From Bdellovibrionales bacterium RIFOXYC1_FULL_37_79 (GTDB taxonomy: Bacteria > Bdellovibrionota > Bacteriovoracia > Bacteriovoracales > Bacteriovoracaceae), in assembly GCA_001770015.1 (NCBI GenBank), contig MEQB01000021.1, forward strand, positions 1 through 35,063: a stretch of DNA of 35,063 nucleotides, in the 5' to 3' direction. A program made the position numbers and the translations under genes. Shown here in pieces: positions 1 through 35,063 of this stretch. Every line of letters begins with the position of its first letter. Position 1 is the first letter of the stretch. The notes beneath the pieces were generated by a model. The model worked only from the letters and a program-made list of their open reading frames with translations, searched no databases and was not told the DNA's origin.

Positions 1-312
1 AACAGTGTCGGAAGCAGCTTGTATCGAGAGTTCCCTGAGCCTGATAATGATGTTTGAAACTTCATTCAATCCACCTTCTGCCGTTTGCACCAGCGAAATA
101 GCATCGCCCGCATTTCTTCTGGCCTGCCTAATTCCTCTAATCTGCGACTTTAAATTCTCACTTATTGCCAATCCCGCTGCATCATCACCCGCTTTTGTTA
201 TACGCTCACCTGAAGACAAAGCTCTCAAGTTTTGATTCATTGATCTGGTCGTATTACTAAGCGATCGTTGTGCCGCTAAGGATGGAATATTTGTATTTAT
301 TCTTAAACCCAT
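1..312 (-). CDS. Flagellin, N-terminal part (cut by window edge)
   Basis: Structural subunit of the flagellar filament. The 104 visible codons begin [18 protein letters not shown] and carry the conserved flagellin N-terminal D0/D1 helices, including [19 protein letters not shown] and the [12 protein letters not shown] segment. It is closely similar to the complete flagellin immediately upstream (533-1381), so the two are tandem paralogues read in the same direction. The start at 312 is supported by an AAAGGAG ribosome site a few bases upstream. The reading frame stays open to base 1, so the C-terminal half lies outside the window. The family assignment is certain; which paralogue this is (major or minor filament subunit) cannot be told. 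Confidence 0.96.
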
Positions 313-314
313 AT

Positions 315-344
315 TTAATCTCCTTTACACATAATAAACCTCCT
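315..344 (-). promoter_or_regulatory. Mini-ORF with strong RBS in the flagellin leader
   Basis: On the minus strand a perfect AGGAGG (339-344) sits 6 bases before an ATG (330-332) that opens a five-codon frame, MCKGD, ending in TAA at 315-317. That stop is two bases before the flagellin ATG (310-312), and the mini-ORF contains the flagellin's own AAAGGAG ribosome site. This geometry would suit translational coupling or leader control. It may equally be chance duplication of Shine-Dalgarno-like sequence in an AT-rich leader. Confidence 0.3.
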
Positions 345-532
345 GTTTTGTTATAAAGACTTCATGTCTTACAAATTTGTTAATCGTTTTAGTAAGTAAA
401 CCAGTAACATATTTCCTAATTAACTGTGGTTAAGGTTGCAGAACAATAACCACCTAATTCTTTATCCACTTTTTACTGGCATACATCCTCCATACTCAAG
501 TTAATAAATCATAACCATTCACAGTAAACTTC

Positions 533-1381
533 TTAGGTTTCTGATGCAGACCTAATTAGTTGTAATGCATTCTTGGTGTATGAGTTCGCTTGAGAGAGTA
601 CAGATGTACCAGCTGATACTAGGATAGAATTCTTGGTCAGATCTGCGGTTGTCTTCGCAACATCAGTATCTCTCACCCTAGAATTTGCTGAAGATAAGTT
701 TTCTATACTTACAGCAATATTGTTAATAGTTGACTGTAACCTGTTTTGCATGGCCCCGAAGTCAGCCCTTATTCCAGAAACTGAAATAATCGCCTGATCA
801 ATTGATGAAAGTGAATTCTGGGCCGAAATTTTATCAGCTACACTCGCCAGATTTAACCCTAACGCAGCTGTATTTACGTCAGCACTTGAAGCGTCGAATG
901 TCAAACGGTCACTTATAGGATCATTTCTTGTTCCAATTTGAATATCAAATACAGCACCGGTTCCATTTAATAATTGCACTCTATTGAACTCAGTGGAGTT
1001 GGCAATCCGATCAATCTCGGAAGTCAGCTGTTCAAATTCAACGTTCAAGAATTTTCTTTCAGTCGATCCGATTGTATCAGAAGCAGCTTGTACTGCAAGT
1101 TCCCTAAGCCTGATTAAAATGTTGGAAACTTCCTCTAGACCGCCTTCTGCAATCTGAACTAATGAAATACCATCCTGAGCATTTCGTTCAGCTTGTCCAA
1201 GACCTCTAATCTGAGCTTTTAAATTTTCCGAAATCGCCAAACCGGCAGCATCGTCACCGGCCCTATTGATTCTTTGACCTGATGAGAGTTGTTCCAGGCT
1301 CCTGTCCATATCCAGCCGAGTCTTTCTTAAGTTCCTCTGGGCGTTTATGGAGGCCACATTTGTGTTTATCCGAAGTCCCAT
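533..1381 (-). CDS. Flagellin, complete
   Basis: Flagellar filament subunit of 282 residues, the usual length of a compact flagellin with little or no variable D2/D3 domain. The N-terminal domain has [18 protein letters not shown] and [20 protein letters not shown]. The C-terminal domain has the coiled NRLQSTINNIAVSIENLSSA segment and ends in SVLSQANSYTKNALQLIRSA, the typical C-terminal D0 helix. AAGGAGGA lies just before the ATG. Upstream are a sigma-28-like promoter (1472-1498) and a leader hairpin (1404-1427). It is followed on the same strand, after about 220 bases, by a second flagellin gene, pointing to duplication. I could not place a fliC/flaA-type symbol with confidence. Confidence 0.97.
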   Translation of the reverse strand: MGLRINTNVASINAQRNLRKTRLDMDRSLEQLSSGQRINRAGDDAAGLAISENLKAQIRGLGQAERNAQDGISLVQIAEGGLEEVSNILIRLRELAVQAASDTIGSTERKFLNVEFEQLTSEIDRIANSTEFNRVQLLNGTGAVFDIQIGTRNDPISDRLTFDASSADVNTAALGLNLASVADKISAQNSLSSIDQAIISVSGIRADFGAMQNRLQSTINNIAVSIENLSSANSRVRDTDVAKTTADLTKNSILVSAGTSVLSQANSYTKNALQLIRSASET

Positions 1382-1403
1382 AAATCCTCCTTGATAGTGG
1401 GTT

Positions 1404-1427
1404 CTGACAAACGTCCTTGTTTGTCAG
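1404..1427 (-). promoter_or_regulatory. Flagellin leader hairpin with CsrA-like loop
   Basis: A perfect 9-bp inverted repeat (CTGACAAAC / GTTTGTCAG) encloses a six-base loop that reads AAGGAC on the flagellin transcript. The loop region ACAAGGACGU matches the CsrA SELEX core ACARGGAUGU except for one base, with GGA in the loop as CsrA prefers. The hairpin ends 22 bases before the flagellin ATG. A second GGA lies in the Shine-Dalgarno AAGGAGGA. This two-site layout is known for CsrA control of flagellin (hag) in Bacillus subtilis. The binding role here is inferred. Confidence 0.5.
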
Positions 1428-1471
1428 AGAAGAACTATGATTTAAAAATCACAGGCTTCCTTCTACCAAAC

Positions 1472-1498
1472 TTTTCGCAAAATAATCAAATAACTTTA
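1472..1498 (-). promoter_or_regulatory. Sigma-28 (FliA)-like promoter of flagellin
   Basis: Read on the minus strand: TAAAGTTA, an 11-base spacer, then TGCGAAAA. The -35 element matches 7 of 8 positions of TAAAGTTT. The spacing is exactly the sigma-28 value. The -10 keeps the central CGA and matches 5 of 8 of GCCGATAA. It lies about 90 bases before the flagellin start, so the leader would include the CsrA-like hairpin. Confidence 0.55.
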
Positions 1499-1587
1499 GA
1501 AAAATTGTTAAATGTTTAGACAGGAAATTTTTGAAAACTAAAACAGTCTAACCGTTTGGATTTAATAATAAATCTAGCTAAAATGAT

Positions 1588-1604
1588 CAGGAAATAATTT
1601 CCTG
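1588..1604. promoter_or_regulatory. 17-bp perfect palindrome, candidate operator
   Basis: CAGGAAAT-A-ATTTCCTG is a perfect inverted repeat in the divergent region between the flagellin and the GNAT gene. A third half-site, CAGGAAAT, occurs at 1521-1528, between the palindrome and the flagellin -35. It has neither a GC-rich stem nor a T-run, so a DNA-binding site is more likely than a terminator. The binding protein is unknown. Confidence 0.4.
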
Positions 1605-1676
1605 TTTTGATCTACTGAATAAATATATTCACAGAATTTGTATATTTTTTAACAGCAAAGTGTAAAAATAGCTAAC

Positions 1677-2729
1677 ATGAACATTTCAGATCATTTTATC
1701 ATTTCGAACCTTAAAAAAAATCCAGAAGTCAGATTGAAAGTCATTCATCTCATTGAGGAATCATTTAATTATACCAATAGAAATCAATTTAAAATTGATT
1801 TCTATCCCCTAATTGCCCCATCCAATGCCATCAATAACCACATTCTCATTGAGAAATCCTCCGGGGATGTTGTGGCTCATATAGGGGTTTTGCCCCGTTT
1901 TTTAAAAAATAAGGACATGCTGATACCGATTATTCTGATGGGAGCCATGGTGGTGCAAAAAAATAAAAGAGGGCAAGGTCTCTTTCGCTTATTTCTGGAA
2001 AGTATCATCAAAAGCTATGAGCCAAACTGCGCCCTGATGCTTCTTTGGAGCAATCTAACCGGTCTCTACAATAAGTTTAATTTTTATGAAGCAGGCATTA
2101 TTTATCAAACCGGAAACAATGATTTTGATCACCAACTGCTTAGTAAAATTTATGACCGGACATCTTTTTCAAAATTGAATGATGCTCAATTTAACTCCAT
2201 TAAAAAACTTTATGATCAAATGAGTGATCATGACCTTTCCCTCATACATAGATCTGACAACGATTGGGAAAGTATAAAAAAAATCACCAGCACCGACCTA
2301 TACTTACTCACGGAAGACGATATTATCAACGGGTACTTTTGTGTCCATAAAGGCCACGATCTAGAAAATATCATTCATGAAATTGTTTTTATCAGCGAAA
2401 ACAAGGAGAGTTTGATTGAGACACTTCGAAGCTATAAGCTCTGGCTGACCCCCAATTTATCCAAACCCTCCAAAGAAGCGACTCCTTTTTACACCGCATT
2501 TTTTCGACCCGGAAATCAAAACAGATTTAATGATTTTTTAAACAATTGGTCCAACCATGAAATTGAAGTTGTTCAGATCATGGATAACTTGATTTCCTAC
2601 AAACATTTAAATGAGCCACTCATGGATACCACCGATTTATTTTTAAAAAAAATTTTTGGACCTGATCCTTTTTTCAAAGGCTATCCATACGGTCCTTTGA
2701 TTTATATTTCGGGACTCGATAGTATTTAG
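1677..2729 (+). CDS. GNAT-like N-acetyltransferase
   Basis: A 350-residue cytosolic protein. The N-terminal half looks like a GCN5-related acetyltransferase: a strand with GDVVAHIGVLPRF, then MGAMVVQKNKRGQGLFRLFL at about residues 88-107. In that stretch RGQG (98-101) is the acetyl-CoA-binding Q/RxxGxG/A motif, slightly shortened. The C-terminal 200 residues are not recognised and could hold a second degenerate GNAT fold. The substrate cannot be told. No good ribosome site precedes the ATG. The last 54 bases are duplicated exactly at 6059-6112, although this copy of the gene is itself complete. Confidence 0.7.
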   Translation: MNISDHFIISNLKKNPEVRLKVIHLIEESFNYTNRNQFKIDFYPLIAPSNAINNHILIEKSSGDVVAHIGVLPRFLKNKDMLIPIILMGAMVVQKNKRGQGLFRLFLESIIKSYEPNCALMLLWSNLTGLYNKFNFYEAGIIYQTGNNDFDHQLLSKIYDRTSFSKLNDAQFNSIKKLYDQMSDHDLSLIHRSDNDWESIKKITSTDLYLLTEDDIINGYFCVHKGHDLENIIHEIVFISENKESLIETLRSYKLWLTPNLSKPSKEATPFYTAFFRPGNQNRFNDFLNNWSNHEIEVVQIMDNLISYKHLNEPLMDTTDLFLKKIFGPDPFFKGYPYGPLIYISGLDSI

Positions 2730-2746
2730 AACATCGGATCACCACC
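2676..2746. repeat. 71-bp direct repeat, left copy
   Basis: Identical base for base to 6059-6129. It spans the last 54 bases of the GNAT gene, including its TAG, plus 17 bases downstream. Flanking bases diverge at once on both sides. The two copies bound a 3.3-kb segment carrying a single gene. Confidence 0.97.
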
Positions 2747-2784
2747 AATTCTACTCTAATCAAAAAAGTTTGGCATTCCCGACA

Positions 2785-2800
2785 TGGTATTACTTTTGCA
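2785..2800 (+). promoter_or_regulatory. Sigma-54-like promoter
   Basis: TGGTATTACTTTTGCA has the GG and GC dinucleotides separated by exactly 10 bases and fits the sigma-54 consensus TGGYAYRN4TTGCW except at the R position. It would start transcription near 2812, about 95 bases before the glycine-rich protein start. No activator-binding site was identified. Confidence 0.4.
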
Positions 2801-2906
2801 GCTCTTAATCTACATAACACCACTAACTAGATTTTACACGGATTTGGTCGAAATGAATTGAAGTAATTCCTTGCACATGTCAAAAATTTCGACAAAAGGA
2901 AATCAA

Positions 2907-5900
2907 ATGAAAAAAAGTTTTTTAATAACTACCATAATCTCTATCCTACTCATTTACAACTGCCATAGTTATACCATTGATGTCTCGGGTAATGATGGCA
3001 ATCATGGAAGTCACGGTGACAGTTATAACACCAGCTCAAGAAGCCGCTGGGGAACTTTCAGTGATAATGGAAATAACGGAAAACATGGTGGAAATGCCGG
3101 TTATGCTACTGAAGGAGAAAATGCCGGAAATATCTATGCCAATATTGAAAGTATAAACGAAAAACAATACCGACTTTGGGGTACCAAAGTATTTCCAAAC
3201 AAAAAAAAGGAATCATTTGATATTATCTTGGAAAAAAACTCTCCAGTAAAAATTAAACTTCTCGCTAATGGTGGTCGAGGTGGAGATGGAGGAAATGGTG
3301 GAGATGGAGAGGGTGGACAAGATGGCGCTGATGGTTCCGACGCTAATGAGTTTAGCTCAGGTGACAACGGCGGAGATGGCGGAGATGGCGGAAATGGCGG
3401 AAATGCCACTCCGGGAAAAGATGGAGGAGATGCTGGTATAATTGAAATTAATATTAATGAAAGAGATGCTCACCTATTAATGAATATCGACTACGAAAAT
3501 AAACCAGGAAACGGTGGCAATAAAAGTCGCAATGGTAGCGGTGGAGACGGCGGGAAACGGGGAGATGGGGGAAATAGTTATTCATGGACAACAGAGAGTT
3601 GCTATGGTTCTGGCGAAGAAAAAGTATGTAACAGATCCTCTCACTATAATTCAGGAGGATCTGACGGAAGATCTGGCAGCTCTGGGAGTGACGGGACCGG
3701 AGATACTTCTGCCGGTAGCTTTGGACGGGAGGGAAACTTTTCGATTTTGGCAACAACTGAAAGTGGAATTAAAACATATAACGAAAAATATGATTTAAAA
3801 GTTCAAGATTATTATTTAGAAACAGACGATAGTGATGGAATTATCGAACCTGGAGAAAAAGTTTATTTAAAAAACCTTAAAATTAAAAACCCAACATCCA
3901 TGCCTTCACCAAAAGAAAAAAACCTTGATATTACCTTACAAAACACATGGTATTTAACCAGAAACACTGAAAAAGTCATTAGCCATAACTCAATAAGTGC
4001 ATGGAACAGTGATATTATCCAAACACCTATTGAATTTACCATTCAAAATAGTGCCAGAGATACAACCAATGAAAATCTCCGATTTGAGGGAAAAATTCAT
4101 TTGGATAATAAATTGGAAGAAGTGGAAAAAGGCTTTTCTGGGTTTCATGGATATGACACATTCATCATTCAAAACCCCATTCAAATAACTCCTTTATTTA
4201 AAAGCAAATCCCTTCTCCCCGGAGAAATCATGAATGTGGCATGGGAAATTAAAAATATTTCAAAAAAAAGTTACGGAAAAGATGGTGAAATTAACCGCGC
4301 TATAGAGCTTGGAATTGAATTAATAGAGGGAGATATCAAACATTCTCAAGTAATATTTAAAGACGAAAAAGATAATATTCAAAACATTACAAGTGTATAT
4401 ACTAAAGCAGTAAAAAAACTTCGACCTGGCGAAAAAGTGATTATCCGAGGCACTTTACAAGTTACTTCAGATTCAACTCCTTACAGCGGAGCTAATATCA
4501 GATCACAGTTGCAACTTGGAAAGCTCAATCAACGCAATGAAACGATGGATATTAAAAATGATAAATTTATTATTCGTGTAGCCACCGATTATAATCCTGA
4601 AAATCACGGAGATTTACTTTTAGTTGTAAATCACAACACTACCAAAGAAATAGTACAATCCTGGCAAAAACTTGGAAAAAAGCTTGGAATGAATATTGAT
4701 ATTTGGGATATTAGCAACAAAGGTTTTTTAAAGCTCAGCCAAGATGTTAAAAAAAATACTAAACTTGCTCAAAATATTAAATTAAAAACTGTAATCATAT
4801 TGAATGACGAGGATATTCTGGACGGGAAGAAAGAAAAAATGATAAATCGCTATAATTTTGACAAAGTTGAATTTATTAATGCCGCATTAGAATATGGTAT
4901 CAACCTTTATCTTTTAAACGAAAATAACCAACCATTAATCATTACAAGTAAAAATACAAAGCAAAACGATAAAAAATCTTTTGATAGCATAGGTGATTTT
5001 AAAAATTTCCTAGAAGAGATGGAAAAACAACAAGAAAACAGTGGTCTTAGAGGAATAAATTATACTAATTGCAACTGTCAAATTAACATAACTGAAGTTC
5101 ATTTCTTTGATTCGGATTATTATGCCCTTGAAAATGCTTTGACAGAATTACAAGAATATTTAGATAAGAAATTTCCTGAACAACAATATCAAATTTCATT
5201 AAGCAGAAACCACAACAGCCAAAATTTAAAGCTTGGCTTTAAAAAAACACTCCATGGCACAATCATTGTTAAAAGAGATACGGATATTAGTGATCCTTTA
5301 ATAACCCAAAACTATAAAAATCTTAAAGAAAAAGAAACAGGTGTAATCACACCCGAAAACATTTTTGGCTTATTATTAAGTCTTCCATTTGATCAAAAAA
5401 TCTCCATGCTAGATAAATTGCTTTTTTATGGAAAATTGACTGAACATGAAACAATTCGTGAACTTATTCGAGCTATACAAGTTGATCTTGCTACAGAGCA
5501 AGCTGCCTTAAGAAAAAATAGAATTTCTCCCACACACACCCCTAAAGGAATGGGGAGACGCCTACGAAAACTACACTTTTTGTCACAATATAAATTTAAA
5601 AATGCAATCTCTGTAACCAGTGATAAAGGAAAATATATAGCAGAACTGGTTGCTGGCCACATGGCCATAGTAGAAGCCGGTCTTAAATGGACAGATAATT
5701 ATTTACCATTTTGGCCAACTTCGGATAATCTTTCCGATGCTGCATCAAAAGAACTAATGAATAAATTTATTGATAATGTCTTTAAAGGAAAAAAAGTTAT
5801 CGATGACAATGGAGAATTACATAAGCAATCAATATTTAAAAATTGGCAAGCCGACTCGGTTTTTAATAATTTAGTTGAAGATAAAATATCTATTTACAAG

Positions 5901-6014
5901 GAAGCGATCGAAACTTTGAAAGCTGAGCATAATAAAACTGAACGAAATGCTGACGTTTACAAATTTAGAAATATTTTTCTTAAAGAACAAAAAGCATACT
6001 TCGAGCAACACTAG
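2907..6014 (+). CDS. Large secreted glycine-rich repeat protein
   Basis: A protein of 1035 residues from the ATG at 2907, chosen because AAAAGGA lies 6 bases upstream and the frame then opens with a signal peptide (MKKSFLITTIISILLIYNCHS). An in-frame ATG 36 bases earlier lacks this support. After the signal come about 270 residues rich in GGDGG, GGNGG and DGADGS repeats, interrupted by a non-repetitive block with a Cys pair. Next are probable beta-sandwich modules (DGIIEPGEKVYLKNLKIKNP and LLPGEIMNVAWEIKN resemble CARDB/Ig-like strands). A mixed alpha/beta region follows (GDLLLVVNHNTTKEIV), then a charged helical C-terminus. There is no C-terminal anchor. It is likely periplasmic or extracellular; adhesion or matrix formation is a guess. 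It lies alone between direct repeats. Confidence 0.8.
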   Translation: MKKSFLITTIISILLIYNCHSYTIDVSGNDGNHGSHGDSYNTSSRSRWGTFSDNGNNGKHGGNAGYATEGENAGNIYANIESINEKQYRLWGTKVFPNKKKESFDIILEKNSPVKIKLLANGGRGGDGGNGGDGEGGQDGADGSDANEFSSGDNGGDGGDGGNGGNATPGKDGGDAGIIEININERDAHLLMNIDYENKPGNGGNKSRNGSGGDGGKRGDGGNSYSWTTESCYGSGEEKVCNRSSHYNSGGSDGRSGSSGSDGTGDTSAGSFGREGNFSILATTESGIKTYNEKYDLKVQDYYLETDDSDGIIEPGEKVYLKNLKIKNPTSMPSPKEKNLDITLQNTWYLTRNTEKVISHNSISAWNSDIIQTPIEFTIQNSARDTTNENLRFEGKIHLDNKLEEVEKGFSGFHGYDTFIIQNPIQITPLFKSKSLLPGEIMNVAWEIKNISKKSYGKDGEINRAIELGIELIEGDIKHSQVIFKDEKDNIQNITSVYTKAVKKLRPGEKVIIRGTLQVTSDSTPYSGANIRSQLQLGKLNQRNETMDIKNDKFIIRVATDYNPENHGDLLLVVNHNTTKEIVQSWQKLGKKLGMNIDIWDISNKGFLKLSQDVKKNTKLAQNIKLKTVIILNDEDILDGKKEKMINRYNFDKVEFINAALEYGINLYLLNENNQPLIITSKNTKQNDKKSFDSIGDFKNFLEEMEKQQENSGLRGINYTNCNCQINITEVHFFDSDYYALENALTELQEYLDKKFPEQQYQISLSRNHNSQNLKLGFKKTLHGTIIVKRDTDISDPLITQNYKNLKEKETGVITPENIFGLLLSLPFDQKISMLDKLLFYGKLTEHETIRELIRAIQVDLATEQAALRKNRISPTHTPKGMGRRLRKLHFLSQYKFKNAISVTSDKGKYIAELVAGHMAIVEAGLKWTDNYLPFWPTSDNLSDAASKELMNKFIDNVFKGKKVIDDNGELHKQSIFKNWQADSVFNNLVEDKISIYKEAIETLKAEHNKTERNADVYKFRNIFLKEQKAYFEQH

Positions 6015-6058
6015 GATTTTAAATCTACTTACTGACATTGTGAACCATCAACAATGGA

Positions 6059-6129
6059 AAAGGCTATCCATACGGTCCTTTGATTTATATTTCGGGACTC
6101 GATAGTATTTAGAACATCGGATCACCACC
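6059..6129. repeat. 71-bp direct repeat, right copy
   Basis: Exact copy of 2676-2746. Here it carries a detached copy of the GNAT gene 3' end. Its last 8 bases supply the final Trp codon and TGA of the App1-like gene on the opposite strand. The perfect identity suggests a recent event or gene conversion. Confidence 0.97.
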
Positions 6130-7003
6130 GACTAACTCCGGAACAAACATCCTCTATCTCTTTAAAATAAACTTCCAGATCACTAATCAAGCTTTTATCC
6201 TGTACCAGTGGCATTTTGTAATCATCAATAAACTCTTGGCATTTTACCCAAGCAGGCAGGACTTTTTGATAGTCATCATACAACATATTCATAACCAAAT
6301 TATTAACCATGATTACATCTTGTTTTGATACCCACCCCTTTGAATAAAAATCCAAGGCCAGATCAACCGCCGTCAGATAGGGAATCTGATTACCAACTTT
6401 TTTTAGACCGATTTCTTTATCGTCTCCCTCTGTGGCATACACCATATGAATGTAAACATGAAATTTAATTTTAGTGTGAGAAAACTTTTTTACAATCTCA
6501 TCATAGACTTCAATATCCTTTTCACCATTATCACCAATCAAAAGAACCTCAATTTTCTTTTTTGGATCTAATTGATTTAATATATGCTCGATTTGTGTAA
6601 TTTTAAAATCCCTGGTTGAAATTTTCAAATTGGGTCTATGATAAAACTCTCCCTTTGGAAATTGAGTGTTTTCAACAAACAAACTGCCAGCATATTTCAC
6701 GACAGAGGGAGCCCCAGACACATAATAGACTTTAATATTTTGAAAGGTAGTTTTATAAATAATGTCATGACATATCGAAAGTCTCTGATCTTTTGAAATA
6801 TTATTACAAACCAGCATTTTATAAAGAACATTAAGACCAACAAAATCATTATTGATAAAAGGACCGCCAGTGAAATGATTCAAAACATGTGTTCGTTTAA
6901 TGGTATCGTCCACGTCCGATATAAGAATGATTTTTTTATCCTCGGCCTGAAGGGTAATCGTTGTAACAATTAGAAACAAAACAACGCCCAGTAACTTTGT
7001 CAT
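6122..7003 (-). CDS. Secreted App1-like phosphatase (DUF2183, HAD fold)
   Basis: A 293-residue exported protein. The signal peptide MTKLLGVVLFLIVTTITLQA probably ends at A20. The mature part begins with ISDVDDTIKRTHVLN; D30 and D32 form the HAD-type DxDxT nucleophile motif. Later come YYVSGAPS (motif II Ser/Thr region) and LLIGDNGEKDIEVY (motif IV acidic pair). This order matches the catalytic domain of yeast App1, a phosphatidate phosphatase, and the bacterial DUF2183 family. Lipid phosphatase activity in the periplasm is inferred; the substrate is unknown. GGGAG precedes the ATG. The stop codon falls inside the right copy of the 71-bp repeat. Confidence 0.85.
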   Translation of the reverse strand: MTKLLGVVLFLIVTTITLQAEDKKIILISDVDDTIKRTHVLNHFTGGPFINNDFVGLNVLYKMLVCNNISKDQRLSICHDIIYKTTFQNIKVYYVSGAPSVVKYAGSLFVENTQFPKGEFYHRPNLKISTRDFKITQIEHILNQLDPKKKIEVLLIGDNGEKDIEVYDEIVKKFSHTKIKFHVYIHMVYATEGDDKEIGLKKVGNQIPYLTAVDLALDFYSKGWVSKQDVIMVNNLVMNMLYDDYQKVLPAWVKCQEFIDDYKMPLVQDKSLISDLEVYFKEIEDVCSGVSRW

Positions 7004-7111
7004 AAATTTACTCCCGATCTTTTTAACTATGGTTGAGATTAACTCAATAGAGCAATTGACGCAATAAGCTGTGGGATTTTTACATTAATCACATCTCCTG
7101 TTCCCTGTTAA

Positions 7112-7234
7112 CTAAATTTTTTCAATTATAATTTTACTACCACATTTGGCGCAACAATTATCATTCAACCCGGCAACATTGGTTTTCAAACCAAAACTTC
7201 CCATCGTATTAAATTTAGAAGCTTTTACTTTCAT
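7112..7234 (-). CDS. Possible 40-residue CxxC mini-protein
   Basis: A short ATG-to-TAG frame beginning MKVKASKFNTMGSFGLKT and ending DNCCAKCGSKIIIEKI. The CCAKCGSK stretch looks like half of a zinc ribbon. It lies in the 288-base gap between the App1-like gene and the AAA ATPase, divergent from the latter. No convincing ribosome site is visible. It is either a real small protein or a chance frame; the protein-like composition and CxxCG motif make it worth listing. Confidence 0.35.
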   Translation of the reverse strand: MKVKASKFNTMGSFGLKTNVAGLNDNCCAKCGSKIIIEKI

Positions 7235-7257
7235 ATTTTTACCAGATCAAGTTAAAT

Positions 7258-7291
7258 TTGACTTTCATTTTATCCATGATAGAATGAAAGT
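7258..7291 (+). promoter_or_regulatory. Sigma-70 promoter overlapped by inverted repeat
   Basis: TTGACT (7258-7263), a 16-base spacer and TAGAAT (7280-7285) each match 5 of 6 consensus bases. Transcription should begin about 7 bases after the -10, at the ATG (7292). A perfect inverted repeat ACTTTCATT (7261-7269) / AATGAAAGT (7283-7291) covers both promoter elements with half-sites 22 bp apart. A third ACTTTCAT lies at 7227-7234. This suits an operator, possibly autoregulatory. Confidence 0.55.
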
Positions 7292-8461
7292 ATGTTTTCA
7301 AGATGGTGTAATCTCAATTTAGAGAAATCTTTTATTCTTCAAGGCCCACGTCGCGCTGGCAAATCAACTTTATTACAAGCCAAATTTCCTGATTATAAAT
7401 ACGTTACCCTCGATGATTTAGATGATTTAGCTTTAGCAAAAAAAGATCCCAAGATGTTTATTGAAAAACTCGGCACTCATTTCATTATAGATGAGGCCCA
7501 AAGAATCCCTGAATTAAGCCTGCCAATCAAAAAGCTGATTGATCAAAACAAACAAAATAAAACCCATGCCATTCTTACTGGTTCAACCGGAATTCGTTTA
7601 AAGGAACAGCTTTATGATACGCTAGCGGGTCGCATTGAATTTTTAAGACTTCCAACCTGTTGTTTCGGTGAAAATTTTGGTCTCCCCACTCATAAAATTG
7701 ACCAACCTTTAGATCATGATTTAGAGGTTCAGGCCAAAAGAGAATTTCAAAGTTTTTTTACTTTCGGGGGATTTCCAGAAGTTTTGAACAACTTACCAGA
7801 AGAGGAAAAGGAAAAAATTTTAAAACTATATAAAAACAGTTACTTTACAAGAGATCTTGCGTCTCTTTTGAATCTCGATAACGTCGAAGGCATTAAGGCC
7901 ATGTTTGGTGCACTCATTAAAGGACTTGGTTCCCGCTATGAAATGAGTTCACTTTCCAAAGAAACAGGACTTTCCATTCCTACCGCAAAAAAATATTTTA
8001 ATTCATTATTATTATCTGGACTATCATTTAAACTTTATGGCTATCATCTAGGTCCTGCAAAAAGATATATCGCAAAATCAAAAAACTATTTTTTAGATCA
8101 AGGAATACTCTTTGCCTTAAGTGACGAATTTTCCAAAGGGCAGGCATTTGAAAACTTTATCGTTTCCGAAATTGAAAAAAGAAGACAACTTGGATTTATT
8201 AATGCCGATGAACTCTATTACTACGAATCAGCTGGCGGCTCAGAGATAGATATAGTGATCGAAGAAAAACAAAGCTTAACTTTAATAGAAATTAAATCCT
8301 CAAAAAAACTCAGCTTAAAAGAACTCAAAAACATCAAGACTTATAATTTAAAAACAAACAAAAAGATAAAAAAAATGGTTTTCTACCTAGGGGATGATTT
8401 CTATTGGGAAGAAAACATTTTAATAATCCCCGCTTGGAATTTTTTCCGAGCATCTTTCTAA
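7292..8461 (+). CDS. AAA ATPase with DUF4143-type C-terminus
   Basis: A 389-residue protein of the widespread AAA_14/DUF4143 family, whose cellular role is unsettled. Walker A is GPRRAGKST (residues 18-26). Walker B is FIIDEAQRIPEL (about 64-75). LTGSTG is sensor-like. The C-terminus carries a PD-(D/E)xK nuclease-like signature: GSEID (E318, D320), then EIKSSKK (E333, K335). The start is forced: a TAG lies in frame four codons upstream, and Walker A leaves no room for a later start. No Shine-Dalgarno is visible and the promoter predicts a leaderless transcript. It is monocistronic and convergent with the UbiB-like gene. Such genes are often mobile, but no transfer marks are visible. Confidence 0.9.
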   Translation: MFSRWCNLNLEKSFILQGPRRAGKSTLLQAKFPDYKYVTLDDLDDLALAKKDPKMFIEKLGTHFIIDEAQRIPELSLPIKKLIDQNKQNKTHAILTGSTGIRLKEQLYDTLAGRIEFLRLPTCCFGENFGLPTHKIDQPLDHDLEVQAKREFQSFFTFGGFPEVLNNLPEEEKEKILKLYKNSYFTRDLASLLNLDNVEGIKAMFGALIKGLGSRYEMSSLSKETGLSIPTAKKYFNSLLLSGLSFKLYGYHLGPAKRYIAKSKNYFLDQGILFALSDEFSKGQAFENFIVSEIEKRRQLGFINADELYYYESAGGSEIDIVIEEKQSLTLIEIKSSKKLSLKELKNIKTYNLKTNKKIKKMVFYLGDDFYWEENILIIPAWNFFRASF

Positions 8462-8487
8462 TTCACTTGTTATAATCAGGAGACTAT

Positions 8488-10218
8488 CTACTTTTCACCT
8501 TTTTTCAAGACCATAAACCCAGTAATCATGAAAAAAAATGACAAGCTCCAAAATACCCAACTTAAAATTGAAATATCAAGGAGTACCCTCACCTTAGCGT
8601 TGTCTAAGCAGAGCACTCCTGCGAACATGAAAGCCGCAGATAAAATGGCAAATGATAAAAATAGAAGTGCGGAGTAAATGCCGGCAATTTCTTTTTCATG
8701 ACCGGAAGTCTTTACTTCAAATGCAAATTTTCCCTTGGTCCACTCTTTTATAAACCATTTAAAATGTCTGGGGGCAAGTCGAGCAGCGGAAAGCATATCT
8801 TTCATGGCCCATAGACCATCTTCAATCACTTCATCTTTATTAAAAGATGAAGCGATAATTTCTTTTATATTAGACTCTAATATTCCAAAAAAATCACAAT
8901 CTAAATCTAAAGACTTGCTTACCCCGTCAAGGGTGATCAAAGATCTGAAAACGATTACCCAGTCCCTTGGAACAAACATATCGTGCTTGGTTATCGTCTT
9001 AATCACTTTATGCAACAGCTGGGTTGAATTAATCTCCTTGGCTGTCAGTCCAATATAGGGTCTGAGTTCTTGCTTAATATCACCAATGATTTTATCAACA
9101 TCCGGGATTGCGCTATACTCGGCAACATCTAAAAATTCATAAATTAAATTTTCATAATTATGCGTTAACAGCGAATAGATAATGGCAACAAAATTATGTC
9201 TGGCTTTTCTAGCAAGATTTCCCATGGAACCAAAATCAATGATACCAATTTCCCCCGTCGGTAATAAAAACATATTTCCGCCGTGGAGATCCGCATGAAA
9301 ATAGCCATCATGCAAATACATTTTGGAAAATATTTCTATAGCTTTTTGCAGCTTATTTTCAAGCCCTTCTTTTAATTTATTGATATCGTCTTTACTGGAA
9401 AATGGTATCCCCACAATTTTTTCAAGCACCAATACATTTTCCCCGGTAAATTCCTCATATACGTGGGGAATACGAAAAAGCTTGGGTTCCTGGTTATCAT
9501 ACTTATCAATTATTTTTTGAAATCGTTTTCCATTTAAGGCCTCGATGTTAAAATTGAGTTCGTTATGCAAACTGGCTTCAAATTCTTTAATAATCTTTGA
9601 AAGCGCTAGTTGTCTGATTTCATCACTAAATTTTTCAAGCTGAGTAATTAAAAACTCTAAAATACTAAAATCAGTTTCAATAATTTTTTCAATGCCCGGT
9701 CTTTTTACTTTAACCACCACTTCCTTGCCGTTTTTAAGTGTTCCCTCAAACACCACCCCGATAGATGCTTTACCAATTGGATTTTGATTAACATTTGAAA
9801 AGACATCAGTGATTTTAATACCAAGTGATTGTTCAATAATATTTTTGGCAGTTTCAAATGGAATAGGTAACGCCTGATCTCGCAATTTTTTCATTTCATC
9901 AATAAAAGATTCATCAAACAGATCTTCCCGGGTACTTAAAAGTTGTCCAAGTTTAACAAAAGAAGGACCTAACTCTTCAAAACATTTTCGAAGTCGATTA
10001 CCAATTATCATGGGCCAATCCCTAGAGGATTTTTGCGCCAATTCTTCTTTGATTTTCACCCGGGACGATGGCAAAACAAAGTCCGGAATATGGGAGGTTA
10101 TTCCTGAATTGATAAACTCATCAAAACCATTTTTAGCAAACACCGTTACAATTTCTTTCAGTCGTGCCACATTTCGAATAGTTTTTGTGAAAACAATACT
10201 GGTTTTAATGATATCCAT
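8488..10218 (-). CDS. ABC1/AarF/UbiB family kinase-like protein
   Basis: A 576-residue member of the atypical kinase family that supports ubiquinone synthesis or membrane lipid homeostasis. The family KxGQ motif is FVKLGQLLSTR (residues 87-97). The nucleotide-binding loop is IGKASIGVVFEG. Lysines of VVVKVKRPG (167-175) follow. The catalytic loop is HADLHGGN (308-315) and the metal-binding DFG is at 328-330. Two hydrophobic segments at the extreme C-terminus would anchor it to the inner membrane, as in E. coli UbiB. AAGGG precedes the ATG. No other quinone genes lie nearby, so ubiB is plausible but unproven. Confidence 0.92.
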   Translation of the reverse strand: MDIIKTSIVFTKTIRNVARLKEIVTVFAKNGFDEFINSGITSHIPDFVLPSSRVKIKEELAQKSSRDWPMIIGNRLRKCFEELGPSFVKLGQLLSTREDLFDESFIDEMKKLRDQALPIPFETAKNIIEQSLGIKITDVFSNVNQNPIGKASIGVVFEGTLKNGKEVVVKVKRPGIEKIIETDFSILEFLITQLEKFSDEIRQLALSKIIKEFEASLHNELNFNIEALNGKRFQKIIDKYDNQEPKLFRIPHVYEEFTGENVLVLEKIVGIPFSSKDDINKLKEGLENKLQKAIEIFSKMYLHDGYFHADLHGGNMFLLPTGEIGIIDFGSMGNLARKARHNFVAIIYSLLTHNYENLIYEFLDVAEYSAIPDVDKIIGDIKQELRPYIGLTAKEINSTQLLHKVIKTITKHDMFVPRDWVIVFRSLITLDGVSKSLDLDCDFFGILESNIKEIIASSFNKDEVIEDGLWAMKDMLSAARLAPRHFKWFIKEWTKGKFAFEVKTSGHEKEIAGIYSALLFLSFAILSAAFMFAGVLCLDNAKVRVLLDISILSWVFWSLSFFFMITGFMVLKKGEK

Positions 10219-10247
10219 AAGTTACCCTTAAAATTAAGAATTTAAAA

Positions 10248-10264
10248 AGAACAATTTTTGTTCT
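10248..10264. promoter_or_regulatory. Inverted repeat in divergent intergenic region
   Basis: AGAACAA-TTT-TTGTTCT is a perfect 7-bp inverted repeat about midway between the UbiB-like gene and the divergent membrane-protein gene. It has no T-run positioned for either neighbouring transcript, so an operator is the likelier reading. The regulator is unknown. Confidence 0.35.
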
Positions 10265-10318
10265 ATCTTAAATCTTATCACCATTAATAGGATCTAAAAA
10301 ATATATTTAGGAGCTATT

Positions 10319-10864
10319 TTGCAAAAGATTTTAATGGCACTTACCAATCTATTATTTAGTGCTTGGGTTATCGTAACTTTTGTCAGCAACGTTGAAGCCC
10401 AAGAAACCTGTAGTCGCTCTGCGATAATTAACTATCAGGAAATTTTAATTGATACCAATTCCACTCAAAAAGGCGAGGGACTACGTTTTTATCTCGAAAA
10501 AGACCCCACCGCTATTAAGTATCTGGACAAATATCAAGAAGGTGCTCAAATCAAATGGGCCAATATTGTTATGGGCACTACCGGTTCACTATTAACGATC
10601 GGAGGACTCTTGGTGGGGGGGGATAGCGACGATAAAAAGGCAATGATCATTGGAGGAGTGAGCCTTTTAATTGTAAACTATTTAACTGCCCAAACATCTT
10701 ACTTTGGCAATGAACGAAACCTGGAAAAAGCTATTCGTGAATATAATTATCGCAACAGTCCCCCTATTTACTACAGCCCGGAAAATACCAAAAAATTTAA
10801 GGAATCCCCGACCCAGTCAAGAGACTGGCCGCTTTTATATCTTAATATTGCAAGGAGTTTTTAA
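10319..10864 (+). CDS. Exported or membrane protein of unknown function
   Basis: A 181-residue protein starting at TTG, chosen because AGGAG (10309-10313) is 5 bases upstream and the frame opens with a complete signal peptide ending VSNVEA before QETC. An ATG 15 bases later is too far from the ribosome site. After about 70 residues there are two adjacent hydrophobic segments around GTTGSLLTIGGLLVGG and AMIIGGVSLLIVNYL, joined by DSDDKK, forming a membrane hairpin. The stop overlaps the next ATG (TAATG), so the two genes are translationally coupled. I do not recognise the family. The frame heads the run that leads into greA and recG. Confidence 0.7.
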   Translation: MQKILMALTNLLFSAWVIVTFVSNVEAQETCSRSAIINYQEILIDTNSTQKGEGLRFYLEKDPTAIKYLDKYQEGAQIKWANIVMGTTGSLLTIGGLLVGGDSDDKKAMIIGGVSLLIVNYLTAQTSYFGNERNLEKAIREYNYRNSPPIYYSPENTKKFKESPTQSRDWPLLYLNIARSF

Positions 10865-11166
10865 TGATAGAAAAAAATAAGATATACTGTTTTAAATGTA
10901 GATCTGAAATCAACATCGAAGCGGGAACTAAAATAATGCGCAGAGATGAATGTGATAAATGTGGTGCCAGTTTGCGTTGTTGTAGAATGTGTATACATTA
11001 TGATATTTCCTCTTACAACGAATGCAGGGAATCTGTTGCTGAAAGAATATTGGAAAAAGAAAAAGCCAACTTTTGCGATTATTTTGTTTTTGAAAATAAT
11101 TTAGCAAACAAGGAAGATGAAAAAAATCGCCACCTTGATGCTGCCAAGTCCTTGTTCAAGAACTAA
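10864..11166 (+). CDS. Cys-rich putative zinc-binding protein
   Basis: A 100-residue cytosolic protein. Cysteines are at 9 and 12 (CFKC), 30 and 33 (CDKC), 39, 40 and 43 (CCRMC), 54 and 71 (NFCDYF). The first two pairs could form a rubredoxin-like zinc ribbon; the CRMC...C...C set may bind a second metal. The NFCDYF ending recalls small Cys-rich proteins seen next to greA-type genes in delta-proteobacterial genomes. That recollection could not be checked. AAGGAG 6 bases before the ATG and the 1-base overlap with the upstream gene support the start. The function is unknown; RNA or transcription-complex binding is only a guess from position. Confidence 0.72.
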   Translation: MIEKNKIYCFKCRSEINIEAGTKIMRRDECDKCGASLRCCRMCIHYDISSYNECRESVAERILEKEKANFCDYFVFENNLANKEDEKNRHLDAAKSLFKN

Positions 11167-11188
11167 TTTTTATAGGAGACCACCACCA

Positions 11189-11662
11189 ATGCAAAAATCT
11201 TTACTAACTCATAATGGAAAAAATAATATTGAAAAGGAACTGAATCGTTTGATAACCGTTGACCGAGAAAAAATCAAAAAAGCCATTGCTGAAGCACGTG
11301 CGCTTGGCGATTTAAAAGAAAATGCCGAATATCATTCAGCCAAGGAGGAACAAAGTTTACTTGAGGGAAAAATAGCTCAATTACAACATATTTTATCCAC
11401 CAGTGAAATTATTGAAACTTCAAAAATCACCAGTAAAAAAATTGTTTTTGGGGCAACTGTTAAACTTTATAATCCTGAAAAAGATATCTATAGCGTCTAT
11501 AAAATTGTAGGCCATGAAGAAGCTGATTCAAATCAAGGAAAAATTTCTATCAACAGCCCCCTTGCCAAAGCCTTAATTGGCAAAGAAGACGGCGAATCAG
11601 TTATTGTCAAAGCACCCAAGGGTGATATCGAATATGAAATAGATTCTTTTTACTATGAATAA
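11189..11662 (+). CDS. greA: Transcription elongation factor GreA
   Basis: Rescues backtracked RNA polymerase by stimulating cleavage of the transcript 3' end through the secondary channel. It has 157 residues, the standard GreA length. The N-terminal antiparallel coiled coil carries GDLKENAEYHSAKEEQ at its tip, with acidic D41 and E44 at exactly the E. coli GreA positions. The C-terminal FKBP-like domain contains SPLAKALIGKEDGE and ends in the usual EIDSFYYE-type strand. The start at 11189 is supported by AGGAG 10 bases upstream; an in-frame ATG 72 bases earlier, inside the preceding gene, is not needed. It overlaps recG by 8 bases. Confidence 0.97.
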   Translation: MQKSLLTHNGKNNIEKELNRLITVDREKIKKAIAEARALGDLKENAEYHSAKEEQSLLEGKIAQLQHILSTSEIIETSKITSKKIVFGATVKLYNPEKDIYSVYKIVGHEEADSNQGKISINSPLAKALIGKEDGESVIVKAPKGDIEYEIDSFYYE

Positions 11663-13748
11663 GTTATCACTTTCATCACCTCTAAAAGAGTTCTATTTAA
11701 AAAAAATTCCCGAGAGTATCATTAAACTTGAAGAAGCTGGCATCACTTCCATTTTTGATTTATTATGGATTTTTCCCCTATCCATTTTAAAACTTCCTTC
11801 TGTATCAAGTTTAAGTAATGCCAAGGAAAATGAAATATTCAAAGGCATAGGAACCATCAAATCTATTAAGGCCAATCCCAATTTCTGGGCAAAAGGGAAA
11901 AAGGGCATTGTTTTACAAAATATAACCATGCATGTGGAAGAAAATCTTTCCAGCGAAATCCTGGTTTTAAAATGGTTTAACACCTACCCTTCGGTAAAAA
12001 AGAAATTACAAGCTTTGGATAAAATAGTTTTTTGGGGTACTCTCAGTAGTTACAAGAATCAACTTCAAATTATAAACCCTGAAGTCATCAATAGTGAGGA
12101 ATTTACCCCTTCTGCTGCTGATGATCAAGGACTCACCGTCCGATACCCTACCGTCAACACCGTTAGCGGTAACATAATAAAAAAAATATTTGAGAAAATT
12201 CCCAAATCTCTATGGGATGAAATTTCAGAAACGCTGCCCGCCGATTTAATTATAAAAAGAAACCTGCTAGGGCTTAAAGCGTCATTAATGATTATTCATG
12301 GGCTGGCTGACTGGTCAAAAGAAAATGAGGACCGGGCTAAAGAACGACTCATCTACGAAGAATTTTTTACTGAACAAGTGAAAGTTATATGCCGCCGAGA
12401 AAAAAACCAACTTATCAAATCAAAACAAATAAATATTAAAAATATTGACTACGAGGAGATTATTCATCTCTTTCCTTTCACAATGACTGAAGGACAAATC
12501 AATGCACTAAGAGATATTCAAAACAGTTTTCAAAAAGATTACCCGATGATGAGACTATTGCAAGGAGATGTGGGCTGCGGTAAAACCGCCGTCGCTATTG
12601 CGGCTTCTCTTATGGTTATAAAAGAAAAAAAACAAGTTGCCCTCATGTGTCCTACGGAAACACTGGCCTGGCAGCATTACCAATCAATCACCTCACTTCT
12701 AAAAAATACCTCATTGAAAGTAGAACTACTCTTGGGTAGCACCCCTTCCAAACAAAAAAACTCACTCTACCAGGAATTGGAAAATGGAAAGATTGATTTA
12801 ATTATTGGAACTCATTCCCTAATTCAAGAAAATGTGAAATTTTTGGATCTTGCACTTTTAATCATTGATGAACAACATAAGTTTGGCGTTAACCAACGAC
12901 TCAAATTATTAAAGGATAATCAGGGAGCACACTGCCTTATTATGACCGCCACCCCCATTCCCAGGTCACTACGCCTCACTCAGTATGGTGATCTGGATAT
13001 TTCCACCATTACCCAAATGCCCTTGGGAAGAAAACCAATCAAAACCAAAATCATAACCCCCGATACCTTTAAAAAATTTTTAACGTTCATTAATACCCGT
13101 TTAACCATGAAGGAACAAATTTATATTGTTGTCCCCGCCATCACCGAAAGCGAAAATTTGGACATTATGAATCTGCAAACCGTCCTTAAAAAATTTTCCT
13201 CCATTTTTTCTAGTTTCCAGGTGGAAGGTTTGCATGGCCAGATGAAATCTGACAAAAAAGCTCAAGTATTCAATCGTTTTAAAAATCAGGAAATCAATAT
13301 TTTAATTGCCACTAGTGTTGTCGAAGTTGGCATTGATGTTCCAAACGCAACCGTCATGGCCATTGTAAATCCTGAACGCTTTGGTTTAAGTTCACTGCAT
13401 CAGCTACGCGGAAGAGTCGGAAGAGGTGGACGACCAGGTTTTTTCTTTCTTATCAATGATAAAAACGTGGGTGCCGAAAGTATGAAGCGGCTTAACATAT
13501 TGGAAAATCATCTTGATGGCTTTAAAATTGCGGAAGAAGATTTGAAAATCCGAGGAGAAGGCGATCTTTTTGGAGTGGATCAATCAGGTGCACAAAGACC
13601 ATATAAGCTGGCCAACATAATATTACATTCCCACCTCCTAAATTACGCCAAGGAGGATTTGGAAGAATCCATTAAATTAAAAAATCCTGAAATTCTTAAT
13701 CTAATCCAGCTTCATCAACAAAGTATTCATGTAACAAGTACCATTTAA
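11655..13748 (+). CDS. recG: ATP-dependent DNA helicase RecG
   Basis: Double-stranded DNA translocase that regresses stalled forks and processes branched recombination intermediates. It has 697 residues, the normal RecG length. The N-terminal wedge/OB domain is divergent. The helicase core has GDVGCGKT (304-311), DEQHKFG (405-411), TATPIPRSLRLTQYG (431-445) and PAITESE. The second RecA-like lobe has GLHGQMKSDKK, ATSVVEVGIDVPNATVM and QLRGRVGRG. The TRG region near 540-600 contains EEDLKIRGEGDLFG. Its ATG lies within the last codons of greA, so the two are co-translated. No domain is missing. Confidence 0.97.
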   Translation: MNKLSLSSPLKEFYLKKIPESIIKLEEAGITSIFDLLWIFPLSILKLPSVSSLSNAKENEIFKGIGTIKSIKANPNFWAKGKKGIVLQNITMHVEENLSSEILVLKWFNTYPSVKKKLQALDKIVFWGTLSSYKNQLQIINPEVINSEEFTPSAADDQGLTVRYPTVNTVSGNIIKKIFEKIPKSLWDEISETLPADLIIKRNLLGLKASLMIIHGLADWSKENEDRAKERLIYEEFFTEQVKVICRREKNQLIKSKQINIKNIDYEEIIHLFPFTMTEGQINALRDIQNSFQKDYPMMRLLQGDVGCGKTAVAIAASLMVIKEKKQVALMCPTETLAWQHYQSITSLLKNTSLKVELLLGSTPSKQKNSLYQELENGKIDLIIGTHSLIQENVKFLDLALLIIDEQHKFGVNQRLKLLKDNQGAHCLIMTATPIPRSLRLTQYGDLDISTITQMPLGRKPIKTKIITPDTFKKFLTFINTRLTMKEQIYIVVPAITESENLDIMNLQTVLKKFSSIFSSFQVEGLHGQMKSDKKAQVFNRFKNQEINILIATSVVEVGIDVPNATVMAIVNPERFGLSSLHQLRGRVGRGGRPGFFFLINDKNVGAESMKRLNILENHLDGFKIAEEDLKIRGEGDLFGVDQSGAQRPYKLANIILHSHLLNYAKEDLEESIKLKNPEILNLIQLHQQSIHVTSTI

Positions 13749-13791
13749 TTTTTTTTTGAGTATAATATATATTATTATCAAGGAAGGATTT

Positions 13792-14238
13792 ATGATCGCA
13801 ATTGAATTTACCAAATCACCCGATGAAGACATTCTTAACTGCCGGTACGAAAGATTACAGCGCAAGATAACAGTTGGTAGTTCCAGAAACCATAATATAA
13901 TTATTTCCGATCCAGAGATTAATAATTTCACGATGACCTTATCCACTGATCAAGAAGGCGTCTGGGTGGATAACAACGATAAACATAATTACTATCTCTC
14001 CAACCAAAAAAAGGTTTCTGGAAAAAAACTGCATAAGATAAATGATGAGATTACTATTGGAAAAACCACCTTTAAAATTGTTCAATACCAACATCTTACT
14101 CACCAAGACAAAATTGCTGAATTCAAATATCTAAAAAAGCAACAAGAGCATAAAAACCCTTCTCTCAAACTTTTACTCGAAAAACTTAAACATGAATTAA
14201 AAAGCATAACTTTTAAATCCTTCGAGAATGAGCATTAA
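13792..14238 (+). CDS. FHA-domain protein
   Basis: A 149-residue cytosolic protein. The first 100 residues fit a forkhead-associated phosphothreonine-binding domain: KITVGSSRNHNIIISDPEI has the GSS and N positions of the FHA loop, then LSTDQEGVWVDNN, then NDEITIGKTTFKIV. The conserved histidine after the serine loop appears to be replaced by Asn (NNFTMTL), so binding may be altered. The C-terminal 45 residues are a charged helix. The start at 13792 is chosen for AAGGAAGGA just upstream; a longer in-frame reading from 13756 lacks a ribosome site. TATAAT at 13761-13766 may be its own -10. It overlaps the downstream hydrolase gene by 11 bases. No Ser/Thr kinase gene is nearby. Confidence 0.8.
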   Translation: MIAIEFTKSPDEDILNCRYERLQRKITVGSSRNHNIIISDPEINNFTMTLSTDQEGVWVDNNDKHNYYLSNQKKVSGKKLHKINDEITIGKTTFKIVQYQHLTHQDKIAEFKYLKKQQEHKNPSLKLLLEKLKHELKSITFKSFENEH

Positions 14239-15127
14239 AAAAAAACAAAGCAGACTTCATCAATTTTTTGAAACCAAAGATGGCATCAAGATCTTTTTTA
14301 TAAGCAATTTCAAAAAAGCTGATCCAGACAAACCAGTTATTATCTTCAACTATGGACTGGTATGCAATACTACTCAGTGGGACAAGCAGTATGATTTTTT
14401 CCAAAAGGAAGGATTTCAAGTAGTCTTGCATGACTATCGTTTTCACCATCGATCATCTTCTGGAAAAAATCTGCATGATCTTACTATAAGAAAAATTGCT
14501 TCTGACATTAATGCGCTTATAAAGCACATTGGGGCTTGCAAAGTTATTTTGTTTGGCAACAGCATGGGCGTTAATGTCTGCCTGGAATATATGAAACGAT
14601 ATTCAAAAAAAACCATAGCCGCCGTCTTTATCTCGGGCAGTATCAAACCTCCGCAGGAAGTCATGTTCGACACTAATTTAATTACCTACGTTGCCCCTTT
14701 CATAGAATTTGTCCAACAAAAGCTTCCCCGTCTTTTTAATACTGTCTGGCGCACTCTTTTTTTTAATCCACTGATGATAAAAAGCACCAGGGAAAAGGGA
14801 TTTAATAAGGATCTAGTACCAGAAGAAGTAATTGTACACTACCTTAAAAAAATTGGAGAACTGGCTCCCGGTGTATTTTTTCAACTTTTTAAGGAAATGA
14901 ATGATCATAAAATTGATAGCTATCTTTCCAAAGTAAATGTCCCAGTGTTAATCATAGGTGGCAATAAGGATAAGATCATTCCCCCCTATCTTCAAAGAAT
15001 TCTGCATAGAAAAATCAAAAAATCCGAAATTTATATTCTCAAAGAAGGCAGTCACATGCCTCATATGGAATTTCCGGACAAAATCAATAAGCGGATTCTA
15101 AGTTTTATTGATAGGAATATCGACTGA
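14228..15127 (+). CDS. Alpha/beta hydrolase
   Basis: A 299-residue cytosolic enzyme of the alpha/beta hydrolase fold. The nucleophile elbow is FGNSMG with S112. The acid is D248 in IIGGNKDKIIP, and the histidine is H276 in KEGSHMPHMEFP. The oxyanion-hole strand is IIFNYGLVCNTTQWDKQ. The spacing of this Ser-Asp-His triad is normal for the family. The substrate cannot be told; esters or lipids are typical. It overlaps the FHA gene, indicating translational coupling, and is the last gene before the strong terminator. The ribosome site is weak (GAGA). Confidence 0.88.
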   Translation: MSIKKKQSRLHQFFETKDGIKIFFISNFKKADPDKPVIIFNYGLVCNTTQWDKQYDFFQKEGFQVVLHDYRFHHRSSSGKNLHDLTIRKIASDINALIKHIGACKVILFGNSMGVNVCLEYMKRYSKKTIAAVFISGSIKPPQEVMFDTNLITYVAPFIEFVQQKLPRLFNTVWRTLFFNPLMIKSTREKGFNKDLVPEEVIVHYLKKIGELAPGVFFQLFKEMNDHKIDSYLSKVNVPVLIIGGNKDKIIPPYLQRILHRKIKKSEIYILKEGSHMPHMEFPDKINKRILSFIDRNID

Positions 15128-15162
15128 AGGAGAGGTATTTTGCCTCTCCTTCCTCATTTTTT
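15126..15162 (+). terminator. Rho-independent terminator
   Basis: A perfect 10-bp stem, GAAGGAGAGG / CCTCTCCTTC, with a 7-base loop (15136-15142), followed within 4 bases by six Ts. It closes the plus-strand run that ends with the alpha/beta hydrolase. The T-run is on the plus strand only, though the stem may also slow the convergent minus-strand transcript. Confidence 0.93.
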
Positions 15163-15616
15163 ACTGATGCTCTCGTCCCAAAATACTCGCTTTCAAATTG
15201 TTTGCTTTATTTTTACCAAGCATATCTTCACAAACCGAATCAATACTTTCAATACTGCATTGGTATGATTCGATTAAAGATAATACCTCTACATTAGAGA
15301 TTCTACCTTCTTCTTCCATTTTTCTAATAAAATCAAACAAATTCTTAACCTGTTGATATCCTGAAATGCAAGATACAATATCTCTCTTTTTCTGATCTCT
15401 ATATTTTTTACCACTGATTGTACGCCATATTTCTTTCCAATCAATTGATATCTCTAAACATGTTCCTCTACAGCTAAAATCACCCGTTGTTAGCCCCCTT
15501 TCAATTCTCTTCCAATCAACTGAGGTTATTAATTTGCTACCCGGTTCTAAATTAAAACTATCAGCAAAAGACGTAATAGATATTAACATTGAAATAATAA
15601 TAATAATTTTTTTCAT
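15161..15616 (-). CDS. Small secreted Cys-containing protein
   Basis: A 151-residue protein of unknown function. The signal peptide MKKIIIIISMLISITSFA is followed by DSFNLEPG. The mature part holds several cysteines (FSCRGTC, VSCIS, QCSIES, VCEDM) that could form disulfides in the periplasm, and a repeated IDWKE / VDWKR motif. AAAAGGAG precedes the ATG with good spacing. It stands alone, convergent with the hydrolase gene. I do not recognise the family. Confidence 0.7.
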   Translation of the reverse strand: MKKIIIIISMLISITSFADSFNLEPGSKLITSVDWKRIERGLTTGDFSCRGTCLEISIDWKEIWRTISGKKYRDQKKRDIVSCISGYQQVKNLFDFIRKMEEEGRISNVEVLSLIESYQCSIESIDSVCEDMLGKNKANNLKASILGREHQ

Positions 15617-15777
15617 AAAAATTCTCCTTTTAAAGTGGTGCCTGGCATTTGTTTAGTTACCAAAAGCACCTGTTAATAACCTTTGATTTTTTCAATGATG
15701 CGAAAATACCACACGGCAAATAATTTTCAAGATGACTGCTTGAATAAGCATTACATAATTTGCGAACGGGTAAATAA

Positions 15778-17196
15778 TTACAGGTTTTGGAACTGCTCAG
15801 GGACTCGGACATTCATTATGTCGAACAGATGGTTTATATATTCTTGAAACGTTATTTCATCATTGGAAAATTTCTCTTCCTCTATCGCAAACATTTCAAA
15901 AATCTTTTTTTTGCCAGACACCATGCCCACCCGCCATGATCGCTTTTGAAGATAAACTTTTGCCATACTTACTTTAGACAATTGCTCCGTGCTATAAACT
16001 GACGCCTGCCCTTTGATTAAAAAAAACTTTCCCATCAAACTCATTTCATTTGAATATACAAAATAATTCAAACAAGAAATGATCCATTTCAACTCAAGCT
16101 GATTTTTACCATATTTTTTAAGTTCATTCACACGATTAGCAAACAAATTTTTCAAATTAGTTATAACCTTATCATAAGCAACATTTACTTCTGGTGTATT
16201 AACATACTTCATCTTTTCCATTTGTTTATAAAGTTTTTGAAAACCAAGTGTTCCCTCCCTGCTATACCCAGAAGGGATGCTTGATAAGATTGTATGAAAA
16301 CTATTAATTTGATCAATGGTTTTTTCCTCCTCACTTAGAAAATATGAAAAACTATCTTCATTAGTTATTTTAAAACCAAACTTATTTAAATATTCTTTAA
16401 TCTCTTCTTCTTTCGCATCTAAAAATAATCTGGAATGTAAATAATGATTAAGATCCCTTAAATCATTAGCGTTATCGATGTAATCCCATAGCCATTCATG
16501 AACCAGCATCCAGGAAAGTTGAGATTTTGATTTTTTTAAATTGTCCATGATATTCCTATTAAAGAAATAAATGGTCCGGTGAGTTTTCAATCGAATGACT
16601 GCTTGAACAAGCACACAATCTTTAATTTTGCTCATTAATACTTCGTCTTTTATATTAATAAGCTCTTCTTCTGGGACCCAAAAAACAGATTCGTTAAATT
16701 TTTCTCTTGTTTTAAAATTTAAATAAAATTTTTCAAGCGATTGCCCCAGCTTAGGAAACGTATGCTTTAATTTTTGAGTAATAGAATTAACTGCCTCCAT
16801 ATTTGAACCATAAGGATATATTTCAAATTCGTTTTTACCAAATTTCGCTGCCTGATAATAATCCAGCACAAGCATATTGCTGCCGCATTTTAAGACATCC
16901 CCACCATTACCCACGCGACTTCCACTTGCTATTTGCATAATTTGCTTCAATTCCTCTATCGCTTTTTTCTCAGAGTCTTGAATGAAGTTTTTATTTGTTG
17001 TTCTTAATTGATTATTATTATCTCTCAATATCCTGAATATTTCGTCGTTTGATGGTTTCGAATTTTTTTTAGTATATCTAATATCGTTAAAAATAACTCC
17101 ATGGGTCTTTTCCAGTTGCTGTAGTTTCTCTGCAAGAGTATCTTTCGCCATGACTGGACTAACAAACATAAACATCATAACAATAAAGTATTTCAT
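15778..17196 (-). CDS. Secreted protein with GNGGD and HEW motifs
   Basis: A 472-residue exported protein (signal peptide MKYFIVMMFMFVSPVMA). It has GNGGDVLKC at residues 96-104 and, further on, SWMLVHEWLWDY with H233-E234, then NDLRDLNHYLHS. This order recalls a secreted family I associate with Bdellovibrio-type genomes. The VHEW...N...H pattern is reminiscent of a metallohydrolase helix but is not a canonical HExxH. The remaining 200 residues are helical and unrecognised. Its ATG overlaps the TGA of the upstream regulator by 4 bases (ATGA), so the two are translated together. The function is unknown; I cannot claim protease activity. Confidence 0.78.
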   Translation of the reverse strand: MKYFIVMMFMFVSPVMAKDTLAEKLQQLEKTHGVIFNDIRYTKKNSKPSNDEIFRILRDNNNQLRTTNKNFIQDSEKKAIEELKQIMQIASGSRVGNGGDVLKCGSNMLVLDYYQAAKFGKNEFEIYPYGSNMEAVNSITQKLKHTFPKLGQSLEKFYLNFKTREKFNESVFWVPEEELINIKDEVLMSKIKDCVLVQAVIRLKTHRTIYFFNRNIMDNLKKSKSQLSWMLVHEWLWDYIDNANDLRDLNHYLHSRLFLDAKEEEIKEYLNKFGFKITNEDSFSYFLSEEEKTIDQINSFHTILSSIPSGYSREGTLGFQKLYKQMEKMKYVNTPEVNVAYDKVITNLKNLFANRVNELKKYGKNQLELKWIISCLNYFVYSNEMSLMGKFFLIKGQASVYSTEQLSKVSMAKVYLQKRSWRVGMVSGKKKIFEMFAIEEEKFSNDEITFQEYINHLFDIMNVRVPEQFQNL

Positions 17197-18020
17197 ATCT
17201 CTTCCTCTGACTTGGTGAGCGGGAAAAATTGTAAATTAATCTGATAAATACTGTCGGGGTGCTTATCAGTAAACATTTCCAAAATTTCATTTTCCACTTT
17301 TTGAACATATTTTTTAAGCTCAGCAAGCTTTTTTGAATTTACCGGAATTGTAAGTGCGCTGACATACCTTTTATCCACGTCAATTTTATCAAGAGCAGTC
17401 TCCGCATTTTTAAGCATTTGTTTATGAAATTGACGTATGCTTTTTGAAGGTATCTCATCGTAGGTATTCAACCCATCGGTACAATTTTTTAGTTTTCCGT
17501 CCTTGTCTTCTCGGATAAGGCCGAGTGCTTTCAAATCTTTGATTGCTTTTTCAATATCTTCTGTTTTTACTTGAAACAACAATTTATTGGTTATCCACTC
17601 TGGGTCGTTTTGGAAATTTTCTAGATTAATCATTTCCCTTAAAGCGAAGTAATACCAACTACATATTCTGGAAAAGACTTCTTCACTTAGAAGGTGACAT
17701 TTAATACTATTTCTAGATTTTATTTTACGTAAAAGCCCAAGATGAAGCGCAATATCCTTAGACTCACTTTTTTTTAGCTGTACCAAATCAGCGAAATAAT
17801 CCGCTTCTTCCTTATTAAATTTAAAATAACTTACAATATGTTTTTGAAGTTTAGGCCCAGGATGGCGATCACCGTTTACAATCATCGTTAAACTTGCCGT
17901 TGTCTTTAAATTAAGATTTTTAGCCCAAATACCGTATGAATAATCAGCTCTAGATACCTTCTTTGATTGAAAATGATCCGATAAAAATTGTTTATAGTCT
18001 ATATAGTCGTAGATACACAT
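17193..18020 (-). CDS. TIGR02147 / DUF4423-type putative regulator
   Basis: A 275-residue cytosolic protein of the TIGR02147 family, known mainly from Fibrobacter and Bdellovibrio-like genomes. N-terminal signatures are IYDYIDYKQFLSDHF, an HTH-like stretch TTASLTMIVNGDRHPGPKL, and FNKEEADYFADLVQL. The middle has a winged-helix-like DIEKAIKDLKALGLIREDKDG. The C-terminal RQFHKQMLKNAETAL and TIPVNSKKLAELKKYV are also family-like. Regulation of the coupled secreted protein is inferred from the 4-base overlap. No Shine-Dalgarno is visible. GATAAT lies 7 bases before the ATG, so the transcript may be leaderless. Confidence 0.87.
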   Translation of the reverse strand: MCIYDYIDYKQFLSDHFQSKKVSRADYSYGIWAKNLNLKTTASLTMIVNGDRHPGPKLQKHIVSYFKFNKEEADYFADLVQLKKSESKDIALHLGLLRKIKSRNSIKCHLLSEEVFSRICSWYYFALREMINLENFQNDPEWITNKLLFQVKTEDIEKAIKDLKALGLIREDKDGKLKNCTDGLNTYDEIPSKSIRQFHKQMLKNAETALDKIDVDKRYVSALTIPVNSKKLAELKKYVQKVENEILEMFTDKHPDSIYQINLQFFPLTKSEEEI

Positions 18021-18136
18021 GTGAGTTATTATCGCAATTTTAATGCCGAATTAATCCAGATTAACTAATTAATATTTAATTGATAGAAAGCTTAGACTCT
18101 GAAAGGGAGTTAGCAATTGTACAGTTTCTAGACGAT

Positions 18137-19387
18137 CTAAAGATCATCTGCCTGAATATTAAGATTCTTAAGTAACGCCCAAAAGACTCTTTTCATGGCG
18201 GCTTTCAATTTAGCTTTCTTATAATCTTCATGGGAGGCTTCTCCCTCGGTATTGATTTTATAACTATCCTTGTCCATGATCTGAATTTCGTAAGGATAGA
18301 AAAAACGAATATCTCTAGCAAGCAGGGAGGTATCCAAGGCTAAAACCTTTTTAGCGAGCACATTTTGTTGATCAAGATCCCTGGCATAATGTTTTATTTT
18401 ATTAAATTCCTGCAAAAATGGATCTTTATAAATTATCAATTGCATAGAGGTAAATTGCATAGCTTTATATTGTTTTGATCTATGTTTATTCCGATCCAGC
18501 TCTATCGCTTTTTCAAAAGAACATTCCTTAGATGCTTGCTCCAGCGCTTTAGCAAATTCTTCGTGAGAAAAATTTTTTCGTATGGCCTGTTTTAAGATGG
18601 TCCAATATCTCTTTCTAAATTTTTTAATATCCATAAGAGAATTAACAGATCGACTTGGTTTTATGTTATGGGGAATAACAATATTTCGCTCCATCAAAAA
18701 CTTGATCACCCGCAAACTATCGAAGGGATTATGGGTTACAAAGCGCAGGCCTACCCGATCAAATAATTCCTCAGCCACACTCTCATCTTTATTAAGAAGT
18801 TTTATAATAACGCTATCTCTTGATTTTTTAGATTTCGTTTGAAAATCATAGAGTGCAATTTTCTCATCCGAACCTTTGACTCCGAGAAATAAATTATTCT
18901 CCTGATCCCGATAGACATATTTATAAAAACGATCAAAAATTTGGGTCTGGATAATCGAGAAATAATTAGTTCTTAGATCCTTATCCACATGTAAAATAAC
19001 ATGCATAATTTTAAGAACAATTTCGGCCCAAAGTCTTTGAATTCTTTTTTGAAAATTATTTTCCGTGGCCATTAAAAACAAATCAGTGATATCTGAAATC
19101 ATGTACAAGGCGTCTGGAATATTCAAATCCAGGCCATCAGGATTTCCCTCTTTTAAAAAATATCTTCTGATAAACTGCAAAGACTCCTGGAAAATCCCAA
19201 AAAGTTCAGCTTTTCCCACCACCTCGTTTGGATCGAGGCCATATCCAATCAGAAACTTTTCTACTTGCTCCTTGGAATTCATCGGAGTGATAAAGAACTT
19301 TGTATCCAGCGCAGATTTTCCATTGATTGCGATGTCAAAAAGTTCCCAATCAAAATAATATTTCGATAAGTACTCGGGTCTTTGCAT
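18137..19387 (-). CDS. TIGR04552-like protein with RelA/SpoT-like motifs
   Basis: A 416-residue cytosolic protein. I place it by recollection in the TIGR04552 family of delta-proteobacteria and Bdellovibrio relatives. The second half has, in order, motifs that resemble a (p)ppGpp synthetase domain. KSKKSRDSVIIK (185-196) is like the ATP-binding K-x-x-x-SI-x-x-K of RelA. LFDRVGLRFV (208-217) is like the catalytic D-x-x-x-R. NIKP (241-244) is like the NPKP loop. YKAMQFTSMQLII (307-319) is like Y-x-S-I/L-H. PYEIQIMD (365-372) is like the catalytic EIQIR. The N-terminal 170 residues are unrecognised. No HD hydrolase, TGS or ACT domain is visible. The histidine of YxSLH is replaced by Gln. No clear ribosome site precedes the ATG. 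Confidence 0.68.
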   Translation of the reverse strand: MQRPEYLSKYYFDWELFDIAINGKSALDTKFFITPMNSKEQVEKFLIGYGLDPNEVVGKAELFGIFQESLQFIRRYFLKEGNPDGLDLNIPDALYMISDITDLFLMATENNFQKRIQRLWAEIVLKIMHVILHVDKDLRTNYFSIIQTQIFDRFYKYVYRDQENNLFLGVKGSDEKIALYDFQTKSKKSRDSVIIKLLNKDESVAEELFDRVGLRFVTHNPFDSLRVIKFLMERNIVIPHNIKPSRSVNSLMDIKKFRKRYWTILKQAIRKNFSHEEFAKALEQASKECSFEKAIELDRNKHRSKQYKAMQFTSMQLIIYKDPFLQEFNKIKHYARDLDQQNVLAKKVLALDTSLLARDIRFFYPYEIQIMDKDSYKINTEGEASHEDYKKAKLKAAMKRVFWALLKNLNIQADDL

Positions 19388-19452
19388 AGAGGGTTAAATA
19401 CACTAAAATGTTATGAAACTCTAGATTTTAAACTTTAGCTGTGCGGCAAATA

Positions 19453-19938
19453 ATGCAACGACTCAAAATCAACTCTCCCAACGTTTTGTTCTTATCAATG
19501 CTGGGAATCGGTTTTTTCCCGTACGCCTCCGGCACACTGGCTTCAATCGCCACCATTCCCTTATTATATTTATTATTAAAACTTAATTTGAGTTTTTATG
19601 TTTTTATTCCAGTCTTTATTTTTATAACCATTTTTGCCATTTATTTTTCCCACCAAGCTCAAATAAAATATGAAAAACATGACCCCTCATGGATTGTTAT
19701 CGATGAATTTTTAGGACTGATGATCACCTACCCTTTTATTTCTAAAACAAGTTTTTTCCACGTCATAATAGTTTTTATTTTATTTCGTTTTTTTGACATT
19801 ATAAAAATTTGGCCGGCAAGCTACTTCGATAAAAAAGTCACCCACGGTATGGGAATAATTCTTGACGATCTTGTCAGCGGACTGATGGCCGGAGGAGTTT
19901 ATTGGACCGCTACTTGGGTCCCGTGGCTGAGCTTTTAG
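19453..19938 (+). CDS. pgpA: Phosphatidylglycerophosphatase A
   Basis: Inner-membrane enzyme that removes phosphate from phosphatidylglycerophosphate to give phosphatidylglycerol. About 161 residues with several hydrophobic segments. Family motifs are GFFPYASGTLAS near the N-terminus, WIVIDEFLGL in the middle and GIILDDLVSGLMAG near the C-terminus; the acidic residues of DEFLG and DDLVSG form the active site. The start is uncertain: the ATG at 19453 is given, but an in-frame GTG at 19441 is possible and neither has a good ribosome site. The 3' end overlaps the convergent secreted-protein gene by 29 bases. Confidence 0.93.
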   Translation: MQRLKINSPNVLFLSMLGIGFFPYASGTLASIATIPLLYLLLKLNLSFYVFIPVFIFITIFAIYFSHQAQIKYEKHDPSWIVIDEFLGLMITYPFISKTSFFHVIIVFILFRFFDIIKIWPASYFDKKVTHGMGIILDDLVSGLMAGGVYWTATWVPWLSF

Positions 19939-20422
19939 AATCATTCGATAACCTATCACCGGCATCACTAGACGACAACTTCCCCTGTTCTCTTGGTGCA
20001 GATGTATCCACTTTTTCTTCATGTTCTGAGCAAATAATTCCCCAATACTTTTTTTCTTCTATCACACAAGGAAAACATACTTTTTTTCCATTTTGTGATA
20101 TGTTAAAAAAAGTATCTACAGGGCAATGACCGGCAAAACAAGACATTTTTTCTGACGATTTTATCCATTCAAATTCTACGTTACTATTAGTCAGATCAAA
20201 TCCTTCATCTAGAACCTCATTCAATTTTTTTAAAATATATTTTTTTGCTTTATCATCTACTCCTACTCCCGTCTTAACTTGCATCATTACCAGAGCTCCT
20301 GTTAATTTATCGTCAATTAGTCTTTTTTCGTCGTCTGTAAATTCTCGTTTTATACAAACTGCCTCAATATGAATAATATTTATAAAAAAAATGAATAGAA
20401 TGAAAATAATTGTTTGAGACAT
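19910..20422 (-). CDS. Small secreted Cys-containing protein
   Basis: A 170-residue exported protein of unknown function. The signal peptide MSQTIIFILFIFFINIIHIEA precedes VCIKREF. The mature domain has cysteines in VCIK, SCFAGHCPVD, VCFPCV and IICSEH, probably disulfide-bonded, and an early DDKLTGALVMMQV segment. The last 35 residues are Ser-rich, charged and likely disordered. GGGAGGG lies at good spacing before the ATG. It overlaps the end of pgpA tail to tail. Confidence 0.72.
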   Translation of the reverse strand: MSQTIIFILFIFFINIIHIEAVCIKREFTDDEKRLIDDKLTGALVMMQVKTGVGVDDKAKKYILKKLNEVLDEGFDLTNSNVEFEWIKSSEKMSCFAGHCPVDTFFNISQNGKKVCFPCVIEEKKYWGIICSEHEEKVDTSAPREQGKLSSSDAGDRLSNDSKSSATGPK

Positions 20423-20850
20423 AAAATCCCTCCCGAATAATTAACATTATACATCATTTCAATTTTCAATATTTATATAAATTTCAAGAATCATTTGCTT
20501 GGTTCATATAATTTGGATTTGTATGGCTCAATAATCATCGTACATCAACACCAATATCAGACCTAAAAACCTATCTCTAGGTCTAACTATCTCAGGTGTG
20601 ACTGATCCATAAATGCTATTTTTTTAAAAAAAACTTACGCACATTTTACGCTTGACTTACGCAATATTTACGCATAACCTTTTTATATAGAAATTAATTG
20701 CAGGTCAATTTTTAAAAGACAGGTAGAAAGTTGTGAGTAATTTTGCAGTGATAAAAAAAGGAAAACCTGACTGATTTGCATAAGTTTTAGATGTCGTAGT
20801 TTAGAGAAAATGGTATTTAATTTATAACCCTTTGCCCTATGGAGAAAACA
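20423..20850. other. Long non-coding region upstream of recA
   Basis: About 420 bases without a convincing gene. Contents: AT-rich divergent promoter DNA for the secreted protein; an inverted repeat AGACCTA (20559-20565) / TAGGTCT (20578-20584); the four-copy TTACGC array (20635-20673); and an apparently long recA leader of roughly 160 bases. I saw no riboswitch fold or small ORF with a ribosome site. Confidence 0.6.
20635..20673 (+). promoter_or_regulatory. Four TTACGC repeats, 11-bp period, at recA promoter
   Basis: TTACGC begins at 20635, 20646, 20657 and 20668, an exact 11-base period. A candidate -35 TTGACT (20652-20657) falls inside the array; 17 bases further TAACCT (20675-20680) is a weak -10. 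The array would thus cover the recA promoter. It keeps the TTAC half-site of the Bdellovibrio LexA box (TTACN3GTAA) but in direct, not inverted, orientation. A role as an SOS operator is inferred. Confidence 0.55.
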
Positions 20851-21954
20851 ATGAATCAGACAACCGTTATGGATAAAGCAAACAAAGCAAAAGCTCTCGA
20901 TCTGGCCTTAGCCTCAATTGAAAAACAATTTGGCAAAGGTGCCATCATGAAACTCGGTGATAACGAGATACATGAAAAAATTCCGGCTATTTCTACTGGC
21001 TGTTTAGGTCTTGATCTTGCCCTTGGTGTAGGTGGAATTCCCCAAGGTAGAATTATCGAAATCTATGGCCCGGAATCCTCCGGAAAAACCACTCTCACGC
21101 TTCACCTTGCAGCTGAATGCCAAAAGGCTGGTGGCACCGTCGCCTTTGTTGATGCAGAACACGCTCTCGACACTAATTATGCTTCCAAACTTGGAATTGA
21201 TGTTTCTAATTTGCTTATCTCGCAACCAGATAGTGGCGAGCAAGCACTTGAAATCAGCGACATGCTCGTTAGATCTGGTGCTGTAAGTCTTTTAATCATC
21301 GACTCTGTGGCGGCCCTCACTCCTAAGGCTGAATTGGAAGGCGACATGGGAGATTCCCATATGGGATTGCAAGCGAGACTTATGAGTCAGGCTTTGAGAA
21401 AATTAACAGGATCGATTTCCAGATCCAATACCACCGTTGTTTTTATCAACCAGTTAAGAATGAAAATTGGGGTTATGTTTGGCAATCCAGAAACAACCAC
21501 TGGAGGAAACGCTCTTAAATTTTATGCTTCCGTTCGGTTGGACATAAGAAAAGTGTCCTCTATAAAAGACGGAGAAGAATATATCGGCAATCGAACCAAG
21601 GTCAAAGTTGTTAAGAATAAAGTGGCTCCTCCTTTTAAAAGCGTCGAATTCGACATTATGTTTGGAGAAGGAATTTCCCGAGAAGGGGATATTCTTGATA
21701 TCGCCGTAGAAGAAAAGATTGTCGAAAAAGCTGGCGCCTGGTTCTCTTACAACAATATTAAAATTGGACAAGGTAGAGAAAATTCTAAAAATTATTTTAA
21801 AGAAAATCCGGCCATAATGAACGAAATCAGAACGCTGATTCTTGATAAGCACGGACTAGCAGGTAAAAATGAAAAAATAGACCCTATCACCGGAGAGATA
21901 TCTGTCGATGACAATAAAGCTAAAGCTAAAAAACCAAAGACTGATTTACAATAA
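20851..21954 (+). CDS. recA: Recombinase A
   Basis: DNA strand-exchange protein and co-protease for LexA. 367 residues from the ATG at 20851, chosen because GGAG lies 6 bases upstream; an ATG 12 bases earlier overlaps that site. Core motifs are [17 protein letters not shown], Walker [18 protein letters not shown], the Walker B strand [10 protein letters not shown] followed by [20 protein letters not shown] (L1), and [20 protein letters not shown] (L2). The Lys/Asp-rich C-terminal tail is typical. It is followed at once by a terminator and recX. Confidence 0.98.
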
Positions 21955-21965
21955 GGTATAAACGG

Positions 21966-21990
21966 GCGGCCATAATTGGCCGCTTTTTTT
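21966..21990 (+). terminator. recA terminator abutting the recX start
   Basis: GCGGCC / GGCCGC, extendable by an A-T pair to a 7-bp stem with a 4-base loop, followed directly by seven Ts (21984-21990). The recX ATG begins at the very next base. It should end most recA transcripts and limit read-through into recX. Confidence 0.9.
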
Positions 21991-22473
21991 ATGAATGAAG
22001 AAACAAACAAAGCATATAATTACATTTTATTTCTTATTTCCAGACAGGACTATCCCAAGAGCAAATTGCAAAAAAAATTAAGTCAAAAAGGATATTCAAA
22101 AGAAATTATTGATGCTGTTTTAGAACGGATTTCCAGCCAAGGCATCTTTGACGAAAAACGCTATATGGACTCCAAAATCAGATCACTTGCCAAAAGAAAC
22201 TATTCAAAATCTCACATACATAAATTTTTAAAGCATGAAGACTTGTCGTTCGAAGATAGTGAAATTGACTCTATTTTTGCAAAAGAGGAAATTACGGAGG
22301 AAGAACAGCTTGATCAATTAATTGATAAAAAAATCAAAAAATTCACCCACAGACCTTTGAATCAAGACGAAAAATATCAAATACAAAAGAAACTTTTTTC
22401 TTATTTATACTCCAAGGGCCACAATTATAAAAAAATAATGACCTCCCTCACGAAAAAGTTATCAGAGATTTAA
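21991..22473 (+). CDS. recX: Regulatory protein RecX
   Basis: RecA modulator that caps or destabilises RecA filaments. 160 residues with three-helix repeats typical of the family: ISRQDYPKSKLQKKLSQKGY, ILERISSQGIFDEKRY-like (here VLERISSQGIFDEKRYMDSK), SLAKRNYSKSHIHKFL, and a C-terminal repeat NQDEKYQIQKKLFSYLYSKG. The ATG at 21991 follows the T-run of the recA terminator, and no Shine-Dalgarno exists between them. An in-frame TTG at 21976 lies inside the hairpin. Expression is therefore probably low and depends on read-through. Confidence 0.9.
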   Translation: MNEETNKAYNYILFLISRQDYPKSKLQKKLSQKGYSKEIIDAVLERISSQGIFDEKRYMDSKIRSLAKRNYSKSHIHKFLKHEDLSFEDSEIDSIFAKEEITEEEQLDQLIDKKIKKFTHRPLNQDEKYQIQKKLFSYLYSKGHNYKKIMTSLTKKLSEI

Positions 22474-22529
22474 TTTCTATACTATTTATGCTAGCTTAAA
22501 CTGTTATTGTTCTTTTAATCGAGAGAAAT

Positions 22530-25145
22530 ATGAAAAGTAATGAAATCCGTAATAATTTTATTAAATACTTTCAAGACAAAAGCCATAAACATATGCCTTC
22601 ATCCTCGTTGGTTCCTATTAATGACCCAACCTTGCTTTTTGCCAACGCTGGAATGAATCAATTTAAAGATTATTTTACCGGCAAAAGTACCCCTCAGGAT
22701 AAAAGGGCAGTTACTATCCAAAAATGTGTTCGTGCTGGAGGCAAACACAACGACTTGGACAACGTAGGATTTACCGCCCGTCATCATACTTTTTTTGAAA
22801 TGCTTGGAAATTTTTCTTTTGGCGACTATTTCAAAGAGGATGCTATTTTTTTTGCATGGGAATTTTTAACTAAAACTCTTCAACTGCCTAAAAATAAACT
22901 TTATATAACGGTACATGAAAGCGATGAAGAGGCCCTGCTTTTATGGCCGAAAGTCACTGGTATTAATAAAGATCGTATTTTTAAAAAAGGTGATAAGGAT
23001 AATTTCTGGGAAATGGGTGAATTTGGCCCTTGCGGCCCCTGTAGCGAAATATTTTTTGACCATGGGGAAAAATTTTGCACTCCTGGCTTTAAACCTGGAA
23101 CAAATCAAAACCTATTGGATGATGAACAACGCTACGTTGAGATTTGGAACTTGGTTTTTATGCAATATGAAAAAAACAAAGAAGGTAGATTTCCTCTACC
23201 TCGGCCATCCATTGACACTGGCGCTGGACTTGAAAGAATAGCCGCCGCTTTACAGGAAAAATATTGGAATTATGACACAGATTTATTTACTCCAATTATA
23301 TCCAAAATCCAAAATTTAACTGGTAAAGATTATTCTGACAAACGCTTTTGTGGTCATATCCGCGTTGTCGCCGATCACATCAGATCCACCTCAATGTTGA
23401 TTACCGATGGAGTCATCCCTTCCAACGAAGGACGGGGATACGTTTTACGAAGAATCATAAGAAGAGCAGTAAGACATTTACGGGAATTGGAAGCTCCTGG
23501 TGGATCATTTTACAAGCTAGCACCGGCTTTTTTTGAAACCATCAGACAATCATACCCAGAAAATGCCAAAAATATTTCAATGGCTGAAAAATTTATTAAA
23601 CTTGAAGAAGAAAAATTCTATGAAACACTTGAAACTGGTTTAAAATTTTTAAACCAGGAATTAACAAATAATCTAGTCAACCAGACATTGTCAGGCGAGA
23701 CTATTTTCAAACTATATGACACCTTTGGTTTTCCCTTTGATCTGACCGAAACTATTTTAAAAGAAAAAAACCTTGCCGTTGATCATGATGGCTTTAATCG
23801 CAAAATGGAAGAACAGAGAAATTTATCTAAAAAATCATGGAAAGGAAATCTTGAGATAGATGACAAAATTTTTTATGAATTGAAGGAAAAATTCGGCAAC
23901 AACCATTTCTCTTACGACCAGTTAACTTTAGAAGCAAAGTTGCTGGAAAAAAGAACCCTCGGAGATCATGATTTACTTATTTTTGATTACACCCCTTTTT
24001 ACGGAGAATCGGGGGGCCAGACAGGAGATAGCGGATCCATTATGACAAAAGACAATGTGGAAATCGCTCAAGTGCTAAACACGATCAAACCACTCGATGA
24101 TTTTACAGTATTAATCGCCCAGACTAACAACAAATTGAATATTAAAGAATCATATATTTTGAAAGTAAATGTAACTAAACGAAATTTAACAGCCAGAAAT
24201 CATACAGCAACTCATCTTTTACATGCGGCTCTTGGAAAAGTGCTTGGGGATCATGTCCATCAGGCAGGTTCACTGGTAACCGATGAACGCTTACGATTTG
24301 ATTTTACTCACCCAAAAGGATTAACGAACGAGGAATTAGACCAGGTAGCCTCCATCGTCAACCAATCCATAGCAAATCAAATTCCCGTATCAACCAAAAA
24401 AATGAACACCAAGGAGGCAACAGCTAGCGGAGCTAAAGCTTTGTTTGGAGAAAAATATGGTGAACATGTCCGGGTAATCAGTATAAAAAATGAAAATGAT
24501 CCACCCGTTTCGGTGGAACTGTGCGGGGGAACTCATATAAAAAATACCTCTGAAATCGGACTTTTTGTTATTGTATCTGAAGGGGCACTAAGTACTGGCA
24601 TTCGTAGAATTGAGGCATTAACATCCACTTCCGCCTTTAAATATCTTCATCACCGTTCAAAAGAATTAAGCAAAATTGAACTTATGCTAAAAACCAGAAC
24701 AGAAAATGTTTATCCGCAAATTGAAAAACAAATCAAAGAACTAAAAACCCAATACAAAGAAATCCAATCATTAAAGGAAAAAATCCAATCAATGGACAAT
24801 AAGCATCTTTTTGATCAACCTGAAATGCTAAAAAATCTTTATCCCTTCAAAGCCGTCCTCGCTCCAGACAATACGGATCTTCGTAAACTTTCAGATGAAT
24901 TTATCTCTAAATATCAAAATGGATTTATTTTTATCGCCATGAACAGAAACGACAAGATGACAGTTTTACTACGGGCCGGAAGCAAGGCACCCAAAATAAT
25001 CTGCCCAGACATATTAAATAGCATTATAATGAAATTTGGCGGAAAATCTGGGGGTAGGCCTGATATGGCGCAAGGTGCTTGTGATAAATTTGAGGTAGGA
25101 TCGGTCGGCAAAAAGCTTGGTGAAGCTTTAGAAAAAAAATTATAA
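22530..25145 (+). CDS. alaS: Alanyl-tRNA synthetase
   Basis: Charges tRNA-Ala and edits mischarged Ser/Gly. 871 residues, full length. The class II catalytic core starts SSSLVPINDPTLLFANAGMN and contains GNFSFGDYFK (motif 2 region) and SIDTGAGLERIAAAL (motif 3). The editing domain has the zinc-binding HTATHLLHAALG and CGGTHIKNTSEIG. The C-terminal oligomerisation domain ends with GGKSGGRPDMAQGAC. GAGAG precedes the ATG. It lies 56 bases after recX, the usual recA-recX-alaS order in many proteobacteria. Confidence 0.98.
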   Translation: MKSNEIRNNFIKYFQDKSHKHMPSSSLVPINDPTLLFANAGMNQFKDYFTGKSTPQDKRAVTIQKCVRAGGKHNDLDNVGFTARHHTFFEMLGNFSFGDYFKEDAIFFAWEFLTKTLQLPKNKLYITVHESDEEALLLWPKVTGINKDRIFKKGDKDNFWEMGEFGPCGPCSEIFFDHGEKFCTPGFKPGTNQNLLDDEQRYVEIWNLVFMQYEKNKEGRFPLPRPSIDTGAGLERIAAALQEKYWNYDTDLFTPIISKIQNLTGKDYSDKRFCGHIRVVADHIRSTSMLITDGVIPSNEGRGYVLRRIIRRAVRHLRELEAPGGSFYKLAPAFFETIRQSYPENAKNISMAEKFIKLEEEKFYETLETGLKFLNQELTNNLVNQTLSGETIFKLYDTFGFPFDLTETILKEKNLAVDHDGFNRKMEEQRNLSKKSWKGNLEIDDKIFYELKEKFGNNHFSYDQLTLEAKLLEKRTLGDHDLLIFDYTPFYGESGGQTGDSGSIMTKDNVEIAQVLNTIKPLDDFTVLIAQTNNKLNIKESYILKVNVTKRNLTARNHTATHLLHAALGKVLGDHVHQAGSLVTDERLRFDFTHPKGLTNEELDQVASIVNQSIANQIPVSTKKMNTKEATASGAKALFGEKYGEHVRVISIKNENDPPVSVELCGGTHIKNTSEIGLFVIVSEGALSTGIRRIEALTSTSAFKYLHHRSKELSKIELMLKTRTENVYPQIEKQIKELKTQYKEIQSLKEKIQSMDNKHLFDQPEMLKNLYPFKAVLAPDNTDLRKLSDEFISKYQNGFIFIAMNRNDKMTVLLRAGSKAPKIICPDILNSIIMKFGGKSGGRPDMAQGACDKFEVGSVGKKLGEALEKKL

Positions 25146-25157
25146 CCGGACCAATAA

Positions 25158-26888
25158 ATGGGAAAATTATTTATATTATTTATGCTGCCGTTACTTTTTT
25201 TTTCATGTCGAAAAGCTCTTTACAACTCCATCGACAGCAATACTTTAAACGTAGCTCTTACCAGTCATATAGATTCTTTTGATCCCAGCTCTACCTACGA
25301 CACCGTCTCAGCAACTGTAATGGACCAGGCATATGAGACTCTTTACGAATATCATTACTTAAAACGACCATATTCACTAATCCCACTTTTAGCGGAAGAA
25401 ATGCCTAAAATTGAAAATGGAAACACTAAGTATACAATTAAAATCAGGAAAAATGTTAGGTACCACGATAACCCCGCCTTTAACCATCAGGTCCGTCTGG
25501 TTAAAGCGCAAGATTTTATCAATCAATTTAAACGACTTGCTTTCATACCAACTCAAAGTGTCGGATGGTGGTTATTTGACAAAAAGATTAAAGGCTTGAA
25601 TAAATTTAGAAAAGATGCTGGCAACAGTCTTGATAAATTTTTCAACTTGGAAGTATCTGGACTGAAAGCGATTGATGACTACACCCTGATTATTGAACTA
25701 AACGAGCCCCAACCTCAATTTTTATACACACTGGCTATGTCCTTCACTTCTCCCATACCTGAAGAAGCTATTAAATTTTATAACAACTCATTTCATCAAC
25801 AAATCATTGGAACCGGGCCTTTCAAACTAACTAGCACGATAAAAGAAAAATATATCAAACTGGAAAAATTTGAGCACTATCGGGCAGCTTTGTACCCGAC
25901 AGAAGGAGATCGAAAATCTTACGAGTTAAATCTGCTCAAGGATGCCGGAAAAAAAATCCCCTTTCTTAATGCGATTAATTTTTATGTCATGCCGGAAACT
26001 GAAGGAAGATGGACTGGTTTTCTTGATAAGAAAATTGATTATATGATGCTTTCTCAGGATTTTTACGACAACGCTATCAACTCGCGAGGCGAATTATCCC
26101 CTAATCTGACAAGCAAGAATATTTCATTACAACTTTCACCAGCACTGACTTATTGGTGGTTGTCTTTCAATATGAAAGACCCTGTATGGGGAAAAAACAA
26201 AAAACTACGAAAAGCAATTGCCCACGCAATTGATATCAATAAATATATTCGTGTCTTTTCGGGAATAGGACTTAAGGCCAATTCAATTTACCCTCCCGGC
26301 GTTGCCGGCTACAGCCCCACCAGAGAATTGCCCTATAGCTATGACATTGCCAAAGCCCAGAAGTATTTAGCTGAAGCCGGATACCCTGAAGGCAAAAATC
26401 TTCCTCCCATCACTTTTGACTTGCGAGGAGAAAATCAAACTGCGGTCAACCACGCCCAATTCATTTCAGATGAACTAAAAAAAATTAATATTAAAGTAAA
26501 TGCCAAACTTAACTCTTTTCCTGATTTTTTAAAAAAATTCTATGCTGGAAAACTTCAATTTTGGCAAGATGGCTGGAATCTCGATTATCCCGACGCCGAA
26601 AATGTACTTCAACTACTTATCACTAAAAATCATCCACCTGGGCCGAATGTCACTTTTTATTCAAATAAAAAAATTGATGAACTTTTCACTCAAATTAACG
26701 ACATGAACGACCAGGAAACCAGAACCAAAATTCTTCAAAAAATGGAAGACATCATTTTGGATGATCTACCCTGGATAATGCTTTTTTATTCAAGAGATTA
26801 TTTTTTGTTTCACAACGAACTTAAAAACTTCAGACAGTCGGGAATTGTTTCCAATTTCATGAAATATCTAAGACTTGAACGACAATAG
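25158..26888 (+). CDS. Peptide-binding lipoprotein (SBP family 5)
   Basis: A 576-residue periplasmic solute-binding protein of the OppA/DppA type, with a lipoprotein signal MGKLFILFMLPLLFFSC (lipobox FFSC, lipidated C17). Family stretches are SHIDSFDPSSTYDTVSATVM, YTIKIRKNVRYHDNPAF, GTGPFKLT, and near the end WQDGWNLDYPDAENVLQLL and YSNKKIDELFTQI. It starts 12 bases after alaS. No permease or ATPase genes follow, so it is an orphan binding protein. It might serve a transporter elsewhere, or have another role such as cell-wall peptide recycling. Confidence 0.92.
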   Translation: MGKLFILFMLPLLFFSCRKALYNSIDSNTLNVALTSHIDSFDPSSTYDTVSATVMDQAYETLYEYHYLKRPYSLIPLLAEEMPKIENGNTKYTIKIRKNVRYHDNPAFNHQVRLVKAQDFINQFKRLAFIPTQSVGWWLFDKKIKGLNKFRKDAGNSLDKFFNLEVSGLKAIDDYTLIIELNEPQPQFLYTLAMSFTSPIPEEAIKFYNNSFHQQIIGTGPFKLTSTIKEKYIKLEKFEHYRAALYPTEGDRKSYELNLLKDAGKKIPFLNAINFYVMPETEGRWTGFLDKKIDYMMLSQDFYDNAINSRGELSPNLTSKNISLQLSPALTYWWLSFNMKDPVWGKNKKLRKAIAHAIDINKYIRVFSGIGLKANSIYPPGVAGYSPTRELPYSYDIAKAQKYLAEAGYPEGKNLPPITFDLRGENQTAVNHAQFISDELKKINIKVNAKLNSFPDFLKKFYAGKLQFWQDGWNLDYPDAENVLQLLITKNHPPGPNVTFYSNKKIDELFTQINDMNDQETRTKILQKMEDIILDDLPWIMLFYSRDYFLFHNELKNFRQSGIVSNFMKYLRLERQ

Positions 26889-26909
26889 TATTATAACAAT
26901 ACTAAAATG

Positions 26910-26934
26910 TGGAACTTTATTCCACTTTCATTTA
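26910..26934 (+). terminator. Weak hairpin downstream of the binding protein
   Basis: GTGGAA-CTTTA-TTCCAC followed by TTTCATTT. A second small stem, AGTATT/AATACT, lies just before it (26888-26904). Stems are only 6 bp and AT-rich, so termination would be modest. Confidence 0.4.
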
Positions 26935-27079
26935 ATGGCCCATGATTTATTAAATACAATTCAAAATTGTGTCGATTACTTGCCTAGAAAAGAGCAGTAA
27001 TGATCACGGATGAGAGTTACAAAACCTCTTGTTTATCAGGATATTTGGAAGAATCCTTTTAAGCATAAGGCCATGAAAA

Positions 27080-27493
27080 ATGAAAATTGCATATCTTGTC
27101 CTAATCCCACTCATTATTTTTTTAATTAAAATATCCCCTGTTTTTTCCAAGGACTTTGTAATTTTTAGCATCGCCGAAGAGATTCCCATGGGAACAGAAG
27201 GTGAAAAAATTAAGAAAAATTATTATTTAAACATCGGACAGCTCCAGGGGGTTGGTAGCGGGGCAACCCTTGATGTATACAGAAATATTTCAAGATTAGA
27301 CCCCTACTCAGACAAAACACGATATTATTTTAAAATTAAAATTGGGGAGCTCGAAGTATTACACTCTGAAGAAAATGCCTCAATTGCTATGTTAAAAAAT
27401 TTTGAAAAAGAAAATAATCTCCTATATGAGATCAATGCCTTTATGATTGGTGATGAGGTCAACATTCACGGAATTAAAACCAAGACCAACTAA
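27080..27493 (+). CDS. Small secreted protein, possibly FlgT_C-like
   Basis: A 137-residue exported protein. The signal peptide MKIAYLVLIPLIIFLIKISPVFS precedes KDFVIF. The mature domain reads LNIGQLQGVGSGATLDVYRN, then LDPYSDK, KIKIGELEVLHSEENASIAML and FMIGDEV. This GxxxGVxxGxxLxVYR...iGxLxV pattern is like the beta-barrel seen in secreted domains of delta-proteobacteria and in FlgT C-terminal domains. That similarity is from memory and weak. The function is unknown. The start is reasonable; AAGG is about 9 bases upstream. It is convergent with the minus-strand pair beginning 3 bases after its stop. Confidence 0.62.
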   Translation: MKIAYLVLIPLIIFLIKISPVFSKDFVIFSIAEEIPMGTEGEKIKKNYYLNIGQLQGVGSGATLDVYRNISRLDPYSDKTRYYFKIKIGELEVLHSEENASIAMLKNFEKENNLLYEINAFMIGDEVNIHGIKTKTN

Positions 27494-27495
27494 AC

Positions 27496-27726
27496 CTATT
27501 GAATGGCCTTAATTTTTGATCTTCGCTCAATAACGGCGTGAGATAATTTCTCACAGGCCTTAACGGCTTTGCCAAGTTTTTCAATATATTTAGGATCAAT
27601 GCTCTGGATTTCAGTTAATTTGCTTTGGACAAAACTTGTCATCCCTGAAATAACGACAAGGTGATTACTAATATCATGCAAAAATTCTCTTTCTGCCAGT
27701 ATATAATCTTCAAATTCCTTATTCAT
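27496..27726 (-). CDS. Stand-alone histidine-box (DHp-like) mini-protein
   Basis: A 76-residue helical protein. EREFLHDISNHLVVISGM, with H17, looks like the H-box of a two-component histidine kinase (HisKA helix 1). The rest, ending CEKLSHAVIERRSKIK, would form the second helix of a DHp hairpin. There is no ATP-binding domain or receiver. It may be a phosphotransfer or decoy partner for another kinase. That is inference, since the helix-box resemblance is short. AAGGGA precedes the ATG. It starts 13 bases after the small CxxC gene on the same strand. Confidence 0.65.
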   Translation of the reverse strand: MNKEFEDYILAEREFLHDISNHLVVISGMTSFVQSKLTEIQSIDPKYIEKLGKAVKACEKLSHAVIERRSKIKAIQ

Positions 27727-27739
27727 AATAATCCCTTGA

Positions 27740-27973
27740 TTAAAATAGTTTCTGATATTTAAATAATGTACACCATAAATTCTTATTTTCTATTTTAACG
27801 GAGTCTAACGTTAAAATATAGTCCATTCCGAGTACAAAAATATTTTTTTGAGTGAGCACTTTTATACTTTTAATACAACTTCCACAATAATACCCTCTGA
27901 AGTGAAATGTAGTAATGTATTCTTGATTCATTTGGTTTTTTTTAAAACATCGTGAAATTGCTAAAAATCTCAT
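27740..27973 (-). CDS. Possible HMA-like CxxC small protein
   Basis: 77 residues from the first ATG, or 63 from an internal ATG at 27931 (MNQEYITTFHF). FRGYYCGSCIKSIKVL resembles the GMTCxxC metal site of heavy-metal-associated domains, with Tyr in place of the Met-Thr pair, followed by LGMDYILTLDSVKIEN like the next strands. A copper-binding role is speculative. No strong ribosome site exists at either start. Its stop lies 13 bases before the histidine-box gene, which has its own ribosome site, so a two-gene operon is possible. Confidence 0.42.
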   Translation of the reverse strand: MRFLAISRCFKKNQMNQEYITTFHFRGYYCGSCIKSIKVLTQKNIFVLGMDYILTLDSVKIENKNLWCTLFKYQKLF

Positions 27974-28150
27974 TATGCATTCTCATATTTTTAGGTTTTT
28001 TTTCAAAGAAATTCAATTAATTGGTCATTTTACTGATTGCAATTAGTTAAAATATATAATCTTTATATTGATCCAATAAAAAAATTGGACAAACAAATTT
28101 TTTTTGCTAATTAAAGCTGTATCCTTATTACTATAACTACAGGAAAACAC

Positions 28151-29962
28151 ATGCAAAATCACAAAACCTTAGGAAAACTTTTACTTGAAAAAGTTAACCG
28201 TCATCCAATCAATCATGCGCTTGGCTGGATTAACAATAACCAAATTTTTTACCTTACCTTTAAAGAATACTTTGAGGTGATTGAAACATTGACCTTGGCG
28301 CTAACTGATCTGGGAATTGGAATTCAAGACAAGCTGGCCATCCTATCCCACACCAGGAAGGAGTGGAACTTTTTTGATCATGCCACTATGTCATGTCGAT
28401 CTGTGGTGGTTCCAATTTATCCTAATTATTTATCTCATGAAATTAAGTTTATTATTAATCATTCGGAGTCAAAAATTTTAGTGATAGAAAATGCCGCCCA
28501 ATTTGAAAAAATTATTCAAATCCAAAATGAAATACCTAATATCAAACACATCATTTCCATTGATTCCTTGGAAATTTCTGTAATTAACAAAATGACCAAC
28601 CCAAACATTCAAATTCATAACTATATCCAGATTATGGAAAATGGCAAAACATTCAAAAGTCTCAAAGGCGATATTGTTAGACAAATGATAAAATCCCAAG
28701 AAGGTAGTGATATTGTCTCTATTATTTACACTTCTGGAACCACTGGCGAACCTAAAGGCGCTGTTATCACTCAACACGCTTTTGCCTCCATGTTAACTAA
28801 TTTATTTGAAACTCTGAATTACGCTTTTAGCTCAAAAGACAGAACTCTCGTTTTTTTACCAACCTCTCACGTTTTGGGAAGATGCGATTCCATGCTAAAT
28901 CTGGCTTTTGGACTTTGCGGAGTTTACGCTGAAAGTATTGACAAAGTAATCGACAATATCAATTTAGTGAAACCAACGGTTCTGCTGGCGGTACCAAGAA
29001 TTTTCGAGAAAATATATGAGAAAATAAATCAAAAAGTCGCCGACGGTTCTCCCGTTTCAAGATGTATATTTAACTGGGCAAAAAAAGTTTCTAGCGATTT
29101 TTTTAATTTACTTGATCAGGACCAACAACCAAGTTTTTTTCAAAATGTTAAACGCAAAATTGCTTATTTTCTCGTTTTTTCAAAAATATATAAAAGATTT
29201 GGTGGAAAAGTCAGATACTTTGTTTCAGGCGGAGCCCCTATCTCTAGAGAAATCATTCTCTTCTTAAGAAATGCTAATCTGAAAATCCTGGAAGGATATG
29301 GCCTGACCGAAACCATTGCTCCCTGTGTTGCTAATCCTGCCAACAAACAAATTCCTGGTTCGGTAGGACTTCCGCTCAAGGGTGTAGAAATTGCATTTGC
29401 CGAAGATGGGGAAATTCTCATAAAAACCGAGGCCATGTTTAAAGAATACTTCAAAAACCCAGAAGCCACTGAAGAATCTATTCAAAACGGCTGGCTTCAT
29501 ACCGGTGATATCGGAAAACTCAATGAGCAAGGCTATTTGGTTATTACTGACAGAAAAAAGGATATCATTATCACTTCGGGCGGAAAAAACATTGCTTCCC
29601 AGCCTATTGAAAATAAGATGAAACTCAAGAAATATATTACTCAATTCCTAGTAGTTGGAGATCGAAAAAATTACCTGACCGGCATCGTTGGTATAGAGCA
29701 GGCCAGCTTTGAAGATGAATTCCCAGGATTATCCATAAAAGAACTGGCATCCAATCCTCAGGTCAAGGAACTCATAAGGAAAAACATTGAACAAGTTAAC
29801 CAAGAACTAGCTCGTTTTGAAACAATCAAAGATTTTTTCATAGCACCTGAAGAATTTTGCATAGAAAATGGTACGCTTACCCCATCGATGAAGCTTAAGA
29901 AAAAAATTGTCCTGGAAAAATATAAAAATGAAATTGACAAACTATATAACACACCGAGCTAG
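28151..29962 (+). CDS. Long-chain acyl-CoA synthetase (AMP-forming)
   Basis: Activates fatty acids to acyl-CoA through an acyl-adenylate, at the inner membrane. 603 residues of the COG1022/FAA1-type adenylating family. The P-loop-like A3 motif IIYTSGTTGEPKG is at residues 191-203. PTSHVLGRCDSM and LLAVPRIFEKIYEKI follow. Then come the A5 motif LEGYGLTETIAP, A7 GWLHTGDIGKLNEQGYL and A8 DRKKDIIITSGGKNIA. The final domain carries SMKLKKKIV with the usual late lysine. AGGA lies 7 bases before the ATG. It stands alone ahead of rpoZ. It could be called fadD, but family boundaries are loose. Confidence 0.93.
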   Translation: MQNHKTLGKLLLEKVNRHPINHALGWINNNQIFYLTFKEYFEVIETLTLALTDLGIGIQDKLAILSHTRKEWNFFDHATMSCRSVVVPIYPNYLSHEIKFIINHSESKILVIENAAQFEKIIQIQNEIPNIKHIISIDSLEISVINKMTNPNIQIHNYIQIMENGKTFKSLKGDIVRQMIKSQEGSDIVSIIYTSGTTGEPKGAVITQHAFASMLTNLFETLNYAFSSKDRTLVFLPTSHVLGRCDSMLNLAFGLCGVYAESIDKVIDNINLVKPTVLLAVPRIFEKIYEKINQKVADGSPVSRCIFNWAKKVSSDFFNLLDQDQQPSFFQNVKRKIAYFLVFSKIYKRFGGKVRYFVSGGAPISREIILFLRNANLKILEGYGLTETIAPCVANPANKQIPGSVGLPLKGVEIAFAEDGEILIKTEAMFKEYFKNPEATEESIQNGWLHTGDIGKLNEQGYLVITDRKKDIIITSGGKNIASQPIENKMKLKKYITQFLVVGDRKNYLTGIVGIEQASFEDEFPGLSIKELASNPQVKELIRKNIEQVNQELARFETIKDFFIAPEEFCIENGTLTPSMKLKKKIVLEKYKNEIDKLYNTPS

Positions 29963-29972
29963 CCCGTTGCTT

Positions 29973-30001
29973 TTGACATTGCAGGTAACTTAAAATATAT
30001 A
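29973..30001 (+). promoter_or_regulatory. Sigma-70 promoter of rpoZ
   Basis: A perfect TTGACA (29973-29978), a 17-base spacer, and TATATA (29996-30001). The predicted start near 30008 leaves a leader of about 32 bases containing the AAGGAG ribosome site of rpoZ. Confidence 0.72.
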
Positions 30002-30039
30002 TACATCATATCTTTTATTATTAATGAAGGAGCTACTTA

Positions 30040-30252
30040 ATGGCGAGAATTACAATTGAAGACTGTTTAGAGAAAGTTGAAAACAGATATGAACTAGTTC
30101 ATCTTGCTACTAAAAGAGTAAAACAGTTACGAGAAGGCGCAGAGTATTTAGTAAAAGCCAAAAATAAAGACATCGTTATGGCCCTTCGAGAAGTTGCTGC
30201 TGGTAAAATCAAGCACGCTCCTATCAGCGAATACGATTCAGACGAATTCTAG
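30040..30252 (+). CDS. rpoZ: RNA polymerase omega subunit
   Basis: Small subunit that folds around and stabilises the beta-prime C-terminus of RNA polymerase. 70 residues. [20 protein letters not shown] matches the family start and is followed by [15 protein letters not shown], the hallmark A-x-x-R-x-x-Q/L helix, and [21 protein letters not shown] sits 8 bases before the ATG. No gmk or spoT neighbour is present here, unlike in many proteobacteria. It is convergent with lon, with 7 bases between stops. Confidence 0.96.
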
Positions 30253-30259
30253 ATATTTC

Positions 30260-32761
30260 CTATTTATTTTTTTGTTTAGAAAATGCAATTTTTACTACCT
30301 CATCGAAGGTAGAAACTGGGTAAAAAACCAAACCTTTCCTGTGCATTTCTGGCACCTCTACCAAATCCTTTTCATTTTCTTTCGGCAATATAATTTCCTT
30401 TATCCCGGCCCTTCTTGCGGCTAGCACTTTTTCCTTTATTCCTCCCACCGGCATTACTCTTCCGGTAAGAGACAACTCACCTGTCATCGCTAAGGTTGAT
30501 CTAACTCGAATATCATTAGCGAGACTGTATAAAGCAACGGCCATAGTTATTCCTGCACTTGGCCCATCCTTGGGAACTGCACCTGCAGGTAAATGCAGAT
30601 GAATATCATGGGTTGAAAGAAAGTCATCGCCATCTTTATTTTCCGAATTTTCCTTGGATTTTTCTTTTGGAATCGGTGTCTTCTTTTTCATTTGGCTATC
30701 TAACTGAAGACGCTTCCTCACATAACTATGAGCAAGAGTAGCTGACTCGTTCATCACTTCTCCTAACTGTCCAGTCAACTTGAACCCTTTTCCCTCTAAA
30801 GGAAGCGTTTCAATAAAAAGAATCTCTCCACCATATGCCGTCCAGGCCAGCCCGGTAACAACTCCTGGCTGATTATTTTTTCCTGCCAACTCACTTTGAA
30901 ATCTGATAGGCCCCAAATGGGTTTCCAAATCTTTAACTTCTGGATCAAAAATTTTTCGAGTTTTTTTACTGACCTTCAAAAGTGCTGCTTTTCTGCAAAG
31001 CTTGGCTATATTTTGCTCCATTACCCTAACACCTGGTTCTCTGGCATAATCATAAATTAATTTTTTAATTACTAAGATTGAAAGCTTGAAATGTGCACGT
31101 GTTAAACCATGTTTTTTTAATTGTTTCGGTATAACCCATTTCTGAGCAATAGAAAGTTTTTCTTCCAACGAATAACCTGATAACTCGATTACTTCCATTC
31201 TATCAAGCAGCGGTGTTGGTATATCGGCCATAAAATTAGCCGTAGCAATAAAGAGAACTTTAGACAAGTCAAAGGGAACATCCAGATAATTATCAATGAA
31301 CTTGTTGTTTTGTTCTGGATCAAGTACCTCTAATAAAGCCGAAGCTGGATCTCCTTGAAATGATTTTCCCAATTTATCAATTTCATCCAGCATAATTACC
31401 GGATTATTCACCTGTACTCTTTTAAGAGCCTGAATAATTCGGCCAGGCATGGCCCCAATATAGGTTCGTCGATGTCCTTTAATCTCAGCTTCATCTCTCA
31501 TACCACCAAGACTAAACCGATAAAACTTTCTTCCAAGTGACCTAGCAATACTTTTTCCCAGCGAAGTTTTACCAGTACCCGGAGGACCAGTTAAACATAA
31601 AATTGTTCCATCATACTGAGGCTTTAATTTTCTTACTGCCAAAAATTCAAGAATTCTTTCTTTAGGTTTTTCAAGACCAAAATGATCATCTTCCAGAATT
31701 TTTTGAGATTGCTGAATATCCACTTTATCCTCAGTAGATTTATTCCACGGCAAATCCACAATCCAATTTAAATAACTTCTAGCTACGTTATACTCAGGAC
31801 TGCTATCAGGGATTACTTCGAGTCTTTCCAACTCTTCATCAGCAGATTGCTTGACCTCTTCAGGCAAACCAATTTCTTTAATTGCATCACTAATTCTTTT
31901 TAGATCTCTAGATTTGGTATCATCATCCATGCCTAGCTCGGTCCTAATGACTTTCAATTGCTCCCGTAAAAAATATTCCCGTTGATATTTATTGACCTTA
32001 TCATTCACTTCATCTGAAATCTTTTTTTGAATATCTGCAACATCTTTTTCTCTTTTTAAATAGACCAGTAATTTGGCGAATCTTTTTTTCACCACCAGGG
32101 TTTCTAAAAAATCCTGTGCTTCTGGAATATCAAGCGAAATAGCAAAGGCCACTAAATCCGCTAAAGCTCCTGGTGAAGGGGAGTTAAGCATCGCCAATTT
32201 CATTTCTTCATTAAAATAAGGATTAATTTCACTTAGCTTTTTAACTTGGTTAATTATTGAACGAGTATAAGCATCCAATTCCTCATCCGTTTCAATAATA
32301 TCCTCAAACACTTCTACTGAAGAAACTAACAAGGGTTCCTCTTGTAAAATTTTACTTGCTCGAAATCTTTTTATGCCATGAACTAAAATATTGACAGAGC
32401 CATCCGGCAATTTCAATTTCTTGACCACTTTGCACAGAACACCCACTCGATAAATATCATGAGAAGATATCTTAATACCATCCATTGCCTCTTCCATCGC
32501 CTCGTCGGAGGTATTTTCTGACAAATCAACGGTTTTTTGCAATTCTTTATACTTTACCAAATTCAAAGCGACATAACCCGATTTTTGAATAAAACTTTCA
32601 AGTTCCGGCGTAAATTTTTCTTCAGTTAGAATAATTGGCGCAATCATTCCTGGAAAAATTGGACTATTCATAATCGATATAATCACCACTTCCTTGGGAA
32701 AATGTCTTTCATTGGATGGATCAGTTTTTATCTGTACTTGATAACCTTTATCTTCTTCCAC
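30260..32761 (-). CDS. lon: ATP-dependent protease Lon
   Basis: Cytosolic AAA+ serine protease for misfolded and regulatory proteins. 833 residues from the GTG at 32761, preferred because GGGAG lies 8 bases upstream; another GTG five codons earlier (32776) has no ribosome site. The N-terminal LonB-type substrate domain starts KEVVIISIMNSPIFPGMIAP. Walker A is GPPGTGKT (about 392-399), Walker B is IMLDEIDKL. The catalytic Ser is in PKDGPSAG (S735) and the Lys in GGIKEKVLAARR (K778), 43 residues apart as in E. coli Lon. Oddity: a charged linker (KKKTPIPKEKSKENSENKDG) lengthens the segment before the protease core by about 20 residues. It follows the AMIN-like gene by 21 bases. Confidence 0.97.
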   Translation of the reverse strand: MEEDKGYQVQIKTDPSNERHFPKEVVIISIMNSPIFPGMIAPIILTEEKFTPELESFIQKSGYVALNLVKYKELQKTVDLSENTSDEAMEEAMDGIKISSHDIYRVGVLCKVVKKLKLPDGSVNILVHGIKRFRASKILQEEPLLVSSVEVFEDIIETDEELDAYTRSIINQVKKLSEINPYFNEEMKLAMLNSPSPGALADLVAFAISLDIPEAQDFLETLVVKKRFAKLLVYLKREKDVADIQKKISDEVNDKVNKYQREYFLREQLKVIRTELGMDDDTKSRDLKRISDAIKEIGLPEEVKQSADEELERLEVIPDSSPEYNVARSYLNWIVDLPWNKSTEDKVDIQQSQKILEDDHFGLEKPKERILEFLAVRKLKPQYDGTILCLTGPPGTGKTSLGKSIARSLGRKFYRFSLGGMRDEAEIKGHRRTYIGAMPGRIIQALKRVQVNNPVIMLDEIDKLGKSFQGDPASALLEVLDPEQNNKFIDNYLDVPFDLSKVLFIATANFMADIPTPLLDRMEVIELSGYSLEEKLSIAQKWVIPKQLKKHGLTRAHFKLSILVIKKLIYDYAREPGVRVMEQNIAKLCRKAALLKVSKKTRKIFDPEVKDLETHLGPIRFQSELAGKNNQPGVVTGLAWTAYGGEILFIETLPLEGKGFKLTGQLGEVMNESATLAHSYVRKRLQLDSQMKKKTPIPKEKSKENSENKDGDDFLSTHDIHLHLPAGAVPKDGPSAGITMAVALYSLANDIRVRSTLAMTGELSLTGRVMPVGGIKEKVLAARRAGIKEIILPKENEKDLVEVPEMHRKGLVFYPVSTFDEVVKIAFSKQKNK

Positions 32762-32782
32762 AATCTTTTCTCCCACCTTAAA

Positions 32783-33256
32783 TTACTTAATATCAATTAC
32801 CAATCTTCCAGGCGACTTTAAACAAAATATGTCAAACTCAACATTTTGTTTTAAACCAAATTCCATAGTCAACATGTCAGATGAGACCGGAAACACCTTA
32901 ACATCTTTCACATATTTACTAGTACCAAAAGACTTGATACCAGCTTTCAATTCAGTATTAAACATATCAATAAACAATTTATTCTCTTGTGATTTTATAT
33001 GCCCATAAATTCTCGGTAAATCACTAGAGTCAAAATCAAAAACTATTCTTTCGTAGCCATTACTTTTTGTGTAGGAATGTCTCAGGGCATTTAGCTTGTA
33101 AGGTTTTTTATCTCCCTGGTTATAGAATATTCCTTGTTTAACAAATACCGACGTTTTATTACAGGCAATTTTTCTAATTCTTTCTGAAAATAAATCTTGT
33201 CCCCATAGAATATTGGGCAACCACAAACATACAATAAGAATTAAAATCCATTTCAT
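32783..33256 (-). CDS. Secreted AMIN-domain-like protein
   Basis: A 157-residue exported protein with signal peptide MKWILILIVCLWLPNILWG. From about residue 60 it fits the AMIN fold, a beta-sandwich that targets septal or periplasmic proteins to peptidoglycan: GYERIVFDFDSSDLPRIYG, NKLFIDMFNTEL, VKDVKVFPVSSDMLTMEFGL and the final SPGRLVIDIK. There is no amidase or secretin domain, so it is a stand-alone module. AAGGAT lies upstream of the ATG. It is probably co-transcribed with lon. Peptidoglycan binding is inferred from the fold. Confidence 0.78.
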   Translation of the reverse strand: MKWILILIVCLWLPNILWGQDLFSERIRKIACNKTSVFVKQGIFYNQGDKKPYKLNALRHSYTKSNGYERIVFDFDSSDLPRIYGHIKSQENKLFIDMFNTELKAGIKSFGTSKYVKDVKVFPVSSDMLTMEFGLKQNVEFDIFCLKSPGRLVIDIK

Positions 33257-33338
33257 TTTTTCATATCCTTGATAATGACCGGCATATTTACATAGTTATA
33301 CTAAATGATATCACTCTGATTTAAAAGGAACAATAAAA

Positions 33339-35063
33339 TCAATAATTCTTGACTCTTTTTTGTCCAAAAAAAATTAAAATTAAAAGAAATCCCAGCAAAG
33401 TACTCATAAAATTATTAAAAGGTCCACCTGGATTTGACGTATCTATTGAAGCACAGGCCATAGGATCACTATCTGATTTTTTCTTGCTAATTAGTCCACT
33501 AAAAAACTCCGGGATATTGGCAGAAACAGAATAGGCATTAGGAGCATCTGGACAGCTATCATTACCTTGATTGGTATCAATGGCTTTATGAGAAATCATT
33601 GTGTAATTCTCAATTTGATCTGATAAAGTATTTTTTTTCTTACTAATATGAAAATCGATGAAATAAATGAATAATGAATCGTACATACCATTATCCATAT
33701 AAAACAACTGATTTTCCTGATAACCATTAATCGGACACATCTGGCTAACGTCTAACACCAAGCTATCCGAACATTTTCCCCACTTATTAAGGGGTTCTAT
33801 GGTAAATTCAAAAACATTACTCAAAAAATTGGTTTTACTAATGGGTATCCTACCTTTCTGATTATAAATGATGGAATAATCGCTATCTGGAAAAATATAC
33901 TGTTGTTCAACTCCATTAATTCTTACTCTCGAAATTAATTTGGAATAAATATCTTGCGTAATCATACGATATTCTAAATATATCGTTTCGTCCCCATCTC
34001 CCCAGCTTGAAAAATTCAAATCACTTAAATTAATTTTAATCCGGTCAATTCCATCAAGTTCAATAGAAGAAAGCACATCTCCTTCATAATTATATTTTTT
34101 TTCAAAATACCCAACAAAGGTTTCCCCAATATTATTTTCATCATCAACAATATCGAGTTCGTACCAGTCTTCATTCTTTTCATAAAGGTAGTCATCTGGA
34201 ACATCAATATTACACCTTATCGTAATATTGCCTGATTCCATGATCTGATTATCTGTAGCTGCTTTAAAACTATATGGATAACCAACCAGGCTATTGCCAC
34301 AACTTTGAAAAAAAGCTCCCCGGTAGGAGGCATTTGAATAGCAAAAATTATTTCTGATACTGTAATAATAGCTCGGAAACACATCTTTGTTTTTAACAGG
34401 TGAAACATAAATATAATAGCGATCATCTTTTTTGATATCGACACCTGATATGCTGAACGTTCCATCTGGCTCCGATAGACTAGCAGCGAGAACTTTCCCA
34501 TTTTTAACCGAAATCAGCATAACGTTGGCACCAAATATTCCAACCAATGAATTGCCACCTATAATTTTCCCTCGCACTCCCCCCTTGGAACCAGTTGGAT
34601 ATAATACATGGGCCCCTGCCTTATCGTCTGACGATAATATATATTGGCCAATACTCGAAGTGTAATACATAGAAGAATGCACAACTTCGTTATGGGCCAA
34701 GCCGACCAAATGTCCAAGTTCATGAGTAATTACATTGCCAAGAAAATTATCACTATTGGTATTAGTTGAAAAACAACCGCTATGACCATTCAATAATACA
34801 TCTGCCTCAGTGATATTCCCGTCCTTATTATAAATTAAAGTAGTAACCCCCAAAACCGCACAGGAATTATTGAAATAGACTGGTTGTTTTGAATATCCAA
34901 TATCGTTATAACCATTACCCGACCAATCGTTGTAATCACCACTTTTTGCGCCTTTTAACTGTATTGCCATCTGCGAGATTCCATTCCATTGTGCTACAGC
35001 ATCATTCAATATTTGTTGTGATACCCCACTCAGATTGGAGTACAAAGATAATTTCATATTTTC
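33339..35063 (-). CDS. Matrixin-like zinc metalloprotease (5' end missing)
   Basis: Extracellular or surface metzincin. At least 574 codons. The frame is open to the window edge, and the ATG at 35057 is probably internal: the visible sequence starts inside the protease domain (LNDAVAQWNGISQM), with no signal peptide. The zinc site is HELGHLVGLAH (residues 112-122 from that ATG) with the Met-turn HSSMYY (M130), as in M10/matrixin peptidases. Beta-sandwich domains follow. The C-terminus reads NPGGPFNN, a hydrophobic segment MSTLLGFLLILIFFG, then QKRVKNY: a Gly-rich motif, one membrane span and a basic tail, like a sorting/anchor signal. It lies upstream of the AMIN-like gene on the same strand, 82 bases apart. 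Confidence 0.88.
   Translation of the reverse strand, partial: ENMKLSLYSNLSGVSQQILNDAVAQWNGISQMAIQLKGAKSGDYNDWSGNGYNDIGYSKQPVYFNNSCAVLGVTTLIYNKDGNITEADVLLNGHSGCFSTNTNSDNFLGNVITHELGHLVGLAHNEVVHSSMYYTSSIGQYILSSDDKAGAHVLYPTGSKGGVRGKIIGGNSLVGIFGANVMLISVKNGKVLAASLSEPDGTFSISGVDIKKDDRYYIYVSPVKNKDVFPSYYYSIRNNFCYSNASYRGAFFQSCGNSLVGYPYSFKAATDNQIMESGNITIRCNIDVPDDYLYEKNEDWYELDIVDDENNIGETFVGYFEKKYNYEGDVLSSIELDGIDRIKINLSDLNFSSWGDGDETIYLEYRMITQDIYSKLISRVRINGVEQQYIFPDSDYSIIYNQKGRIPISKTNFLSNVFEFTIEPLNKWGKCSDSLVLDVSQMCPINGYQENQLFYMDNGMYDSLFIYFIDFHISKKKNTLSDQIENYTMISHKAIDTNQGNDSCPDAPNAYSVSANIPEFFSGLISKKKSDSDPMACASIDTSNPGGPFNNFMSTLLGFLLILIFFGQKRVKNY

Follow-up and report, generated by a model that had tools for sequence, protein, structure and literature searches.

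At the junction of two convergent genes in Bdellovibrionales bacterium RIFOXYC1_FULL_37_79, a stretch of DNA carrying a single, foreign-looking gene is bounded by a perfect 71-bp direct repeat, which probably marks a non-site-specific insertion that duplicated its target. The window, i.e. the whole stretch of DNA analyzed, covers 35,063 nt of contig MEQB01000021.1. The case is of interest mainly because it led to scars across the genome that were left by a known but unexplained mode of insertion. The features of the locus are as follows.

1677 to 2729, plus strand: left flank, GNAT-like acetyltransferase of 350 aa (Acetyltransf_9 at 24.1 bits, just below the 25-bit cut-off)
2676 to 2746, plus strand: target copy 1, collinear with the GNAT gene; collinearity with the sister species extends to 2728
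2747 to 6058, no strand assigned: inserted DNA of 3312 bp with a single-gene cargo
2907 to 6014, plus strand: cargo gene of 1035 aa, with a signal-like N-terminal stretch, a glycine-rich region and a DUF7932 domain
6059 to 6129, plus strand: target copy 2, 100% identical to copy 1, carrying the stop codon of the APP1-like gene (6122-6124)
6122 to 7003, minus strand: right flank, phosphatidate phosphatase APP1-like protein of 293 aa, with its stop codon within copy 2
7292 to 8461, plus strand: AAA_14-DUF4143 ATPase (context), PADLOC candidate defense family PDC-S01

Self-comparison of the window aligned positions 2676-2746 with 6059-6129 over 71 nt without a single mismatch, at an offset of 3383 nt, exactly where a preliminary description of this DNA had placed a perfect direct repeat. 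No other exact direct repeat of 18 nt or longer is dispersed within the window, and a search for further copies across the whole 4.36-Mb assembly found the 71-bp sequence at these two places and at no third one. In random sequence of equal size, the expectation for a 71-bp repeat is ~1e-32. The repeat comprises the last 54 nt of the GNAT ORF and 17 nt past it, and copy 2 lies just beyond the glycine-rich gene, whose ORF ends 44 nt before it; both points agree with the preliminary description. Separately, two neighboring flagellin-like genes at the start of the window (5-216 and 1074-1285) are paralogues with 71% identical DNA.

Further analysis of the 71 bp revealed that they hold the 3' ends of both convergent genes, as the APP1-like stop codon, read on the minus strand, falls within copy 2. 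The GNAT gene runs to its end in copy 1, and the APP1-like gene takes its stop and last codons from copy 2, the C terminus of its product having a normal length compared to its homologues. The two flanking genes are thus intact, as had been claimed, and removal of the insert together with one copy indeed leaves a compact convergent junction; this inferred empty site has 9 bp between the two stop codons. Because the 71 bp carry both gene ends and each copy completes one gene, the repeat is best explained as a target that spanned the convergent junction and was duplicated upon insertion. Both neighbors survive because the duplicated stretch includes their ends, and this survival may be the reason that such inserts persist. 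No hairpin or other special structure was found in the 71 bp (z = +0.79). Judged from its sequence, the repeat could plausibly serve for excision of the insert.

The insert has a G+C content of 34.2%, compared to 35.3% in its flanks. Its one real gene likely starts at the ATG at 2907, which follows AAAGGA; the ORF list gives a TTG further upstream at 2871. The encoded protein looks secreted, as far as the signal-like N-terminal stretch can tell. A domain scan of the insert detected no recombinase, in line with the preliminary description; on the whole contig of the window there was no match to the tyrosine recombinase domain (PF00589), and no serine recombinase or transposase was found among the 15 window proteins scanned. 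Relatives of the cargo protein, with ~23-29% identity, occur in three other genomes of the phylum (G037, G014 and G004) in different contexts, where no direct repeats of at least 18 nt flank them. The cargo is therefore not itself a repeat-bounded element. No relatives were found in plasmids, phages or viral contigs, and the glycine-rich gene was accordingly rejected as a mobile element in its own right.

The sole same-genus relative among the genomes compared is Bdellovibrionales bacterium RIFOXYA1_FULL_36_14 (G001), referred to here as the sister species. Its GNAT orthologue shares 85% protein identity, and its DNA is collinear with the window through the GNAT stop, after which different genes follow until window position 8482. 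The collinearity of copy 1 with the sister GNAT gene identifies the 71-bp target as host DNA. The duplication at this locus is recent, for the two copies match each other at 100%, whereas the duplicated stretch shares 87% identity with the sister sequence over 53 bp. The comparison proposed in the preliminary description, a search for an empty site in a relative, was borne out in part: the insert is absent from the sister, but the junction itself differs, with the APP1-like neighbor missing as well. Since the sister carries other genes to the right of GNAT, the insertion at the window locus is argued from its anatomy and by analogy with other loci. The region between GNAT and an ABC1-kinase-like gene (window 2730-8481), occupied by unrelated genes in the sister, represents a variable site between conserved blocks.

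The analogous loci come from a survey of 2.09 Mb (48%) of the genome (G000), in which each contig was compared with itself and two-copy pairs of at least 30 bp and at least 88% identity, 0.4-12 kb apart, were kept after removal of multi-copy repeats and paralogous coding repeats. In total, 22 isolated two-copy, non-paralogous repeats were found, all of them direct and none inverted, an outcome with a chance probability of 0.5^22 = 2.4e-7. The control survey yielded no pair in either 0.4 Mb of a near-complete genome of the same family (G003) or 0.3 Mb of E. coli K-12 (exact p = 0.002 against both controls jointly, and 0.02 against G003 alone). Across the sampled genome the repeats range from 34 to 608 bp, and most of those other than the window's are 88-99% identical instead of exact. 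They enclose inserts of 1-10 kb with one to several genes, at a density of ~10 repeat-bounded insertions per Mb. Many of the 22 share the anatomy seen in the window, namely a short host stretch duplicated around one or more genes, often a gene 3' end (by reading of the translations, those of a DnaJ-like gene, hypE, rlmH and an 852-aa gene), sometimes a 5' end; intergenic DNA is also found among the duplicated targets. The cargos elsewhere in the genome include HipA (HipBA), Fic, HEPN and AAA_14-DUF4143 proteins, an M14 peptidase, an M48-like protein and secreted-looking proteins of unknown function, and no restriction-modification gene scored among the cargos scanned. No common motif was detected at the insert ends of 16 events (the best 8-mer was seen 3 times, against a null mean of 3.1), nor an attachment core common to the events, the repeats being two-copy and mutually unrelated. 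Altogether, about 20 similar scars in half of the genome suggest that the lineage acquires genes in this way habitually and that the window locus is no isolated event.

A few of the 22 pairs may, and probably do, have another origin. The repeat at C11:258413/265998 corresponds to a tRNA-like 3' end with an integrase-like ORF next to it (258614-259180), the C36:137043 pair is part of an array of tandem paralogues, and at C1:4366 and C16:7766 the second copy is located within an ORF. The tRNA-like 3'-end repeats at C11:258413, 265998 and 267526, near the integrase-like ORF, look like a classical att array. Copying of the cargos from elsewhere in the genome was considered and rejected, as the inserts gave only short partial matches to the sampled 2.09 Mb, with the exception of the insert at C22:10797, which matches elsewhere over 0.76 kb at 72%.

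For three of these loci both flanks were found in the sister species, where each site is empty and the target is present once.

C1:149633/151693: target of 65 bp; copies 98.5% identical to each other and 89% to the sister
C42:103923/104933: target of 114 bp; copies 93.9% identical to each other and 81-83% to the sister
C32:47826/49365: target of 157 bp; copies 94.9% identical to each other and 85-88% to the sister; sole cargo an AAA_14-DUF4143 gene

At each locus the copies are nearer to each other than to the sister copy, which indicates that the three duplications postdate the species split. Loss in the sister by recombination between old repeats is accordingly disfavored, and insertion in the lineage of the window would be the simpler reading, although gene conversion between the copies could produce the same pattern of identity. 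A second search of flanks in the sister for more empty sites returned single flanks only. These clean empty sites, together with the sister GNAT gene that lacks the insert, uphold the original reading of the window locus as a single-gene insertion with target duplication.

As to how the insertion arose, we propose that a fragment of ~3.3 kb with one gene would have been captured at the junction of the two convergent genes, leaving 71 bp of the target on both sides. The chromosome would have been opened by two nicks or a staggered break, on opposite strands and tens to hundreds of bases apart; the overhangs would then have been copied, and a foreign linear fragment joined between them. The chances that the DNA came in by such a staggered-break capture, with its putative break, fill-in and joining steps, appear to be about even. 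Alternatively, a template switch might have taken replication from the target onto foreign DNA and then back into the target, upstream of where it had departed, a route that is possible but, in our judgment, rather unlikely. Either route would produce the order target-insert-target with a variable repeat length and no sequence specificity. Joining that depends on Ku is unlikely, because no match to the Ku gene (PF02735) was found in this genome or in the sister, in assemblies that are 95.8% and ~85% complete, respectively; 3 of the 39 genomes searched were positive. Bacterial non-homologous end joining was therefore set aside, the textbook end-joining route being probably absent.

Target-duplicating insertion without site specificity was weighed against three other explanations. 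In the first, which the preliminary description had put forward as att duplication by site-specific integration, the locus is an island without an integrase of its own, the 71 bp representing attL and attR at the 3' end of a gene, with a tyrosine recombinase from another part of the genome acting in trans. Site-specific recombination expects a common core, fixed short repeats and an integrase. A gene 3' end that is repeated in such a way that the gene stays whole is indeed classic att anatomy, and the genome offers 13 tyrosine-recombinase matches elsewhere, as well as the tRNA-like 3'-end repeat with its integrase-like ORF on C11. However, the insert holds no recombinase and the contig of the window no tyrosine-recombinase match, the analogous repeats differ in sequence and length without a common core or end motif, and their targets include gene 5' ends and intergenic DNA besides 3' ends. 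The variable lengths, the lack of an end motif and the lack of a recombinase in the insert make att-type integration unlikely, and we regard this origin of the window locus as improbable.

The second explanation is homologous integration, in which a donor, circular or linear, that already carried the GNAT 3' end entered by a single crossover within the 71 bp and gave a Campbell-type duplication. The donor must then have held exactly the 71 bp of this organism, with the APP1 stop and the bases between the genes, and each of the three sister-verified cases would need a donor already holding its own target. Moreover, 71 bp is short for a RecA crossover. Despite yielding the same anatomy, and despite a RecA gene encoded in the window itself (20839-21954), this route is very improbable. 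The third explanation, an assembly artifact or strain mixture in which a 71-bp overlap was placed twice around the contig of another population member, draws on the fragmentation of the assembly into 74 contigs; it is scarcely credible, given that the repeat sits in a 101-kb contig, that most other repeats are inexact and of varied length, and that for three loci the corresponding empty sites are present in a species whose genome was assembled separately. A DNA transposon, IS or MITE was rejected, as transposition expects terminal inverted repeats and a short target duplication of fixed length, whereas no inverted arms were seen at 2747/6058 and the duplication measures 71 bp here and 34-608 bp elsewhere.

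The AAA_14-DUF4143 family, listed in PADLOC as the candidate phage defense family PDC-S01, counts over 30 genes in this genome and forms the sole cargo of two repeat-bounded insertions (C32:48027-49250 and C43:18630-19766). Long direct repeats closely flank 3 of 20 AAA_14-DUF4143 genes, compared to 8 of 397 other ORFs (p = 0.012). This enrichment is modest and most copies lack repeats, so these genes were rejected as the driver of the insertions and look like frequent passengers more than a cause. DUF4143 is related to PD-(D/E)XK nucleases. It is conceivable, though we hold it doubtful, that the lineage actively captures foreign, possibly prey, DNA in a sequence-independent manner with long target duplications, at ~10 scars per Mb and without Ku, and that the AAA_14-DUF4143 genes could be selfish passengers or could even be what makes the staggered cuts.

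The mode called insertion with long target duplication (Nobusato et al. 2000, Gene 259:99; Furuta et al. 2010) came to light when two Helicobacter pylori genomes were compared (PMC1643837), and it is known from other prokaryotes as well. It concerns mainly restriction-modification genes, with duplications of ~100 bp and of variable length, and is poorly explained (PMC1643837, PMC3031569, PMC3874152). In the literature searched, the phrase is mostly tied to Helicobacter or to restriction-modification. The present loci resemble those cases in having a non-transposon unit, long direct target duplications of variable length (a two-copy host target, 34-608 bp between events) and, at the three sister-verified loci, recognition by the empty site in a relative. 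They differ in their cargo, which is a DUF7932 glycine-rich, secreted-looking protein in the window and varied elsewhere instead of restriction-modification genes, in their density of ~10 per Mb in one genome, and in their Bdellovibrio-like lineage. No report of long target duplication in Bdellovibrio-like bacteria was found in the literature searched, subscription papers lying outside it. The suggestion of an unrecognized route of acquisition thus stands only in part: the mode had already been described, but the variety of cargos, the density of the insertions and their occurrence in a lineage in which no Ku was detected are new.

Similar structures are found in plants. Patch-mediated tandem duplication during double-strand-break repair has been described in plants, with natural insertions in rice (Vaughn & Bennetzen 2014, cited in PMC7407515), and transposed genes of Arabidopsis carry flanking direct repeats of host sequence (PMC2869330). 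Both share with our loci direct repeats of host sequence on both sides, a variable length and no transposase, and the staggered-break capture proposed above resembles the patch-mediated model for the rice insertions; the plant cases, however, use eukaryotic repair machinery, whereas Ku seems to be missing from this bacterium. Integrase-driven islands at gene ends (tRNA genes, or dusA with a fixed 21-bp attachment sequence; PMC4482086) are alike in their direct repeats at a gene end and in keeping the target gene functional, but they come with an integrase of their own and a short attachment sequence that does not vary, neither of which was seen here.

Single-gene acquisitions without a visible vehicle abound in bacterial genomes. 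The scars, three of them verified in the sister, tie such acquisitions to one process that reaches beyond restriction-modification genes and Helicobacter. By protecting the genes on both sides, the duplication could allow genes to be inserted into compact genomes almost without damage. The movement of genes without a recombinase thereby becomes testable through repeat length, insert ends and repair genes in one lineage.

Two further kinds of repeat were observed in the survey. REP-like short multi-copy repeats with palindromic parts (of the GGTACGGC... / CCCCAAA... type) are scattered between genes, at C59:30782, 32098 and 35526, at C11:228062, 235172 and 236794, and at C1:213856 and 217300. 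A dispersed element of ~120 bp, possibly a MITE, occurs at C16:10827-10949, C32:45393-45515 and C36:11637-11716 in copies that are 78-89% alike, and sits inside two of the repeat-bounded inserts.
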